Positions 1 through 64,000 of a DNA stretch of 64,000 bases are shown piece by piece. The stretch lies in NCBI RefSeq assembly GCF_003003265.1, contig NZ_PVTL01000006.1:186001-250000 (forward strand), written 5' to 3'. The stretch is from Glaciihabitans tibetensis (GTDB lineage: Bacteria > Actinomycetota > Actinomycetes > Actinomycetales > Microbacteriaceae). The stretch's first letter is position 1; every line of letters starts with the position of its first letter. The position numbers were made by a program, and so were the translations under genes. The notes beneath the pieces were generated by a model. That model was not told where the DNA came from, ran no database searches, and saw only the letters and a program-made list of their open reading frames with translations.

Positions 1-819
1 GTTGTTCTTGACTGTGCCCACGGCGCCGCGGCCGGCGTATCGCCGCAGGTATTCACGGATGCCGGCGCACGGGTGACCGTGATCGGTGCTGACCCCGACG
101 GTATGAACATCAACGACGGCGTTGGTTCAACACACCTCGACAACCTCGCCCGTGCTGTGCTCGAGCATGGTGCCGATCTCGGTATCGCTCACGACGGCGA
201 CGCGGATCGCTGCCTCGCGGTGGATCACACCGGCGCTGTCGTCGACGGTGACCAGATCATGGCCATCCTCGCCGTCGCCATGGCGGACCGGGGCGCACTC
301 GTCAACCGCACACTGGTCGCAACAGTCATGAGCAACCTCGGGCTGAAGCGCGCGATGGCAGCCCACGACATTTCGATGGTCGAGACCAAGGTCGGCGACC
401 GGTACGTGCTGGAAGAGCTCAACGCCCAGGGCTTGTCGCTCGGGGGCGAGCAGTCGGGCCACGTGATCATGACCCGTTTCGCGACCACAGGCGACGGCAT
501 CCTCACGGGACTTCACCTTGTGGCCGAGATGGCTCGCACGGGCAAGACCCTGGCGGAGCTGGCATCCATCATGACGGTGTACCCGCAGACCCTGGTCAAC
601 GTGCGCGGAGTGAACCACCACGGCCTCGCGTCAGACGAGCACATCGCCGCCGCTGTGGCTGAGGTGACCGCGACCCTCGGTGACAGCGGCCGCGTGCTGT
701 TGCGCCCGTCGGGCACGGAGCCGATGGTGCGCGTCATGGTCGAGGCCGAGGAGCAGTCCACGGCGGACGACATTGCTGCCGGTCTGGCCGACGTCGTGCG
801 CGAGCGCCTGGCGCTCTAG
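1..819 (+). CDS. glmM: Phosphoglucosamine mutase, C-terminal part (5' end outside window)
   Basis: Cytoplasmic enzyme that converts glucosamine-6-phosphate to glucosamine-1-phosphate, feeding UDP-GlcNAc for peptidoglycan. The frame is open from base 1 ([12 protein letters not shown]...), so the catalytic-serine N-terminal domain lies upstream. Visible are the metal-binding loop DGDADR (about residues 65-70 of the visible part), the sugar-binding loop GGEQSGH and the C-terminal phosphate-binding loop [13 protein letters not shown]. All are typical of GlmM rather than other phosphohexomutases. It ends at TAG 817-819. glmS, the previous step of the same pathway, lies 1.7 kb downstream, separated by coaA on the other strand. 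Identification is firm; only the start is missing. Confidence 0.96.
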
Positions 820-1489
820 CGCGGACTCTCTGGCGCCGGTCTAACTAGGCGTGAGTGCTGTGAAGTGCGGAAAATGCACGCAGTGGTAGTGGGAGGATCG
901 AGTCCGTCAAAAACCCTCCGCCCCCAAAATCCAGTGGGAGTTCCCGACGAACTCGATCGATACCCCCATCGGACGACGAAATCCCTCCATCTTCGTCGAC
1001 CTGGCACCAATCTACGGACCCACGGGGCCGTTGTCGAGAGCGATCTTGTACAGCTGACGAATAACGCCGGTCAGGGGGATGTTTCAATCTGGCGAGCATT
1101 GGCTCGGGCGGCACCGTCACACAGCCAGCGCGTTCGGGGTCGGCCGTCTTCGCCCGTGCGCCGCCCCTACCTCGAGTCCCGTGCGACTGGGGCACCAGGA
1201 GGGGCGAGGTGGCCCAAACCGACGCGATCGGGCGCACTCAGCGGCCAGCGCCGACGGGCCTCGAGTGATCGGGCGCACCCAGTGGCCAGTTGCCGACCGG
1301 TTCCTCAAACCCGGCCCACCCAGGGGACAGGAATCGACCCACGCCAACAGGAAATGGCGACGCGACTGGCCGGTCGATGAAGCGCCGGGTCGAGAAGTGG
1401 CCGGTGGACACGAGGCGGCCTCGCCATCTGGCCTCTCGGAGGGAGGTGGTGGAGTCACGGCCGGTCGGAGGCGTCATTGGCTCGATCGG
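820..1489. other. 670-bp gene-free interval between glmM and coaA
   Basis: No open frame here resembles a protein; frames on both strands are Arg/Pro/Ser-rich and look like by-products of GC content. The only structure seen is an imperfect direct repeat of about 33 bases at 1226-1258 and 1267-1299 (both begin GATCGGGCGCAC and continue CAG-GGCCAG), and several GGCCGGTCGA-type words between 1360 and 1480. No tRNA-like cloverleaf, tmRNA, RNase P or SRP signature was recognised. It could be decayed coding sequence or an intergenic repeat area; I cannot decide. Confidence 0.5.
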
Positions 1490-2434
1490 CTAGATCTTTC
1501 GGAGGAGCACGCTGCTGACGGCGTGATCCGAGCCCTTACGCAGCACCAGGTCCGCCCGCGCGCGGGTCGGCTGGATGTTCTCGAGCAGGTTCGGTTCGTT
1601 GATGTCTTTCCAGACCTGGCGCGCGCGGGCCCCCGCCTCTTCCTCGCTGAGCGTGGAGAATCGGTGGAAGTAGGACTGTGGGTTGGTGAATGCGCCACGC
1701 TGCAGGGACATAAACCGGTCGACGTACCAACGCTGGATGTCGCTGGTGCGGGCGTCCACGTAGATGGTGAAGTCGAACAGGTCGCTGACCGCGAGGCGGT
1801 GGCCGGGAGCCGGCGGCTGTAACACGTTGAGACCCTCGACGATGAGCACGTCGGGGCGGCGCACGACTACTTCGGCGTCGGGCACGATGTCGTAGCTGAG
1901 GTGTGAGTAGAACGGCGCGCGCACCTCGCTCGCCCCGCTCTTGATCTTGCTGACGAACCGGAGCAGTGCCCTGCGGTCGTAGCTCTCGGGGAAGCCTTTG
2001 CGGTCCATGAGCCCGCGACGTTCAAGCTCGGCATTCGGAAGCAAGAACCCGTCGGTGGGCACAAGCTCCACCCTCGGGGTGTCATCCCAGCGGGCGAGCA
2101 ACTCCCGCAGCAGACGGGCGATCGTCGACTTGCCCACGGCGACAGAACCGGCGACGCCGATCACGAACGGCGTGCTCTGCGTTCGTTCGCCGAGGAACGA
2201 GCTGGTCGAGCGGTGCAGGTCGCGCGCTCCAGCGACGTAGAGGTTCAGCAGGCGGCTGAGCGGAAGGTACACATCGCTGACTTCCCGCAGGTCGAGCACG
2301 TCACCGAGGCCGCGAAGCTGCACCAATTCCGTTTCACTCAGCGGCAGCCGGGTGCTCGGGGCGAGATCGGCCCAGTCATTTCGGTCGATCTCCACGTAGG
2401 GGGAGTCGTGGCTGGGCGCGGAGGAATCAGACAT
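1490..2434 (-). CDS. coaA: Type I pantothenate kinase
   Basis: First enzyme of coenzyme A synthesis: ATP-dependent phosphorylation of pantothenate in the cytoplasm. The 314-residue product has the P-loop [12 protein letters not shown] (about residues 99-110), then PTDGF, the segment [11 protein letters not shown] and the C-terminal stretch with YVDAR, SYFHRF and [14 protein letters not shown], all hallmarks of the bacterial CoaA family; its length matches the usual 310-320. The ATG at 2434-2432 was chosen because a TAGCGT -10-like box lies eight bases upstream, which suggests a leaderless transcript; the frame stays open far upstream only because it runs antisense through glmS. It diverges from glmS. 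Confidence 0.96.
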
Positions 2435-2442
2435 TGCAGTCA

Positions 2443-2448
2443 ACGCTA
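2443..2448 (-). promoter_or_regulatory. Probable leaderless -10 box of coaA
   Basis: TAGCGT on the minus strand, eight bases before the coaA ATG, fits the actinobacterial TANNNT -10 placed so that transcription starts at or next to the start codon. No Shine-Dalgarno sequence is seen. Inferred from sequence only. Confidence 0.45.
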
Positions 2449-2538
2449 GCGCAGCACATGAGAAGTCAGAATCATACCGGTGACCTATCCTCACGGATAG
2501 TGGCGCTGCGCTCCGCGGTTCGCACAGCGCTCGGGAAG

Positions 2539-2544
2539 TAGAGT
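2539..2544 (+). promoter_or_regulatory. Probable leaderless -10 box of glmS
   Basis: TAGAGT ends seven bases before the glmS ATG at 2552. The same spacing recurs before many genes in this window. An inverted repeat CTATCC-TCAC-GGATAG (2485-2500) lies upstream and could be a regulatory site shared with divergent coaA. There is no room for a glmS ribozyme in this short leader. Confidence 0.5.
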
Positions 2545-2551
2545 GAGGGGC

Positions 2552-4402
2552 ATGTGTGGAATTGTTGGATACGTTGGTCCCAATAGCAGCCTCGATGTTC
2601 TGATCGCCGGACTGAGTCGGCTTGAGTATCGCGGCTACGATTCGGCGGGTGTCGCGGTCATCGACAGTGACGGTCACCTCGGAACCCGCAAGCATGCGGG
2701 CAAGCTGAAGGTTCTCACGTCCGATCTTGAGGCAACACCGCTCTCGGACGGCCAGACCGGTATCGGTCACACTCGCTGGGCCACGCACGGCGGACCCAAC
2801 GACAGCAACGCGCACCCGCACCTGGGCGATGGCGGAAAGCTCGCCCTCATCCACAACGGAATCATCGAGAACTTCTCGGCCCTCAAGCAGGAACTGGTCG
2901 ACCTCGGCGAGGTATTCGAGAGCGAGACCGACACCGAGGTCGCCGCTCTGCTCGTCGGCCGCGAATACCGCGCCACGGGCGACCTGACCGAGAGCATGCG
3001 CCGCGTCGTCGCGCGCCTCGAGGGTGCCTTCACCCTCCTCATCGTGCACGAGGACAGCCCCGGCGTGGTCGTCGGCGCCCGGCGCAACTCGCCCCTCGTT
3101 ATCGGTCTCGGTGACGGCGAGAACTTCCTCGGCTCCGACGTCGCCGCGTTCGTCGGCTTCACCCGTCGTGCCATGGAGATCGGGCAGGACCAGATTGTCA
3201 CCATCCGCCCCGACTCCGTGCTGGTAACCGACTTCGACGGTGCCCCGGTTGAGGCTTTTGAGTACGAGGTCGCCTGGGATGCCTCCGCCGCAGAAAAGGG
3301 TGGCTGGGCTTCCTTTATGGCGAAGGAGATCAGCGAGGGCCCGGAGGCTGTTGCGAACACTCTCCGCGGCCGGATCGTCGACAACGTGGTGACCATCCCC
3401 GAACTCAATGGCCTTGACGAGTCCGTGCTCGCGGGCATCGACCGCATCATCATCGTCGCCTGCGGGACTGCAGCAAACGCCGCCGAGGTGGGCAAGTACG
3501 CGATCGAGAACTGGGCCCGCATTCCGGTGAACGTCGAACTCGCCCACGAGTTCCGATACCGCAATCCGGTCATCAATGAGAAGACCCTGGTGATTTCCAT
3601 CAGCCAGTCGGGCGAGACCATGGACACCCTGATGGCCGTCAAGTACGCCCGAAAAGAAGGCGCCCGCGTGCTGTCCATCTGCAACACCCAGGGCGCGACG
3701 ATTCCGCGCGAGTCTGAGGCGGTCATTTACACGCACGCCGGACCAGAAGTCGCCGTGGCATCCACCAAGGCCTTTGTTGCCCAGATCACCGCGCTGTACC
3801 TGCTCGGCCTGCACCTCGCCCGCGTTCGCGGCACGCAGACCCCCGAGTTCATCGCCGAGCAACTCGACGAGCTTCGTTCCATTCCCGAGAAGATCTCCGA
3901 GACGCTGGAGAATTCCACCGTTATTGGGCAGCTCGCGCACTTCATGACCGACACCACCTCCGTGCTTTTCCTGGGCAGGCACGTCGGGTTCCCCATCGCG
4001 ATGGAGGGTGCGCTCAAGCTGAAGGAGCTGGCGTACATCCACGCCGAGGGATTCGCCGCTGGTGAGCTCAAGCACGGCCCGATCGCCTTGATCGAGGCCG
4101 GTCAGGTCGTTTTCGTTGTGGTGCCGAGCCCTCGCGCCCATGACTCCCTGCACAAGAAGGTTGTCTCCAACATTCAGGAGATCCGAGCGCGCGGCGCCCG
4201 CGTCATTGCCATCGCCGAAAAGGGGGATGCCGCTGTGCTCCCGTTCGCGGATCAGGTGATTCCCATTCCGTTGGCCAGCACCTTCTTCGAACCGCTGCTT
4301 GCGGTCGTGCCGTTGCATATCTTCAGCATGGAACTGGCGATGGCGAAGGGTCTGGATGTCGACCAGCCCCGCAACCTGGCCAAGTCCGTCACCGTCGAGT
4401 AG
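2552..4402 (+). CDS. glmS: Glutamine--fructose-6-phosphate aminotransferase (isomerizing)
   Basis: Makes glucosamine-6-phosphate from fructose-6-phosphate and glutamine, the entry step to UDP-GlcNAc. The 616-residue protein begins MCGIVGYVG; the start was set at 2552 rather than the in-frame GTG three codons earlier because the N-terminal nucleophile Cys must follow the removable Met directly, and a leaderless -10 box also fits this ATG. The class II glutaminase domain occupies about residues 1-230 ([17 protein letters not shown]), followed by two SIS sugar-isomerase domains ([38 protein letters not shown]) and the conserved end [15 protein letters not shown]. Full length, no defects. Confidence 0.98.
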
Positions 4403-4512
4403 CTCGCGGTGCGGGCGGTCGAGTCGCGTGCGGTGACGTCCGTCGCGCCCGCTGTGACGGGGGCGTCCCTCGGTGTTACGGCCGGGTCGCGCGCTGCAAC
4501 GGGGGACACGCG

Positions 4513-4869
4513 ATGATCGTCGGTATCGGCGTCGATGTCGTCGACCTGGCGCGGTTTGAGCGCGCCGTCAGTCGCACTCCGGCGTTGCTGGAGCGGCTGT
4601 TCACCCCGGCCGAACGCGTCTTACCGCTGCGCTCGCTCGCGGGGCGCTTTGCGGCGAAGGAAGCACTCATCAAGGCGTTCGGTGATTCTGCGGGTGTGGG
4701 CTGGCAAGATATGGAGGTGGTTTCCGATGCCGTCGGTAACCCCTCATTTCTGCTGCATGGCGCTGTCGCGGTCATCGCAGCGACGAAAGGAATCGCCACC
4801 GTGCACCTGTCTATGTCGCATGACGCGGGCGTGGCAATCGCCTACGTGATCGCGGAGGCTCGACCGTGA
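4513..4869 (+). CDS. acpS: Holo-[acyl-carrier-protein] synthase
   Basis: Transfers 4'-phosphopantetheine from CoA to acyl carrier proteins, needed for fatty-acid synthesis. The 118-residue product shows the AcpS signatures [13 protein letters not shown] at the N-terminus (metal-binding Asp) and [13 protein letters not shown] (about residues 45-57), then [22 protein letters not shown] ribosome-binding site precedes the ATG. It follows glmS after 110 bases and overlaps the alr start by four bases (GTGA), so it heads a tightly packed operon that runs through to tsaD. Confidence 0.96.
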
Positions 4870-5987
4870 GCTCGGCACGCCCGACGCGCGAGGCCCGGGT
4901 GGACCTCGGTGCGATCCGGCACAATGTCGCCACCCTGAAGGCGGCGACCGCGCCAGCTGCCTTTATGGCTGTCGTCAAGGCAGGGGGGTACGGCCACGGC
5001 GCGGAGGCTGTCGCGCGTGCAGCCCTCGAGGGCGGTGCGGACTGGCTCGGCGTCGTGGACGTCGAGGAGGCGCTCGCGCTTCGCGAAGCCGGAATCACGG
5101 CCCCGCTGCTGGCCTGGCTCCACGGACCCACCACCGATTTCCCTGCTGCCCTCGCGGCAAACATCGACCTGGGCGTCAGCTCGCTCGAGCAGCTCGATCG
5201 GATAGCCGCAGCGGGCGCCCGCAAGGCGGGCTCCCCGGCGTACGTGCACCTCAAGGTAGACACGGGGCTCGGTCGCAACGGCATCGAGGAATCCGACTGC
5301 CCCGCCGTGTTCGACCGTGCCGCCGAATACGAGCGAGCGGGACTCTTGCGGGTGCGCGGCATCTTCAGCCACCTGGCCAATACCGGCGAAGCGGAGGACT
5401 TGGAGCAGGTTGCTCGATTCGAGGCGCTCGTGGAGTCCGCGACATCCGCCGGTCTAAATATTGCACTGCGGCACCTCGCGGCCACCGCCGGGGCGCTCAG
5501 GCTGCCGGCGGCCCGGTTCGACCTCGTGCGGTGTGGCATCGGCATCTACGGGCTGTCGCCGTTCGAGGGCGAAAGTTCGGCGTCGCTCGGGTTGCGGCCC
5601 GCGATGGAGCTCTCGGCGGCCATAGTGTCGGTGAAGCGGGTTCCGGAGGGCAGCGGTGTCTCCTACGGCTACACCTATCGCACCTCCGCGGAGTCGACCC
5701 TCGCCCTGGTGCCGCTCGGGTATGCCGACGGGATTCCCCGGCACGCATCATCCCGCGGCCCGGTCTTCATCAACGGACGCCGCTATCAGATCAGCGGTCG
5801 CGTGGCGATGGACCAGTTTGTCGTCGATCTCGGCCAGGACACCGCCGTGGTCGGCGACCGCGCCGTGCTCTTCGGCGACCCCAGCACGGGAGTGCCCTCG
5901 GCCGACGACTGGGCCGAGGCAGCCGACACCATCAATTACGAAATCGTGACGCGTATCGGTGCCCGCGTCACCCGCACCACAACGTGA
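4866..5987 (+). CDS. alr: Alanine racemase
   Basis: PLP-dependent racemase giving D-alanine for peptidoglycan. The 373-residue protein has the PLP lysine at K38 (MAVVKAGGYGHG), the second catalytic Tyr region GVSYGYTYRT/GYADGIPR, RVAMDQFVVDLG and a beta-barrel C-terminal domain. The usual KADAYGHG motif reads KAGGYGHG here, so the conserved Asp/Asn after the Lys is Gly. Everything else looks functional. The GTG start overlaps the acpS stop in GTGA, and the gene's stop again overlaps the tsaE start in the same way, indicating translational coupling. Confidence 0.95.
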   Translation: MSSARPTREARVDLGAIRHNVATLKAATAPAAFMAVVKAGGYGHGAEAVARAALEGGADWLGVVDVEEALALREAGITAPLLAWLHGPTTDFPAALAANIDLGVSSLEQLDRIAAAGARKAGSPAYVHLKVDTGLGRNGIEESDCPAVFDRAAEYERAGLLRVRGIFSHLANTGEAEDLEQVARFEALVESATSAGLNIALRHLAATAGALRLPAARFDLVRCGIGIYGLSPFEGESSASLGLRPAMELSAAIVSVKRVPEGSGVSYGYTYRTSAESTLALVPLGYADGIPRHASSRGPVFINGRRYQISGRVAMDQFVVDLGQDTAVVGDRAVLFGDPSTGVPSADDWAEAADTINYEIVTRIGARVTRTTT

Positions 5988-6586
5988 CCGGCGATCCGGC
6001 ACCCACTTTCGACTCCGGGATCGTGCGGCGCCTCACCATCTCCACCCCCGAAGACATGGCCGAGTTGGGAGCGTCGCTCGCCCGCCAGCTCGCCGCCGGT
6101 GACCTTGTCACCCTCAACGGCGAACTCGGTGCGGGCAAGACCACTCTTACCCGCGGACTCGGCGAGGCCCTCGGGGTACGCGGCGCGGTGACCAGCCCGA
6201 CGTTTGTGCTCGCCCGCACCCACCGGCGGCTCGACGATGCCGCGCCTCCCCTGGTGCACGTCGACGCGTATCGCCTGTCCACGGCCGCCGAACTCGACGA
6301 TCTCGACATCGACTTCGCCCGCTCCATCGTGGTGGTCGAGTGGGGCGCGGGCCTGCTCGACGGAATCACCGACACCTGGCTGTCGCTCGACATCGCCCGG
6401 CCCACCGGCGCGCGCGTACTTTCGGGCAGCACCGAGAGCTCCGACAGCGCCGAAAGTGCGGATGAGCGAGCGGATGCCACGGAGCCCAGCGACGCGGACG
6501 ACGGCGTAGAACCCCGCGAGGTAACCATCACGGGGCACGGCGACCGCTGGAAGGACTTAGGGTGGGTCGGTGCTTCTCGCAATTGA
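5984..6586 (+). CDS. tsaE: tRNA threonylcarbamoyladenosine biosynthesis ATPase TsaE
   Basis: P-loop ATPase of the complex with TsaB and TsaD that installs t6A37 in ANN-decoding tRNAs. The 200-residue product has Walker A GELGAGKTTLTRG (about residues 46-58), SPTFVL, HVDAYRL and IVVVEWG, all typical of TsaE. It starts with GTG overlapping the alr stop (GTGA). Compared with the usual about 150-160 residues it carries an acidic Ser/Asp/Glu-rich insertion near the C-terminus (about residues 146-175, codons near 6420-6510), followed by VTITGHGDRW, the family's normal ending. The insertion is probably a disordered loop. Confidence 0.95.
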   Translation: MTGDPAPTFDSGIVRRLTISTPEDMAELGASLARQLAAGDLVTLNGELGAGKTTLTRGLGEALGVRGAVTSPTFVLARTHRRLDDAAPPLVHVDAYRLSTAAELDDLDIDFARSIVVVEWGAGLLDGITDTWLSLDIARPTGARVLSGSTESSDSAESADERADATEPSDADDGVEPREVTITGHGDRWKDLGWVGASRN

Positions 6587-7268
6587 TACCTCCGCCGGAA
6601 CCAGCGTCGCCGTGGTGGACCGCGACCGCGGCGTGCTCGCCGAATTCTCCGAACACGACACCCGCCGCCACTCCGAGGTGATCGGCACCCTCATCGCAGA
6701 GGCGCTGAAAGCGTCGGGGATCGAGGTCGCGGCTCTCAGCGGTGTCGCGGTCGGAATGGGCCCGGGCCCCTTCACCGGTCTTCGCGTCGGCATCGCTGCG
6801 GCCCGCGCGTTCGCCTTCGGCGCGGGCAAACCGGTCGTTCCGGTGGTCAGCCACGACGCGATCGCCTTTGCCGCGCTCGAGGGAATGAAACGTGCGCCCG
6901 GGTCGATTGCGGCTGCGGTTCCGCATCCGCTCCTCGTGGTCAGCGATGCCCGCCGCCGCGAGGTTTATTGGTCCGCCTATTCCGGATCGGACGAACAGGG
7001 ACTGCCGATCCGCGTCGCCGGCCCCGGGCTGGCCCGCCCGGACGATCTGCCGAACCTCCCCGAACTCACCGGGCGTGACGGTTCTTCCAGCCGCGCCGGC
7101 GGCTTCGACCGGTACGAGCGGCTCGACGCCGACGCCGTTTCCGCGGCGGCGCTCGGAATGTTCGCCGAAAGCCTGTACCTGCACCGGCGTCCCTTCGCCG
7201 GACCCGACGCCCTCTACTTGCGTGCTCCGGACGTCACCATGTCCGCCGGCCCGAAAAGGGTCAGCTGA
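6570..7268 (+). CDS. tsaB: tRNA threonylcarbamoyladenosine biosynthesis protein TsaB
   Basis: Non-catalytic ASKHA-fold partner of TsaD in t6A synthesis. The 232-residue protein begins MLLAIDTSAGTSVAVVD and has RRHSEVIGTLI, GPGPFTGLRVGIAAARAFA and VVSDARRREVYW, the standard TsaB pattern. The GTG start lies 17 bases inside the tsaE end, and the TGA overlaps the rimI ATG by one base. Gene order tsaE-tsaB-rimI-tsaD is the usual actinobacterial arrangement. Confidence 0.95.
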   Translation: MLLAIDTSAGTSVAVVDRDRGVLAEFSEHDTRRHSEVIGTLIAEALKASGIEVAALSGVAVGMGPGPFTGLRVGIAAARAFAFGAGKPVVPVVSHDAIAFAALEGMKRAPGSIAAAVPHPLLVVSDARRREVYWSAYSGSDEQGLPIRVAGPGLARPDDLPNLPELTGRDGSSSRAGGFDRYERLDADAVSAAALGMFAESLYLHRRPFAGPDALYLRAPDVTMSAGPKRVS

Positions 7269-7759
7269 TGGCCTGGCAGCTGCGCGTCGCGGGCTCGCAC
7301 GACCTCGCGCCGATCATGGCAATCGAATCCAGCACGTTTGGAACGGATGCCTGGACCGACTCAGCCATGCGCGCCGACCTGGGCAACCGACACACCTACT
7401 ACCTCGTCGCGTTCCACCCCGAGACCCCCGATCTCATCGAGGGCTACGCGGGGCTGCTGTCTCCCGTGGGCAGCGGCGAAGGCGACATCCAGACGATTGC
7501 CGTCGCCGAGTCCGCTCGCCGCCAGGGGCTTGGCCGGATGCTGATGCAGGCACTCATCGCGGAGGCGCGCGCACGCCGCGCGACGGCCCTCTTTCTGGAG
7601 GTGCGCGCCGATAACCCCACCGCGCAGCAATTGTATGTTTCGCTCGGATTCGAGGAGATCGCGGTGCGCCCGAAGTATTACCAGCCCGACGGAGTGGACG
7701 CGCGGATCATGCGCTTGAGCATTGCCGAGCCCCGCCTGAGTCCGGCGGTGGGCGCATGA
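7268..7759 (+). CDS. rimI: Ribosomal-protein-alanine N-acetyltransferase RimI-like (GNAT)
   Basis: GNAT-fold N-terminal acetyltransferase, expected to modify ribosomal protein S18 and possibly other N-termini; specificity is taken from family and context. The 163-residue product has the acetyl-CoA loop [19 protein letters not shown] (about residues 76-94) and [29 protein letters not shown], a close RimI match. It sits between tsaB and tsaD with one- and four-base overlaps, the conserved position for rimI. Confidence 0.93.
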
Positions 7760-8880
7760 GCACGGTCCACCCAAAACCCGGCTCCGCGGCATCCGCCTCT
7801 ATGATCCTCCCCCAGGGATCTGTAGCCCACAGGCAGGAACCCCTGATCCTCGGTATCGAGACCAGCTGCGATGAAACCGGCATCGGCATCGTGCGCGGCA
7901 GCACCCTGCTCGCCAACGTCATCACGTCGTCGATGGACGAGCACGCGCGCTACGGGGGAGTGGTTCCCGAGGTTGCGGCCCGCGCCCACCTTGAGGCGCT
8001 CGAGCCTGCCCTGCGCGCCGCGCTCGCCGAAGCCGGTGTGACGCTCGCCGAGCTCGACGCGATCGCGGTCACGAGCGGCCCCGGCCTCTCCGGCGCGCTG
8101 ATGGTGGGCGTCGGCGCGGCCAAGGCCCTCGCGGTGGCACTGGACAAACCGATCTACGCGGTCAACCACCTCGTGGGTCATGTCGGTGCGGACGTGCTGC
8201 GCACCGACGGCACCAGCATCGAGCTGCCCACCATCGCGCTGCTGGTCTCCGGCGGACACACCTCGTTACTGCTCGTGCGCGACCTGGTCTCCGACGTCGA
8301 GTTGCTCGGTGAAACCATCGATGACGCGGCGGGGGAGGCCTTCGACAAGGTCGCGAGGCTGCTCGGGCTTCCCTACCCGGGCGGACCCCATATAGACCGG
8401 GTCGCGGAGGGTGGAGATCCGAAGGCGATTCGGTTCCCCCGCGGGCTCAGCCAGTCGAAGGACATGGCCAAACACCGCTACGACTTCTCGTTTTCGGGCC
8501 TGAAGACGGCTGTGGCGCGGTGGGTTGAGGCGAAGCGGGATGCCGGTGAGGACGTACCCATGGCGGATGTCGCCGCCAGCTTCCGCGAGGCGGTCGCCGA
8601 CATTCTGCTGACGAAGGCACTCGCCGCCTGTGCGGCCTACGGCATTCCGCGGCTGCTGTTGGGCGGCGGTGTGGTCGCGAACGCCCGCATCCGTGAACTC
8701 GCGGCGGAACGCTGCGCCGCAGCCGGTGTAGAACTGCGCATCCCACCGCTGGAGCTCTGCACGGACAACGGCGCGATGATCGCGGCGTTGGGAGCACAGC
8801 TTGTGCAGGCCGGGTTTCCCCCGTCGACGCTCGATTTCTCTGCCGACTCCACGCTGCCCGTCACGACCATCCAGGCGTGA
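7756..8880 (+). CDS. tsaD: tRNA N6-adenosine threonylcarbamoyltransferase TsaD
   Basis: Catalytic subunit that transfers threonylcarbamoyl to A37 of tRNA. The 374-residue protein has [14 protein letters not shown], the metal-binding [16 protein letters not shown] (both His visible), [45 protein letters not shown] and [14 protein letters not shown] with [12 protein letters not shown]. The about 30-residue N-terminal extension before [13 protein letters not shown] is longer than in most homologues; an internal start cannot be excluded, but the ATG at 7756 overlaps the rimI stop as ATGA, which favours it. Last gene of the operon. Confidence 0.96.
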
Positions 8881-8945
8881 ACCCGGTCCCGCGGAGTTGG
8901 CGCCAGAGCCGTGTCTCGCACGGATCGATCTGATGAGTGGAGAGG

Positions 8946-8991
8946 GATCTCTCTGGCGGTTGTAGACCGATCTATCTGACGGTTGTAATTG
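8946..8991 (+). repeat. Two 23-bp direct repeats upstream of DUF4190 gene
   Basis: Copies starting at 8946 and 8969 share GATCT-TCTG-CGGTTGTA with few differences; a weaker GATCTGATGAG copy begins at 8927. The second copy runs into a TTGACA hexamer at 8989, so the repeats overlap the likely promoter and could be operator half-sites. Confidence 0.5.
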
Positions 8992-9017
8992 ACACGCCTC
9001 GCGCACACTGCCAGCAT
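8989..9017 (+). promoter_or_regulatory. Candidate sigma-70-type promoter for the 9074 gene
   Basis: A perfect TTGACA (8989-8994) is followed after 17 bases by CAGCAT (9012-9017), a weak -10. It lies 57 bases before the start codon, which has an AAGGAG ribosome-binding site. Confidence 0.4.
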
Positions 9018-9073
9018 TAGCCCGGTAGCCGCCGAATAGCTGTCCATAGCAAGTACCAAGGAGATCGCACCCC

Positions 9074-9418
9074 ATGACCAACAATCCCGAACCGATGCCC
9101 TACGCCGCGCCGGAGCCGACTCCGTACTCATCCAACGGTGGCGCGCCAGCCAAGTCCCCCGTTCTGAGCATCATCTCGCTCATCGCCGGTATCCTCGGCG
9201 TCCTCGCCGGTTTCATCGGCTGGGGACTTCTCTTCTCGATCGGTGCCGTTGTGCTCGGCCACCTCGGCCAGCGCAAGGAGCCCGCCGCCAAGGGCATGTG
9301 GCTCACCGGCCTGATCACCGGTTACGCCGGTATCGTGCTGAACCTCATCATTCTGGCGATCTTCATTGTTGCGCTCATGGCCGGCATCAGCGCCTACGAC
9401 ATGGAGACCGCGCCGTAA
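9074..9418 (+). CDS. DUF4190-type small membrane protein
   Basis: A 114-residue protein with a Pro/Tyr-rich N-terminal tail (residues 1-25) and two membrane helices (about 30-58 and 78-106) around a short basic loop with GHLGQRKEPAAKGMWLTGLITGYAGI, the DUF4190 signature. Function of the family is unknown; in actinobacteria such proteins accompany septum or stress genes, but nothing here shows a role. A good AAGGAG site precedes the ATG. A strong hairpin follows the gene, and the next gene is a longer paralogue with the same membrane domain. Confidence 0.85.
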   Translation: MTNNPEPMPYAAPEPTPYSSNGGAPAKSPVLSIISLIAGILGVLAGFIGWGLLFSIGAVVLGHLGQRKEPAAKGMWLTGLITGYAGIVLNLIILAIFIVALMAGISAYDMETAP

Positions 9419-9450
9419 CGCGTTTTCACCAATAGGCCCGAAGGCCTTTC

Positions 9451-9484
9451 GTCTGGATCCGCGCTTGATAGCGTGGATCCAGAC
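9451..9484 (+). terminator. Hairpin between the two DUF4190 genes
   Basis: Fourteen-base arms (9451-9464 and 9471-9484, GTCTGGATCCGCGC against GCGTGGATCCAGAC) pair completely apart from one G-U, with a six-base loop TTGATA, followed by CGCTTTAAT. It is a terminator-like structure, though with a short T run. Confidence 0.65.
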
Positions 9485-9575
9485 CGCTTTAATGCGTCGG
9501 GCTAGTCGCGTCGGGTCCATCGCGTCGGGACAACACGCCGAACCAGGCACCACGAGAGAAACAGAGCTGGGAATC

Positions 9576-10709
9576 ATGTCATTGAACAACCGAGACCTCC
9601 CGCCGATCCCTTCGCCACCGGACCCCGATGCAGCCGTCAACGCTGACGTCGACCCGCCATCGTCTGCCCCGACCGATCCGCCGACGTCTGCCCCGACCGA
9701 TCCGCCGACGACGCCTCCTACTGACCCACCTACTGACCCACCGACTGCGCCACCTGCGCCGCCCTCCGCGCCCTCCTCGGCAGTGCCAATCGATGAGGCC
9801 GCTGCACCGTCGGCGCCGCCAGCAGGCGATACTGCTCGGCCGACCGCGGTCCCGATCGCTGACGCCGCCGCGCCTCGGGATACCTGGTCCGCACCATCCG
9901 CCTTCCCTCGATCTGAAATCGGGGAACCACCGACGCCTCTCGCCCCTCCCGGCGGATTCGCGGCCAGCCCAGGTGCATACCCGTCATCGCAGAACGCCAC
10001 CGCGCCCTACCCTGCAGCGCCGTACCCCACAGCGCCGTACCCGTCCGCTGCGGACCCGGAGGCAACGTACAAGGGGTCAGACAACGTTACGGAGCCGCTG
10101 CCCGGGGTAGGTGGCATCGGGGAGCCGTTCCCGCTCAAGTCAGACGACGCGCACAATTCTCCCGCCCACAATCCATACACGCAGAACTCTTCCGCACAGA
10201 ACTCATCCGCGCAGAGCCCCTACGCTCAGAATTCCGCTCCCCAGAACCCCTATGCGCAGAACCCGTATGCGCAAAACCCGTACGCGCAGAACCCCAATGG
10301 GCAGAACCTTTACGCGCAGAACCCGTACGGACAGAACCCTTACGGACAGAACCCTTACGCGCAGAACCCGTACTCCCAGAACCCCTACGCGCCGGGCGCG
10401 AACGGGTACGCCACGCAGATGACGGCAGCGCCCACGACACCGCAGGGGCTGAGCATCGCGTCAATGGTCTGCGGCATCGTCGGGGTTCTCTCGGCGGCCG
10501 CCTTCTTCGGGCTGCTGCCGTCAATTGCGGCGGTCATCACCGGGCATATCGCCGCGCGGCGCGAGCCTCGGGCGCGGGCATTCTGGCTCACCGGCATTAT
10601 CACCGGGTACGTGGGAATCATGTTCAGCGTCCTCATGATTCTCCTCATCGTTATCCCGATTCTGTTCGTGATCAACGCAGGCGTGTCGAGTGACGGCTAC
10701 CCGGCCTGA
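9576..10709 (+). CDS. DUF4190 membrane protein with Pro-rich and NPYAQ-repeat N-terminal region
   Basis: The 377-residue product has a long disordered N-terminus: Pro/Thr repeats (DPPTSAPT type, residues 25-65), Ala/Pro-rich sequence, then fifteen tandem pentapeptides of type NPYAQ (about residues 199-273). The C-terminus holds two membrane helices with GLSIASMVCGIVGVLS and AVITGHIAARREPRARAFWLTGIITGYVGI, the same DUF4190 core as the preceding gene. The ATG at 9576 was chosen over earlier in-frame codons because those lie in the hairpin region and GAGCTGGGA supplies a binding site. Function unknown; the pattern resembles actinobacterial proteins with disordered cytoplasmic tails. The gene's end is tandemly duplicated downstream. 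Confidence 0.85.
   Translation: MSLNNRDLPPIPSPPDPDAAVNADVDPPSSAPTDPPTSAPTDPPTTPPTDPPTDPPTAPPAPPSAPSSAVPIDEAAAPSAPPAGDTARPTAVPIADAAAPRDTWSAPSAFPRSEIGEPPTPLAPPGGFAASPGAYPSSQNATAPYPAAPYPTAPYPSAADPEATYKGSDNVTEPLPGVGGIGEPFPLKSDDAHNSPAHNPYTQNSSAQNSSAQSPYAQNSAPQNPYAQNPYAQNPYAQNPNGQNLYAQNPYGQNPYGQNPYAQNPYSQNPYAPGANGYATQMTAAPTTPQGLSIASMVCGIVGVLSAAAFFGLLPSIAAVITGHIAARREPRARAFWLTGIITGYVGIMFSVLMILLIVIPILFVINAGVSSDGYPA
10170..10394 (+). repeat. Fifteen in-frame 15-bp repeats (NPYAQ pentapeptides)
   Basis: Exactly 225 bases form fifteen 15-bp units encoding N-P-Y-A-Q variants. Several neighbouring units are nearly identical at the DNA level, suggesting recent slippage expansion. Confidence 0.9.
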
Positions 10710-10812
10710 CCCGAGCTGAGTGACGGCTACCCGGCCTGACCCGAGCTGAGTGACGGCTACCCGGCCTGAGCTGAGTTGAGCTGAGTTGAGCTGAGCTGAG
10801 CTGAGCTGAGCC
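10689..10812 (+). repeat. Tandem 30-bp repeat that copies the gene end with its stop codon, then a 5/10-bp GAGCT array
   Basis: A 30-bp unit beginning GAGTGACGGCTACCCGGCCT at 10689 contains the last codons (SDGYPA) and TGA stop of the DUF4190 gene. It repeats at 10719 and, partly, at 10749, then passes into about ten GAGCT/GAGTT units up to 10810. Copies 2 and 3 lie outside the coding region. Confidence 0.95.
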
Positions 10813-10841
10813 AAGAAACTGGTCTCGCCCGCCGGTGAGTG

Positions 10842-12017
10842 CTAGACCCTCTCGCAGAGAAGAGCGGTGTGGCGACCGGCGACCCGCGTGAGGATCAGCG
10901 TGGCGCTTTTCGCGCCTTTCAGGTTCAGCTTTTTGCGCAGCTGCGCGGGGTCGACGTCGACCCCGCGCTTCTTGATCTCGAGTGACCCGATGCCGCGCAG
11001 TGCGAGTTCTTTCTTCAGGCGTCGCTCGTCATAGGGGAACGTCTCCAACACACGGAAGCAGGTGGCGAACGGGGTCGCAACCGCGTCATCGGCCGTGAGA
11101 TACGCAATCGAGGCGCTCACCATCCGCGCATCGATCTGTCGGGCCAGTTGACCGATGAGGCGCGCGCGAATCACGCTGCCGTCCGGCTCGTAGATGAACT
11201 CCCCGAGTTCGCCCACCGGCGCATCTTCGCTGTCCTCGGCGGCCGTCAGTTCTGCGGCGCCATGCTCGCCGAGCACGAGTGCTGCGCGGCGGATCCCGGG
11301 GCGGGCCACGGCGCCGAACCAGAGGCCGAGTTCTACGACGTCGTGGTCCACGGTGACCCACTGGGCCTCGGCGTCCTCGGGAATGAGATCCCTGTCGATA
11401 CCGGGGCCGAGCTTGATGCCGGTCGGCAGGCGCTTGGCGAGATCAAACGCAAAGTCCAGTGACGGGGTCCAGTCGGCGGGGTTGTTAAGCCGGCGAACGT
11501 TGTCTCGCCGCGCGGGGTCCAGGTACACGCCGTCGATGCCGGCGAGGTCGACCTCGGTCGCGTCCGCGTGCCGCACGGTCGCGTTGCTCCACGGCGCGAG
11601 GTTGAACGCCGCGAGGGCCGCGGTGACTTCATCCTTCTCGACCGCGGTGACTTCAAGCTCTAGCGCAGCTATCGCGAGGGCGTCCGCCCCGATTCCGCAG
11701 CCCAGATCGGCGACCCACTTCACCCCTGCAGCCTGGAATCGTCCGGCATGCAGCGCAGCTACCTTCAGACGGGTCGCCTGCTCGAGGCCCGCTTCGGTGA
11801 AGAGCATTCGCGCAGCGAACGGGCCGAACTTGCTGTCCGCGCGAGCCCGCAGGCGCGACTGGCTCAACACCGCAGCGACTCTGCCTGCCGGATGGCCCGC
11901 CTTGCGCAACTCAGCGACCGCACGAACAACGTCGGTGCCCGCGCTGTACGGCGGAAGGGAGTCGAGCAGGCGCAGGGCCTCGGGGGACAGCAATTCGACA
12001 AGCTCAGAAGACTCCAT
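10842..12017 (-). CDS. Class I SAM-dependent methyltransferase with THUMP-like C-terminal domain
   Basis: The 391-residue protein has a Rossmann methyltransferase core: VKWVADLGCGIGADALAIAALELEVTAVEKDEV (motif I, about residues 100-131) and VYLDPARRD, followed by a C-terminal region ending in FPYDERRLKKELALRGIGSLEIKKRGVDVDPAQLRKKL, the THUMP-like domain seen in actinobacterial homologues. Substrate is unknown; an RNA base is plausible but not shown. The ATG at 12017 was preferred because GGAGGG lies just upstream. It diverges from groES, the usual neighbourhood in Microbacteriaceae, and its promoter must overlap the CIRCE region. Confidence 0.85.
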   Translation of the reverse strand: MESSELVELLSPEALRLLDSLPPYSAGTDVVRAVAELRKAGHPAGRVAAVLSQSRLRARADSKFGPFAARMLFTEAGLEQATRLKVAALHAGRFQAAGVKWVADLGCGIGADALAIAALELEVTAVEKDEVTAALAAFNLAPWSNATVRHADATEVDLAGIDGVYLDPARRDNVRRLNNPADWTPSLDFAFDLAKRLPTGIKLGPGIDRDLIPEDAEAQWVTVDHDVVELGLWFGAVARPGIRRAALVLGEHGAAELTAAEDSEDAPVGELGEFIYEPDGSVIRARLIGQLARQIDARMVSASIAYLTADDAVATPFATCFRVLETFPYDERRLKKELALRGIGSLEIKKRGVDVDPAQLRKKLNLKGAKSATLILTRVAGRHTALLCERV

Positions 12018-12076
12018 CCCTCCATCCTTCCCCACTGCACCTTCCACACCGAACCGGGCACGAAGAGCAACGGATC

Positions 12077-12101
12077 TGGCACTCGGATTGAACGAGTGCC
12101 A
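12077..12101. promoter_or_regulatory. CIRCE element 1 (HrcA operator)
   Basis: TGGCACTC, nine bases, GAGTGCCA: a perfect inverted repeat matching the CIRCE layout TTAGCACTC-N9-GAGTGCTAA. It lies about 80 bases upstream of groES. Confidence 0.85.
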
Positions 12102-12123
12102 ATCCACCCTCTATGATTGTTTC

Positions 12124-12149
12124 TGGCACTCTCATAGGGAGTGTGCTAA
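12124..12149. promoter_or_regulatory. CIRCE element 2 (imperfect)
   Basis: TGGCACTC at 12124-12131, then nine bases, then GTGTGCTAA at 12141-12149; it differs from the consensus right half at one base. Two CIRCE copies before a groE gene is a known arrangement. Confidence 0.75.
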
Positions 12150-12180
12150 CCCCAGTTTTCTGAGAAAGAAGAGGTGAACC

Positions 12181-12477
12181 GTGTCGGTCTCCATTAAGCC
12201 GCTCGAGGATCGCATCGTCATTCGCCAGGTCGAGGCGGAGCAGACGACTGCTTCAGGTCTGGTAATTCCGGACACCGCGAAGGAGAAGCCCCAGGAGGGC
12301 GAGGTCGTGGCCGTAGGCCCCGGGCGCATTGACGACAACGGCAACCGCGTTCCGTTGGACATCGCCGTGGGTGACAAGGTCATCTACTCGAAGTATGGCG
12401 GAACCGAGGTCAAGTACTCCGGTGAAGACCTTCTCGTGCTGTCGGCGCGTGACGTTCTCGCGATCGTCGTTCACTAG
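12181..12477 (+). CDS. groES: Co-chaperonin GroES
   Basis: The 98-residue lid protein of the GroEL chaperonin: [41 protein letters not shown], mobile loop and [30 protein letters not shown], full length. Start is GTG after GAGGTGAACC. Two CIRCE elements upstream imply HrcA repression and heat induction. groEL does not follow: a strong terminator and the rarD gene come next, so groES is monocistronic here and groEL must be elsewhere. Confidence 0.98.
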
Positions 12478-12492
12478 GATCGTCGTTCACTA
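12462..12492 (+). repeat. 16-bp duplication of the groES 3' end with its stop
   Basis: GATCGTCGTTCACTA occurs at 12462-12476 and again at 12478-12492. The first copy contains the last groES codons and TAG stop, the second a TAA in the same relative position. Confidence 0.95.
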
Positions 12493-12520
12493 AACGAACA
12501 CCAGAGCCCGCAAGGGCTCA

Positions 12521-12560
12521 CGACACAGGCCCGGCGGTTTCCGCCGGGCCTGTGTCGTTT
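12521..12560 (+). terminator. Rho-independent terminator of groES
   Basis: Perfect 17-bp arms (12521-12537 and 12541-12557, CGACACAGGCCCGGCGG) with a TTT loop and followed by TTT. One of the strongest hairpins in the window. Confidence 0.9.
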
Positions 12561-12642
12561 GCGGGGCACTGCGTTTCTGCCACGCGAACAACGGTTCCCG
12601 CCTCCGTTTCGACCGCGCGGGCAATAGCGGTCACGCCCCCGA

Positions 12643-12648
12643 TAGTGT
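12643..12648 (+). promoter_or_regulatory. Leaderless -10 box of rarD
   Basis: TAGTGT ends seven bases before the GTG start at 12656, with no Shine-Dalgarno sequence. Confidence 0.55.
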
Positions 12649-12655
12649 TGAAATC

Positions 12656-13591
12656 GTGTCTACCACCCCCGCGCAGCCCGCCGTCGATCGCCTGAGCAAG
12701 GGATTCGGCTTCGCCGTGGCGGCCTACGGGTTGTGGGGCGTGCTTCCCATCTTTTTCTTGTTGCTCGCGCCCGCGGGAGCGGTCGAGATCGTCGCATGGC
12801 GGGTGCTGTTCTCCGTCGTTTTCTGCGCGATCCTCCTCAGCGTCACCCGCGGCTGGGCGAGACTGCGCGCGATTCTGGCCGACCGCCGAACCACCCTTTC
12901 GCTTGGCTTGGCCGGCGGACTCATCCTCGTGAACTGGCTCGTGTTCATCTTTGCCGCGCTCAGCGGACACGTGGTCGAGGCAGCGTTGGGCTACTTCACC
13001 AATCCGATCGTCACGGTGCTGCTCGGTGTGTTCGTGCTGCGCGAGAAGCTGCGCCCGCTGCAGTGGGCAGCAATCGCGATCAGTGCAGTAGCCGTTGTCG
13101 TGCTTGCCCTGAACTACGGCGCTTTTCCGTGGATTGCCCTGGCGCTCGCCTGCTCGTTCGGGATGTATGGCCTTGTGAAGAAGCGGGTGGGGGGCAAGGT
13201 CGACGCGATCAGCGGGCTGACCATCGAGACGATGTGGATCTCGCCCATCGCGATCGGTATGCTCATCGTCGTCGGTTCCACCGCCGGGCTGACCATCGGC
13301 ACCGTAAGTGCCCTGCACACCACGGCGATGGTGGCTACCGGAGTTATCACTGCCGTGCCGCTGCTTCTGTTCGCCGCGGCCGCGCGACGGATGCCGCTGG
13401 TGCACCTGGGACTCGTGCAATACCTCGCCCCGATCCTGCAATTCCTGATTGGCGTTTTTGTGCTCGGTGAGGACATGCCGCCCGCCCGCTGGGCGGGTTT
13501 CGCAATCGTGTGGTTGGCGCTGATCGTGCTGACGGTGGACATGCTTGTGGCGAGTCGGGCCGGGCGCCAGGCATCGCTGCAGTCGGCGTAG
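12656..13591 (+). CDS. rarD: EamA-family permease, RarD type
   Basis: A 311-residue inner-membrane protein with about ten hydrophobic helices, of the drug/metabolite transporter superfamily. GFGFAVAAYGLWGVLPIFF, ALLSVTRGWARLR and LQYLAPILQFLIGVFVLGEDM are RarD-like. The true substrate is not known for the family (chloramphenicol sensitivity in the name giver). The GTG start is supported by the -10 box seven bases upstream. It stands alone between the groES terminator and the livK promoter region. Confidence 0.88.
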   Translation: MSTTPAQPAVDRLSKGFGFAVAAYGLWGVLPIFFLLLAPAGAVEIVAWRVLFSVVFCAILLSVTRGWARLRAILADRRTTLSLGLAGGLILVNWLVFIFAALSGHVVEAALGYFTNPIVTVLLGVFVLREKLRPLQWAAIAISAVAVVVLALNYGAFPWIALALACSFGMYGLVKKRVGGKVDAISGLTIETMWISPIAIGMLIVVGSTAGLTIGTVSALHTTAMVATGVITAVPLLLFAAAARRMPLVHLGLVQYLAPILQFLIGVFVLGEDMPPARWAGFAIVWLALIVLTVDMLVASRAGRQASLQSA

Positions 13592-13642
13592 GAGCTCGCC
13601 ACGCAGCGACATCCGCCGTATATCACGGTTGATAACGATTCG

Positions 13643-13670
13643 GTGCGTGTTACAGGCCTGTAACACGCAC
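13643..13670. promoter_or_regulatory. 28-bp perfect palindrome with a GlnR-like core upstream of livK
   Basis: The two 14-base halves are exact inverses. The centre reads GTTAC-N6-GTAAC (13649-13664), which fits the GTNAC-N6-GNAAC layout of GlnR nitrogen-control boxes in actinobacteria. It lies 97 bases before the livK ATG and 52 bases after the rarD stop. No T run follows, so an operator is more likely than a terminator. Confidence 0.5.
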
Positions 13671-13766
13671 GTATTGTGCCCGTCCCTTTAGCGCAATACC
13701 GTGACATCACAGCAGTGCACGACATAACTGTGTTCTGAATCACATTTTCCTAACGCAAGGAGCAAC

Positions 13767-15047
13767 ATGAGCGTTTTCGCGAAGGCCAAGGCCTCCCGCT
13801 CACGGTCCCTGAAGTCCATCCTCGGCGGTGTCGCCATGGTCGGCGTCAGCGCACTCGTGCTGAGCGGCTGCGCCGCGCCCGCAGAGGAAGACACCGCGGA
13901 GGACACCGGCACCCGCCAGGACCTCACCCTGAAGATTGGTACGGCCCTTCCGGTCACCGGGAGCCTGGCGTTCCTCGGCCCACCCGAGATCGCGGGTGTT
14001 GGACTTGCTGCAGAGCAGATCAACGCCGCAGACCTGGGTATTCAGATCGAGGTCACCTACGGTGACTCCGGTGATGCTGACAACAAGGCGTACGCAACCG
14101 AGGTTCCGCGTCTGCTGAGCGATGGCGTTTCCGCCATCATCGGTGCCGCGTCCTCTGGTGTCTCCAAGCTCTTCATCGACGACGTGACCGGCGCCGGTGT
14201 CATCCAGTTCTCCCCGGCCAACACCTCGGCCGACTTCACCACCTGGGACGACAACGGCCTCTACTGGCGTACCGCTCCCTCGGACATCCTGCAGGGCGAG
14301 GTTCTCGGTAACCTCATCGCCGAAGACGGCAACGAAACCCTCGGCATCATCTACCTCAACGACTCCTACGGCACCGGCCTGACCGAGTTCACCACCGAGG
14401 CATTCGAAGGCGCGGGCGGCGAAGTTGTTGCTGCCGCGTCGTTCAACGCTGGTGACGCCTCCTTCGATGCTCAGATCAGCGAGGTGACGGCCGCTAACCC
14501 GGACGCCATCGCGATCATCGCGTTCGACGAGACCAAGACCATCGTTCCTGGCCTGTCCTCCTTCGCGAAGGACAAGCTCTACTTCGTTGACGGGAACCTC
14601 GCCGATTACAGCGCGGACTTCGCAGCGGGAACTCTGACCGGCGCCAAGGGAACCCTTCCGGGTCTTGACACCGCGGAGCTCGGCACCTTCACCGACGACC
14701 TGCAGGCATTCGTTGCTGCAAACGGTGAGCCGGCGCTGAAGGACTACAGCTACGCGGCTGAGTCGTACGACGCCGTGATCCTGCTGGCGCTTGCTGCTCT
14801 TGAGGCGAACTCCGTCGAAGGTGCGGACATCGCTGAGAAGCTGCAGGAAGTCTCGGGCGGTAGCGGTGACGGTGAGAAGTACACCAACTTCGCTGAAGCA
14901 GCTCAGGCCATCCTCGATGGCGACACGGTCGACTACGACGGAAACTCCGGCCCGATCACGTTCGATGAGAACGGCGACCCGACCGAAGCAACCGTTGGAA
15001 TCTTCCAGTACCTCGAGGACAACACCTACGAGCGCATCGCCAACTAG
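13767..15047 (+). CDS. livK: Branched-chain amino-acid-type ABC transporter substrate-binding lipoprotein
   Basis: Extracytoplasmic receptor of 426 residues. A basic N-terminus and hydrophobic segment lead to the lipobox LVLSGC with the lipid-bearing Cys at residue 35, then an acidic linker (AEEDTAEDTG). The mature part begins LTLKIGTALPVTGSLAFLGPPEIAGVGLAAEQIN, the type I periplasmic-binding fold of the Liv/amide family, with IIGAASSGVSK and FSPANTSADF later. An AAGGAGC ribosome-binding site precedes the ATG. It faces the permease/ATPase genes livHMGF convergently, so receptor and membrane parts are transcribed separately. Substrate by homology only; short amides or urea remain possible. Confidence 0.88.
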   Translation: MSVFAKAKASRSRSLKSILGGVAMVGVSALVLSGCAAPAEEDTAEDTGTRQDLTLKIGTALPVTGSLAFLGPPEIAGVGLAAEQINAADLGIQIEVTYGDSGDADNKAYATEVPRLLSDGVSAIIGAASSGVSKLFIDDVTGAGVIQFSPANTSADFTTWDDNGLYWRTAPSDILQGEVLGNLIAEDGNETLGIIYLNDSYGTGLTEFTTEAFEGAGGEVVAAASFNAGDASFDAQISEVTAANPDAIAIIAFDETKTIVPGLSSFAKDKLYFVDGNLADYSADFAAGTLTGAKGTLPGLDTAELGTFTDDLQAFVAANGEPALKDYSYAAESYDAVILLALAALEANSVEGADIAEKLQEVSGGSGDGEKYTNFAEAAQAILDGDTVDYDGNSGPITFDENGDPTEATVGIFQYLEDNTYERIAN

Positions 15048-15106
15048 CACTGCGCGGTAACGCGGCACCGCAGTAATTCGCGGGAACGCTCCGCTAGAAC
15101 TACCAG

Positions 15107-15137
15107 AAACCCCCGGCCACCTCGGCCGGGGGTTTTT
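15107..15137 (+). terminator. Terminator of livK
   Basis: Perfect 12-bp stem AAACCCCCGGCC / GGCCGGGGGTTT with loop ACCTC, ending in TTTTT. Confidence 0.92.
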
Positions 15138-15240
15138 GCGTCCGCGCGGCCGGGGGATCTGCGTCCGTACCGCCGCTGGAGAGCTCAGTAGACCGCCGCC
15201 GCAGGTTGTCGTGCCGAGGCGGTGCGGCGGTCCTGGGCGG

Positions 15241-15411
15241 GCCGCGCGACGCCCTGCACAACGTGTGCGTGCCGCGCGCCGCCCTGCACAACGTGTGCGT
15301 GCCGCGCGCCGCCTGGCGCAACTTGTGCGCGCCGCGCGGCGCCCTGCACAACGTGCGCGTGCCGCGCGGCGCCTGGCGCAACTTGTGCGCGCCGCGCGGC
15401 GCCCCGGACGC
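15241..15411. repeat. 30-bp tandem repeat array, 5.7 copies, between livK and livF
   Basis: Units begin at 15241, 15271, 15301, 15331 and 15361, each with GCCGCGCGNCGCC, plus a partial copy at 15391. Two variants occur in the order A-A-B-A-B: A continues CTGCACAACGTG, B continues TGGCGCAACTTG. The unit is a multiple of three, so frames stay open on both strands, but nothing suggests translation. The flanking 15138-15240 and 15412-15565 hold nothing else I can identify. Confidence 0.92.
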
Positions 15412-15565
15412 ATCGAGGGAACGGCGCTGCGCGTTGTCGGCCGCGCGCCTGTGTGTACGCCAGCGCCGTCGTCAAACGCCGGCCCGGGCGGGGGCGGGCG
15501 GGGCGGGGCCAGCGGGCTTGGCTGACGCGGCCCGCCTGGGTGCGCAGAGCCACACAGGCAGACAT

Positions 15566-15605
15566 AAAAAGGAGGGCACCTGCGCGGTGTGCGCGGGTGC
15601 CCTCC
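15566..15605 (-). terminator. Terminator of the livHMGF operon
   Basis: On the minus strand a 15-bp stem (15591-15605 with 15571-15585, GGAGGGCACC with GC-rich inner part) is followed by TTTTT (15570-15566). It lies 48 bases after the livF stop. Confidence 0.9.
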
Positions 15606-15653
15606 CGGGACTTTCTTGTCGACGCGAGGCCGAGCTGCGAATCGAGCTGCGGC

Positions 15654-16394
15654 CTAGGCTGCGTCCTCGCCGAGGGTGCCGAGGTACAGCGAGATGACCT
15701 TCGGATCGTTCATCAACTGGCGGCCCGGGCCGCTGTACGCGTCCTTGCCCTGGTCGAGCACGTAGCCGCGGTCGCAGATCTGCAGGCAGCGGCGCGCGTT
15801 CTGCTCGACCATGATGGTCGTCACGCCGGCCTTGTTGATCTCAGAGACGCGGATGAACGCCTCGTCCTGGCGCACGGGAGACAGGCCGGCAGAGGGCTCG
15901 TCGAGCAGCAGCACGGCCGGGTCCATCATGAGCGCCCGAGACATCGCGACCATCTGGCGCTCGCCGCCGGATAGCGAACCAGCGCGCTGCTTCAGACGCT
16001 TGCCGAGCTCGGCGAAGATGCCGGTGACGAACTCGAGGCGTTCCTCGTAGATCTTGGGCTTCTGGAAGAGGCCCATCTGGAGGTTCTCCTCGATGGAGAG
16101 GCTCGGGAACACGTTGTTGTTCTGCGGCACAAAGCCGACTCCGCGCCCGACGAGCTTGTTCGCGGGCAAGCCCGTGATGTCTTCGCCGTTGAGCAGGATC
16201 TCGCCGCTGCGCACCTTGACCTGGCCGAAGATCGACTTCAGCAGCGTGGACTTGCCCGCGCCGTTCGGGCCGATGATTCCGATCAGCTCACCTTTTCTTG
16301 CGGTGAGGGAGCAACCGTTGAGGATGTTCACTCCGGGGAGGTACCCGGCGGTGACATTCGCGACCTCGACGACGTACTCGGATGTGGCGCTCAC
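15654..16394 (-). CDS. livF: Branched-chain amino-acid ABC transporter ATP-binding protein LivF
   Basis: Cytoplasmic ATPase of 246 residues pairing with LivG. Walker A GPNGAGKST (about residues 41-49), Q-loop FVPQNNNVFPSL, signature LSGGERQMVAMSRAL, Walker B AVLLLDEPSAGLSP and switch His region ending MVEQNARR. The typical LivF end (PKVISLYLGT) is present. Its GTG start overlaps the livG stop by GTGA, so the frame continuing upstream is not used. Confidence 0.95.
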   Translation of the reverse strand: MSATSEYVVEVANVTAGYLPGVNILNGCSLTARKGELIGIIGPNGAGKSTLLKSIFGQVKVRSGEILLNGEDITGLPANKLVGRGVGFVPQNNNVFPSLSIEENLQMGLFQKPKIYEERLEFVTGIFAELGKRLKQRAGSLSGGERQMVAMSRALMMDPAVLLLDEPSAGLSPVRQDEAFIRVSEINKAGVTTIMVEQNARRCLQICDRGYVLDQGKDAYSGPGRQLMNDPKVISLYLGTLGEDAA

Positions 16395-17290
16395 AGCTGT
16401 TCTCCCTTTTCGTTCACGCGGCCGGTGACAACACCGAGGTCCACGTCGAGGTGCGCGCCGAGGTAGGCATCGATCACCGCGGGGTTTTTCATCACGATTT
16501 CCGGCGGACCCTCTGCGACGATCTTGCCCTCGGCCATCACGATGACCCAGTCGGCGATATGGCTGACCATCGCCATGTCGTGCTCGACGAAGAGCACGGT
16601 CATGCCCTCCTTCTTGAGGTCCAGGATGTGGTCGAGCAGCGACTGGGTGAGCGCCGGGTTGACGCCCGCCATGGGCTCGTCGAGCATCACCAGTGTCGGA
16701 TCGCTCATCAGCGCCCGCGCCATCTCGAGCAGCTTGCGCTGCCCACCGGAGAGGCTCGCGGCGTAGTCGGCGCTCTTGGCGTCGAGCTTGAACTTCACGA
16801 GAAGCTCCTGCGCGCGCGCCTCGAGCTCCTGGTCCTGCTTGCGCCACAGCGCCGGGAAGAGGCTGCTGAACAGCCCCTCACCGCGCTGGCCCTTGGCGCC
16901 GAGTTTCATGTTGTCCAGAACGGTCAACAGTCCGAGCGCCTTGGTGAGCTGGAAGGTACGGATCTGGCCGAGGCGTGCGACTTTGAATGCCGACATCCCG
17001 CTGATCGACTTGCCGTCAAACGTCCACGTGCCCGTATTCGGCTTATCGAATCCGGTGAGGAGGTTGAACAGGGTGGTCTTGCCCGCGCCGTTCGGCCCGA
17101 TGAGCGCTGTGATCGCGCCACGAGGGATCTCGAGGTGAGCGACATCCACCGCATGAAGGCCACCGAACGTGCGCGTGATGTTATCCGCGACGATGATCGG
17201 GTCGACCTTGGCGACACCCGGCGCGATTTCGCCCGAGTGCAGGCCGGTGGTCTTTACGGGACGACCGGTGGGGAGCACGTTACTTGACAA
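16391..17290 (-). CDS. livG: Branched-chain amino-acid ABC transporter ATP-binding protein LivG
   Basis: Second ATPase of the importer, 299 residues: NITRTFGGLHAV, Walker A GPNGAGKTTLFNLLTGF, LSGGQRKLLEMARALM, LVMLDEPMAGVNP and VLFVEHDM. The family's long insertion after the Q-loop (KLGAKGQRGEGLFSS) is present. The start is TTG at 17290, eleven bases inside livM; AAGGAG seven bases upstream supports it over the GTG at 17278. The N-terminal extension before VDPIIVADN is longer than usual. Confidence 0.93.
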   Translation of the reverse strand: MSSNVLPTGRPVKTTGLHSGEIAPGVAKVDPIIVADNITRTFGGLHAVDVAHLEIPRGAITALIGPNGAGKTTLFNLLTGFDKPNTGTWTFDGKSISGMSAFKVARLGQIRTFQLTKALGLLTVLDNMKLGAKGQRGEGLFSSLFPALWRKQDQELEARAQELLVKFKLDAKSADYAASLSGGQRKLLEMARALMSDPTLVMLDEPMAGVNPALTQSLLDHILDLKKEGMTVLFVEHDMAMVSHIADWVIVMAEGKIVAEGPPEIVMKNPAVIDAYLGAHLDVDLGVVTGRVNEKGEQL

Positions 17291-18260
17291 AGGTCAGCTC
17301 CTTCTTGTTGCCGAAGATTCCCTGGGGTCTGAAGATCACGATCAGCATGAGCGCGACTCCCACCAGGATGAATCGGAGTACCTGCGACTGCGTGGTGGTC
17401 ATAAAGGGCAGCAGGCCCGCGTTGACCATCTGGGGCAGGGCGTTCGAGAGGAACGCCATGATCACCCAGAAGATGACGGAACCGACGATGGGTCCGAAGA
17501 CCGTCGCGGCACCACCGAGCAGCAGGATTGTGTAGAGGAAGAACGTCAGGCTCGTCACGTAGACACTGGGCACGACCGCGGACGGCAACGCCAACACCAC
17601 GCCACCGAGTGCGCCGAAGACGCCACCGATAACGAGCGACTGCATCTTGTAGGCGAAGACGTTCTTGCCGAGGGCGCGCACGGCATCCTCGTCCTCACGG
17701 ATTCCCTTGATGACGCGGCCCCAGGGGCTGCGCATCAGGGCCCAGACGATCAGGGCGGCGACGACGACGAGGAGGATGCCGAAGATGCGCACCCACCACT
17801 GCGTCTCGTTGTAGACCCAGGGGCCGAAGCCGTAGGTGCCCTCCGGAATCGGGTTGGCCGCGCGGAATCCCGCGTGATAGTTGCCGAGGCCGTCAGCGGA
17901 GTTGGTGTATTCGTCGAACGCCTGCGTTGTGAACAAGAGGCGCACGATCTCCGCGGCGGCGATGGTGACGATCGCGAGGTAGTCGGCGCGAAGACGCAGC
18001 GTCGGGATACCCAGGATGAACGCGAATATCACCGAGCCCACGATGCCCACCAGGATGCCGACCCACCACGGAGCCCCGAAGGACAGGATGGAGATGGCGT
18101 ACCCGTAGGCGCCGATGGCCATAAAGCCCGCCTGGCCGAAGTTCAGAAGGCCGGTGTATCCGAAGTGCAAGGCAAGCCCGAGTGCGGCGAGGGCATACGC
18201 GATGGTCTCCGGAGAGATGAGGTACGCGGCCGTGTTTGAGAGGATCTGTCCCCAGTCCAT
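17280..18260 (-). CDS. livM: Branched-chain amino-acid ABC transporter permease LivM
   Basis: Membrane permease of 326 residues with about nine or ten hydrophobic helices. GYTGLLNFGQAGFMAIGAYG and IPTLRLRADYLAIVTIAAAEIVRLLF, then the EAA-like loop SPWGRVIKGIREDEDAVRALGKNVFAYK, identify LivM. It starts eight bases after the livH stop and its end overlaps livG, so the four genes form one operon. Confidence 0.94.
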   Translation of the reverse strand: MDWGQILSNTAAYLISPETIAYALAALGLALHFGYTGLLNFGQAGFMAIGAYGYAISILSFGAPWWVGILVGIVGSVIFAFILGIPTLRLRADYLAIVTIAAAEIVRLLFTTQAFDEYTNSADGLGNYHAGFRAANPIPEGTYGFGPWVYNETQWWVRIFGILLVVVAALIVWALMRSPWGRVIKGIREDEDAVRALGKNVFAYKMQSLVIGGVFGALGGVVLALPSAVVPSVYVTSLTFFLYTILLLGGAATVFGPIVGSVIFWVIMAFLSNALPQMVNAGLLPFMTTTQSQVLRFILVGVALMLIVIFRPQGIFGNKKELTFVK

Positions 18261-18267
18261 ATGACGC

Positions 18268-19578
18268 CTAACCTATTCTTTCTCGACGGCCGAGGATGCC
18301 CTGCGGTCGCACCAGCAGCACCAGGATCAGAACGATCAGCGCTCCGACATATTTCAGGTCCGAGGGGATCCACAGGGTGGAGACCTCGACGATCATTCCG
18401 ACCACGAGCGAGCCGACGAGGGCTCCGAACGCGGTACCCAGTCCACCGAGCGTGATGGCGGCGAAGATGAGCAGCAGGATGCCGGCGCCCATGTCCCACT
18501 TGATGCCCGGACGGAAGTATGCCCACAGGATTCCGGAGAGTCCGGCGAGTGCCGCAGCAAGAATCCAGACGATGCGGATGACGCGGTCGACGTCAATGCC
18601 GCTCGCAGCTGCCAGCGAGGCGTTGTCGGAGATCGCGCGGGTGGCCTTACCGACCCGGGTGCGCTGCAGCCAGTAGGCAACGGCGAGGAGAACAACGACG
18701 CTGACCACCATGCTGACCATGTCGGTCACGGTCAGGGAGACCGCGCCGAACAGGTTGATCTCCGCGGCTCCTGCGCCGGGCAGCTGGTACGTGCCTCCAC
18801 CGATGAAGTACTGGAAGGTGTACCGCAACGCGAGCGACAGGCCGATGCTGACGATCATCAGCTGGACGATTCCGATGCCCCGTCTCCTCAGGGGTCTGAA
18901 CAGGCCAAGGTCGAGCACAAATCCCAGTGCCCCGCTGAGTATCACCGCCAGGGGGATCGCGATCAAAATCGGCATCGAGAGATACGTGCTGAACACCATC
19001 GCAGCGATGGCCCCGAAGGTCACGAACTCGGCGTGAGCGAAGTTGGACAGGCCCGTCGTTCCGAACACGAGCGAGGCACCGATGGCGGCCAGCGCGAGCA
19101 TCAGACCGAAGTTGAGGCCGTTGACGGCACGATCGGCGAGCTGGTCCCAGAAGGACACCGTCACCCGCACACCCTCACCGAGGAAGAAGTTGACCGACTT
19201 GTTGCTGGTCAGTCCAAACTCAACTTCGGTGGTGGCGCTGCCCTCGGCGACGATGACGCCGTCCGGCAGGGTGGACTCGTCGAGAGTGATCTCGTACGTG
19301 TCCTTCTCCGGCACACCGATGCGCCACTTACCTTCTGCGTCTGTCTCGACTTCTGCCTCGTAGCCGTTCCCCGACACCGAGATGAGCACATCCTCAAGCG
19401 GAACACCGTCGTTTTTGACGTTTCCACTGAAGATGAAGTCATATTCATCGGTGCCGACCTCGTCCGCTGTGGCGGCCGAAAGTGGGACAAGCGATAGGGC
19501 GAACGCGGCGCACAGCGCGGCGAACACCAAGACCATAAAGCGCGATCTGCGCTTGCGAGCTCTAAGAGCGATTTGCAC
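18268..19578 (-). CDS. livH: Branched-chain amino-acid ABC transporter permease LivH with secreted beta-sandwich N-terminal domain
   Basis: Residues about 145-430 are a LivH permease: NGLNFGLMLALAAIGASLVFGTTGLSNFAHAEFVTFGA and VGKATRAISDNASLAAASGIDVDRVI are family signatures. In front lies about 140 extra residues: a basic start and hydrophobic signal segment ending near SAATADE (residue 38), then about residues 46-135 with GVPLEDVLISVSG, VETDAEGKWRIGVP and YEITLDESTLPDG, which resemble carboxypeptidase-regulatory/CnaB-type beta-sandwich domains. The GTG at 19578 was chosen because GGAGG lies five bases upstream. Total 436 residues against about 290-310 for ordinary LivH. The domain should face outwards, where it could meet LivK. 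Confidence 0.9.
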   Translation of the reverse strand: MQIALRARKRRSRFMVLVFAALCAAFALSLVPLSAATADEVGTDEYDFIFSGNVKNDGVPLEDVLISVSGNGYEAEVETDAEGKWRIGVPEKDTYEITLDESTLPDGVIVAEGSATTEVEFGLTSNKSVNFFLGEGVRVTVSFWDQLADRAVNGLNFGLMLALAAIGASLVFGTTGLSNFAHAEFVTFGAIAAMVFSTYLSMPILIAIPLAVILSGALGFVLDLGLFRPLRRRGIGIVQLMIVSIGLSLALRYTFQYFIGGGTYQLPGAGAAEINLFGAVSLTVTDMVSMVVSVVVLLAVAYWLQRTRVGKATRAISDNASLAAASGIDVDRVIRIVWILAAALAGLSGILWAYFRPGIKWDMGAGILLLIFAAITLGGLGTAFGALVGSLVVGMIVEVSTLWIPSDLKYVGALIVLILVLLVRPQGILGRRERIG

Positions 19579-19715
19579 GGAACCTCCAAGACGGACCAGC
19601 CGAAGTCCTCCGACCTCGTGGTTCTGGCTCATCGTCGTCGTTGACGCTACTGGCTTAATGTTGCCCTTGTGTTTCGGAAAGGACACCAAATGGTCTCGCT
19701 ATTATCCGTGTCGGG

Positions 19716-19729
19716 GTGCTAATTAGCAC
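19716..19729. promoter_or_regulatory. 14-bp palindrome in the livH/guaB divergent region
   Basis: GTGCTAATTAGCAC is a perfect palindrome in an AT-richer stretch. A TAATAG -10-like box for livH lies next to it on the minus strand. The protein that would bind is unknown. The rest of the 257-bp intergenic region shows no further structure. Confidence 0.4.
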
Positions 19730-19772
19730 AATTCGTTATCGTGCCGGAATAGGCGTGAGTCGAATTGGTTAA

Positions 19773-21338
<1,566 letters not shown>

Positions 21339-21436
21339 GGCTGTGGCCGCTGCGGCCGCGGGTCTCTGTCGCGGCCGCCAAACTCCGGTCGCGGCCGCCG
21401 GTCTCGCCTGGCGCTCGCTGCGGTTGAACCGACTCA

Positions 21437-21510
21437 GCGTCCCGGATGGAGAAGACGTCTCCCGGACGGGACTATGACTCCATCCGGGACGCAGTATCTC
21501 CATCCGCGAG
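21437..21510. repeat. Inverted-pair array downstream of guaB
   Basis: CCCGGA words begin at 21441 and 21461 (20 bp apart) and inverted CATCCG words at 21481 and 21501 (again 20 bp apart). A perfect 15-bp inverted repeat (21437-21451 with 21478-21492) spans the array, so it can fold into a hairpin and may also end guaB transcripts. The remaining gene-free sequence 21339-21707 has three GCGGCCGC words just after guaB and otherwise nothing recognised. Confidence 0.85.
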
Positions 21511-21707
21511 CGGAGCGGGTGGGTCTTAGCAATGCCTGCCGCGTTCCCAGCAGTGCGCGATGAAGAGTTGACTGGGGAGGCCGACTCGCCCGGACGCGGT
21601 GGGAGCTGCGGGCCGACTTGCCCTGCACATCCACTGCGAGTACCGCGACATCCACCAGATCCCTCTTTGACGCGCGACCGCCACTGTCGAACTTCGAGGC
21701 TGGGGGA

Positions 21708-22649
21708 ATGACCTACACAAATTTGACCCGAAACGGGCTAATTCTCGCTGGTTCCCTTCGCCCATTTGTAACCGAGCGAGCTGTCGCGCGCGACGTAGCA
21801 GCTGGATCACTCGTGCGCGTGCGGCGTGGCGCATATGTTGAACGCGAGCGGTGGGAATCGGCGACGCCCCGCGAGCGCCACATTCTGCGCATCCACTCGG
21901 TCGTGGCGGCGACATCTAAACCCGTGGTGATTGGCGGGATGTCGGCTGCTGCACTCTGGGGCATGCCGGTGAAGGGTCCGTGGCCAACAGCTGTGACTGT
22001 GGTTGAGCCTCAGGAGCGAGGCGGACGGTCTGCCCCGGGTGTTCGGCGCACCAGTGTTGGATTCTCGTCTGCTTCGCTCGTCGAAGTTCACGGGGTCACC
22101 GTCACGGATCTGGCGCGCACCACCCTCGATGTCGCCCGCGTACACACCTTCACTGATGCGATAGGTTCCGCTGACTGGGCACTTTGGCGAAAAAACCCAC
22201 GTGGGATTTCGGTCAGCGACCTCACAGAAGAACTGTCGCGTATGGCGCCCCGCGCGGGGCGCGCTCACCTTGAGCGTGTCGCGGCGTTTGCCTCGCCTCT
22301 GTCAGACTCGTTCTACGAGTCAGCTGCTCGGGCCGCTATGCACCTGCTCGGGTTTGCTGCTCCAGAACTCCAGGTATCGATGAGGGACTCGCAGGGCGAG
22401 ATGTTCCCCGACTATTTCTGGCGCGACGTCCGGATCGCGGGGGAATTCGACGGCAAGGAAAAGTACATGCGACCCCAGTACTCCCCGCGGGCGCCAGGTG
22501 AAACCGTTTGGCAGGAAAAGAAACGGGAGGACCGACTTCGCGCACTCAATCTCGGGGTAGTGCGGATTCTGACCGAGCACGTAGAGAATCCGCAGCGGCT
22601 TGAGAGCCTGTTGGTATCCGCGGGCGTCCCGAGGATAGCGGGCCGGTGA
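21708..22649 (+). CDS. AbiEi-like antitoxin-domain protein with C-terminal DUF559/Vsr-like nuclease fold
   Basis: The 313-residue protein has an N-terminal part (about 1-190) with a helix-turn-helix-like start, LVRVRRGAYVERERW, RIHSVVAATSKPVVIGGMSAAALWGMP and VTVTDLARTTLDVARVHTFTDAI, the pattern of AbiEi-family (type IV) antitoxins. The C-terminus (about 215-305) has FPDYFWRDVRIAGEFDGKEKY and EKKREDRLRALNLGVVRI, resembling DUF559/Vsr PD-(D/E)XK folds, with possible active residues Asp, Glu and Lys. No AbiEii nucleotidyltransferase is adjacent, so it is an orphan. It has more uneven codon use than its neighbours and sits between guaB and guaB3, bracketed by repeat arrays. Function unproven. 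Confidence 0.75.
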   Translation: MTYTNLTRNGLILAGSLRPFVTERAVARDVAAGSLVRVRRGAYVERERWESATPRERHILRIHSVVAATSKPVVIGGMSAAALWGMPVKGPWPTAVTVVEPQERGGRSAPGVRRTSVGFSSASLVEVHGVTVTDLARTTLDVARVHTFTDAIGSADWALWRKNPRGISVSDLTEELSRMAPRAGRAHLERVAAFASPLSDSFYESAARAAMHLLGFAAPELQVSMRDSQGEMFPDYFWRDVRIAGEFDGKEKYMRPQYSPRAPGETVWQEKKREDRLRALNLGVVRILTEHVENPQRLESLLVSAGVPRIAGR

Positions 22650-22695
22650 TCCCGGGCGAGATCCGGCCCGGAGATTGCGAGCTGACTCGCTCGGC

Positions 22696-22868
22696 GCGGT
22701 AGAAGCCTGTTGGGCGCGGTAGACACCTGTTCCCGGAAAACTCATCGCGGTAGAAACCCACTCAATGCGGTAGTTGTTTCTACCGCATTGAGTGGGTTTC
22801 TGCCGCACCGAGCCCGGGCCTCTTCTCATAGGTGCAGATAACTACCGCGGCGAGCGGGCTTCTACCGC
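22696..22868. repeat. GCGGTAG inverted-pair array with a 27-bp hairpin
   Basis: GCGGTAG starts at 22696, 22716, 22747 and 22767; its complement CTACCGC (one copy CTGCCGC) starts at 22780, 22800, 22842 and 22862. Within each pair the spacing is exactly 20 bp. The inner part forms a hairpin with 27-base arms (22747-22773 and 22780-22806, one wobble) and a six-base loop. The rest of the 22650-23007 interval holds no gene. Confidence 0.93.
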
Positions 22869-22995
22869 GCTGAGGCGTCCAGCGCGTTCGCGTGCGGGTG
22901 CGCGGGCGGGCGCGGGTGCGGGGAGACCGGGCCGGCGGACAGCGCGGGTGACCGCACAGCGTGGCGGCCAGTGCCCGGGTGTCGTGCACCGCCGG

Positions 22996-23001
22996 TAGGC
23001 T
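22996..23001 (+). promoter_or_regulatory. Leaderless -10 box of guaB3
   Basis: TAGGCT lies with six bases between it and the GTG start at 23008; no ribosome-binding site is present. Confidence 0.5.
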
Positions 23002-23007
23002 GTACCG

Positions 23008-24129
23008 GTGAGTGACATCGAGATCGGACGCGCCAAGCGCGCTCGCCGCGCATACGCCTTTGACGATATTGCCGTTGTGCCGAGCAGGCGCACGCGCGAT
23101 CCGAAGGACGTATCCATCAGCTGGACCATCGACGCCTACACCTTCTCCATCCCGGTGCTTGCCGCCCCGATGGACTCCGTGGTGAGCCCGGCGACCGCGA
23201 TCGCCATCGGCAAGCTGGGCGGGCTGGGCGTGCTCGACCTTGAGGGTGTCTGGGCCCGGTACGACGACCCGGAGCCGCTGCTCGCGGAGATCCAGCACCT
23301 GTCGCCCGAGAACGCGACGGTGCGCATGCAGGAGATCTACTCCGCACCGATCAAGCCCGAGCTGATCCGTGACCGGCTCGCCGAGATTCGAGCAGCGGGT
23401 GTTCCCGTCGCCGGTGCGCTCAGCCCGCAGCGCACGCAGGAGTTCTACAAGACGGTTGTGGCGGCCGGCGTGGACATGTTCGTGATCCGCGGCACCACCG
23501 TGAGCGCCGAGCACGTGTCGCGCTCCACCGAGCCCCTCAACCTCAAGAAGTTCATTTACGAGCTCGACGTTCCCGTCATCGTCGGTGGCGCCGCGACCTA
23601 CACCGCGGCTTTGCACCTCATGCGTACGGGTGCCGCGGGCGTGCTTGTCGGATTCGGTGGCGGCGCAGCATCCACCACCCGGGCCAGCCTGGGAATCCAC
23701 GCTCCCATGGCAACGGCCGTAGCGGATGTCGCGGGTGCACGCCGTGACTACCTCGACGAGTCCGGCGGGCGCTACGTTCACGTCATCGCCGACGGCGGCC
23801 TTGGCACCAGCGGCGACATCGTCAAGGCGATTTCGGTCGGTGCGGACGCCGTCATGCTCGGCAGCACTCTCGCCCGCGCGACCGACGCACCCGGAGCCGG
23901 CTGGCACTGGGGCACCGAGTCGCACCACAGCGAACTTCCCCGCGGCAATCGCGTCGAGGTCGGCAGCGTTGCCCCGCTCGAGCAGATCCTGTTCGGTCCG
24001 GGCACCGTTGCAGACGGTCGTGTGAACCTGATGGGGGCGTTGCGCCGGTCGATGGCCACCACGGGATACTCCGACCTCAAGGAGTTCCAGCGCGTCGAGG
24101 TAGTTGTCGCGCCGTACACACAGCGGTAG
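23008..24129 (+). CDS. guaB3: GuaB3 family IMP dehydrogenase-related protein
   Basis: A 373-residue IMPDH/GMP-reductase-fold barrel without CBS domains. VLAAPMDSVVSPATAIAIGKLGGLGVLDLEG, VIVGGAATYTAALHLMRTGAAGVLVG and VIADGGLGTSGDIVKAISVGADAVMLGS match GuaB3. Aligned with GuaB, the catalytic loop GSICTTR reads AASTTR, so Ser222 stands where the nucleophilic Cys is needed; IMP dehydrogenation by the standard mechanism is unlikely. Its role in actinobacteria is not settled. The gene normally lies close behind guaB; here 1.7 kb of other sequence intervenes. Confidence 0.92.
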   Translation: MSDIEIGRAKRARRAYAFDDIAVVPSRRTRDPKDVSISWTIDAYTFSIPVLAAPMDSVVSPATAIAIGKLGGLGVLDLEGVWARYDDPEPLLAEIQHLSPENATVRMQEIYSAPIKPELIRDRLAEIRAAGVPVAGALSPQRTQEFYKTVVAAGVDMFVIRGTTVSAEHVSRSTEPLNLKKFIYELDVPVIVGGAATYTAALHLMRTGAAGVLVGFGGGAASTTRASLGIHAPMATAVADVAGARRDYLDESGGRYVHVIADGGLGTSGDIVKAISVGADAVMLGSTLARATDAPGAGWHWGTESHHSELPRGNRVEVGSVAPLEQILFGPGTVADGRVNLMGALRRSMATTGYSDLKEFQRVEVVVAPYTQR

Positions 24130-24189
24130 TTTCGAAGCAGTCAGTCCGCAGCCCCACAGCTTCGGATTGGCCGTGAGCACCAGTGGATC

Positions 24190-24207
24190 GTCGACAGGGA
24201 CGTCGAC
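24190..24207. promoter_or_regulatory. Candidate operator upstream of glpD
   Basis: Two GTCGAC palindromes six bases apart (24190-24195, 24202-24207) lie about 35 bases before the glpD start. They could bind a repressor; identity unknown. Confidence 0.3.
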
Positions 24208-24240
24208 AATGAAGTCGTATTGATAAATCAGGAGGCACGC

Positions 24241-25971
24241 ATGGGCCAGTCCAATTCCGTCACTCGATCGTCGAAGCTCGGTCCGGAGGAACGCGCCGCC
24301 GCGATAGAAGCGCTCAAGTCGAAAGAGCTGGACATCCTGGTGGTCGGCGGTGGCATTGTGGGCACCGGCTCGGCGCTTGACGCCGTGACTCGCGGGCTCA
24401 GTGTGGGCATGCTCGAGGCCCGGGACTGGTCGAGCGGTACCTCGAGCCGCTCGTCGAAACTGGTGCATGGCGGCATCCGCTATCTTGAACAGCTCGACTT
24501 CCGGCTGGTGCGTGAGGCGCTGATTGAACGCGGGCTCCTGCTGCAGCGGCTCGCTCCGCACCTGGTGAAGCCGGTGCGTTTTCTCTACCCGCTCACCAAG
24601 GGTTTCACCGAGCGCTGCTACATCGGTGCCGGCATGCTGCTGTACGACATCTTCAGCTACACCGGAGGCCGCTCGCCGGGAGTGCCGCATCACCGCCACC
24701 TCAGCAAGCGGCAGATCGCGGCCGCAGCGCCGAGCCTCGCCAAGGACGCCTTCACCGGTGGCATCACGTATTACGACGCACAGGTGGATGACGCCCGCTA
24801 CACCTCAACGCTCGCCCGCACCGCCTCGTTCTATGGCGCCCACGTCGCCAGCCGGGTGCGCGTGGAAGGCTTCCTGAAGGTCGGCCAGCGCGTGGTCGGT
24901 GTGAAAGCGCACGACCTCGAGACCGGGGAGCACTTCGAGGTCAAGGCGAAGCAGGTTGTGAATGCGACGGGCGTCTGGACCGACGACACGCAGTCCATGG
25001 TGGGAGAGCGCGGCCAGTTCAAGGTGCGCGCATCGAAGGGTGTGCACCTCGTGGTGCCCCGCGACCGCTTCCAGTCGAAGATCGGGCTGCTGCTGCGCAC
25101 CGAGAAGAGCGTGCTGTTCGTGATCCCGTGGGGTCGCCACTGGCTGATCGGCACCACCGACACCGACTGGAACCTCGACAAGTCGCACCCCGCGGCCACC
25201 GCTGCAGACATCGATTACATCCTCGAACACGTCAACAAAGTCATGGCCGTTCCCCTGACGCGCGACGACGTCGAGGGTGTTTACGCGGGGCTGCGTCCAC
25301 TGCTCGCGGGGGAGTCTGAGCAGACTTCCAAGCTGAGCCGGGAGCACCTCGTCGCCCACAGCGTTCCCGGGCTGGTTGTGGTCGCGGGTGGCAAGTGGAC
25401 CACCTACCGGATTATGGCGAAGGATGCCGTCGACGAGGCCGCTGCGGCGCTCGACGGTAAGGTGCCCGCCTCGATCACCGCGGACATCGCTCTTCTCGGC
25501 GCGGAGGGTTACCAGGCCGCGTGGAACAAGCGCGGCAAGATTGCCCGTGCGTTTGGTCTGCACCGTGTCCGCATCGAGCACCTGCTCAACCGGTACGGCG
25601 TGATGACCGACGAAATCCTCGACCTCATCCGTGAGCGCCCCGAACTGGCCGAGGCCATCCCGGGCGCCGACGATTACATCCAGGCTGAAGTTGTTTATGC
25701 GGCCACCCACGAGGGCGCGCTGCACCTCGACGATGTACTGGCTCGGCGCACCCGGATCAGCATCGAAGCGTGGGACCGCGGGATCTCGGCCGCGCCGGTC
25801 GCGGCTCGTCTGATGGCGGAGGCTCTCGGGTGGGATGACGAGCGCACCGAGCGCGAGGTGAACGTCTACCTCAAGCGGGTCGCCGCCGAACGGGCAAGCC
25901 AGGAGCAGCCAGACGACGAATCTGCCGACCGGTCCCGGCTGGAGGCACCGGACATCGTCGCCACCGCGTAG
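24241..25971 (+). CDS. glpD: Aerobic glycerol-3-phosphate dehydrogenase
   Basis: Membrane-associated FAD enzyme oxidising glycerol-3-phosphate to dihydroxyacetone phosphate and passing electrons to quinone. The 576-residue protein has the FAD dinucleotide loop ILVVGGGIVGTGSALDAVTRG (about residues 32-52), SGTSSRSSKLVHGGIRYLEQ, ARYTSTLARTA, VNATGVWTDD, LFVIPWGRHWLIGTTDTDW and VVAGGKWTTYRIMAKDAVD, with the C-terminal helical domain. The ATG at 24241 follows AGGAGG by five bases. Immediately after the stop, GC-rich words (CGTGCGGGG) repeat; the 228-bp gap to the next gene otherwise holds a TAGACT -10-like box at 26125. Confidence 0.96.
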   Translation: MGQSNSVTRSSKLGPEERAAAIEALKSKELDILVVGGGIVGTGSALDAVTRGLSVGMLEARDWSSGTSSRSSKLVHGGIRYLEQLDFRLVREALIERGLLLQRLAPHLVKPVRFLYPLTKGFTERCYIGAGMLLYDIFSYTGGRSPGVPHHRHLSKRQIAAAAPSLAKDAFTGGITYYDAQVDDARYTSTLARTASFYGAHVASRVRVEGFLKVGQRVVGVKAHDLETGEHFEVKAKQVVNATGVWTDDTQSMVGERGQFKVRASKGVHLVVPRDRFQSKIGLLLRTEKSVLFVIPWGRHWLIGTTDTDWNLDKSHPAATAADIDYILEHVNKVMAVPLTRDDVEGVYAGLRPLLAGESEQTSKLSREHLVAHSVPGLVVVAGGKWTTYRIMAKDAVDEAAAALDGKVPASITADIALLGAEGYQAAWNKRGKIARAFGLHRVRIEHLLNRYGVMTDEILDLIRERPELAEAIPGADDYIQAEVVYAATHEGALHLDDVLARRTRISIEAWDRGISAAPVAARLMAEALGWDDERTEREVNVYLKRVAAERASQEQPDDESADRSRLEAPDIVATA

Positions 25972-26199
25972 CGGTGCGGGGCGTGCGGGGCGTGCGGAGC
26001 GAGCGCCCGCCAGCGAGCGCTGTCAGCGTGCGCAAACCACCGTGCGCCCGCGGGGCTGCGCTGTGGGCGCAATCCGGGTGGTGAGCGAACCCCGCTCACG
26101 GGAACCCGGCAGGAGCGGGCTCGGTAGACTGGGATAACTGCGTGCGTTTCGCGCTGCCGCAGTTCGCACGCCGCCCGCACGCACTGAAGGAGTCCACTC

Positions 26200-26730
26200 A
26201 TGGTTGATGTCCGCCGAGTAAAACTTCCCGGTGTCGGAGTTCTGCACACCTTCGTCACCGACGACGGCGGCAAGGTGGGCGTGATCACTCACCGGTCGGG
26301 ACACAGCGACCTGATCACGTTCTCGGATGCCGAGGACGCCGCGGACTCCGCGAAGGTCTCCCTCCGTCTGGACGAAGACGAGGCGCACACCCTCGCCGAA
26401 CTGCTGGGCGGCACCCGTATCACGGAGTCGCTCTCGAGCCTCGACCAGATTCCCGGGCTCTCGATCGACTGGTTCACCGTCGACTACGAAGACCACATCG
26501 CCGGACAACCCCTCGGCGACCTGGGTAGCCGCGGCGTGGTCGGACTTACCGTCGTTGCCGTCGTGCGCGGCGACTCCGCGAATCCCGCTCCGGAGGACGA
26601 TTTCAAGGTTTTCCCTGGTGACACCCTCGTCGTGGCCGGATCACCCGAAAAGGTCGCCAAGGCGTTCCATTTCTATCGCACGGGCGAGATGAAGATGAAG
26701 ACGCCCGTCGACGCGCCACCCGGAACGTAG
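26200..26730 (+). CDS. Cation:proton antiporter regulatory subunit (KhtT-like, TrkA-C domain)
   Basis: The 176-residue cytoplasmic protein has an N-terminal domain beginning VDVRRVKLPGVGVLHTFVTDDG (typical of KhtT/AmhT) and a C-terminal RCK_C/TrkA_C domain (about 85-160: IAGQPLGDLGSRGVVGLTVVAVVRG, FKVFPGDTLVVAGSPEKV). It lies three bases before the antiporter gene, so the two should form a KhtTU-like K+/H+ antiporter. In Bacillus KhtT binds c-di-AMP; whether this one does is not visible. Ribosome-binding site AAGGAG. Confidence 0.88.
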   Translation: MVDVRRVKLPGVGVLHTFVTDDGGKVGVITHRSGHSDLITFSDAEDAADSAKVSLRLDEDEAHTLAELLGGTRITESLSSLDQIPGLSIDWFTVDYEDHIAGQPLGDLGSRGVVGLTVVAVVRGDSANPAPEDDFKVFPGDTLVVAGSPEKVAKAFHFYRTGEMKMKTPVDAPPGT

Positions 26731-26733
26731 ACG

Positions 26734-28335
26734 ATGCACCTAGGTGAAGAACTCCTCGTCCTGGGCATCCTGTTCATCCTCGCGTACATCTTCGGGCGCC
26801 TCGGGAAGCTCATCGGGCTCCCCGCGATCCCGATCTACATGTTGGTTGGACTCGTCGCGAGCCCCAATTTCGACCTGTTCCCCCTGAACTTCGACCCCAG
26901 CTACGTCGAACTGATCGCTGTCTTCGGGCTGATCCTGCTGCTGTTCAACCTCGGACTGGAATTCGATCAGGACGAGTTCTTCAGCAATGCCGGAAAACTC
27001 CTGCTCTCGGGCGGCACCTACATCGCCGTCAACATGGGTGTGGGTCTGGCGTTCGGCTTTATGCTCGGCTGGGGCAGCCGCGAAGCGCTCGTCGTCGCGG
27101 GCATCACCGCGACCTCATCGAGCGCAATCGTCACGAAGCTGCTGATCGAGCTGAAACGTCTCCCCAACCGCGAAACGCCGATGATCCTGGGCGTCACCGT
27201 GGTGGAGGACATCTTCATCGCGATCTACCTGGCGATCGTGTCGGTGGTCCTCTCCGGCGAGACAGAGATCTGGCCCGTCGTGGGCAAGCTCGGCGTAGCG
27301 TTCCTCTTCGTCGTGGTGATGTTCACCGTCGCGCGCTGGGGCGGCAAGTACGTCTCGCGCATCTTCCGCACCAAGGACGACGAGCTCTTCACGATCCTCT
27401 TCTTCGGTCTCGCCGTCGCGTTCGGCGGCATCGGGGAACTTCTCGGGGTGACCGACGCGATCGGCGCATTCCTCATCGGGCTCGTCCTGGGTGCGACCAA
27501 ATACCGCGCGAAGATTGAACAACTTTCCTTGCCGATGCGGGATGTCTTCGGGGCGTTCTTCTTCCTGAATTTCGGTCTCGGGCTCAACCCTTCCCTGTTC
27601 GGGCAGGTGTTGTGGCCGGTTGCCGGCGCGGTGCTCATGACGCTCGTGCTGAACATCATCGCCGGTCAGTTCGTCGCGTGGCTGAACAAGCTCGGGCCGC
27701 AGGCGGGCATCAACACCACCGTGATCCTGCAGAACCGCGGCGAGTTCGCGCTGATTCTCGCAACCCTGGCAATGGCCGCGGGACTCGACGACCGCATAGT
27801 GCCGTTCGCCGGCCTGTACGTGCTGGTGATGTCGATCTTTGGACCCATCCTCGCCTCCAACTCCGAGCGCATCGGCGGGGTCATCCTCGGCACAAACCGC
27901 AAGCGGGCGAAGGCTCTGGCGTCCCGCGAACGCAATGAGCGCGACCGAATGAACCAGGAGGCCATCGCATTGGTGGCCGCCGCGACATCCGGAACCCTGT
28001 CTGAAGGCTCGGACGACGGCGACGGCGACGGCGACGAGGAGTTCGACAACTTCGACCCGGCACCCGCCGATATGGCGGCGTTCGTTCGCACCCACAGCGG
28101 AGGAGATCGTGCGGCGTGCCTGGGCGCTGCGGGTAGGGACTCGGCGGGCCTGGGCGCTGCGGGTAGAGACTCCGCGGGTACGGACCCCGCGGGCAGGGAC
28201 GCTGCGGGCAAGGACTCTGCCGACAGCGCTGAAGACGATGCAGCGACCGAGCCTAACGTCGTCGACCGGCTCATCCAGCAGGCAATGGAACAATCAGACC
28301 AGCAGGACGAACGCAAAACGGATCCGGAGTACTAA
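26734..28335 (+). CDS. CPA2-family cation:proton antiporter (KhtU/KefB-like)
   Basis: A 533-residue membrane protein with about twelve helices in the first 385 residues: GLPAIPIYMLVGLVASP, FNLGLEFDQDEFFS, GITATSSSAIVTKLL (the ion-site region), VTVVEDIFIAIYLA, FGGIGELLGVTDAIGAFLIGLVLG and LQNRGEFALILATLA. These match the Na+/H+ exchanger domain of CPA2 antiporters. The cytoplasmic tail (about 390-533) is not an RCK domain but acidic and disordered, with seven pentapeptides of type GRDSA. Regulation is supplied instead by the separate KhtT-like gene just upstream. Confidence 0.9.
   Translation: MHLGEELLVLGILFILAYIFGRLGKLIGLPAIPIYMLVGLVASPNFDLFPLNFDPSYVELIAVFGLILLLFNLGLEFDQDEFFSNAGKLLLSGGTYIAVNMGVGLAFGFMLGWGSREALVVAGITATSSSAIVTKLLIELKRLPNRETPMILGVTVVEDIFIAIYLAIVSVVLSGETEIWPVVGKLGVAFLFVVVMFTVARWGGKYVSRIFRTKDDELFTILFFGLAVAFGGIGELLGVTDAIGAFLIGLVLGATKYRAKIEQLSLPMRDVFGAFFFLNFGLGLNPSLFGQVLWPVAGAVLMTLVLNIIAGQFVAWLNKLGPQAGINTTVILQNRGEFALILATLAMAAGLDDRIVPFAGLYVLVMSIFGPILASNSERIGGVILGTNRKRAKALASRERNERDRMNQEAIALVAAATSGTLSEGSDDGDGDGDEEFDNFDPAPADMAAFVRTHSGGDRAACLGAAGRDSAGLGAAGRDSAGTDPAGRDAAGKDSADSAEDDAATEPNVVDRLIQQAMEQSDQQDERKTDPEY
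28117..28221 (+). repeat. Seven in-frame 15-bp repeats in the antiporter tail
   Basis: Units encode pentapeptides alternating GLGAA and GRDSA and then GTDPA, GRDAA, GKDSA. The first four form two nearly identical 30-bp blocks (starting about 28117 and 28147). Confidence 0.88.
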
Positions 28336-28336
28336 C

Positions 28337-29185
28337 GTGTGGAGATTGGCGCGCCAGCCTCGCTGGATCGCGGCGCTTGTTCTGGCCCTGGCGATCGCTG
28401 CCGCATTCGCAGCTCTGGGGCAGTGGCAGTTCTCGCGCAGCATCGTTGAGGCGACCGTTGTAGACCGCGACACCGAAACGGTGCGCCAGCTGACCGACGT
28501 GGTCGAACCTCAAACGCCGGTGATGGCGGATGTCGCGGGGCTGATGGTCTCCTTCGAAGGCACAGTCGTCCCGGGCGACAGCACGGTCCTCACCGGCCGG
28601 CTCAACGGCGGTGAGGCCGGCTATTGGGTGATGGCGCACGTGGTCGTGGACAACGGCGCGAGCGTAGCGGTCGCGCTGGGTTGGGCGGAAACGGAGGAGC
28701 AGGCGGAGGCCGCTGCGGCGGGGTCTGTCGGTATCGCCGCGCTCGTTCCGTTCCAGGGTCGGTACCTCGCGTCGGAGGCTCCGCAGGAGGGGGACTTCGA
28801 GTCGGGGGAGCGCAACACCGCCTCGGTTGCCGCGCTCATCAACGAGTGGAGCACGCCGTTCGAGAGTGTGTACGGGGGCTACGTCGTGTCGGCCGATGCC
28901 CCTGACGGGTTGGTCGACATCGACTCGCCCGTGCCGGACGACGAGGTGTCACTGAACTGGTTGAACATTTTCTACGCCGCGGAATGGGCAGTGTTCGCGG
29001 TCTTCGCGATCTTCCTCTGGTACCGCCTCGTGCGCGACGCCTGGGAGCGGGAGCAGGAGTTCGCCGCCGAGGATGCGGCGGAGGCAGCCGCGCAAGACGC
29101 GGCCGAGTCAGCGGCTGTCGATAGGGAATCCACACCTCCCGAGAACCGCGACCCCTCAGCACGAACCCCATCGGCGAAGCGATGA
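28337..29185 (+). CDS. SURF1 family protein
   Basis: The 282-residue membrane protein has an N-terminal helix (about residues 9-28, IAALVLALAIAAAFAALGQWQFSR) and a second one at about 212-232 (NIFYAAEWAVFAVFAIFLWYRLV), enclosing an extracytoplasmic region; the WQ..R motif after the first helix and LNWLNIFYAAEW before the second are SURF1 hallmarks. The family helps assemble cytochrome c oxidase (haem a insertion). Start GTG at 28337, after GGAG, two bases past the antiporter stop. The C-terminus is an Ala/Glu-rich tail. Its stop overlaps the next start (ATGA). Confidence 0.9.
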   Translation: MWRLARQPRWIAALVLALAIAAAFAALGQWQFSRSIVEATVVDRDTETVRQLTDVVEPQTPVMADVAGLMVSFEGTVVPGDSTVLTGRLNGGEAGYWVMAHVVVDNGASVAVALGWAETEEQAEAAAAGSVGIAALVPFQGRYLASEAPQEGDFESGERNTASVAALINEWSTPFESVYGGYVVSADAPDGLVDIDSPVPDDEVSLNWLNIFYAAEWAVFAVFAIFLWYRLVRDAWEREQEFAAEDAAEAAAQDAAESAAVDRESTPPENRDPSARTPSAKR

Positions 29186-31167
29186 CGCGCGGAGCCGCAG
29201 CGTTCCCTCGGGCAAGGGAGTCGCTGGCGGCGCCAGCGCTCTGGGTACTCGTCGCGGCCGTGATCTTTTTGCTGCCGGGTGCTTTCAACCGGTGGGTGTT
29301 TCCGAAAGAGACCGTCGCTCTGGCGGGTGTCCTGCTGGCCGCTATCGCGATTCCGGCGGGTCGATTGCCGCGCTGGGTCTGGATCGCCGCAGGCACGGGA
29401 CTCGTGGTGGCGGCCTCGGCTGCCCTCCTCGGTGCCACTCCGCTCGCGCAGATCGTGGGGCGATGGCCCCGGTACGAAGGTCTCATTTCCGTTGGTGTCT
29501 ACTTCGCTGTCGCGTGGGCCGCCGCGCGCTTGCTGGGACCGGCGGGCACGGCCCAGCGATTCCAGAGCTTGTATACGTCGCTCGCAACCGCTTCGGTGCT
29601 TCTGGGAGTGGTGTCCCTGCTCGAAGCCAGCGGCGCTCGTCCGATCGCCACTGACCTCGCGCGCCCGGGCGCGCTGCTGGGGAACGCTACCGAGCAGGGC
29701 ATCGTCGGCGTGATGCTCACCGCCCTGTTGGTGTTGCCCGCCATCGACGGGTGGTCGTCTCGGCTGAGCCCCTGGCACGCCCGGAGATGGTTGTTCACCG
29801 CGGGCATCACACTCGGCGTTGCGACGGTTGTGGTCTCGGCGTCGCGCGCAGCGCTGTTGGGTCTTCTCGTCGTGTTCTTGGCGCTCGTCGCGATCCTGCT
29901 TGTCCGCCCTCCCGCCGCCGTTTCTCGTCTCAGACTCGCCGTGGGTCTCGGCGGGGCAGCCCTTGTTGCTGCCGGAGCGGCGTTCGCTGTGCCGCTCACC
30001 CGGGACAGGATCCTCTCTCTCAGCCCGCTTTCATCGAGTTCGGTTGACGACCGGTTTGCGATCTGGAGCGACGCGATCACGCTCTTCACCCGACATCCGT
30101 GGCTGGGTGTGGGGCCGAACGGGTACCTCGACGCGGTTGGTGCGGTGCACGAAGCCACCTGGTTTGCGAACGTTGGCAGCGGAACCACCATCGACTCGCC
30201 CCACAGCATCCCCCTCCAACTGTTGCTCGTGGGAGGGATTCCGCTTCTGGTCGTGGCCGTAGTCGCTGTGCTGCTGACATTCCGCGCCACCGTTCGCGTT
30301 CTCCGCGCGCCCGAGCGGGAGGTTGCAGAGGGCAGGCGCGGCGCATCGACCACCGCCCTGAGGGCGTCCGTATCGTACGACGCCACTCGGCGGAGCGCTG
30401 TTGTTGGCGCGACCCTGGCCCTTTCTGTGTGGGGTGTCGCTCTCCTGACCCACTTCTCCTCGCCTGGCACGGCTATCCTCGCGGCGCTGGCATGGGGCGT
30501 GGTGGTCGCCATCCGGCCTACAACGGGTGAGGGTCTGGTCGGAGGACGTGTGGCCGCCGAACGACCGGTAGTGCGTCGCTTGCGCATCGGAGCCCTGGCC
30601 GTATGGTTGGTGCTCAGTTCTGTCTGGACCGTCGCGGACGTGCACCTCAACACGGGTGTTGCGTCGGCCAGCAGCCTCCGGATCGCTGATGCGGACGCTG
30701 CTTTTACTTCGGCGGCGGCGCTGCGACCGTGGGACGTTGACGTTCCCTCCGTGGCAGCCCAGTCGTTTGCTGAGGCCACCGAGCGGGAGGTCCCGGGAGC
30801 GCTGCCGCTTGCACTGCTCTGGTCCGAAAAGGCCCTGCAGGCCGTTCCCACTTCGGTGCTCGCGGGTAAGGCGCGTGCCGTCGCGCTGCAGTACTCGGGC
30901 GACATCGATGGCGCGATCGAACTACTCACCGCCCTGCGTAAACAGACGCCGAATGACCCTGAAGTGGCCCATCGCCTCGGCGGAATGCTGCTGTTGGCGT
31001 CCGATCAGGACGGCGCTCGCGTTCAGCTGGAGTTCGCAGCATCCCGCAATCCTGACTCGGTCGATGTTTGGCTGACGTTGCAGTACCTCTACGAGGTGAT
31101 GGGGGATGCCGCAGCCGCAGACCGGGCGACGAAGGAGCTTGCGCGCCTCGGCGCCGATGCCGGATGA
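29182..31167 (+). CDS. O-antigen ligase/polymerase-like membrane protein with TPR tail
   Basis: The 661-residue protein has about ten to twelve membrane helices. The Wzy/WaaL-type segment SLSPLSSSSVDDRFAIWSDAITLFTRHPWLGVGPNGYLDAV (about 280-320) with DSPHSIPLQLLLVGGIPLL is typical of O-antigen ligase-family proteins, whose large outer loop carries R...G.G.G.F and H. The last about 150 residues hold two or three tetratricopeptide-like helical repeats (AGKARAVALQYSGDIDGAIELLTAL, DPEVAHRLGGMLLLASDQDGARVQL). In a Gram-positive it may act on surface polysaccharide or glycoprotein glycans; substrate unknown. Confidence 0.82.
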   Translation: MTRGAAAFPRARESLAAPALWVLVAAVIFLLPGAFNRWVFPKETVALAGVLLAAIAIPAGRLPRWVWIAAGTGLVVAASAALLGATPLAQIVGRWPRYEGLISVGVYFAVAWAAARLLGPAGTAQRFQSLYTSLATASVLLGVVSLLEASGARPIATDLARPGALLGNATEQGIVGVMLTALLVLPAIDGWSSRLSPWHARRWLFTAGITLGVATVVVSASRAALLGLLVVFLALVAILLVRPPAAVSRLRLAVGLGGAALVAAGAAFAVPLTRDRILSLSPLSSSSVDDRFAIWSDAITLFTRHPWLGVGPNGYLDAVGAVHEATWFANVGSGTTIDSPHSIPLQLLLVGGIPLLVVAVVAVLLTFRATVRVLRAPEREVAEGRRGASTTALRASVSYDATRRSAVVGATLALSVWGVALLTHFSSPGTAILAALAWGVVVAIRPTTGEGLVGGRVAAERPVVRRLRIGALAVWLVLSSVWTVADVHLNTGVASASSLRIADADAAFTSAAALRPWDVDVPSVAAQSFAEATEREVPGALPLALLWSEKALQAVPTSVLAGKARAVALQYSGDIDGAIELLTALRKQTPNDPEVAHRLGGMLLLASDQDGARVQLEFAASRNPDSVDVWLTLQYLYEVMGDAAAADRATKELARLGADAG

Positions 31168-31176
31168 ATGGCGAAC

Positions 31177-31182
31177 TAAACT
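31177..31182 (+). promoter_or_regulatory. Leaderless -10 box of the DUF3817-guaA operon
   Basis: TAAACT ends six bases before the ATG at 31189, with no Shine-Dalgarno sequence. Confidence 0.5.
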
Positions 31183-31188
31183 AGACCA

Positions 31189-31677
31189 ATGTCCGAGCAG
31201 AGCCCCCGTGCCACCAGCCCCCGTGTCCGTCGGCAGCTGAAGCCCCGGGCAGCGGATGCGAAACGCATCACCACCGCGCTGAAGCTCTACCGCGTCACGT
31301 CCATCGTGACCGGTGTCTTCCTTCTGCTGCTGTGCGTGATGATGGTCACCCGCTACGGCTTCGGTGTCGACATCGAGCTGAATGGTGCGTTCGGGTTTTT
31401 CGCCCTCACGCCGAAAGAACAGATCACCGGAATCAACGTTTCGACCGTCATCCTGATTCTGCACGGATGGTTTTATGTGGTTTACCTCTTCAGCGACTTC
31501 CACCTGTGGAGCCTGATGCGGTGGGACTTCACACGGTTCATCATCGTCGCCCTCGGTGGCGTCGTTCCCTTCCTGTCGTTCATTGTCGAGCGCCACTATC
31601 ACCGTCTCGCGACGGCGCAGCTCGCTGCGGTCGTCGAGGCAAACGCCAAGAATGCACCCGTGGAGGCACAACCGTGA
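31189..31677 (+). CDS. DUF3817 membrane protein
   Basis: A 162-residue protein with a basic Ser/Arg N-terminus and three or four helices: [55 protein letters not shown] and [22 protein letters not shown]. The HGWFYVVYL and [10 protein letters not shown] stretches are typical of the family, which has no known function but is very often next to guaA in actinobacteria. Its TGA overlaps the guaA GTG in GTGA, implying coupled translation. Confidence 0.88.
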
Positions 31678-33338
31678 GCGGCACACCAGTGACCAGCCCG
31701 TCCGATTCAATCCAGCCAGAGCCCACAAAGCCGGGATACGCCGCAAACGAAAGCGTCGAGAAGACCCCGGAGACTGACCACCGGCCTGTTCTCGTTGTCG
31801 ACTTCGGCGCACAGTACGCCCAGCTCATCGCGCGTCGCGTGCGAGAGGCGAATGTGTACAGCCAGATTGTGCCCCACACGATCACTGCCGATGAGGTCGC
31901 GAAGCTCAACCCGAGCGGCATCGTGTTGAGCGGTGGACCCTCCAGCGTCTACGACGAGGGCTCGCCGTCCCTCGACCCGGGCATCCTCAAGCTCGGCGTC
32001 CCGACGCTCGGAATTTGCTACGGCTTCCAGGTGATGGCGCAGCAGCTCGGCGGCGAAGTCGCCAACACCGGCCTCCGCGAGTACGGCGCCACCGCGGTGA
32101 CGCTCGCCGCCGGCAGCAGCACACTGTTGGGCGAGCAGCCGGCGGACCAGACCACGTGGATGAGCCACGGCGACTCGGTCTCCAAAGCCCCCGAGGGCTT
32201 CACTGTTTTGGCGTCCAGCGCTTCCACCCCCGTCGCCGCGTTTGCGAGCGACGAGAAGAAGATGTACGGGGTGCAATGGCACCCAGAGGTCAAGCATTCG
32301 GAGTTCGGCCAGCAGGTGCTGGAGAACTTCCTCCACCGGGCCGCCGGAATTCCGGCCGACTGGAACAGCGGCAGCGTCATCGCCGAGCAGGTCGCCCGGA
32401 TCCAGGCCCAGGTCGGCACCAGCCGCGTCATCTGTGGCCTGTCGGGCGGGGTGGACTCCGCCGTCGCCGCCGCGATCGTGCACAAGGCCGTGGGCGATCA
32501 GCTCATCTGCATATTTGTTGACCACGGTCTGCTCCGCCAGGACGAGCGCCGCCAGGTCGAGGAAGACTACGTGGCCTCCACAGGAGTGCGCCTGGTCACG
32601 ATCGACGCCGTCGAGCAGTTTCAGGACGCGCTGACCGGCGTCACCGATCCCGAGACCAAGCGAAAGATCATTGGCCGAGAGTTCATCCGCTCCTTCGAGA
32701 ACGCCGCAGAGGCTTTGGTTCTTGAGGCGCAGGGGGATGGCGCGTCCATCGACTTCCTCGTGCAGGGCACTCTGTACCCCGACGTGGTGGAGAGCGGCGG
32801 CGGTACCGGGACCGCGAACATCAAGAGCCACCACAACGTGGGCGGTCTGCCGGAGGACCTTCAGTTCAAGCTGGTCGAGCCGTTGCGCACCTTGTTCAAG
32901 GACGAGGTTCGGGCGATCGGCCGCGAACTCGGACTGCCGGAGGTCATCGTGGGCCGCCAGCCGTTTCCGGGGCCCGGCCTCGGGATCCGCATCGTGGGCG
33001 AGGTTACCCGTGAGCGGCTCGATCTGCTCCGCACGGCGGACGCGATCGTCCGCGAGGAACTGACAGCGGCGGGCCTCGACCAGGAGATCTGGCAGTGCCC
33101 GGTCGTGCTGCTCGCCGACGTTCGCTCGGTGGGCGTGCAGGGCGACGGACGCACCTACGGGCACCCGATCGTGCTGCGCCCCGTCTCGTCGGAGGATGCC
33201 ATGACGGCCGACTGGACCCGCCTGCCGTACGACGTGCTCGCGCGCATCTCCAACCGCATCACCAATGAGGTGGCCGGCGTCAATCGCGTTGTGCTCGACG
33301 TTACGTCGAAGCCGCCGGGAACGATCGAGTGGGAGTAG
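31674..33338 (+). CDS. guaA: GMP synthase (glutamine-hydrolysing)
   Basis: Converts XMP to GMP. In the 554-residue protein the class I glutaminase domain (about 36-230) has Cys115 in GICYGFQ and the His/Glu pair in VQWHPE; the PP-loop ATP pyrophosphatase has [12 protein letters not shown]; the C-terminal dimer domain contains [14 protein letters not shown] and ends KPPGTIEWE. The GTG at 31674 overlaps the upstream stop; this gives about 25 more N-terminal residues than in E. coli, and a shorter start is not seen before [10 protein letters not shown]. Complete. Confidence 0.97.
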
Positions 33339-33365
33339 CCTCCCGTCGCGCCAGGAACTCCAGCA

Positions 33366-33405
33366 CGGCTGGCTAGCCGGGGGTGGCTGGCCGCGGCTGG
33401 CTAGC
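33366..33405. repeat. 28-bp duplication around the stop of the glycosyltransferase gene
   Basis: CGGCTGGCTAGC occurs at 33366-33377 and 33394-33405. On the minus strand the second copy holds the TAG stop of the 33401 gene; the first is a duplicate 28 bp beyond it. Confidence 0.85.
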
Positions 33406-34180
33406 GCGCGCCCGCGCGGCGAGGGGTGGCCGGACGGCCGCGGAGGCGCCGCCCGAAGCGCTGCACACCCCACACGGTGACGCGCAGCATCGCCTCGACC
33501 ACGATCGACCTGCTCATCTTTGACTCGCCAATTTCGCGTTCGCGAAACTCAATCGGAATCTCCACGATCGGCAGGCCGGCATCGTGGAAGCGCAGCGTCA
33601 GGTCGACCTGGAAGCAGTAGCCGCGCGAGTCGACCGAGGAGAGGTCGATGGCGCGCAGAGCTTCGGCGCGATAGAGCCGGAACCCCGCCGTCGCATCCGC
33701 GACCGGGAGGCCGAGCATGAGCCGGGAGTAGACGTTGCCTCCGCGGCTGAGAAACTCGCGGCTGCGCGGCCAGCCGACAACGCTGCCGCCGCGCACCCAG
33801 CGCGATCCGATCACGAGCGCGGGCCGTGCCGCGGAGTCGAACGCTGCCATCATGCGGGGCAGCGCTTCCGCGGGGTGTGACCCGTCGGCATCGAATTCGC
33901 CGATGATGGCGTAGTCGTGCTGGTGGGCCCAGTCGAATGCCGCGAGGTACGCGGCCCCCAGGCCCTTCTTCTCCGTGCGGTGCAGGACGAAAACCCGCTC
34001 GTCTTCGCCGGCAATGCGATCGGCGATGTCCCCGGTGAAGTCGGGGCTCCCATCATCCACCACCAAAATATGCGCCTCCGGGAGAGCACGGAGCACGCTC
34101 CCGACCGTCGCCTCGATATTGCCGGCCTCGTTGTAGGTCGGGATGATGATGAGGGTTGCGGGGAGGTGGTGGTGGGGCAC
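33401..34180 (-). CDS. Polyprenol monophosphomannose synthase-like glycosyltransferase (GT2)
   Basis: The 259-residue cytoplasmic enzyme has the GT2 start LIIIPTYNEAGNIEATV, HILVVDDGSPDFTGDI, the metal-binding DADGSHP and GSRWVRGGSVVGWP, and IPIEFREREIGESKMS, which together match Ppm/DPM1-type synthases that transfer mannose from GDP-mannose to polyprenyl phosphate. Product feeds cell-envelope mannosylation. The C-terminus is Arg-rich (RRLRGRPATPRRAGAR). The GTG at 34180 (PHHHLPATL) was chosen; a TTG at 34222 would extend into the upstream terminator hairpin and is unlikely. Confidence 0.9.
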   Translation of the reverse strand: MPHHHLPATLIIIPTYNEAGNIEATVGSVLRALPEAHILVVDDGSPDFTGDIADRIAGEDERVFVLHRTEKKGLGAAYLAAFDWAHQHDYAIIGEFDADGSHPAEALPRMMAAFDSAARPALVIGSRWVRGGSVVGWPRSREFLSRGGNVYSRLMLGLPVADATAGFRLYRAEALRAIDLSSVDSRGYCFQVDLTLRFHDAGLPIVEIPIEFREREIGESKMSRSIVVEAMLRVTVWGVQRFGRRLRGRPATPRRAGAR

Positions 34181-34221
34181 GGGATGCTTTCGCTTGTTCG
34201 GTGGATGTCGGGCGAGCAACA

Positions 34222-34254
34222 CAAAGGGGACGGACTCCGCGGAGTACCGTCCCC
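34222..34254 (-). terminator. Terminator of the Bax-inhibitor-like gene
   Basis: GGGGACGG (34254-34247 on the minus strand) pairs with CCGTCCCC, enclosing a second inverted repeat ACTCCGCGGAGT, and is followed by TTTGTGTT. Confidence 0.8.
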
Positions 34255-34293
34255 TGGGTGTGAGCTACAGGCCGGAGGTGGCGCCAGCAGCTG

Positions 34294-35097
34294 CTAGTTG
34301 CTGCGGAAGATCGCGATGAGACGCAGGATCTCGGTGTACAGCCAGACGATGGTCAGCACGAGTCCGAACGCGGCACGCCACCCGAGAATGCGGGGAGCGC
34401 CAGCGCGAACGCCCTGGCCGATCGACGTGAAGTCGAGTACGAGCGAGTACGCGGCCATCAGGATGACGAGCGGGCCGATGATGAGGCCGAGCGGGATGCC
34501 GAAGATCTCAAAACCGGTGGCGAGTCCCCACGGGTCGTTGCTGATTCCGGTGAGCTGCAGCCCGAAGTTGACCAGCGCAAACAGGCCGTACGAGATCATG
34601 GCGATCGTGAAGACCTTGGTGGCACGAGCCGACGCGCGCACCTTGCCGTTGGCAAACAGCGCAAGGGTCACGCCGAAGACGAGCCCGGTGCCGAGCAACG
34701 CCTGGCCGATGATGCCGGGGAGCTGCGACTCCAGGATGCCGGAGAGGCCTCCAAGGAACACACCCTCGACGAGTCCGTAGGTCAGGATGAGCGCGGGCGA
34801 GGGGCGCTTCTTGAAGATGTTGACCAGCGCGAGGCCGAACCCGATGAGCGCGGCGGGGATGGCCAGTGCGGGGAGGAAGAACCCGACAACACCACCGACG
34901 AGGACAAAGGCGAGGGTGCCGATCGTCTTGACGATGACGTCTTCGTAGCTCATGCGGTCGGTCTCGGCGGGGCCAGCGGACGGACGCCCGTACAGCTCGT
35001 CGAGCTGCTCAGACGTCATGGTGGGCGCGTTCGCTGCCTTCGCGCCGCCGTTGCCGAATGCGGCGTTCTTAAAGGCGGGGTTGGAGGAGAGTGCCAT
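34294..35097 (-). CDS. Bax inhibitor-1/YccA family membrane protein
   Basis: The 267-residue protein has a cytoplasmic N-terminus (about 1-55, with PTMTSEQLDELYGRPSA typical of actinobacterial members) followed by seven helices, including LTYGLVEGVFLGGLSGILE and ending WLYTEILRLIAIFRSN. YccA-type Bax-inhibitor proteins are thought to modulate membrane proteases or ion leak; role here unknown. The ATG at 35097 follows AAGGA; the longer frame upstream is not used. Confidence 0.9.
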   Translation of the reverse strand: MALSSNPAFKNAAFGNGGAKAANAPTMTSEQLDELYGRPSAGPAETDRMSYEDVIVKTIGTLAFVLVGGVVGFFLPALAIPAALIGFGLALVNIFKKRPSPALILTYGLVEGVFLGGLSGILESQLPGIIGQALLGTGLVFGVTLALFANGKVRASARATKVFTIAMISYGLFALVNFGLQLTGISNDPWGLATGFEIFGIPLGLIIGPLVILMAAYSLVLDFTSIGQGVRAGAPRILGWRAAFGLVLTIVWLYTEILRLIAIFRSN

Positions 35098-35177
35098 GGG
35101 GTCCTTATCTCTGTGAGTAACGTCAAACGTTGCTGAGAACCATTGTATTTGCTGGCGGGGCGGGAGTAGCTGGGGAT

Positions 35178-35666
35178 TCACCCGATTCGGGCGCCAGGGG
35201 TGCCGCGTCGCTGTGCTTTGAGCGAACGTGCCGCGGTTCGGTCCAGCCACGATGCCAGCCACGCGCTGCCCACGAGTGCGATGCCCGACACCGGGGTGGT
35301 GAACGCCAGGTCGGCGACTTCCCGGAAGGAACCAGCCAGAGCGACCGTCACCAGAAGCAGGGGCACAACGGCCAGGTAGCTCAGCCTGCTGCGTTGCCGA
35401 ACCACCAGCCAGGCGACGAACGGCAGAATCAGCGCGGGGGCGCATTGCGGGCCCGCGAGTTGCGCGAACGCGCCGAGGTACGCCGGCACCACCACCGCCA
35501 TGCGACGGCTCCGGGACCCGGGCAGCAGCGCCCAGCCGACGAAAAAGGCCACCGTGCCCTGCACGATGAGAAACAACGCGTAGCTGTTGCCGCCCTGAAT
35601 TGCGACCGAACCCGACACAATCAGCGCAAGCCCGCCGAGGTAGCGCCCGCGCATCCGTTCCCCCAT
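35178..35666 (-). CDS. Small membrane protein, family not recognised
   Basis: The 162-residue product has about four hydrophobic segments (GLALIVSGSVAIQGGNSYALFLIVQGTVAFFVGW, AVVVPAYLGAFAQLAG, LSYLAVVPLLLVTVALAG, VSGIALVGSAWLASWL) and a basic tail. I do not recognise the family. The start ATG at 35666 is backed by a TACGCT -10-like box seven bases upstream; the frame continues upstream, but into the divergent gene. Confidence 0.72.
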   Translation of the reverse strand: MGERMRGRYLGGLALIVSGSVAIQGGNSYALFLIVQGTVAFFVGWALLPGSRSRRMAVVVPAYLGAFAQLAGPQCAPALILPFVAWLVVRQRSRLSYLAVVPLLLVTVALAGSFREVADLAFTTPVSGIALVGSAWLASWLDRTAARSLKAQRRGTPGARIG

Positions 35667-35673
35667 GCTCGCC

Positions 35674-35691
35674 AGCGTAGTGCCGTAGCGT
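35674..35691. promoter_or_regulatory. Back-to-back leaderless -10 boxes in a 32-bp divergent gap
   Basis: TACGCT on the minus strand (35679-35674) ends seven bases before the ATG at 35666, and TAGCGT on the plus strand (35686-35691) ends seven bases before the GTG at 35699. The -35 regions of each promoter would fall inside the other gene. Confidence 0.55.
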
Positions 35692-35698
35692 TTACGCC

Positions 35699-36745
35699 GT
35701 GACCGACGACTATCCCCGCCCCCTCGTGATCGCGCACCGCGGAGCGAGCGGCTATCGCCCCGAGCACAGCCGCGCCGCCTACGAACTCGCGCTGGAGATG
35801 GGAGCCGACGCGATCGAACCCGACATCGTCGCAAGTTCCGACGGAGTGCTGGTGCTCCGGCACGAGAACGAGATTTCCGACACCACCAATGTGGCTTTCC
35901 TGTCGGAGTTTGCTGGCCGGCGCACCACCAAGGTGATCGACGGCGTCGAGCGAACCGGGTGGTTCACTGAGGACTTCACCTGGGCCGAGTTGTCCACGCT
36001 GCGCACGGCCGAGCGACTTCCGAAGATCCGTCGCGGCAGCGCGACCTTCATCGGCGGCGGCGGCATCCTGCGCCTGCGCGACCTCCTGGAGATTCTCGAC
36101 GCCGCCGGACGCGCCGTCATCCTGGTGGCCGAGATCAAGCACGCAACCTATTTCGCGTCGATCGGCCTCCCGCTGGACGAGTTGTTCGCGGCCGAGATCG
36201 CCCACTGGGCGACCGCCGACAATCTCATCGTGGAGAGCTTCGAGCAGACCGTGCTGCAGCAGATCCGCGCGCGCGGCGTGGCCGGACGGCTGGTGTTCCT
36301 CATCGACGCCGAGGGCGGTCCCGCCGACCTTCTCGCTCAGGAGGCAGCGTCCGGCGTGCCCGCGCGCAGCTACGCCGATCACCTCACCAACGCTGGCCTC
36401 ACCGAGCTCGCCCACGTCGTCGATGGGGTGAGCCTGGCCAAATCATTGATCATGCGGCGGGATGCCTCGCGCCACGTCATCGGCATCACCGACGTCGTCG
36501 CTCGCGCGCACCTGGCCGGACTGATCGTGTTTGTCTGGACGCTTCGGGCGGAGAACACGTTTCTGCCGCGCAACCTGCGGATCGGAGTGCGCCCGAGTGG
36601 GTACGGGGACTGGCCCGCGGAGTTCGCGCTGATCCTCAGCAGCGGAGTCGACGGTGTGTTTGCCGACCAGCCCGACCTGGCGTTGCGCGCGCGGTGGGAC
36701 TTCCTCGCAGTGACGGAGGCGCCGCCTAGAATTGCTTCGCCATGA
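35699..36745 (+). CDS. Glycerophosphodiester phosphodiesterase family protein
   Basis: Hydrolyses glycerophosphodiesters to glycerol-3-phosphate and an alcohol. The 348-residue TIM-barrel protein has VIAHRGASGYRPEHSRAAYELALEMGADAIEPDIVASSDGVLVLRHE (catalytic His pair and metal Glu/Asp), VAEIKHATYF and VWTLRAENTFLPR with FADQPDLAL. No signal peptide is visible, so it acts in the cytoplasm; glycerol-3-phosphate produced could enter GlpD. GTG start, leaderless. Its TGA overlaps the pcrA ATG. Confidence 0.92.
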   Translation: MTDDYPRPLVIAHRGASGYRPEHSRAAYELALEMGADAIEPDIVASSDGVLVLRHENEISDTTNVAFLSEFAGRRTTKVIDGVERTGWFTEDFTWAELSTLRTAERLPKIRRGSATFIGGGGILRLRDLLEILDAAGRAVILVAEIKHATYFASIGLPLDELFAAEIAHWATADNLIVESFEQTVLQQIRARGVAGRLVFLIDAEGGPADLLAQEAASGVPARSYADHLTNAGLTELAHVVDGVSLAKSLIMRRDASRHVIGITDVVARAHLAGLIVFVWTLRAENTFLPRNLRIGVRPSGYGDWPAEFALILSSGVDGVFADQPDLALRARWDFLAVTEAPPRIASP

Positions 36746-39225
36746 CCTTTGTTCTTGATCCCCGCGACCCATCGACGCCACCACCCGGGGGCTCGTTTCA
36801 GGACGCGCTTCTCGAGGGCCTCAACCCGCAGCAGCGCCAGGCCGTGCTGTACCGCGGCCCCGCGCTGCTGATCATTGCCGGTGCCGGCTCGGGCAAGACC
36901 AGTGTGCTCACCCGACGCATCGCCGGACTGCTCGCCACCCGTGAGGCCTGGCCGAGCCAGATCCTCGCCATTACCTTCACCAATAAGGCCGCGGCAGAGA
37001 TGCGTGAGCGCGTGCAGCAGCTGGTGGGCCGACAGCAGGCCGAGGGCATGTGGATCTCCACCTTCCACTCCGCCTGCGTGCGCATTCTGCGCCGCGAGGC
37101 CGAGAACTTCGGGTTTACCAAGAGCTTCACTATCTACGACTCCGCCGACAGCAAAGCGCTGATCAAGCGCATCATCAAGGAACTCGAAGCCGACACCTTC
37201 GGCATCACGGTCTCCGGCGCGATGAACAAGATCTCCAAGCTCAAGAACGAACTCAGCGACGTCGAGTCCTATGCCCGCGGGGCGAACTTCAACGACCCGG
37301 GCGAGGTGATGTTCCTGCAGATCTTCCGGGAGTACACCAAGCGGTTGCAGTCGGCCAACGCATTTGACTTCGACGACCTCATCGGCCAGACCGTGTATCT
37401 GTTCCGCGCGTTCCCGCACGTCGCCGCGCTCTACCAGCGCCGGTTCCGGCACATCCTCGTCGATGAGTACCAGGACACCAACCACGCCCAGTACGCGCTC
37501 ATCCAGGAGCTCACCCGACCGGTGAACCAGGGCGACCTGCCGCTCGACCTGCAGGGCAAGGGACACCTCGATCCCGCATCCCTCACCGTCGTCGGCGACA
37601 GCGATCAGTCGATCTACGCGTTCCGCGGAGCGGACATCCGCAACATCGTCGAATTCGAACGCGACTTCCCTAACTCGACGACCATCCTGCTCGAACAGAA
37701 CTACCGGTCGACCCAGAACATCCTGGACGCGGCGAACTCGGTCATCTCGAACAACTTCGACCGCAAAGACAAAAAGCTGTTCACCACGATCGGGTCCGGC
37801 GAGAAGATCGTCGGGTTCACCGGCTACTCCGGCCACGACGAGGCGCAATTTGTCGCGGACGAGATCACCAAGCTGCATGACAGCGGGATGGCCTACAAAG
37901 AGATCGCCGTCTTCTACCGCACAAACGCTCAGACGCGTGCGCTGGAAGACATCTTCATCCGCTCGGCGCTGCCCTACCGGGTGCTCGGCGGCACCAAGTT
38001 CTACGAGCGCGCCGAGATCAAAGACGCCATGTCTTACCTGATCACCGTCGCAAACCCGCTCGATCCGATGGCGCTGCGACGCATCATGAACGTGCCGAAG
38101 CGCGGCATCGGGCCCGCCACCGAGGCGGCGCTGCAGAACTTCGCCGATAACAACCAGACGACGCTCCGCGACGCCATGCGAAACGCCCAGGCGCTCGGGC
38201 TCGGCCCCAAGGTCACCGGGGCGATTACCGGTCTCGCGCTGATCCTCGATGACGTGCAGGCCACCGTCGACGTGCCGGAGGGGGTCGCGCAGGCGAAGCC
38301 GTCCGACATCCTGAAGACGCTGCTGGATCGCACCGGATTTATTGAGGCACTGCGCGCGACGCGTGACCCGCAGGACGAGGCGCGGGCCGAGAACGTCGAA
38401 GAGCTGCTGTCGGTGACCAAGGAGTTCCAGAAGAACAATCCGGATGGCACCCTGCTCGACTTCCTGACCGAGGTTTCGCTCGTGGCGGCGGCAGATGATC
38501 TGGATGACACGTCCGGCACGGTTTCGCTGATGACCCTGCACACGGCCAAGGGGCTGGAGTACGAGGCGGTGTTCCTCACCGGCATCGAAGAAGACCTGCT
38601 GCCGCACCGCATGTCCGCGGGGGAGCCTGGGGGTCCCGCTGAGGAGCGACGCCTCTTCTATGTGGGCATCACCCGCGCACGCCAGCGGCTGTACCTGTCG
38701 CTCGCGATGACGCGCGCCCAGTTCGGTGAGGTCAACGTCGCGATGCCGAGCCGCTACCTGCAGGAGATTCCGCCGGAGCTCATCGACTGGAAGCAGTCGC
38801 CGGGCGACGCGACCAGCCGCAACGGAACCCAGCCCCGGGCCCTCAACGCGCGGCGCGGGGCGTTCGGTGCGGAGGGAAGCCTGGGCACCGGGGCATCCGG
38901 GTTCAACGGCGGTTTCGGCGGAGGGTTCACCGGTTCGGGCTCTGGGTACGAGAACGCGGGAGGGCCAAGCGCTACCGCCCTCGCGCGTGCCGCCCGCAAC
39001 GCCGCGAAGCCCAAGACCGAGTGGGCCAACAAGATCACCGGCACCGTGCGTGACAACGGTGATCTCACGCTCGCCGCGGGCGACCGCATCCGCCACGTCG
39101 ACTTCGGCGACGGACGCGTCAGCGCGGTCACCGGCGAGGGCACCAAGCGCGTCGCCGAGGTGCACTTCGACACCGCCGGACGCAAGCGGCTGCTCATCAA
39201 GGTCGCGCCGATCGAAAAGATCTAG
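36742..39225 (+). CDS. pcrA: ATP-dependent DNA helicase PcrA/UvrD
   Basis: Superfamily 1A 3'-5' helicase of 827 residues for repair and replication restart. Motifs in order: LNPQQRQAV (Q motif, about 29), GAGSGKT (about 50), FTNKAA, TFHSACVRILRR, VDEYQDTNHAQY, VVGDSDQSIYAFRGAD, LEQNYRS, SLMTLHTAKGLEYEAVFLTGIEE and YVGITRARQRL. A Gly-rich linker (about 715-735) precedes a C-terminal Tudor-like domain (HVDFGDGRVSAVTGEGTKRVAEVHF), known in PcrA for binding RNA polymerase. It overlaps the upstream gene by ATGA. Confidence 0.96.
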   Translation: MTFVLDPRDPSTPPPGGSFQDALLEGLNPQQRQAVLYRGPALLIIAGAGSGKTSVLTRRIAGLLATREAWPSQILAITFTNKAAAEMRERVQQLVGRQQAEGMWISTFHSACVRILRREAENFGFTKSFTIYDSADSKALIKRIIKELEADTFGITVSGAMNKISKLKNELSDVESYARGANFNDPGEVMFLQIFREYTKRLQSANAFDFDDLIGQTVYLFRAFPHVAALYQRRFRHILVDEYQDTNHAQYALIQELTRPVNQGDLPLDLQGKGHLDPASLTVVGDSDQSIYAFRGADIRNIVEFERDFPNSTTILLEQNYRSTQNILDAANSVISNNFDRKDKKLFTTIGSGEKIVGFTGYSGHDEAQFVADEITKLHDSGMAYKEIAVFYRTNAQTRALEDIFIRSALPYRVLGGTKFYERAEIKDAMSYLITVANPLDPMALRRIMNVPKRGIGPATEAALQNFADNNQTTLRDAMRNAQALGLGPKVTGAITGLALILDDVQATVDVPEGVAQAKPSDILKTLLDRTGFIEALRATRDPQDEARAENVEELLSVTKEFQKNNPDGTLLDFLTEVSLVAAADDLDDTSGTVSLMTLHTAKGLEYEAVFLTGIEEDLLPHRMSAGEPGGPAEERRLFYVGITRARQRLYLSLAMTRAQFGEVNVAMPSRYLQEIPPELIDWKQSPGDATSRNGTQPRALNARRGAFGAEGSLGTGASGFNGGFGGGFTGSGSGYENAGGPSATALARAARNAAKPKTEWANKITGTVRDNGDLTLAAGDRIRHVDFGDGRVSAVTGEGTKRVAEVHFDTAGRKRLLIKVAPIEKI

Positions 39226-39230
39226 CGCGC

Positions 39231-39425
39231 ATGGTGGCCCCGTCAGCTGCGGTGCCGCCGACGGCGCACCGGGCCAGTGTGCCGAGGGGCGGTGTGCCGG
39301 TTCCCACAGCGCGGCTGCGATTTAGACGGATGTCGGGAGCCGATCTTGACGCGATGGCGGCGCTGCTCGGCGACCCCGCCGTGATGGCGTTCTACCCGGC
39401 CCCGAAGACTCGCATGAAGCTCTAG
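39231..39425 (+). pseudogene. N-terminal remnant of a GNAT acetyltransferase
   Basis: A 64-codon frame ends VPTARLRFRRMSGADLDAMAALLGDPAVMAFYPAPKTRMKL and stops. LRFRRMS..DLDAMAALLGDPAVMAFYP is the usual first strand and helix of RimJ/RimL-type acetyltransferases, which then need about 130 more residues with the CoA-binding loop. These are absent; after the TAG there are 55 bases with duplicated TCACCGCACCT words (39427, 39464) and then the end of hmuV. I read it as a truncated gene, perhaps cut by the same repeat process. Confidence 0.7.
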
Positions 39426-39480
39426 ATCACCGCACCTGGCCAGCTCAGCCGCGCCGGCGCAGCTCACCGCACCTCGGCAG

Positions 39481-40299
39481 CTAACGCTGACGAGTGCGGG
39501 CCGGCACCACCAGGCGCCTGCCGGTGGCCGGGTGTTCGATCACGTCGATAGGGTGCCCGTAGACCTCGGTGAGGATCGCGGAAGTCATTACCTCAGCGGG
39601 AGGACCGGCGGCAGCGACGCGACCGTCGACGAGCATCACGATGTGGTCCGCGTGGGTCGCGGCTGCGTCGAGGTCGTGCAGCACGATCACCACGGCGCCT
39701 CCGGCAGCGGCGAGGGACCCGGCCAGCCCGAGCACCAGCTCCTGATGAGAGATGTCCAGCGACGCGGTCGGTTCGTCGAGCAACACCACCGGGGCGTCCT
39801 GCGCGAGCACCCGCGCGAGAGCCGCACGCGCCTGCTCCCCGCCGGAGAGGGTGGTCACGTCGCGATGGGCGAAGCGAGTGCTGTCGGTGTTGTCGAGGGC
39901 GCGGGTGACGACGGCCGTGGCATCCCGCCCATCATTTTTGTCCCAGGCACTCACACCCATCTCTACGACCTCGCGCACTGTGTAGGAGAACGCGACGGCG
40001 GACTGCTGCAGCATCACGCTGCGATTCCGGGCGAGTTCGGTGACGGAGTATTCGCCGAGGGGGCGTTGGTGCACGAGAACTGAGCCGGTCGTGGGACGGA
40101 TGTCGCCCGCGAGGACTCCGAGCAGCGTCGACTTGCCCGCGCCGTTCGGTCCGATGATCGCGGTGACCTGACCGGCAGCGACCGCGAGGGTGACCTGGGA
40201 CAACAGGGCCTGGCCGCGCACGGTGAAGGACAGGTCGCGGCCTTCGAGCGCGATCGTGGTGGTCGAGGTCACGGTGGGCTGCTGCGTGGCATCGATCAT
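39481..40299 (-). CDS. hmuV: Haem ABC transporter ATP-binding protein
   Basis: The 272-residue ATPase of a FecCD-type importer: GRDLSFTVRGQALL, Walker A GPNGAGKSTLLG (about residues 50-61), LQQSAVAFSYTVREVVEMG, LSGGEQARAALARVL, PVVLLDEPTASLD and IVLHDLDAAATHAD. It matches HmuV. ATG at 40299 overlaps the stop of the permease by ATGA. Last gene of the htaA-hmuTUV operon. It drives import of haem bound by HmuT. Confidence 0.93.
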   Translation of the reverse strand: MIDATQQPTVTSTTTIALEGRDLSFTVRGQALLSQVTLAVAAGQVTAIIGPNGAGKSTLLGVLAGDIRPTTGSVLVHQRPLGEYSVTELARNRSVMLQQSAVAFSYTVREVVEMGVSAWDKNDGRDATAVVTRALDNTDSTRFAHRDVTTLSGGEQARAALARVLAQDAPVVLLDEPTASLDISHQELVLGLAGSLAAAGGAVVIVLHDLDAAATHADHIVMLVDGRVAAAGPPAEVMTSAILTEVYGHPIDVIEHPATGRRLVVPARTRQR

Positions 40300-41489
40300 G
40301 GCATCCCCGTTCCGCCGCGGAGAGAGCGGCGCATCAGCACAAAGAAGACGGGCCCGCCGACGAGCGCGGTGAACATGCCGATGGGCAGGTCGGCGAAGGG
40401 CACCAGCGTGCGGGAGAGCATATCGGCAAGGCTGATCAGCAGTGCCCCGCCGAGAGCACTGGCGGGAACCAGCAGGCGGTGAGAGGGTCCGACCAGCAAC
40501 CGCAGCAGGTGGGGAATGATCAGGCCGACGAACGCGATGATGCCCGCGTACGCGACGGCGGCGGAGGTCAGGATCGCGACACACACGATCGAGACCACGC
40601 GGAGCCGTTCGACGTTGACGCCGAGGTGGCGGGCCTGGCGCTCGCCGAGGGCGAGCAGGTCGAGCTTGCCGGCGGAGATCAGGGCGCCGACCCCGCCCAG
40701 GAGCAGGAACGGCGCGGTCGTCGCTACTGATATCCAGGAGGCTCCGTTCAACGAACCGAGCTGCCAGAACACGATCTGCTCGCGGCTGGCGGTGTCGGCG
40801 AGGAACACGCACAGGGCAATGAGGGCGCTCGCGACCGCGTTGACCGCGATGCCGGTGAGCACGAGCGTCAGGATCTGGGTGCGGCCCGTCGACCGGGACA
40901 GGAAGTACACGGCGAAGGTGGTGATGAGGCCGAAAACGAAGGCGGCCACCGGAACAGTCGCCGCCCCGGCCCAGTCGAGCCCGAAGACGATGGCGGCGCA
41001 GGCACCCACGGCACAGCCGGCAGACACTCCGATGACACCGGGCTCGGCGAGGGGGTTTCCGAACATGCCCTGCATCATCGTCCCGGCGATGCCGAGTGCG
41101 GCGCCCACGATCAGGCCGAGTGCGATGCGTGGGAACCGGACGTTCCAGAGGGCGCCGTCCGCAAATTGTGCGGCGGCGTCGACCGGCACCAGCCCGAGGC
41201 GTCGTCCGATGGATGCCACGATGTCAGCCACCGCGAGGGGGAACTGGCCCACCATGGCAGAGCCGATGACCGTTGCCGCGAGCATCACGACGAGCACGGC
41301 GACCGTGAGGGTGAACCGGCGCTGGCGCTGGCGCTGGCGCGTGGTTCGGGGAGGAGCGGCGGTGCGAGGTCGGGCGGTGCGCGGCGCGGTGGTGTGAGCG
41401 CGGGTGGTGCGCGGCCCGGGGGTGTGTGCGCCGGTGGTGCGCGGAGGTGTGGTGGTCGGAGTGGGGGTGGTCGGAGTTGGGGTGGTCAT
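40296..41489 (-). CDS. hmuU: Haem ABC transporter permease (FecCD family)
   Basis: A 397-residue permease with about nine or ten helices; PRIALGLIVGAALGIAGTMMQGMFGNPLAEPGVIGVSAG, RTQILTLVLTGIAVNAVASALI and AYAGIIAFVGLIIPHLLRLLVGPSHRLLVPASALGGALLI are FecCD signatures. The first about 57 residues are an unusual Thr/Pro/Arg-rich cytoplasmic tail, made of short repeats and ending in RQRQRQRR. The ATG overlaps the hmuT stop (ATGA). A shorter start is not evident. Confidence 0.92.
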   Translation of the reverse strand: MTTPTPTTPTPTTTPPRTTGAHTPGPRTTRAHTTAPRTARPRTAAPPRTTRQRQRQRRFTLTVAVLVVMLAATVIGSAMVGQFPLAVADIVASIGRRLGLVPVDAAAQFADGALWNVRFPRIALGLIVGAALGIAGTMMQGMFGNPLAEPGVIGVSAGCAVGACAAIVFGLDWAGAATVPVAAFVFGLITTFAVYFLSRSTGRTQILTLVLTGIAVNAVASALIALCVFLADTASREQIVFWQLGSLNGASWISVATTAPFLLLGGVGALISAGKLDLLALGERQARHLGVNVERLRVVSIVCVAILTSAAVAYAGIIAFVGLIIPHLLRLLVGPSHRLLVPASALGGALLISLADMLSRTLVPFADLPIGMFTALVGGPVFFVLMRRSLRGGTGMP

Positions 41490-42607
41490 GGGCGCAGCTC
41501 CGACGGGGCGTAGACGGCCGCGGACAGGGAGTGCAGGACCGCGCCGGTGGATGGCCCGAACGACAGGACTTGCCCGTCGTTCATGTCGACGACGCGGCGG
41601 TTCTGTCCGGCGATCGTGTCGCTCACGCCGGGCCGCCCGAGGAGGCCCTCGAGTCCGCCGGTGGACTCGAGCCCGCTGCTCATCACGAGGATGAGTTCCG
41701 GATTGAGGGCAAGCAACGCTTCACTGTTCGCGGGTTTGGTGCCCGAAATTCCGGCAGCGGTCGCGACGTCGTTTCCCCCGATCGAGGTGATCAGGTCGTC
41801 CGCGCCGGATCCTTCCCCGAGGATAAAGAACACCGATCCGTTGCCGCGCACGTACAGGAACGCGATACGTAGCGGATCGATGCCAGCCGTCATCGCCGCG
41901 ATCTCATCCTGCGCGTCGGCGATGCCCTGGACGGATCGGGCGGCGAGCTCTTCGCCGGCCTTCGCCACCCCGAGGGCGTCGGCGACGGCATGAATCTGCT
42001 CGGCGACCGAATCCATCGTGCGGGTGGAGGCGAAAAAAACCACCGCCACACCCGAGGCGCGCAATTGGTCCTGAACCTCGCGTGGGCCAATACTCGTGTC
42101 CGTCAGAACGATGGTCGGCTCGAGCGCGAGAACCGCTTCGCCGTTGAGCTGGTGGCCGTCCTGGGTAACGACCGGAAGGTCGGCCAACTCCGGGGAGGTG
42201 TTGGTCGAGCCGCGGCCGACGAGGTTGTCCCCGAGCCCCAAGCCGACAACGGTATCGGCGAGGGTGCCGTACAGGTCAAGGGCGATGATCCGCGATGCGT
42301 CCGTGATCGTCACCGCTGTGCCGGTTTCATCGGTCACCGTGACCGGCAGGCTCGGAATCACCTCGGACTCGATGGGTGCCACAGCTGAAACCGCCGCGGC
42401 GGTGGATGATCCGAGAAGGGTTCTTGGGTCGGCGAGCGGTGCTGCTGTGGAAGAGGTGGGTGGCGAAGCCGTCGGGGTCGCGGGCGACGGAACAACGGTG
42501 GAGGCCGCCGGGGCCTCCACCGTTGTGCACGCCGCGAGAGAGCCGACGGTCAGGGCGGCGACTGCTATTAGGAGCAATCGCCGGCGGACACGCGTCGACA
42601 CTGGCAC
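41486..42607 (-). CDS. hmuT: Haem-binding lipoprotein, ABC transporter receptor
   Basis: Extracellular receptor of 373 residues: signal segment RRRLLLIAVAALTVGSLAAC with lipid Cys at about residue 27, a Pro/Thr/Ser/Ala linker, then a type III (helical-backbone) periplasmic-binding fold: ASRIIALDLYGTLADTVVGLGLGDNLVGRGSTN, TIVLTDTSIGP, FLYVRGNGSVFFILGEGSGADDLITSIGG and ALNPELILVMSSGLESTGG. The His ligand of classical HmuT was not located with certainty. GTG at 42607 was chosen, two bases after the htaA-like gene; GTG 42601 is an alternative. Confidence 0.9.
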   Translation of the reverse strand: MPVSTRVRRRLLLIAVAALTVGSLAACTTVEAPAASTVVPSPATPTASPPTSSTAAPLADPRTLLGSSTAAAVSAVAPIESEVIPSLPVTVTDETGTAVTITDASRIIALDLYGTLADTVVGLGLGDNLVGRGSTNTSPELADLPVVTQDGHQLNGEAVLALEPTIVLTDTSIGPREVQDQLRASGVAVVFFASTRTMDSVAEQIHAVADALGVAKAGEELAARSVQGIADAQDEIAAMTAGIDPLRIAFLYVRGNGSVFFILGEGSGADDLITSIGGNDVATAAGISGTKPANSEALLALNPELILVMSSGLESTGGLEGLLGRPGVSDTIAGQNRRVVDMNDGQVLSFGPSTGAVLHSLSAAVYAPSELRP

Positions 42608-42609
42608 GA

Positions 42610-45216
42610 CTAGATCGTCGAACCTTCTGCAGAGCGGGTGGCGCGGCGCCGACGAGCAAACGAGATGCCGCCGAAACCGGTCATCACCAGCAGGGCGGCG
42701 AGGACGATGCCGCCGGCGAGGGTGTCGGTGCCGGTCTGCGCGAGCGACGAGGACGTAGAGGCCGTGCACGGCACGGTCGCGCCGAGCGGCGCGGTCAGGC
42801 TGATCGGCGCGAGTGCCGCACCCGCGTCGTAGAAGTCACCGAAGGCGGTCGCTCCGGCGGACGTGAGGGTGGTGCCCGCACCATTCAGGCTGAGTCGTGA
42901 GCCCGTAATGCTGACGCTGCCCGCGGCAACATTCGCGAAGGCGACGTTGGACTGCGTGGTGCGCGTTCCATCGAGAGCGAGGCTGTCGAAGGAGGCGGTC
43001 AGTGTCGCGGCCGACCCGGAGAAGCGGACCTTCACGTTCGTGATGGTGATGTCCAGCGCGCCGTCGTGGCCGGTGAAGTGCACCGTTCCGGGGAACGAGA
43101 TCGTGCCACGGGTCGTCTCGGTGTTGACGCTTCCGCTGCCGTTCGACCACACGAACCGTCCGTTGGAGTCTCCTACCGAGCTGAGATCCCAGGTGCCGTT
43201 GGCGATGCCGCCCGTGATGTAGGTGCGGAACGAGTCCTTGATGGCCCAGTTGAGGGTCGCGCCGGACACGGATCGTGCGACGCAGCTTTCCGCGGCCGCG
43301 GGGGTGCTGTCCACCGGGCTCACCGAGGGAGCGATCTCGGACGGAGCGGCGATCACTACGGGATCCGTGTTGATCGGGGTGCCAATGGCCGGCGCCTGCG
43401 CGCTGGTGACGTCGAGCTGGTAGACGAAGTTCAGGATCGCGTTCTGCGTGCGGTCCGTCACACCCAGGCCGTGCGCCTTCGAGGTATAAATCGCCCAGGT
43501 TGAGTCGACTGCGCCGGCGGGTGCAAGCGCTCGCGCGACTGCTGCAGCCGCGCTGGCGGGCACGGTGAGCTCGACACTGAAGGTGCCGTCAGCGTTCATC
43601 GGTGCGGTGCGACCGGCGCCGGTCGACGCCACCGTGTTGCCCACCGCGACGTGCACGGCCTCCATGCCGGGGAACCCAGCGTTCGCGGTGTAGAGGTCGC
43701 TGAATCCGCGGGGTGCGAGCGCGAGGTAGATTCCGGGGCTGGTCGCGGAGAATCCACTACCGGTGACGGTGACGGTGCCGCCCGCAACCGAGGTGGCGGA
43801 GTATCCAAGCTTGATCGAGCCAGCGGTGTCCGTGACCGGCACAGTTACGCCGGGTTCGATGGGGATCGGAGGTGTCACCACGGGAGGGGTAACGACGGGA
43901 GGGGTAACCACGGGCGGCTCGACCACTACTGGTGCGTCGTAGGTGACGTCGGTGATCGTCGCCTGGGTGGGGTCATCGTTGCGGTGTGCTTTGCCGGTGT
44001 AGATGGCGTAGTTGGTTCCGGTGTCGGCGGGCAGGGTGATGGTGGTGGTGAAGGTTCCATCAGCGTTCAGGGTCGCACTCGCCCCGCGCGTTCCCTCAAG
44101 AGCGATCCACTTTGTCTGGTTCGAGATATAGCTGGGGGAGGCCGCCGCGGCAAGGAAGTCGGCTTGGCCCGCTGCAGCTACTCCCAGGAAGATACCGTTG
44201 CCGGTGGGCGAGAAGCCGGTTCCGGTGACGGTGACTGTTCCGCCGAGGGCGGGGACCGTGGCAACCGAGACGGTCGGGGTGACCGCGGGCGGGGTCACGA
44301 CGGGCGGGGTGACGACGGGCGGGGTGCTGTACGTCACGGGGGTGACGGTGGCCTGGGTGGGGTCTTCGCCGCGGTGAGCTTTGCCGGTGTAGATGGCATA
44401 GCTGGTTCCGGTGTCGGCGGGGAAGGTGATGGTGACGCTGAACGTTCCGTCGGCTGCGAGGGTGTCGGTGGCGCCGGGAATTCCGGGGGCGATCCATCTG
44501 GTGCTGAGTTTGTCCGGGGAAGCATTTGCGGCGGTGAGGTTTGCGAATCCGGCGGGTGCTGCGACGAGGTAGATGCCGTTGCCGGTGGGGGAGAAGTCTC
44601 GTCCGGTGATGGTGACGGCTCCGCCGGTGTCCGGCACGGTGCCAACGGAGACGGTCGGGGTGACGACGGGCGGGGTGACGACGGGTGGTGTGACAACGGG
44701 TGGTGTGACCACTGGCGGGGTAACGACGGGTGGCTCGACCACGGGGGGTTCGACAACGACGGGTGCGGTGTACGCGAGGGGAGTAATCGTGGCCTGCGTG
44801 GTGTCGCCGAAGCCTCCGTGCGCCTTAGCGGTGTACACCGCCCATTTCTTCGCACCGTCATCGGCGGGAAGGGTGAGGGTCACGGTGAACGCGCCAGAAC
44901 TGTCCATGGGCGCCCGGGTGGGGGTGGTCGCATTGCCGCGGTTCACCCACATCGAGGTGTCGGCGCTGATGCCCGCGGCGTAGAAGTCGGAGAAGCCCTG
45001 CGCTGCTGCGCCGAGGTAGATGCCGACCGAATTTGGGTCGAAGCCTGTTCCGGTGACGGTCACCTCACCACCGCCGTCCGGGATCGCGGTCACGGTGATC
45101 GTGGGGGTCTCCGCCGCGGTGGCAGCGGTTGTGCCGACGGCGAGCATTCCGATCGACAGCAGCGCGGCAAGCGAGACCGCGACGGCCTTTGTCAGAAGAG
45201 AATGCCTCGGGGGCAT
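42610..45216 (-). CDS. Surface-anchored HtaA-domain haem-binding protein with four repeat modules
   Basis: The 868-residue protein has a signal peptide (cut near ATAA-ETP, residue 35), four modules of about 110-135 residues (37-149, 187-296, 315-427, 466-600) each with a TVTGTGF-type strand and an A-IYT-KAH motif, joined by PPVVTPPVV linkers. An HtaA domain follows (about 649-812: LNWAIKDSFRTYITGG with candidate haem ligand Tyr666, and FTGHDGAL with His717). The end is a sortase signal: LAQTG (825-829), helix and RRRR. In corynebacteria such proteins pass haem to HmuT. I chose ATG 45216; ATG 45285 is possible (891 residues). Confidence 0.88.
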   Translation of the reverse strand: MPPRHSLLTKAVAVSLAALLSIGMLAVGTTAATAAETPTITVTAIPDGGGEVTVTGTGFDPNSVGIYLGAAAQGFSDFYAAGISADTSMWVNRGNATTPTRAPMDSSGAFTVTLTLPADDGAKKWAVYTAKAHGGFGDTTQATITPLAYTAPVVVEPPVVEPPVVTPPVVTPPVVTPPVVTPPVVTPTVSVGTVPDTGGAVTITGRDFSPTGNGIYLVAAPAGFANLTAANASPDKLSTRWIAPGIPGATDTLAADGTFSVTITFPADTGTSYAIYTGKAHRGEDPTQATVTPVTYSTPPVVTPPVVTPPAVTPTVSVATVPALGGTVTVTGTGFSPTGNGIFLGVAAAGQADFLAAAASPSYISNQTKWIALEGTRGASATLNADGTFTTTITLPADTGTNYAIYTGKAHRNDDPTQATITDVTYDAPVVVEPPVVTPPVVTPPVVTPPIPIEPGVTVPVTDTAGSIKLGYSATSVAGGTVTVTGSGFSATSPGIYLALAPRGFSDLYTANAGFPGMEAVHVAVGNTVASTGAGRTAPMNADGTFSVELTVPASAAAAVARALAPAGAVDSTWAIYTSKAHGLGVTDRTQNAILNFVYQLDVTSAQAPAIGTPINTDPVVIAAPSEIAPSVSPVDSTPAAAESCVARSVSGATLNWAIKDSFRTYITGGIANGTWDLSSVGDSNGRFVWSNGSGSVNTETTRGTISFPGTVHFTGHDGALDITITNVKVRFSGSAATLTASFDSLALDGTRTTQSNVAFANVAAGSVSITGSRLSLNGAGTTLTSAGATAFGDFYDAGAALAPISLTAPLGATVPCTASTSSSLAQTGTDTLAGGIVLAALLVMTGFGGISFARRRRATRSAEGSTI

Positions 45217-45300
45217 AGATTCGGTGAAGGTGGGCAACTGGTTGTATCCCTGCTGTGAAAAGGGGGCGGCGATGGGATGCTCCATCGGGGGCTGGCCTAA

Positions 45301-45319
45301 TTAGGTAAGGCTTGCCTTA
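45301..45319. promoter_or_regulatory. DtxR/IdeR-type iron box 1
   Basis: TTAGGTAAGGCTTGCCTTA agrees with the DtxR consensus TTAGGTTAGGCTAACCTAA at 15 of 19 positions. It lies between the divergent htaA-like and hmuO genes and implies repression when iron is sufficient. Confidence 0.75.
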
Positions 45320-45320
45320 A

Positions 45321-45339
45321 TTAGGTAGTCCTACCCTAG
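45321..45339. promoter_or_regulatory. DtxR/IdeR-type iron box 2
   Basis: TTAGGTAGTCCTACCCTAG agrees with the same consensus at about 13 of 19 positions and lies two bases from box 1, close to the hmuO promoter (start codon at 45394). Confidence 0.6.
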
Positions 45340-45393
45340 TGTTAGACCGAGCGCTTGCGCCAGAGACTTTCGAACCTTCCTCAAGGAGAGCCC

Positions 45394-46059
45394 ATGACTA
45401 CCCTCGCTGCATCCGCCAGTGTCGCCGAGCCCTTCGCCGTGCGGTTGCGCACGCAGACGCAGAACGCTCACACCCGCGCGGAAAGCGCCGGATTTATGAG
45501 CCGCTTGATGGGCGGAACGGGAAGCATCGACCAGTACGTCGCTTTGATCGGGCAGTATTTCTTTATCTACGAGGCACTCGAGCGTGTTGGCGAATCGTTC
45601 AGGACCGACCCCGTCGGCCAGGCCTTTATCTCCGACGCGCTCTTGCGCCGCCAGGCCCTCGAGGCAGACCTGAGCTTCTTCTCCGGCCCGAATTGGCGCG
45701 AGACGATCGAACCGCTGCCCGCGACCGTGACCTACGTCGAGCGACTGGAGGCCGTGGCATCCAACTCAGCATTGTTTGTCGCGCACCACTATTTGCGTTA
45801 CCTCGGCGACCTGTCGGGCGGGCAGATCATCCGCGTGATGGTTCAGCGTCACTACGGCATTTCGGAGGAGGGGCTGAGCTTCCTCATCTTCCCCGAGGTG
45901 CCGAAGCCGAAGCCCTTCAAGGATGCCTACCGGGTAGCTCTCGAGGACGCCGAGTGGAGCGCCGATGATCGCGACGACTTCATCCTCGAGGTCGACCGCG
46001 CCTACGGCCTGAACTTCGACCTGTTCACCCAGCTGGGTGAATCGACCGCGGCGAAGTAA
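45394..46059 (+). CDS. hmuO: Haem oxygenase (biliverdin-producing)
   Basis: Cleaves imported haem to biliverdin, CO and iron in the cytoplasm. The 221-residue protein has the proximal His at residue 26 in TQNAHTRAE, QYFFIYEALE, and the distal helix YLRYLGDLSGGQIIRVMVQRHY; length and pattern match HmuO. The ATG follows AAGGAG. It is divergent from the haem-uptake operon across two iron boxes, so uptake and degradation should be co-regulated by iron. Its last 35 bases overlap the end of the convergent DUF2236 gene. Confidence 0.95.
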   Translation: MTTLAASASVAEPFAVRLRTQTQNAHTRAESAGFMSRLMGGTGSIDQYVALIGQYFFIYEALERVGESFRTDPVGQAFISDALLRRQALEADLSFFSGPNWRETIEPLPATVTYVERLEAVASNSALFVAHHYLRYLGDLSGGQIIRVMVQRHYGISEEGLSFLIFPEVPKPKPFKDAYRVALEDAEWSADDRDDFILEVDRAYGLNFDLFTQLGESTAAK

Positions 46060-46810
46060 CCCGCCCACCCGGAATCGCCCGGAGGAGTCTGTTCTTCGGT
46101 AGTTCCCGCAGGCTCCGCGGCAGATGCGGGTACACGCGGGCCGTCAGCCCCATGACCGCGTCGAACCGTCGCTGCCGCCCCGGAGACCACGGCAGAGCAA
46201 AGGCCTTCCGCAGCTCGGGGGAGAGCAGACCCGCGGTGACCAGCCCGGCAAGCGGCATCGCGGCCCGCAGCCACAGCGGTCCTGTTGGGGGATGAAGCAG
46301 GGTGTGAGCGACACCGCGCGCGACATCATCCACCTCCACAGACGCAATTTGGTCGGCCCAGTACCGCCGGAAGGCAGCCCGATCCGGCGGCCACAGCTCC
46401 CGCGGCATTTGCAGGGCGACGCCGATCTGCGCGTAATCGTCGTAGATCGCATCCGCGTCGGAATCGGACAGGGCGCCGAACACTCGCTCGTGCACGGTCA
46501 CCGCGGACTCGTACAGCGTGGCGTTCACCCACAGTTGCAGCGCGGGATCCGTCGCGTCATACCCGGGCGCGCGCACCGGGGCGTGGGCGCGGTTGACCAT
46601 CTCGGTCACGAATTCGGCCTGCTCGGGCGTTCCCCAGTAGAGCGCGTACACAAATGTCAGCGTGTGGCGCAGGCGCCGGGTTGGGTCGGAGGCGAAGCCA
46701 CTGTGCTCGGCGACGGCGTGACCGACGCCCGGATTCGCGAGCTGGAGCAGGATGGCGCGGCCGCCGCCCGCGAGGAGAACCGCCTCGGCACCCATGTCAC
46801 GCAATCGCAT
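46025..46810 (-). CDS. DUF2236 (MpaB/Lcp-like oxygenase fold) protein
   Basis: The 261-residue protein has GGGRAILLQLANPGVGHAVAEHSGF, RRLRHTLTFVYALYWG, HAPVRAPGYDATDPALQLWVNATLYESA and YDDYAQIGVALQMPRELWPPDRAAFRRYW, the DUF2236 pattern. The family includes latex-clearing protein and MpaB, with His residues that bind haem b or act as oxygenases; H and Y residues are present here but function is unknown. Proximity to haem genes is suggestive only. The ATG at 46810 has CAGACT, a -10-like box, six bases upstream (leaderless). Confidence 0.85.
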   Translation of the reverse strand: MRLRDMGAEAVLLAGGGRAILLQLANPGVGHAVAEHSGFASDPTRRLRHTLTFVYALYWGTPEQAEFVTEMVNRAHAPVRAPGYDATDPALQLWVNATLYESAVTVHERVFGALSDSDADAIYDDYAQIGVALQMPRELWPPDRAAFRRYWADQIASVEVDDVARGVAHTLLHPPTGPLWLRAAMPLAGLVTAGLLSPELRKAFALPWSPGRQRRFDAVMGLTARVYPHLPRSLRELPKNRLLRAIPGGRVTSPRSIHPAG

Positions 46811-46917
46811 ACAGCGAGTCTGCCCTCTCGCGGTGGGTTTCGCCTCACCGGCATCCGCTCGCACGCAAGCATCCGGCGTTCGTCCAAGACCCGGTAGAGT
46901 TCTTCGTGGTTCAAGTC

Positions 46918-46947
46918 TCTCGATGTCGAGTTATCTCGACGTCGAGA
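46918..46947. promoter_or_regulatory. Tandem palindromes upstream of sucC
   Basis: TCTCGATGTCGAGT (46918-46931) and TCTCGACGTCGAGA (46934-46947, perfect) lie 16 bp centre to centre and together form a 13-bp hairpin. The core resembles the palindrome before icd at 60813. Likely operators of one regulator. Confidence 0.6.
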
Positions 46948-46983
46948 AACTGGCCGCTCCGTTAGTTACCGCCCACGGATTGG

Positions 46984-48156
46984 ATGAGCAGCGTGGATCT
47001 TTTCGAGTACCAAGCCAGGGACCTTTTTGAGTCCTACGGCGTACCTGTGCTTGCCGGCATCACGGCAGACACCCCCGAAGAAGCGAGAGCCGCCGCGATC
47101 AAGCTCGGCGGGATCGTGGTCGTCAAGGCGCAGGTGAAGGTCGGCGGCCGCGGCAAAGCGGGCGGCGTCAAGGTTGCTAAGTCTCCCGACGAGGCGTTCG
47201 AGGCCGCAGAGGCAATCCTCGGCCTCGACATCAAGGGGCACGTGGTGAAGCGCGTGATGGTCGCCGCGGGTGCGCGCATCGCGCAGGAGTTCTACTTCTC
47301 GGTTCTGCTCGACCGCTCCAACCGTTCCTTCCTCTCCATGGCCAGCGTCGAGGGTGGAATGGAAATTGAGATCCTCGCGGTCGAAAAGCCCGAGGCCCTC
47401 GCTCGTGTCGAGGTCGACCCGATCGCGGGCATCGACCACGACAAGGCGCTCGACATCGCCCGCCAGGCCGGCTTCCCCGACGAACTGCTCGAAAAGATCG
47501 CGCCCGTCATCGGCCGGCTCTGGGCAGTGTTCAAGGAAGAGGACGCGACCCTCGTCGAGGTAAATCCGCTCGTGCTCACCGAGACCGGGGAGATCATCGC
47601 CCTCGACGGCAAGGTCACGCTCGACGAGAACGCCGGCTTCCGCCACGACAACCACCACGCCCTTGAAGACGCGGGCGACGTCGATCCGCTCGAGGCCAAG
47701 GCCAAGGCGAACGACCTCAACTACGTCAAGCTCGACGGCCAGGTCGGCATCATCGGCAACGGTGCAGGCCTCGTGATGTCGACCCTCGACGTCGTTTCCT
47801 ACGCCGGCGAGAAGCACGGCGGGGTTCGCCCGGCGAACTTCCTCGACATCGGTGGCGGGGCGTCCGCCGAGGTGATGGCTGCGGGCCTCGACGTGATTCT
47901 CGGCGACCCGCAGGTGAAGAGCGTGTTCGTGAACGTATTCGGCGGGATCACCTCCTGCGACGCGGTGGCGAACGGAATCGTCGGCGCGCTTGCGAAGCTG
48001 GGCGACGCGGCGACGAAGCCCCTCGTTGTGCGCCTGGACGGCAACAATGTCGTCGAGGGCCGCCAGATCCTCGAGGATGCAGCGCACCCGCTGGTCACCG
48101 TAGTCGACACCATGGACGAGGCTGCCGACAAGGCCGCCGAACTCGCGAACGCGTAA
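46984..48156 (+). CDS. sucC: Succinate--CoA ligase (ADP-forming) subunit beta
   Basis: Citric-acid-cycle enzyme interconverting succinyl-CoA and succinate with ATP formation. The 390-residue subunit has the ATP-grasp N-terminus [57 protein letters not shown] and [25 protein letters not shown] at 46984 is used; the GTG at 46993 (VDLFEYQ) would match the common MDLFEYQ start and cannot be ruled out. sucD follows after 15 bases. Confidence 0.96.
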
Positions 48157-48171
48157 GGGCAGGAAACAACA

Positions 48172-49068
48172 ATGTCGATTTTCCTTGACGAGAGTTCCAA
48201 GATCATCGTCCAGGGCCTCACCGGCTCAGAGGGCACCAAACATGCGGGGCGGATGTTGGCTTCCGGCTCCCAGATCGTGGGTGGGGTGAATCCGCGCAAG
48301 GCAGGAACCACCGTCGAGATCGAGGGCCACACCCTGCCGATCTTCGGATCCGTCGCTGACGCGATGAACGCGACCGGAGCCACCGTGTCCGTGATTTTCG
48401 TGCCCCCGGCCTTCGCCAAGGACGCCGTGCTCGAGGCGATTGACGCAGCGATTCCGCTTGCGATCGTCATCACCGAGGGCATCCCGATCCACGACTCGGC
48501 AGAGTTTTGGGCGCACGCCTCTGCCAAGGGCAACATCACCCAGATCATCGGGCCGAACTGCCCCGGCATCATCAGCCCCGGCAAGTCGAACGCGGGCATC
48601 ATTCCGGCGTCGATAACCGAGGCCGGGCCGATCGGACTCGTCTCCAAGTCGGGCACCCTGACCTACCAGATGATGTTCGAGCTGCGCGATCTCGGGTTCT
48701 CCACCGCAATCGGCATTGGCGGCGACCCGATCATCGGCACCACCCACATCGACGCACTCGAGGCGTTCGAGGCAGACCCGGAGACAAAGGCGATCGTGAT
48801 GATCGGCGAGATCGGTGGAGACGCCGAAGAACGCGCCGCCGCGTACATCCAGGAGCACGTCACCAAGCCCGTCGTCGCCTACGTTGCCGGATTCACGGCG
48901 CCGGAGGGCAAGACCATGGGACACGCCGGCGCGATCGTGTCCGACGGTGCCGGTACCGCCCAGGGCAAGAAGGAAGCGCTCGAGGCGGCCGGTGTTCGCG
49001 TCGGCAAGACGCCGTCCGAGACCGCGTCACTGCTGCGAGAAATCTACGCGACGCTCGAAAACGCGTAG
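48172..49068 (+). CDS. sucD: Succinate--CoA ligase (ADP-forming) subunit alpha
   Basis: The 298-residue CoA-binding, His-phosphorylated subunit: [79 protein letters not shown] and the phosphohistidine segment [21 protein letters not shown] (His about 247). Complete, co-transcribed with sucC. Confidence 0.97.
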
Positions 49069-49123
49069 GGCACGCGTCGCGGTAATCCGCTGAGTGTGGC
49101 GGATGTCGCGGGCGAAACTGTAG

Positions 49124-49163
49124 CGCCGGGCACTACTCCCAGCGGTGGGAGAAGTGCCCGGCG
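49124..49163. terminator. Hairpin between sucD and the convergent DUF4166 gene
   Basis: CGCCGGGCACT (49124-49134) pairs with AGTGCCCGGCG (49153-49163), and CTCCCA with TGGGAG inside, with one A-A mismatch. The inner half is the coding end of the DUF4166 gene. There is no T run; probably a bidirectional transcription block. Confidence 0.65.
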
Positions 49164-49762
49164 TACTCGAAGATATCGCCGAGAAGCGGGTTGCTCAGGT
49201 GAACTTCGATGCGGTGGGCATCTCCCGTCCAGCGCTGGCTGAGCACGATTTTCGCCCCAAAGATTGCGGGCACGGGCACGCGCAGTGGTCCGAGGTGTAG
49301 CCAGGCCGCATCCGAGATCATGCTCAGGCCGCCGTCGACAACGCGCACCCGGAGGCGCACCTCGAGGGAACGTCCGCGCCCGACGAAGTCGTGCAGCTGG
49401 CCGTCGATGACGTGGAGCGTGTCCTCGATCTGACGCACCCGGCCGGGGAACTGAAACTCGCGGCCCGCGCTCAGCCCATCGCCTGGCCCGGGCACGGTGG
49501 TGATGGTGAACGGCACGTTCCTGCCGAACTCGGGAAACACCAGGCGCTGCCGGGCCAACACGGCGAACACCGGACGCAACCATCGCTTGCGCGAGCCCGC
49601 GACCTCGAAGGTTCCTGTGCCGAATCCGACCTGTCCGTCGCCGGGCAGCGCGAGGTACTCCCGCAGCTGCGGTGCGAGTTCATCGAACTGCGCGCCAAGC
49701 ACGCGCTGGTACACCGAGGTCGGCGCTTCTGGAACAGCGTGTGGAGCAGATTCGTGGGTCAC
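49133..49762 (-). CDS. DUF4166 protein
   Basis: The 209-residue product has SVYQRVLGAQFDELAPQLREYLALPGDGQVGFGTGTFEVAGSRKRWLRPVFAVLARQRLVFPEFG and ends GDIFEYAGHFSHRWE, the DUF4166 pattern, a soluble domain without a known role that is sometimes fused to sugar dehydrogenase-like proteins. The start is uncertain: GTG at 49762 or 49765, preceded by GGATGGAG, suits the conserved region; a GTG at 49858 has AAGGAG but would add 32 Arg-rich residues. Confidence 0.75.
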   Translation of the reverse strand: MTHESAPHAVPEAPTSVYQRVLGAQFDELAPQLREYLALPGDGQVGFGTGTFEVAGSRKRWLRPVFAVLARQRLVFPEFGRNVPFTITTVPGPGDGLSAGREFQFPGRVRQIEDTLHVIDGQLHDFVGRGRSLEVRLRVRVVDGGLSMISDAAWLHLGPLRVPVPAIFGAKIVLSQRWTGDAHRIEVHLSNPLLGDIFEYAGHFSHRWE

Positions 49763-49908
49763 CACTCCATCCTCGCGGACGGTCCCGGCGCGAGGCGAAT
49801 CGGGGGCGAACCGCAGGCGAATCGCGCGACGAATCGTGCGGCGAATCCCGAGCCTCACAATCTCCTTGGTTTCGGTAGGGCGACAGGGAGATGTTGGCTC
49901 GGTCGCGG

Positions 49909-49914
49909 TAAGGT
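49909..49914 (+). promoter_or_regulatory. Possible -10 box of the DUF6350 gene
   Basis: TAAGGT lies nine bases before the ATG at 49924; no ribosome-binding site is seen. Confidence 0.35.
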
Positions 49915-49923
49915 TCCCTCCGT

Positions 49924-51375
49924 ATGAATCGCTCGCTGACTGCCCTCTTCGCCGCGTTCGAGGCTGTCCTCGTCGTGGCCATTGGCGTGGGAATCTCCCT
50001 TGCCCCGCTCACGATCCTGTGGGCCGCGCAATACGGCTTCGCGCCCGATTGGTGGGACTTCTGGCGTGCCTCGGTCGACATTTGGCTGGTTGGGCACGGC
50101 GTTGACCTGAGCATCACGCTGAACGGGGCGCTCGCGACATCCACCGGCCTACAAGGGGCAGCGACCCCGTTCGCCGTGACCATGGCAGCGCTGGGTTTTT
50201 CGCTGCTCACGATCTTGCTCGGCATGCGTGCCGGACGCCGGATAGCCCAAACCGACCACCGCCTGCTCGGTGAGGCCGTGGCGATCGGACTCTTTGCTGC
50301 GCTGTCGTTGGGGCTGTCGCTGTCCGCCTCGTTTCCGGCCGCGCAGCCCAACCTCGTGCAGGGCACCCTGTTGCCGACCATGGTGTTTGCCATTGGCGTA
50401 GTTTTGGGTACGCTGCGCGCGTCCCGCCCGGGGGTGGATGCCGCGTCGCGACTCATCCGCACCTGGGTCAACAGCTGGGGGCCGCAGACGCGCGCGACGG
50501 TTGCCGCGTCACTCCGCGGCGGCGCCAGCGCGGCCGCGGCGATCGTCGCCATCGCCTCGGTTGTCGTTGCGGTGCTGATCGTCACCAGCTACGCACAGAT
50601 CATCGAACTGTATGAGGGACTCCAGGCGGGAGCGCTCGGCGGCCTCGCGCTCACCATCGCGCAGCTCGCCATTTTGCCGAACCTGGTGCTGTGGGGGGTG
50701 TCGTGGCTGGTCGGCCCCGGGTTCGCGATCGGAACCGGATCGGCCGTGAGCCCCATCGCGACCACGCTTGGGCCGATTCCGGCCGTGCCCGTGCTGGGCG
50801 CTCTGCCCACCTTCGACTCCCCGTTCGCCTTCGTGGGCATTCTTATTCCCGTGCTTGCGGGTTTCCTCGCGGGGGCGCTGCTCGGGTCGAAGGGGGTGCG
50901 CGGCAACGCCTCCGGCTCCGGCTCTGGGCCCGGCGGTGGCTTCGGCGGTGGCTCCGGTGCTGGTGGTGGCGGTGGCGGCTTCGGTCGCCGCGGCTTCGCT
51001 TCGCGAGCCCGGCAAAGCCTCAGCATCGGCATCCCTCAGACCGTCATCACCGGCCTCGGCATGGGGCTGGTCGGCGGGGCGCTGCTCGGACTGCTCGCCT
51101 GGGCATCGGGTGGCGCCGCCGGCCCGGGTCGGCTCGCGACCGTGGGCCCGGATCCGTGGCAGGTCGGGCTGTGGGCTGCACTTGAGATCGGTATCGCCGC
51201 AACCCTCGGGCTGCTGGCGGCAACGCGTCTGCCGAGCGGCACCCATCCGGACGACACGAGCACGCCGCCGCTCGGTTTCGACTCGTCGCACGTGCGCGAT
51301 GCCCTGGACCGCGACCGCGGAGAGGGACCAGACAGCAATCCGCTCGGTTCATTCCGTGCACCGCCGCGGCCGTAG
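49924..51375 (+). CDS. DUF6350 polytopic membrane protein
   Basis: The 483-residue protein has about nine or ten helices: FAAFEAVLVVAIGVGISLAPLTILWAAQYG, PFAVTMAALGFSLLTILLGMRAGRRIAQT, LIVTSYAQIIELYEGLQAGALGGLALTIAQLAILPNLVLWGVSWLVGPGFAIGTGSAVSPIATTLGPIPAVPVLGALP. The last stretch is the family core. A Gly/Ser-rich loop (about 325-350) and an acidic cytoplasmic tail are poorly conserved types of sequence. DUF6350 genes lie between sucCD and purNH in many actinobacteria; function unknown. A 19-bp array begins at its stop codon. Confidence 0.85.
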   Translation: MNRSLTALFAAFEAVLVVAIGVGISLAPLTILWAAQYGFAPDWWDFWRASVDIWLVGHGVDLSITLNGALATSTGLQGAATPFAVTMAALGFSLLTILLGMRAGRRIAQTDHRLLGEAVAIGLFAALSLGLSLSASFPAAQPNLVQGTLLPTMVFAIGVVLGTLRASRPGVDAASRLIRTWVNSWGPQTRATVAASLRGGASAAAAIVAIASVVVAVLIVTSYAQIIELYEGLQAGALGGLALTIAQLAILPNLVLWGVSWLVGPGFAIGTGSAVSPIATTLGPIPAVPVLGALPTFDSPFAFVGILIPVLAGFLAGALLGSKGVRGNASGSGSGPGGGFGGGSGAGGGGGGFGRRGFASRARQSLSIGIPQTVITGLGMGLVGGALLGLLAWASGGAAGPGRLATVGPDPWQVGLWAALEIGIAATLGLLAATRLPSGTHPDDTSTPPLGFDSSHVRDALDRDRGEGPDSNPLGSFRAPPRP

Positions 51376-51485
51376 CGGCAAGATCCGGCCTGAGCGGCGA
51401 GATCCGGCCTGAGCGGCGAGTTCTGGCCGCAGCGGCGAGTTCTGGCCTGAACGGCGAGTTCTGAGCTGAGCGGCGAGTTCTGAGC
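51372..51485 (+). repeat. Six tandem 19-bp repeats starting at the DUF6350 stop codon
   Basis: Units start at 51372, 51391, 51410, 51429, 51448 and 51467 with consensus TGAGCGGCGAGTTCTGGCC. The first holds the gene's TAG stop; most of the others have TGA at that position. Confidence 0.93.
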
Positions 51486-51503
51486 GTGAGCACGGGCGCC
51501 CGC

Positions 51504-51509
51504 TAAACT
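51504..51509 (+). promoter_or_regulatory. Leaderless -10 box of purN
   Basis: TAAACT ends six bases before the GTG start at 51516. No ribosome-binding site. Confidence 0.5.
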
Positions 51510-51515
51510 TGGCGC

Positions 51516-52109
51516 GTGCTGTCACTCGTGGTTCTTATCTCCGGCGGCGGATCGAACCTTCGCGCTCTCCTCGAGGCGTCGGAGGACGCAGAGTTCCCCG
51601 CCCGTGTCGTCGCTGTCGGCGCCGACCGCGACGCTGACGGGTTCGAGCACGCCGAGGCCTACGGCATTCCCACCTTCGCCACGGCGCTGTCCAACTTTCC
51701 CGACCGCGACGCCTGGGGCGAGGCGCTGGTCGAGCAAATCGAGGTATGGCAACCCGACCTGGTGATCCTCAGCGGGTTTATGAAGCTGTTGCCCCCGCGG
51801 GTCATCGAGGCGCTCGGCCCCAACCTGATCAACACCCATCCGGCATACCTTCCGGAGTTTCCCGGTGCCCACGGCGTGCGCGACGCCCTCGCCGCGGGCG
51901 TGCAGCAGACCGGCGCCAGCGTCATCCTGGTCGATAACGGGGTGGACTCCGGACCCATCATCGCCCAGCAGCGGGTCGCCGTACTGCCGGGTGACACGGA
52001 ACATTCCCTCCACGAGCGCATCAAACCCGTGGAGCGGGAGCTTCTTATCCAGGCGGTGCTCGACATCGCCAACGGCCACATCAATCTCAAGGAGCTAGCT
52101 ACCGCATGA
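51516..52109 (+). CDS. purN: Phosphoribosylglycinamide formyltransferase
   Basis: Third step of purine synthesis, using 10-formyl-THF. The 197-residue enzyme has [17 protein letters not shown] (phosphate loop), [20 protein letters not shown], the catalytic [46 protein letters not shown] with Asn, His and Asp, and ERIKPVER. Note LPEFPGAHG where many enzymes have LPSFPGAHG. ATGA overlap with purH. Confidence 0.96.
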
Positions 52110-53833
52110 GCGGACCTTCGCACGATCCTGCCCTGTACCGCCCCCGCGACGTGGTGCCGATCCGCCGAGCGCTCGTCTCGGTGAGCGACAAAACCGGACT
52201 GACCCGGCTTGCCGCGGCCCTCGCCGCCGCCGGGGTCGAAATTGTCTCGACCGGCTCGACCGCGAAGACGATTGCGGCCAGCGGTGTTCCGGTCACCGAG
52301 GTGGCCGAGGTCACCGGGTACCCGGAGTCCCTCGACGGACGCGTGCGCACCCTGCACCCGGCCATCCACTCCGGCCTGCTCGCCGACCTCCGCCTCGAGT
52401 CGCACGAACGCGAGCTCGCCGAGCAGGGAATCGCCCCGTTCGAGCTGGTTGTCTCCAACCTGTACCCGTTCGTCGAGACCATCCGCGCGGGAGTCACCGG
52501 CGACGAGGCCGTCGAGCAGATCGACATCGGGGGACCCGCAATGGTGCGAGCCTCCGCGAAGAACCACGCGAACGTCGCCATCGTCACCTCGCCTGACCAG
52601 TACCTTCTGGTCGAGGAGGCACTCGCCGCCGGGGGAACGTCGCTGCTGCAGCGCCGCGAGCTGGCAGCCGAAGCCTTCGCGCACACCGCTGGGTACGACG
52701 CCGCGGTAGCCGAGTGGTTCGCGACATCCCCGTTCGACCAGCCAGGGACGTCGCCTGACCAGGCAAGGACTTTGTCTTCTCAGGGGGATGCCACGCCCGC
52801 AACCGCCGCGCCAACGTCGACTTTCGCCAGCTCCACCGCAGCTGCAGGTACTGCCACGCCCGCAACCGCCGACGCGGCATCCACCGTCCCCGAGCACATC
52901 GAATTCTCGGGCACGCTCAAGCAGGTGCTCCGCTACGGCGAGAACAGCCACCAGTCGGCCGCCCTGTACCTGCGTGAAGACGGCCGCGGCATCGCGCAGG
53001 CCGAACAGCTGCATGGCAAGGGGATGTCGTACAACAACTTTGTCGATGCGGATGCCGCGTTGCGAGCCGCGTTCGACTTCGACGAACCCGCCGTCGCCAT
53101 CATCAAACACGCGAATCCCTGTGGCATCGCCGTGGCCGCCCGGGTCGGAGACCCGATCGCCAGCGCCCACCGCCGCGCCCACGACTGCGACCCCGTTTCC
53201 GCGTTCGGGGGCGTCATCGCGGCGAACCGCGTGGTCACGCTCGAAGCCGCCGAGGCGATCAAGGACATCTTCACCGAGGTTGTGGTTGCGCCCGGGTTCG
53301 AACCGGAGGCGCTTGCACTGCTGAGCACCAAGAAGAACCTGCGGCTGCTGCAGCTTCCGGCGGACTACGCGCGCGAGGCCACCGAGGTCAAGCAGGTTTC
53401 CGGCGGGCTGCTCACGCAGTCGGTCGACACCCATTTCGCGCCCTTCGACGAGTGGACGCTCGCGGCAGGTGAACCCGCGGATGAGGCAACCCGGGCAGAC
53501 CTCGAGTTCGCCTGGCGTGCGGTACGCGCGGTGAAGTCGAACGGCATCCTGCTCGCCCACGCTGGCGCGTCCGTCGGTGTGGGCATGGGCCAGGTGAACC
53601 GGGTTGACTCGTGCCACCTCGCCGTCACCCGCGCGGGGGAGCGCGCCGCCGGGAGTGTCGCCGCCTCCGACGCCTTCTTCCCGTTCGCTGATGGGCTGGA
53701 AGTGCTGCTCGCGGCGGGGGTACGCGCGGTCGTGCAGCCCGGCGGTTCCGTGCGGGACGCCGAGGTCATCGCCGCGGCCAATGCAGCCGGCGTGACGATG
53801 TACTTCACGGGTGAGCGCCACTTCTTCCACTAA
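52106..53833 (+). CDS. purH: Bifunctional AICAR formyltransferase/IMP cyclohydrolase
   Basis: Last two steps to IMP. The 575-residue protein has the cyclohydrolase/MGS-like domain (about 18-205: [43 protein letters not shown]) and the transformylase domain (about 265-575: [27 protein letters not shown] with the catalytic Lys-His, [14 protein letters not shown], ending [14 protein letters not shown] and [10 protein letters not shown]). Between them, residues about 210-262 (52733-52891) are an Ala/Thr/Ser/Pro-rich insert not found in ordinary PurH, explaining the extra about 45 residues. Confidence 0.96.
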
Positions 53834-53867
53834 TCCGCTCGCCGGCGCTCCCGGCCCCCAATACCCA

Positions 53868-53899
53868 CTCGCGGCACCGGACATGTCCGGTGCCGCGAG
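53868..53899. repeat. 32-bp perfect palindrome after purH, part of a 20-bp-spaced array
   Basis: CTCGCGGCACCGGACA is followed by its exact inverse. A further CCGGTGCC at 53907 lies 20 bp after the one at 53887. As RNA it would be a strong hairpin and may terminate purNH, but no T run follows. Confidence 0.85.
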
Positions 53900-54027
53900 C
53901 AGGTTTCCGGTGCCGGGAGCCTAGCGCGCGCCCGGGCGGGAGAAACTGCGCCACTTCCGAGTCCCGGAGGCTCGCTGTGGCCCGGCTCCGGGAGTTTGGA
54001 GCTCCGGGAGGGCTAGCTGCGCGCTTC

Positions 54028-54102
54028 GCCCGCCAGCAGCCGCCCGCCAGCAGCCGCCCCGCAAGCAGCCGCCTCGCCAGCAATCGGCCCGCCAGCAACC
54101 GC
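54028..54102 (+). repeat. Five 14-16-bp repeats upstream of the DDAH-like gene
   Basis: GCCCGCCAGCAGCC-type units start at 54028, 54042, 54056, 54071 and 54087. The whole 53900-54128 interval is repeat-like and has no gene. Confidence 0.85.
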
Positions 54103-54128
54103 GCAGCTGATTCATAGAGACTCCGCCG

Positions 54129-54134
54129 TAGGGT
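54129..54134 (+). promoter_or_regulatory. Leaderless -10 box of the DDAH-like gene
   Basis: TAGGGT ends seven bases before the ATG at 54142. Confidence 0.45.
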
Positions 54135-54141
54135 CGTAGAC

Positions 54142-55365
54142 ATGACTTCTCGCGCCCCGCTCCTCCCACGGCTGACCGCCGCTATGGTTTCGGCGCTCGC
54201 CGTCGCCGCCATCACGCAGGTGGCCACCACCCTCTTCTTCCACGCCACCAACGGTGCCGTAAGCGCGCAGCTTGAGTCGATCAGCTCGTTCTTCGCGATC
54301 TCCAGCCTCCTGCTGTTTGTGCTCGTCGCGATCGCCGCGATGCTCGGTCTCTATCGGCGCTGGTTCATCACGCTGCCGGTCGCGCTCGTCATCAGCGTGA
54401 TCGCCTCACTCGCGGGCACCGTCATCACCTTTATCTCCTCGGGCAATGCGCTGACCGCAGAGGTGTGGCCGAGCGTGTTCGACACCCTGCGCAGCAACAA
54501 CCTCTTCTTCGTCGTCTTCGCGGTCATCGCGATTGTGACAGCAGGTGCCGCAGTCTGGAGGGCCGTGCTCGCCCGCAGCGCCGCTTCCCGCGCGGGCATG
54601 CGCACCCTCGCGCTGGTGCGGTTGCCCTCATCGAACCTGGCCGAGGGTGAGCTGACCCACCTGGAGCGCACCCCGATCGACGCCGAGCTCGCCGACACCC
54701 AGTGGGAGAAGTACGTCGCCGCGCTGGAGGCCGAGGGTTTCACCACCGTCGAGGTGCCGGCCGCTGACGGGTTCGCCGACTCCGTCTTCGTCGAGGACGC
54801 CGTCGTGATCCTCGACAACACCGCCGTACTCACCAGCCCGGGCGCGGAGTCGCGTCGCGGTGAGATCGAGGGCGTCGCTGCGGCCATCCCCGGCCTGGAC
54901 CTGGGGATGGACGTCGAGACGATCGAACTTCCGGGCACCCTCGACGGCGGCGACGTTCTCAAGGTCGGACGCACGGTCTACGTCGGACGCGGCGGCCGCA
55001 CCAACGCCGAAGGCATCCGTCAGTTCCGCGCCATCGCCATCGCGCGCGGCTTCGAGGTCGTCGCCGTGCCGGTCAGTCGCGTGCTGCACCTGAAGAGTGC
55101 GGTCACCGCGCTTCCCGACGGCACGGTCATCGGCTACGCCCCGCTCGTGGAGCGCCCCGAGCTGTTCACCCGGTTCCTCGCGGTTCCCGAGGAGACCGGC
55201 GCTGCCGTCGTCGTACTCTCGCCCGACACCGTGCTGATGGCGGCGTCTGCCCCGCTCTCCGCCGCGCTGATTGAGGACCTCGGATACCGCGTAGTCACCG
55301 TCGACATCAGCGAGTTCGAGAAGCTCGAGGGGTGCGTCACTTGCCTATCCGTGCGCATCCGCTGA
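54142..55365 (+). CDS. Membrane-anchored dimethylarginine dimethylaminohydrolase-like protein
   Basis: The 407-residue protein joins an N-terminal membrane domain of four helices (about 12-35, 48-68, 75-97, 118-140) to a guanidino-group-modifying domain (about 155-407). The latter has FADSVFVEDAVVILDNTAVLTSPG (substrate/catalytic acidic residues), ELPGTLDGGDVLKVGRTVYVG, VSRVLHLKSAVTALPDG (catalytic His) and ends EGCVTCLSVRIR (catalytic Cys). That resembles DDAH, which turns methylated arginine into citrulline and methylamine; arginine deiminase activity is the alternative. The enzyme part would be cytoplasmic. Bacterial DDAH is normally soluble and about 255 residues, so the fusion is notable. 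Confidence 0.82.
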   Translation: MTSRAPLLPRLTAAMVSALAVAAITQVATTLFFHATNGAVSAQLESISSFFAISSLLLFVLVAIAAMLGLYRRWFITLPVALVISVIASLAGTVITFISSGNALTAEVWPSVFDTLRSNNLFFVVFAVIAIVTAGAAVWRAVLARSAASRAGMRTLALVRLPSSNLAEGELTHLERTPIDAELADTQWEKYVAALEAEGFTTVEVPAADGFADSVFVEDAVVILDNTAVLTSPGAESRRGEIEGVAAAIPGLDLGMDVETIELPGTLDGGDVLKVGRTVYVGRGGRTNAEGIRQFRAIAIARGFEVVAVPVSRVLHLKSAVTALPDGTVIGYAPLVERPELFTRFLAVPEETGAAVVVLSPDTVLMAASAPLSAALIEDLGYRVVTVDISEFEKLEGCVTCLSVRIR

Positions 55366-55481
55366 CAAAAGTTAGCTTGCCCCGCGCCTAGCTGAGGGTT
55401 ATTCTGGAAGGCTGCCCGGGGGTCGGTATAGCGATTGCTCTTCCCTGCGGGCGTTATTTCCGCCACAGACCAGGGACTTTC

Positions 55482-57467
55482 ATGCCTTCCACCCCGACCG
55501 GTTCCGGTCGTCCGCCCGAGTCCACTCCGCCGAAGCCGAAGTCCACCCCCGAGCGCCCCGGCACGTTCGGCGCGCTCCGGCGCATCTATCCGTACGCAAA
55601 GCCCGCGCTGCCGCGCCTCTACCTCGGGATGGCGTCCGCGTTGCTCGCGGCGGTTCTCGCGCTGCTCATTCCCCAGGTGCTGCGAGCCCTCGTCGACGGG
55701 CCGCTGCAGGACGGTGACGCGAGCCAGATCTGGCCGGCGGTTGCCCTCGTGCTGGCCCTCGGCGTCGCGGAAGCGCTGCTCATCGCGCTCCGCCGCTGGT
55801 TCGTACTCGGACCCGGCACCCACATCGAGGCGCGAATGCGCAACGCACTGTACGCGAAACTGCAGGACCTCCCCGTGGGATTCCACGACCGCTGGGCCTC
55901 CGGACAGCTCCTGTCGCGCGCGGTAAGCGACCTGAACCTCATCCGCCGCTGGATCTCCTTTGGCCTCGTGCTGCTGATCGTCAACGTGCTGACCATCCTC
56001 ATCGGCTTCCTCTTCCTGCTGAACATCTCGTGGATCCTCGGCCTGCTGTTTATGGTCTGCTCGATCCCGCTGTGGATCAACGGTTTCCGCTTCGAGAACA
56101 AGTACTCCGCGGTGGCCCGCCGCAGCCAGGACCAGGCCGGCGACCTCGCCACCGCCGTAGAGGAATCGGTACACGGCATCCGTGTCCTCAAGGCATTCGG
56201 GCGGGGCAAGCACGCGCTCGCCAACTTCGCCTCGCAAGCCGAAGACCTCCGCGGCACAGAGATCGAGAAGGCCAAGGCCATTGCCGGAATCTGGCTCTGG
56301 TTGATTTTGGTTCCGGATGTCACCTTCGCCCTCTCTCTGCTCGGCGGCGTCTGGTTGGCTGCCGCTGGCCAGATATCGGCGGGAGAGCTCGTGGCCTTCT
56401 TCGCCACGGCGACCGTGCTGCGCTGGCCGGTGGAGTCGGTGGGCTTTCTGCTGTCGATGACCTTTGACGCCCGCACCGCCGTGGACCGCTTCTTCGAGGT
56501 GATGGACTCGCCGAACACCATCGTCGATCCCGAAAACCCGAAGACCATTGACAACCCGCGCGGGCGCCTCGTGTTCGAGGACGTGCACTTCCGGTACTCC
56601 GATTCGGCGGCGCAGTATCCCGATCTCGTCGACGGCGTGCAGCTCACGCTCGAGCCGGGGGAGACGATGGCGCTGGTCGGCCTGACCGGATCCGGCAAGT
56701 CCACCCTGACCGCGCTCACGACCCGCCTCTACGACGTGACTGGCGGGCGGATCACGCTCGACGGCGTCGATATCCGCGATCTCACCCGCTACGACCTGCG
56801 CGAGAACATCGCGATGGCCTTCGAGGATGCGACGCTGTTCTCCGCCTCCGTGCGCGAGAACGTGCTGCTCGGCCGGCCGGAATCCAGTGAGGACGAACTC
56901 GCCGAGGCGCTCGCCATCGCGCAGGCGTCGTTTGTCTACGATCTTCCCGATGGACTCGACACCCGGGTGGGCGAGGAGGGCATGAGCCTGTCCGGCGGCC
57001 AGCGCCAACGTTTGGCCCTCGCCCGTGCGATCGCCGCGAAACCGCGCGTGCTCGTGTTGGATGATCCGTTGTCGGCCCTCGACGTCGACACCGAGGCCCT
57101 CGTGGAGGCAGCGCTTCGCCGGGTGCTTGACACCACGACGGCGCTGATGGTCGCGCACCGGCCGTCCACCGTGATGCTCGCCGACCGGGTGGCACTGCTC
57201 GAATCCGGGCGGATCAGCGCGGTGGGAACCCACTCCGAGCTGCTGGCCAGCAACGCGCACTATCGGTTCGTGATCTCCAGTCTCGAGGATGAACTCGCGC
57301 GCGAGTCGCTCGCCGAGGCTCGGGCCAGTGCCAGCACGGCCAGCGGCAGCGCGGGTAGTGGCAGCACGGGTAGCGGCAGCGCGGCTAGTGGCAGCACGGC
57401 CAGTGCCAGCACGGCAACAGCCGTCACGAACGTCGCAGTCACCACAACAGACGAGGTAAACCGATGA
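55482..57467 (+). CDS. Heterodimeric ABC exporter subunit with degenerate ATP site
   Basis: The 661-residue protein has a six-helix transmembrane domain (about 45-330) and an ATPase domain: Walker [10 protein letters not shown], then [11 protein letters not shown] where the Q-loop Gln is Glu, signature [17 protein letters not shown], Walker [13 protein letters not shown] with Asp for the catalytic Glu, and switch MVAHRPST. Such a site cannot hydrolyse ATP efficiently and marks one half of BmrCD/TM287-288-type exporters. A Ser/Gly/Ala/Thr pentapeptide tail follows (57324-57413). It overlaps the partner gene by four bases. Substrate unknown; drugs or lipids. Confidence 0.92.
57324..57413 (+). 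repeat. Six in-frame 15-bp repeats in the exporter tail
   Basis: Units encode [31 protein letters not shown] further example of 15-bp expansion in a disordered C-terminus. Confidence 0.88.
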
Positions 57468-59269
57468 GCGTCACCGGCGTCCAGGGCGAGGAGCGCGACG
57501 ACTACAACAGGGTCGAGAGCGCTCAGATTCGCCGTCGTTCCCTGCGGCTGCTCGGGTCACTGCTGAGGCCGGTGCGCGGGCGCGTCGCGCTCACCATGAT
57601 CGTCGTCGTGATCAGCACCGCCGCGCAGGTGGCCGGTCCGGCGCTGATCGCTTTCGGCATCGACCGCGGCCTGCCCGCGCTCATCGACAACGACGCGATG
57701 CCCCTGGTGTTCACCGTCGCCGCCTTTCTCACCACGGCCGTGGTGGGCGCGGCACTGATGGCCTGGTACACCGTGCTCACGGCGCGCATCAGCCAGGCGA
57801 TCCTCATCGACCTGCGCAAGCGGGTCTTCCTGCAGACGCAGCGACTCAGCCTCGACTTCCACGAGAACTACACTTCGGGCCGCATCATCGCGCGGCAGAC
57901 CAGCGACCTCGACTCGATCCGGGAACTGCTCGATTCCGGCGTAAATCAGCTGGTGCAGGGAATCCTCTACATGCTGTTCATCGGGGTGGCGATCTTCGTG
58001 CTCGACTGGAGAAGTGGACTCGTGCTGCTCGGCGCCCTGGTGCCCCTCGCGGTGCTCACCCGCTGGTTCCAGCAGCGTTCGCAGAGGCTGTTCCGCCAGT
58101 CCCGGGTCGCCTCTGCTCGCCTGATCGTGCAATTTGTCGAAACCATGACCGGAATCCGTGCGGTCAAGGCGTTCCGCAAGGAGAAGCGCAACGAGAAGGA
58201 GTTCGGCGAGGTGGTCGAGGACTACCGCCAGGTAAACGGACGCGTCATCCAACTCTTCGGAATTTTTGACCCCGGCCTGGTCCTCATCGGCAACATTGCG
58301 CTCGCCGTGGTGCTGTTGGTTGGCGGACTGCGGGTCGCCGGCGGTGGTCTCGCCGTAGGAGTTCTGCTCGCGGCGATGCTGTACACCCGCCAGTTCTTTG
58401 CGCCGGCGCAGGAGATGGCGATGTTCTACAATTCTTACCAGTCGGCGACCGCCGCGCTCGAGAAGATCTCCGGGGTGCTGGAGGAGGCGCCGAGCGTTCC
58501 CGACCCGGTCAAGCCCGTCGACCTCTGGAAGGCGAAGGGCCACGTTGTCTTCGATACCGTGACCTTTGCGTACACGGAGGGCCGTGTGGTGCTGCCGAGT
58601 TTCAGCCTCGACATGCCCGCCGGTCAGACCATCGCGCTGGTCGGGTCCACGGGAGCAGGCAAGTCGACGCTCGCGAAACTGATGGCGCGGTTCTACGACC
58701 CCACCGAAGGCGAGGTCACCCTCGACGGGATCTCGCTGCGCAAGCTGCACCCGAAAGACCTCCGCCGCGCGATCGTGATGGTCACCCAGGAGGCCTACCT
58801 GTTCTCGGGTTCCGTGGCCGACAACATCGCCCTCGGCAAACCGGAGGCGACGAAGGACGAGATCATCAACGCCGCGAAGGCCGTCGGCGCACACGAGTTC
58901 ATCGAGAACCTGCCCGATGGGTACGAGACAGACGTCAACAAGCGGGGCGGGCGCGTTTCCGCCGGGCAACGCCAGTTGCTGTCGTTTGCCCGCGCGTTCC
59001 TCGCCGACCCCGTGGTGCTGATTCTCGACGAGGCGACTGCCTCACTCGACATCCCGAGCGAACGCCTCGTGCAGAACGGACTGCAGACGCTGCTGGCCGA
59101 CCGCACGGCGATCATCATCGCGCACCGCTTGTCGACCGTGGCTATCGCTGACCGGGTGCTGGTGATGGAGCACGGGCAGATCGTGGAAGACGGCACGCCC
59201 GAGGACCTCATCGCCGGAACCGGCCGCTTCGCCCAGCTGCACGCGGCCTGGCGCGAGTCGCTCGTGTAG
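57464..59269 (+). CDS. Heterodimeric ABC exporter subunit with the catalytic Walker B
   Basis: Partner of the preceding gene, 601 residues: six helices (about 35-320) and an ATPase domain with Walker [11 protein letters not shown]-loop [13 protein letters not shown], Walker [13 protein letters not shown] with Glu, and switch IIAHRLST. Its signature reads [16 protein letters not shown] instead of LSGGQ. The degenerate site is thus formed by the first subunit's Walker B and this subunit's VSAGQ, and the working site by the reverse pair, the usual logic of these exporters. ATGA overlap. Confidence 0.93.
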
Positions 59270-59331
59270 GTTGCCGGCGCACCACGCCGCACGCTGCACC
59301 GCGCGGGGTCGCGCCGCCGAGGGGACCGCTG

Positions 59332-59775
59332 CTACACCGACGCCCACGCGTAGGTGTTGCCGTCCTTGTCGAACACCTGCCACCCAGACCCGCACACGAT
59401 TCCCTCGGTCGGCACCTCGGCCGGCCACCAGGTCGACTCCAGCAGGGGGGAGCCGACGAGCGTGCCCGGGGCGCAGTATTCGTCGTCGATCGCCGTGGCG
59501 CTGGTGTACCGGAGGATGTCGCCGGGGCCGTTGGTGATGACCCGGATCTTCAGGTCCGTGGCGTCCTCTGGCACAAACGATGGCGGGACGAACGCGGGAT
59601 CAGCCTCGGACGAGACATCCGCCGCCGTGGCGAACACCCGCTCTTTTTGGTGCGAGCCAAACTCGTCGGTCAGGGCGCAGCCCGAGAGTCCGGCGGCGAG
59701 GGTCAGCGTCACGGCTGCGGTCGCGGAGGCAAGGACGGGTCCGCGTCGTGCTGCGATGATGCGAGGGGAAGTCAT
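59332..59775 (-). CDS. Putative lipoprotein, family not recognised
   Basis: The 147-residue product begins with basic residues and a hydrophobic segment ending in the lipobox GLSGC (Cys33), so it should be a surface lipoprotein. The mature part has TDEFGSHQKERVF, LKIRVITNGPGDILRYTSATAID, two further Cys (EYCAPG, GIVCGSGW) that may pair, and ends DKDGNTYAWASV. No known domain. Start ATG 59775 fits signal-peptide length; one 11 codons further upstream is possible. Confidence 0.72.
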   Translation of the reverse strand: MTSPRIIAARRGPVLASATAAVTLTLAAGLSGCALTDEFGSHQKERVFATAADVSSEADPAFVPPSFVPEDATDLKIRVITNGPGDILRYTSATAIDDEYCAPGTLVGSPLLESTWWPAEVPTEGIVCGSGWQVFDKDGNTYAWASV

Positions 59776-59937
59776 GTATCCAGTGAACCGTCGCCGGCCC
59801 GCGCCCACATCGGTCGAGCGGATGAGTCAGGTCACCGATGAGGATGACTCCCGCCCCGGAGGATTGCTGAGGCAGGTCTTCTGAGGTGGACGAATCGTGA
59901 GGCGGATGTCTCGTGGCCGGCGATCTGCCGGGCAGAG

Positions 59938-60246
59938 CTACTGCTCGCCGTCGTAGCGAGCTGCCGCAAGGTCAACCCGGAACACACCGTTCGCGGACCA
60001 CCGCAGCGGCGTTCCCTCCGCGCGAAAATGCTCGAGCGCACGGGACTCGTGGTCGACAGCGGGATGTCCGCTCGCGCGAACCACGCGCCACCACGGCACA
60101 TCGCTGCCGTAGTACGCCATCGTCTGGCCGACCGCGCGGGCCGCACGCGAGCCGAGGGCGGCCGCCACCCCGCCGTAGGTCATTACTCTCCCGGGAGGAA
60201 TCGACTCGACGACCGCGAGGACACGGGAGACGAAGTCATTCACCAT
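59938..60246 (-). CDS. Alkyltransferase-like protein (MGMT DNA-binding domain, no acceptor Cys)
   Basis: The 102-residue protein matches the C-terminal domain of O6-alkylguanine-DNA alkyltransferase: VLAVVESIPPGRVMTYGGVAAALGSRAARAVGQTMAYYGSDVPWWRVVRASG. The acceptor motif PCHRV reads PWWRV, so Cys is Trp; this identifies an ATL protein, which binds and flips damaged guanine and recruits nucleotide-excision repair rather than repairing directly. Most ATLs have PWHRV; the second Trp in place of His is less usual. Confidence 0.88.
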   Translation of the reverse strand: MVNDFVSRVLAVVESIPPGRVMTYGGVAAALGSRAARAVGQTMAYYGSDVPWWRVVRASGHPAVDHESRALEHFRAEGTPLRWSANGVFRVDLAAARYDGEQ

Positions 60247-60266
60247 GCCGCCTAACAATGCCGCAC

Positions 60267-60306
60267 GCCTGCACGACGAAACGCGCCTGCACGACGGAAC
60301 GTGCCT
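60267..60306. repeat. 18-bp repeats after the GNAT gene end
   Basis: GCCTGCACGACGRAACG starts at 60267 and 60285, with GCCT again at 60303. They lie between the GNAT stop and the ATL start. Confidence 0.8.
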
Positions 60307-60320
60307 CCACCGCCTCGCCG

Positions 60321-60773
60321 CTACAGAGTGAGCGCGCCGAGGTTCTCGCCGTACTGGGTCTGGCCCACGACGACGAAACCGAGGCGGAGGAAGAACGACT
60401 CCGGGCCCTCTTCGCCGGGTTCCCAGATGACGGTGAGGCGGTCAAAGCCGCGACTGCGGGCTTCGTCCGCGAGGGCCTCGACGGCAAACGTGCCGACGCC
60501 GCGCCCCTGGACGTCTGCGGCGACGTTGATGCGCCAGATGCAGCTGCGAAACTCTTCCTGCTCCGCTTCCGGATCGAAGTTGCCACGGATAAATCCGACC
60601 ACCTCGTCGTCATCGAGAACCACACGCGGCCAGGAAGTGACGGGGTTGATGTACGCATCGGCAATGGAGTATGAAACCGGCGAAACGAACTGCTCCTGCC
60701 CGCGGCGGAGCGTGAGCCCGTTGGCCGCGACGATTGTCTTCGCGGATAGTTCTTCCAGTCGCAGCTCACCCAT
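60321..60773 (-). CDS. GNAT family N-acetyltransferase
   Basis: A single acetyltransferase domain of 150 residues: CIWRINVAADVQGRGVGTFAVEALADEARSRGFDRLTVIWEPGEEGPESFFLRLGFVVVGQTQYGE, with the CoA loop QGRGVG and the FFLRLGF end typical of the spermidine/aminoglycoside-type GNATs. Substrate unknown. Two ATGs compete: at 60779 the -10 box TAACCT (60785-60780) would touch the start codon, while at 60773 it is six bases away, matching the leaderless pattern here, so 60773 is used. Confidence 0.85.
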   Translation of the reverse strand: MGELRLEELSAKTIVAANGLTLRRGQEQFVSPVSYSIADAYINPVTSWPRVVLDDDEVVGFIRGNFDPEAEQEEFRSCIWRINVAADVQGRGVGTFAVEALADEARSRGFDRLTVIWEPGEEGPESFFLRLGFVVVGQTQYGENLGALTL

Positions 60774-60812
60774 ACCCATAGGTTAGGGCCGGATGCGGGA
60801 CGAAGGTAGCGA

Positions 60813-60830
60813 TCTCTTGACATCAAGAGA
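60813..60830. promoter_or_regulatory. 18-bp palindrome upstream of icd
   Basis: TCTCTTGACATCAAGAGA: eight-base arms around CA. It includes a TTGACA hexamer and precedes a TAGGCT -10-like box (60846). Its core TCTTGACATCAAGA resembles the tandem sites before sucC. Confidence 0.65.
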
Positions 60831-60893
60831 CTTTGGCGGGGCGGGTAGGCTGGGCGTTGGTCCATCGGAGGGCCGCGTTGATAGGAGAAGCAG

Positions 60894-62108
60894 TTGGCCA
60901 AGATCAAGGTTGAAGGCACCGTCGTAGAGCTCGACGGCGACGAGATGACGCGCATCATCTGGCAGAAAATCAAAGACACTCTGATTCATCCGTACCTCGA
61001 CATCAATCTCGAGTACTACGACCTCGGCATCGAGCACCGCGACGCGACCGACGACCAGGTCACGATCGACGCGGCGCACGCGATCCAGAAGCACGGCGTC
61101 GGCGTCAAGTGCGCGACGATCACCCCCGACGAAGACCGCGTTGTCGAGTTCGGCCTCAAGAAGATGTGGAAGAGCCCGAACGGCACCATCCGCAACATCC
61201 TCGGTGGAGTCATCTTCCGCGAGCCCATCATCATCTCCAACATTCCGCGTCTGGTGCCCGGCTGGAACAAGCCAATCATCATCGGTCGTCACGCGTTCGG
61301 TGACCAGTACCGTGCTACGGACTTCCGTTTTGCCGGCAAGGGAAAGCTCACGGTCGAGTTCACCCCGGAAGACGGCTCCGAGCCGCTGAAGTTTGAGGTG
61401 TACGACGCCCCGGGCGACGGCATCGCCCAGGTGCAGTACAACCTCGACGAGTCGATCATCGACTTCGCGCGTGCCTCCCTCAACTACGGGCTCACCCGCA
61501 ACTACCCGGTCTACCTCTCGACGAAGAACACGATCCTGAAGGCCTACGACGGTCGCTTCAAGGACATCTTCGAGGAGATCTTCCAGACCGAGTTCAAGGA
61601 GAAGTTCGACGCCGCTGGTCTCACCTACGAGCACCGCCTGATCGACGACATGGTGGCGTCCGCTATGAAGTGGGAGGGCGGCTACGTCTGGGCCTGCAAG
61701 AACTACGACGGAGACGTGCAGTCCGACACTGTCGCGCAGGGCTTCGGCTCGCTCGGCCTGATGACCAGCGTGCTTTCGGTCCCGGACGGCAGCGTCGTCG
61801 AGGCGGAGGCCGCACACGGCACCGTCACGCGCCACTACCGCCAGCACCAGGCGGGCAAGCCCACCTCCACGAACCCGATCGCCTCGATCTACGCCTGGAC
61901 CCGCGGACTGTCGCACCGCGCCAAGCTCGATGACAACCCGGCGCTCGCCGAGTTCGCCGCCACGCTCGAGGATGTCGTCATCAAGTCGGTCGAGTCCGGC
62001 GCGATGACCAAGGACCTTGCCCTTCTCGTCGGACCCGACCAGAAGTGGCAGACCACCGAGGAGTTCCTCGACACCCTTGACAAGAACCTGGCCGCACGCC
62101 TGGGGTAG
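60894..62108 (+). CDS. icd: NADP-dependent isocitrate dehydrogenase (homodimeric, eukaryote-like subfamily)
   Basis: Oxidatively decarboxylates isocitrate to 2-oxoglutarate. The 404-residue protein has [53 protein letters not shown] (substrate Ser/Arg), [43 protein letters not shown] (metal Asp) and [11 protein letters not shown] (NADP). The start is TTG at 60894, supported by AGGAGA five bases upstream and by the family N-terminus. Regulated probably through the palindrome above. Confidence 0.96.
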
Positions 62109-62156
62109 CCGGGAAATGCCCTGCGGAATCCCAGTCGGTAGTGGCATCGTCTAACC

Positions 62157-63587
62157 ATGAACACCAATCACTTTGACGTTGTCGTCATCGGCGCGGGCCC
62201 CGCGGGCACCGCGGCCGCTCTCCGTGCCGCCGAGCTCGGGGCCCGAGTAGCCGTAGTGGAGGCCGCGCGCACCGGCGGCACCTGTGTCAACACGGGCTGC
62301 GTGCCCACCCGGGTGCTCGCGAAGACAGCGCGGATCATGCGGGAGATGCGCACGGCCGGCGGGTACGGCATCGGGGTTGTTGACCAGGGCATTGACTGGC
62401 CGTCCACCGTTCAGCGGGTACGGGCCACCGTCGATCGCGTACGCGCGCTCAAGAGTGAGCCCGCGCGATTCGCCGCGGCCGGGGTAGAGCTGATCCTCGA
62501 GGGTCGCGCGCGCTTCGCCAACGCCACGACGCTCCGGCTCGACAGCGGGCGGCAGGTTACCGCCGAGACGATCATCGTCGCGGTCGGCGGGCACTCGCGC
62601 CGACTCCCGATTCCCGGGGCCGAGTTCGCCACCGTGCCGGAGCACGTGCTCGATCTCCCGGCACTGCCGGGCCGGGTCGCCGTGATCGGAGCAGGAAACA
62701 CCGGGGCGCAACTTGTCACGGTGTTCAGCTCCTTCGGGTCATCCGTCACCCTGCTCGATCTCGCCCCCCGCGTGCTTATGCCCTCGGACGAGGCGATTTC
62801 CGCGGCGGTTGCTGGCGCCTTCACCGACCAGGGCGTGGCCGTGCACACCGGAATCGATGGTGTGGAGAGCATCGAGCGCGACGACTACGGGGTCCTCACC
62901 CTGACATGGAGTAACGATGGCAGCCCCGTCTCGGGCCAGTTCGACGCGGTGATCATGGCCACCGGGTGGCCGGCGGACGTGGAGGACCTCGGTCTGGAAA
63001 ACGCCGGCATCGCGACCACCCGGTCGTCGATTCCGGTGGACCAGTACTTCCACAGCGTCGTGCCGCACGTGTACGCGGTGGGAGACTCCACCGGTAAGGA
63101 CATGCTGGTGCAGGCGGCGCAGTTCGAGGGGGAAGCCGCCGCGGAGAACGCGGTGCTCGGCGCAAACCGCCGCACTCCCCACCACCTGCTGCCCGCCGGG
63201 GGGTTCACCGACCCCGACTACGCCGGCGTGGGACTCACCGAAGCCCAGGCGCGCGAACGGGACCCGCGCTGCGTGGTGTCGGTGGTGCCGTACTCAAGCC
63301 TCGACCGCGCGGTCATCGACGATCGTGAACTCGGATTCCTCAAGCTCATCTCCGACCGCCGCCGGGAACTGATCCTGGGCGCGCACGCCGTGGGGGAGAA
63401 CGCGATCGAGGTGGTGCAGTCGGTGACCACCGCGATGGCCGCCGGAGTCGACGTGGCGACGCTGGCGAACGTGCGGTTCGCCTACCCGACCTACAGCGCG
63501 ATCATCGGGTTGGCCGCACGTGGGTTGCTCGCCGAGTCGGACGCTGCGGCGGCAGCGACATCCACCGCCTCGGCCTCGTTCGAATAA
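62157..63587 (+). CDS. Pyridine nucleotide-disulfide oxidoreductase family flavoprotein
   Basis: The 476-residue FAD/NAD(P)H enzyme has DVVVIGAGPAGTAAALRAAELGARVAVVE, the redox Cys pair C43/C48 in GGTCVNTGCVPTRVL, NAD loop VAVIGAGNTGAQLV, the FAD-binding VYAVGDSTG and a dimerisation domain. It resembles dihydrolipoamide dehydrogenase and mercuric reductase, but the catalytic His-Glu pair expected near the C-terminus is missing: the region reads VRFAYPTYSAIIGL. No mercury-binding CC is present. Substrate unknown. An Ala/Thr/Ser tail ends SFE inside a 19-bp repeat. Confidence 0.88.
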   Translation: MNTNHFDVVVIGAGPAGTAAALRAAELGARVAVVEAARTGGTCVNTGCVPTRVLAKTARIMREMRTAGGYGIGVVDQGIDWPSTVQRVRATVDRVRALKSEPARFAAAGVELILEGRARFANATTLRLDSGRQVTAETIIVAVGGHSRRLPIPGAEFATVPEHVLDLPALPGRVAVIGAGNTGAQLVTVFSSFGSSVTLLDLAPRVLMPSDEAISAAVAGAFTDQGVAVHTGIDGVESIERDDYGVLTLTWSNDGSPVSGQFDAVIMATGWPADVEDLGLENAGIATTRSSIPVDQYFHSVVPHVYAVGDSTGKDMLVQAAQFEGEAAAENAVLGANRRTPHHLLPAGGFTDPDYAGVGLTEAQARERDPRCVVSVVPYSSLDRAVIDDRELGFLKLISDRRRELILGAHAVGENAIEVVQSVTTAMAAGVDVATLANVRFAYPTYSAIIGLAARGLLAESDAAAAATSTASASFE

Positions 63588-63629
63588 AGCAGCCTCATTC
63601 GAATAAAGCGGCCTCATTCGAATAGAGCG
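63573..63629. repeat. Three 19-bp repeats spanning the ends of two convergent genes
   Basis: Units at 63573, 63592 and 63611 share GCCTCATTCGAATAAAGCG with few changes. The first contains the TAA stop of the flavoprotein gene; the third contains the TGA stop of the minus-strand methyltransferase gene. Each includes TTCGAA, so both proteins end in Phe-Glu. Confidence 0.95.
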
Positions 63630-64000
63630 AACTGTGCCGCCTCGCGGAGCAGCGCGTCCGCTGCCTCGTCTCCGCGTGCCGCCAGCGTCACCACGTCGCC
63701 GATGACCACAACCGCGGGGGACCGCACGCCCGTCGTGCGCATCATCTCGTCGGCGCGGTCGAGGGAACAGATTGTGGTGCGCTGGTCGTCGGCGAATCCG
63801 CGCTCGATGATCGCGACGGGCATGTCCGCGCGCATGCCCAGACGGGAAAGTCCTCCCAGCATCTGACCGAGCGTGCTGATGCCCATGAGCACGACGATCG
63901 TTCCGCCGAGGCCGATGAGGTGGGTCAGGTCGCGGTCGCCGATCGGCGTGTGCCCGGAGATGACCGTGAACAGTCGGCTCACCCCGCGATGGGTGACCGG
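63614..64000 (-). CDS. cobA: Uroporphyrinogen-III C-methyltransferase, C-terminal part (5' end outside window)
   Basis: SAM-dependent methylation of uroporphyrinogen III to precorrin-2, toward sirohaem. The frame is open to the window edge; the visible 128 residues read PVTHRGVSRLFTVISGHTP, GGTIVVLMGISTLGQMLGGL, MPVAIIERGFADDQRTTICSL and SPAVVVIGDVVTLAA, all typical of the SUMT domain. It may be a stand-alone CobA or the C-terminal part of a CysG-type fusion; the window does not show which. Convergent with the flavoprotein gene. Confidence 0.9.
   Translation of the reverse strand, partial: PVTHRGVSRLFTVISGHTPIGDRDLTHLIGLGGTIVVLMGISTLGQMLGGLSRLGMRADMPVAIIERGFADDQRTTICSLDRADEMMRTTGVRSPAVVVIGDVVTLAARGDEAADALLREAAQFALFE

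Follow-up and report, generated by a model that had tools for sequence, protein, structure and literature searches.

A predicted AbiEi–Vsr-like protein flanked by 20-bp repeat arrays in Glaciihabitans tibetensis resembles, and differs from, REPIN/RAYT systems

REPIN/RAYT systems join REP sequences (GTAG/CGTC REPs) to a Y1 (HUH) tyrosine transposase, the RAYT. The companion gene is present in a single copy and has short inverted repeats on its flanks; further copies of these repeats are spread through extragenic space, with repeat words that differ by genome and sites that lie mostly 3′ of genes (PMC3116915; PMC3733652, in the parts drawn on here). RAYTs have been proposed to promote the copying of REPINs (PMC3116915). 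Two protein groups described in other settings also bear on the locus studied here. In AbiE type IV toxin–antitoxin systems (AbiEi, Rv2827c), the antitoxin has an AbiEii nucleotidyltransferase toxin as neighbour and binds inverted repeats in the promoter. AbiEi does so as monomers, on 23-bp inverted repeats that stand in twos or fours (PMC7319586). The Vsr-like nucleases of the PD-(D/E)XK type include Vsr, the homing endonuclease I-Bth0305I and, remotely, TnsA of Tn7. Searches of open papers turned up no account in which dispersed repeats are associated with AbiEi/DUF559/Vsr-like proteins.

We analysed a window of 64,000 nucleotides from the 3.73-Mb draft genome of Glaciihabitans tibetensis (G000:C6:186001-250000), in which the gene for a protein termed P0001 lies between guaB and guaB3, with a repeat array on either side. 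Like REPIN/RAYT, this is a single-copy gene flanked by short inverted repeats (flanking that does not extend to every homologue), the repeats are also dispersed extragenically, the words differ by genome and the sites are mostly 3′ of genes. Unlike REPIN/RAYT, P0001 is predicted to be AbiEi-like and Vsr-like rather than a Y1/HUH transposase, the copies keep to a 19–20-bp lattice and are direct as well as inverted, and the host group, the actinobacteria, goes unmentioned in the part of PMC3733652 drawn on here. A search of the genome (93% complete) with PF01797 (Y1_Tnp) at E ≤ 0.01 gave no match, which argues against a RAYT behind the arrays. Because no Y1 transposase was matched and the flanked protein has a different fold, the system is not REPIN/RAYT itself; it appears to work like one, with a predicted AbiE-like DNA-binding fold.

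The gene and its arrays thus look like an undescribed enzyme-plus-repeat system, resembling REPIN/RAYT but distinct from it. If this is true, a very common and unexplained protein family would be linked to its DNA targets, and a REPIN/RAYT-like partnership would have arisen around an enzyme that has no kinship with Y1 transposases. For actinobacteria, there would be a system of dispersed repeats and a named candidate for its enzyme. Since every gene has its own word alongside, DNA recognition and its evolution would be readable directly from sequence.

Two repeat arrays flank the gene

Features around the gene, in window coordinates (arrays carry no strand):
19836-21338, guaB, the 5′ neighbour of the interval that holds P0001
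21368..21399, + strand, direct pair of GTCGCGGCCGCC at 21368 and 21388 (lag 20), a third word upstream of array A
21437..21510, array A: two direct units (..GGATGGAG, GGACGGGA), a 6-nt centre and two inverted units (CTCCATCC), lag 20
21708..22649, + strand, P0001, 313 aa: AbiEi-antitoxin-like domain (1-196) and Vsr-like nuclease domain (199-309)
22694..22868, array B: GCGGTAG four times, a centre, then CTACCGC/CTGCCGC four times, pairs at lag 20
23008-24129, guaB3 (TIGR01304 match)

The P0001 frame is open over 21708-22649, and several orthologues have the same start methionine. A preliminary description of this DNA had placed an array on either side of the gene, and both are found there. It gave them a common plan of two direct plus two inverted sites, which fits array A, whereas array B has four plus four. 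In array A, TCCCGGATGG at 21440 and TCCCGGACGG at 21460 are followed by the centre CTATGA (21472-21477) and then by CTCCATCC at 21478 and 21498. The direct half of array B has GCGGTAG at 22696, 22716, 22747 and 22767; the inverted half has CTACCGC at 22780, CTGCCGC at 22800 and CTACCGC at 22842 and 22862. These halves are joined across the 6-nt centre TTGTTT (22774-22779), and neighbours inside pairs are 20 bp apart. The arrays are capable of self-pairing.

Because arrays A and B have different words, the upstream and downstream flanks of P0001 share only 12 nt in an exact-word comparison. The preliminary description was right that the words differ, but the designs do not appear unrelated. Set in one orientation and compared by eye, the words of A, of B, of a family C described below and of relatives fit a common frame of about CTCGCGG, six variable bases and about seven further bases, which often start AAAC; the frame gives the 20-bp step. 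On this by-eye reading, A and B would each be a variant of a single framework. Arrays A and C could hold earlier words from this lineage.

Predicted fold of P0001

The AlphaFold2 model of P0001 (31 sequences) has a pLDDT of 89.9. In this predicted model, residues 1-196 resemble AbiEi (6y8q; Z 11.4, rmsd 6.2, 175 aligned), and residues ~198-309 resemble I-Bth0305I at Z 10.7 and Vsr (1cw0) at Z 10.2. The likeness of these residues to TnsA is weaker (Z 7.2) and, with Z below 8, may reflect a common arrangement only. The top Foldseek match of the model is also AbiEi, at an E value of only 3e-03. Pfam matches to AbiEi_4 and AbiEi_1 are below cut-off, so the naming of the gene as AbiEi-like, already made in the preliminary description, stands on the PADLOC AbiEi models (best E 3.8e-07) and on the predicted fold. 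Structure prediction, which that description had proposed for the nuclease site, returned a Vsr-like fold. Acidic residues in this half are conserved: E204, D235, E246, D248 and K252 do not vary across all 31 homologues and presumably form the nuclease active site.

P0001 shares with AbiEi the predicted fold of its N-terminal half, but it carries an additional nuclease domain, and its 19–20-bp repeats lie on both flanks and are dispersed. As had been noted from the sequence, no AbiEii toxin is present among the five proteins scanned (P0001, guaB, guaB3, glycerol-3-phosphate dehydrogenase and a permease), and with no toxin neighbour among them a reading of P0001 as part of an AbiE toxin–antitoxin pair is unsupported. 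Its C-terminal half shares with Vsr-like nucleases the predicted fold and conserved acidic residues; unlike them, it is fused to an AbiEi-like domain and has no mismatch-repair, intron or Tn7 setting. The family is large, with P0001 matches in 107 of 150 genomes of its own taxonomic family and P0001-family matches at E ≤ 1e-20 in 150 of 201 genomes of the family of Williamsia.

Conservation of the gene's position

Homologues of P0001 lie beside guaB and/or guaB3 at 12 of 19 relative loci and at 14 of 14 close loci (≥47% identity; some loci are common to the two sets). The close loci come from records named Glaciihabitans, Lacisediminihabitans, Salinibacterium and Galbitalea and from several MAGs. 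The gene is therefore an old resident. On this synteny we reject a recent insertion of gene and arrays, and the small inserted unit suggested by the preliminary description is not supported. Eight of the 14 close loci (L179, L180, L182-L186, L188) have, after the stop codon, a dyad whose 9-nt arms differ by at most one mismatch and enclose a 6-nt centre; such a dyad is absent downstream in L178, L181, L187, L189, L190 and L191. In a genome of the same genus (G052), as in G022 and G039, arrays with GGCGGGAG or GGAGGGAG words occupy both gene flanks.

Near the ends of loci L183 and L186, a second P0001-like gene (~34–35% identical) lies beyond a glycerol-3-phosphate dehydrogenase gene, and in L061 and L065 the family gene itself adjoins such a gene. 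A remote paralogue in the same genome as P0001 (C3:62204, 24%) belongs to another subfamily; its flanks share only 9 nt, and it served as a negative control.

Repeats in the flanks of the gene family

Exact words of at least 15 nt are common to both 350-bp flanks in 23 of 55 family rows. No control gene reaches that length: the longest shared word is 13 nt among 65 neighbouring genes and 14 nt among 185 random genes. The 55 rows comprise hits of at least 150 query residues with flanks of at least 150 bases; five pairs of rows are the same or nearly the same locus (L051/L179, L053/L182, L054/L184, L055/L187, L056/L190), three of the 23 positives are duplicate loci, and the locus of P0001 itself is not among the 23. 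In the Williamsia-family set, such words occur in 15 of 30 loci, with only 9 local control genes (longest 13); two of the 15 are Williamsia loci already counted, and L264 and L265 repeat L207 and L208. Close relatives occur within the sets (for example, L198-L200 with L204; L269, L270 and L273), which are thus not fully independent.

Direct repeats of at least 7 nt at lag 19 are found in the flanks of 24 of 35 distant, 24 of 30 Williamsia-family and 6 of 15 close homologues, against 3 of 120 control genes; at lag 20 the counts are 7/35, 7/30 and 7/15, against 1/120 (five duplicate loci were omitted from the close group). Lag 42 is also frequent in the close group (11 of 15) and, being a multiple of three, probably derives from the guaB coding end within the flank. 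Across 84 partly redundant rows, lag-19 repeats lie downstream in 45, upstream in 37 and on both sides in 26; lag 19 or 20 occurs somewhere in 72 rows and neither in 12.

The words themselves vary widely from locus to locus, as displayed for 12 hand-picked loci, so a single inherited array does not account for the repeats. The 37%-identical gene of G123 is surrounded by lag-20 arrays with related words, and this genome has a dyad with a 6-nt centre at five further sites; Williamsia combines lag 19 with a 6-nt centre. Gene-flanking arrays are set as a dyad with such a centre in the guaB clade, G123 and Williamsia; a centre-gap profile over the family flanks showed no general excess at 6 nt, so this centre is not universal. 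REPIN/RAYT palindromes have a GTAG-type tag at one end. In the guaB clade, GTAG or GGAG closes the word on the side that adjoins the centre and not at the outer end, and other clades have other words.

These observations bear on the alternative offered in the preliminary description, that the arrays are targets of the protein, which is well supported: arrays with other words flank the genes of relatives, lag-19/20 repeats stand beside most family members, and a word that flanks the gene is also scattered elsewhere in that genome. P0001 is likely to bind its arrays. Two kinds of finding that the description had counted against its reading do occur in part, namely arrays at other intergenic sites of this genome and relatives with the gene in the guaB–guaB3 interval but no lag-19/20 repeats (for example, L052, L059, L180, L189 and L191); they do not overturn it.

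Dispersed copies in the same genome

Pairs of GCGGTAG at lag 20 occur at about ten places in the genome, including the P0001 locus, with the same plan wherever the array is complete. The pattern GCGGTAG-N13-GCGGTAG (≤1 mismatch) has 15 matches per strand genome-wide, compared with 4 for the reversed pattern. Despite these dispersed copies, arrays are rare in the intergenic DNA sampled: there was no lag-20 run of at least 8 nt in 54 kb of intergenic DNA, as defined by a purpose-made gene caller, out of 400 kb of other sequence from this genome. Copies of array B keep the GCGGTAG word while their spacers vary. Array A-type copies are at C7:1821, C6:25872 and C5:531, and another adjoins a B array at C6:44.3 kb. 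A third word, CTCGCGGCACCGG, is found at 53868 of the window and at other places in the genome, and families A, B and C are often side by side, 3′ of genes.

Features further along the window (no strand):
53868..53919, family C array: dyad CTCGCGGCACCGG-ACATGT-CCGGTGCCGCGAG plus one unit at lag 20
53962..54012, A-like words TCCCGGAGG and CTCCGGGAG, off a clean 20-bp step and read by eye, possibly a decayed array

The family C array follows the end of a gene (52106-53833), with the A-like words just past it. A B array at L073:15761-15823 (G000:C6 ~265760-265830) contains a tandem duplication of 31 bp (CTACCGCGCCGACATCGCGGGGCGACAG..), and local duplication may thus be a further way in which arrays grow. 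At G000:C9:1906-1992, 10-bp tandem repeats of CTCGCGGCGG immediately precede a B array.

Dispersed copies in other genomes

In G000, G022, G039, G052, G127, G123, G050, G120 and Williamsia, words from the gene flanks are found again in intergenic DNA elsewhere in the genome. In the sister genomes G050 and G120, the flank word has 99 and 39 copies (both strands, ≤1 mismatch) compared with 0–2 in each of 18 other genomes. Among 52 plus/minus word pairs less than 200 bp apart in G050, 24 have a spacing of exactly 109 bp; other spacings cluster at 89–90 (7) and 148–149 (14), which are steps near 20 or 39. The two Williamsia genomes have nine dyads each (≤1 mismatch; six and five exact) against one and none for the reversed control, and two of the nine surround the gene in each genome.

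The core GCGGKAG-N6-CTMCCGC occurs 42 times in G039, 22 in G052, 11 in G127, 6 in G000, 5 in G123, 4 in G022 and 3 in G076, with 0–2 copies in the remaining 143 of 150 genomes; its reversed control, poorly matched in composition, gives 0–12, often above the 0–2 background of the pattern itself. Six of these seven genomes belong to the nine with the best P0001 matches, among which G029, G143 and G048 lack the core dyad. Genomes and loci are related, so that counts and co-occurrence are not all independent evidence. G122, of the same genus and 86% complete, has neither a P0001 match nor the core dyad. A core private to the species was considered and rejected: the exact form GCGGTAG-WWDWWW-CTACCGC is found, of 150 genomes, in that of P0001 only, until the G/T variant is allowed.

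The pattern CTCGCGG-N13-CTCGCGG is informative for G022 and partly for G000 and G008; most other matches look like chance. In G008, CTCGCGG is paired at lag 20 four times, and in three of these pairs GACCCG follows the first CTCGCGG; this suggests that G008, from a different genus, carries a further word of the common framework. In G076, with the third-closest gene, 400 kb of sequence include 45 kb of intergenic DNA with a single lag-20 run, which is no excess; in G078, dispersed copies are not above background in 260 kb sampled outside the gene's own flanks; and 138 kb of G134 hold, apart from the elements that flank the gene, one more.

Potential mechanism and alternatives

We consider it somewhat probable that P0001 is the single-copy companion protein of a short dispersed repeat family, and that its nuclease promotes the copying of the arrays in a REPIN/RAYT-like partnership with an unrelated enzyme. 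Because AbiEi monomers bind 23-bp inverted repeats, the natural reading is that each ~20-bp unit would bind one protomer through its AbiEi-like half. The dyad would then place two nuclease domains face to face, and nicking or cutting at the dyad or at a target could lead to repair that copies the element to new sites. By analogy with RAYTs, it is plausible that P0001 spreads the arrays. The wider proposal, to which we give an evenly balanced judgement, is that actinobacteria have a widespread and independently evolved counterpart of REPIN/RAYT, formed by vertically inherited AbiEi–Vsr fusion nucleases that each co-evolve with their own word on a 19–20-bp lattice and each propagate dispersed arrays through the nuclease.

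Alternatively, a different transposase or recombinase could spread the arrays as non-autonomous mobile elements, with the AbiEi–Vsr protein only binding them, for example in restraint or self-regulation. AbiEi proteins are known autoregulators that bind inverted repeats (PMC7319586), and any mobile element would fit both the fixed-length elements with inverted ends in G050 (the 24 pairs at 109-bp spacing) and their differing presence in sister genomes. Of the 36 G050 elements, 21 were mapped (13 unmapped, 2 not syntenic), and 13 of the 21 are present at the syntenic G120 site while 8 are absent. In the other direction, 13 of 14 G120 elements were mappable and all 13 were called present in G050, three of them on long intervals of 892–1238 bp, one with a single word near the interval end. 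The mapping covered groups away from stretch ends with words in both orientations, and these presence differences do not give a direction (gain or loss). As in an IS-derived MITE, the ends in G050 are inverted at fixed spacing; at the eight filled/empty pairs, no clean borders or target duplications are readable. A different mobilizing enzyme leaves unexplained the invariant nuclease-type site of P0001 and the frequent bracketing of the gene downstream as well as upstream, and the Y1 transposase search of the genome gave no match. We regard this alternative as unlikely.

Less likely again is a non-mobile system, in which P0001 would be a regulator or chromosome-organizing factor with sites scattered by selection, its nuclease half protecting the cell or editing DNA at those sites. 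This would suit a site spacing that holds a helical step of about two turns and an arrangement of arrays after stop codons and between convergent genes: by flanking genes, 8 of 12 scored G052 dyads are convergent and none divergent, and 4 of 8 B arrays in the genome of P0001 are convergent, with one doubtful divergent call. Neighbour orientations are approximate, as they come from a codon-score gene-finding script that missed the AbiEi gene itself, and one of these arrays (L073:15728) adjoins a doubtful gene call. Yet regulators usually keep their target genes, and here 8 of 21 elements differ between sister genomes; placement 3′ of genes is, moreover, ill-suited to promoter control. Positions also differ between two species of one genus, in that the genes flanking the eight B arrays of G000 and those flanking 13 listed of the 22 G052 dyads have no homologous pair in common at E ≤ 1e-20. 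Dispersed positions thus seem to turn over while the arrays that flank the gene persist.

That the arrays are transcription terminators or mRNA-end hairpins unlinked to the protein is highly improbable: their position after stop codons and between convergent genes and their capacity for self-pairing would fit, but a scan of 21300-23010 found no terminator-like site, the GCGGTAG word is kept in B copies whose spacers vary, arrays are rare in the intergenic DNA sampled, and enrichment beside one gene family is not predicted.

Elsewhere in the window, at 45298-45330, TAATTAGGTA recurs at lag 20 around AAGGCTTGCC, a repeat that we take to be reminiscent of an actinobacterial iron-regulator box.
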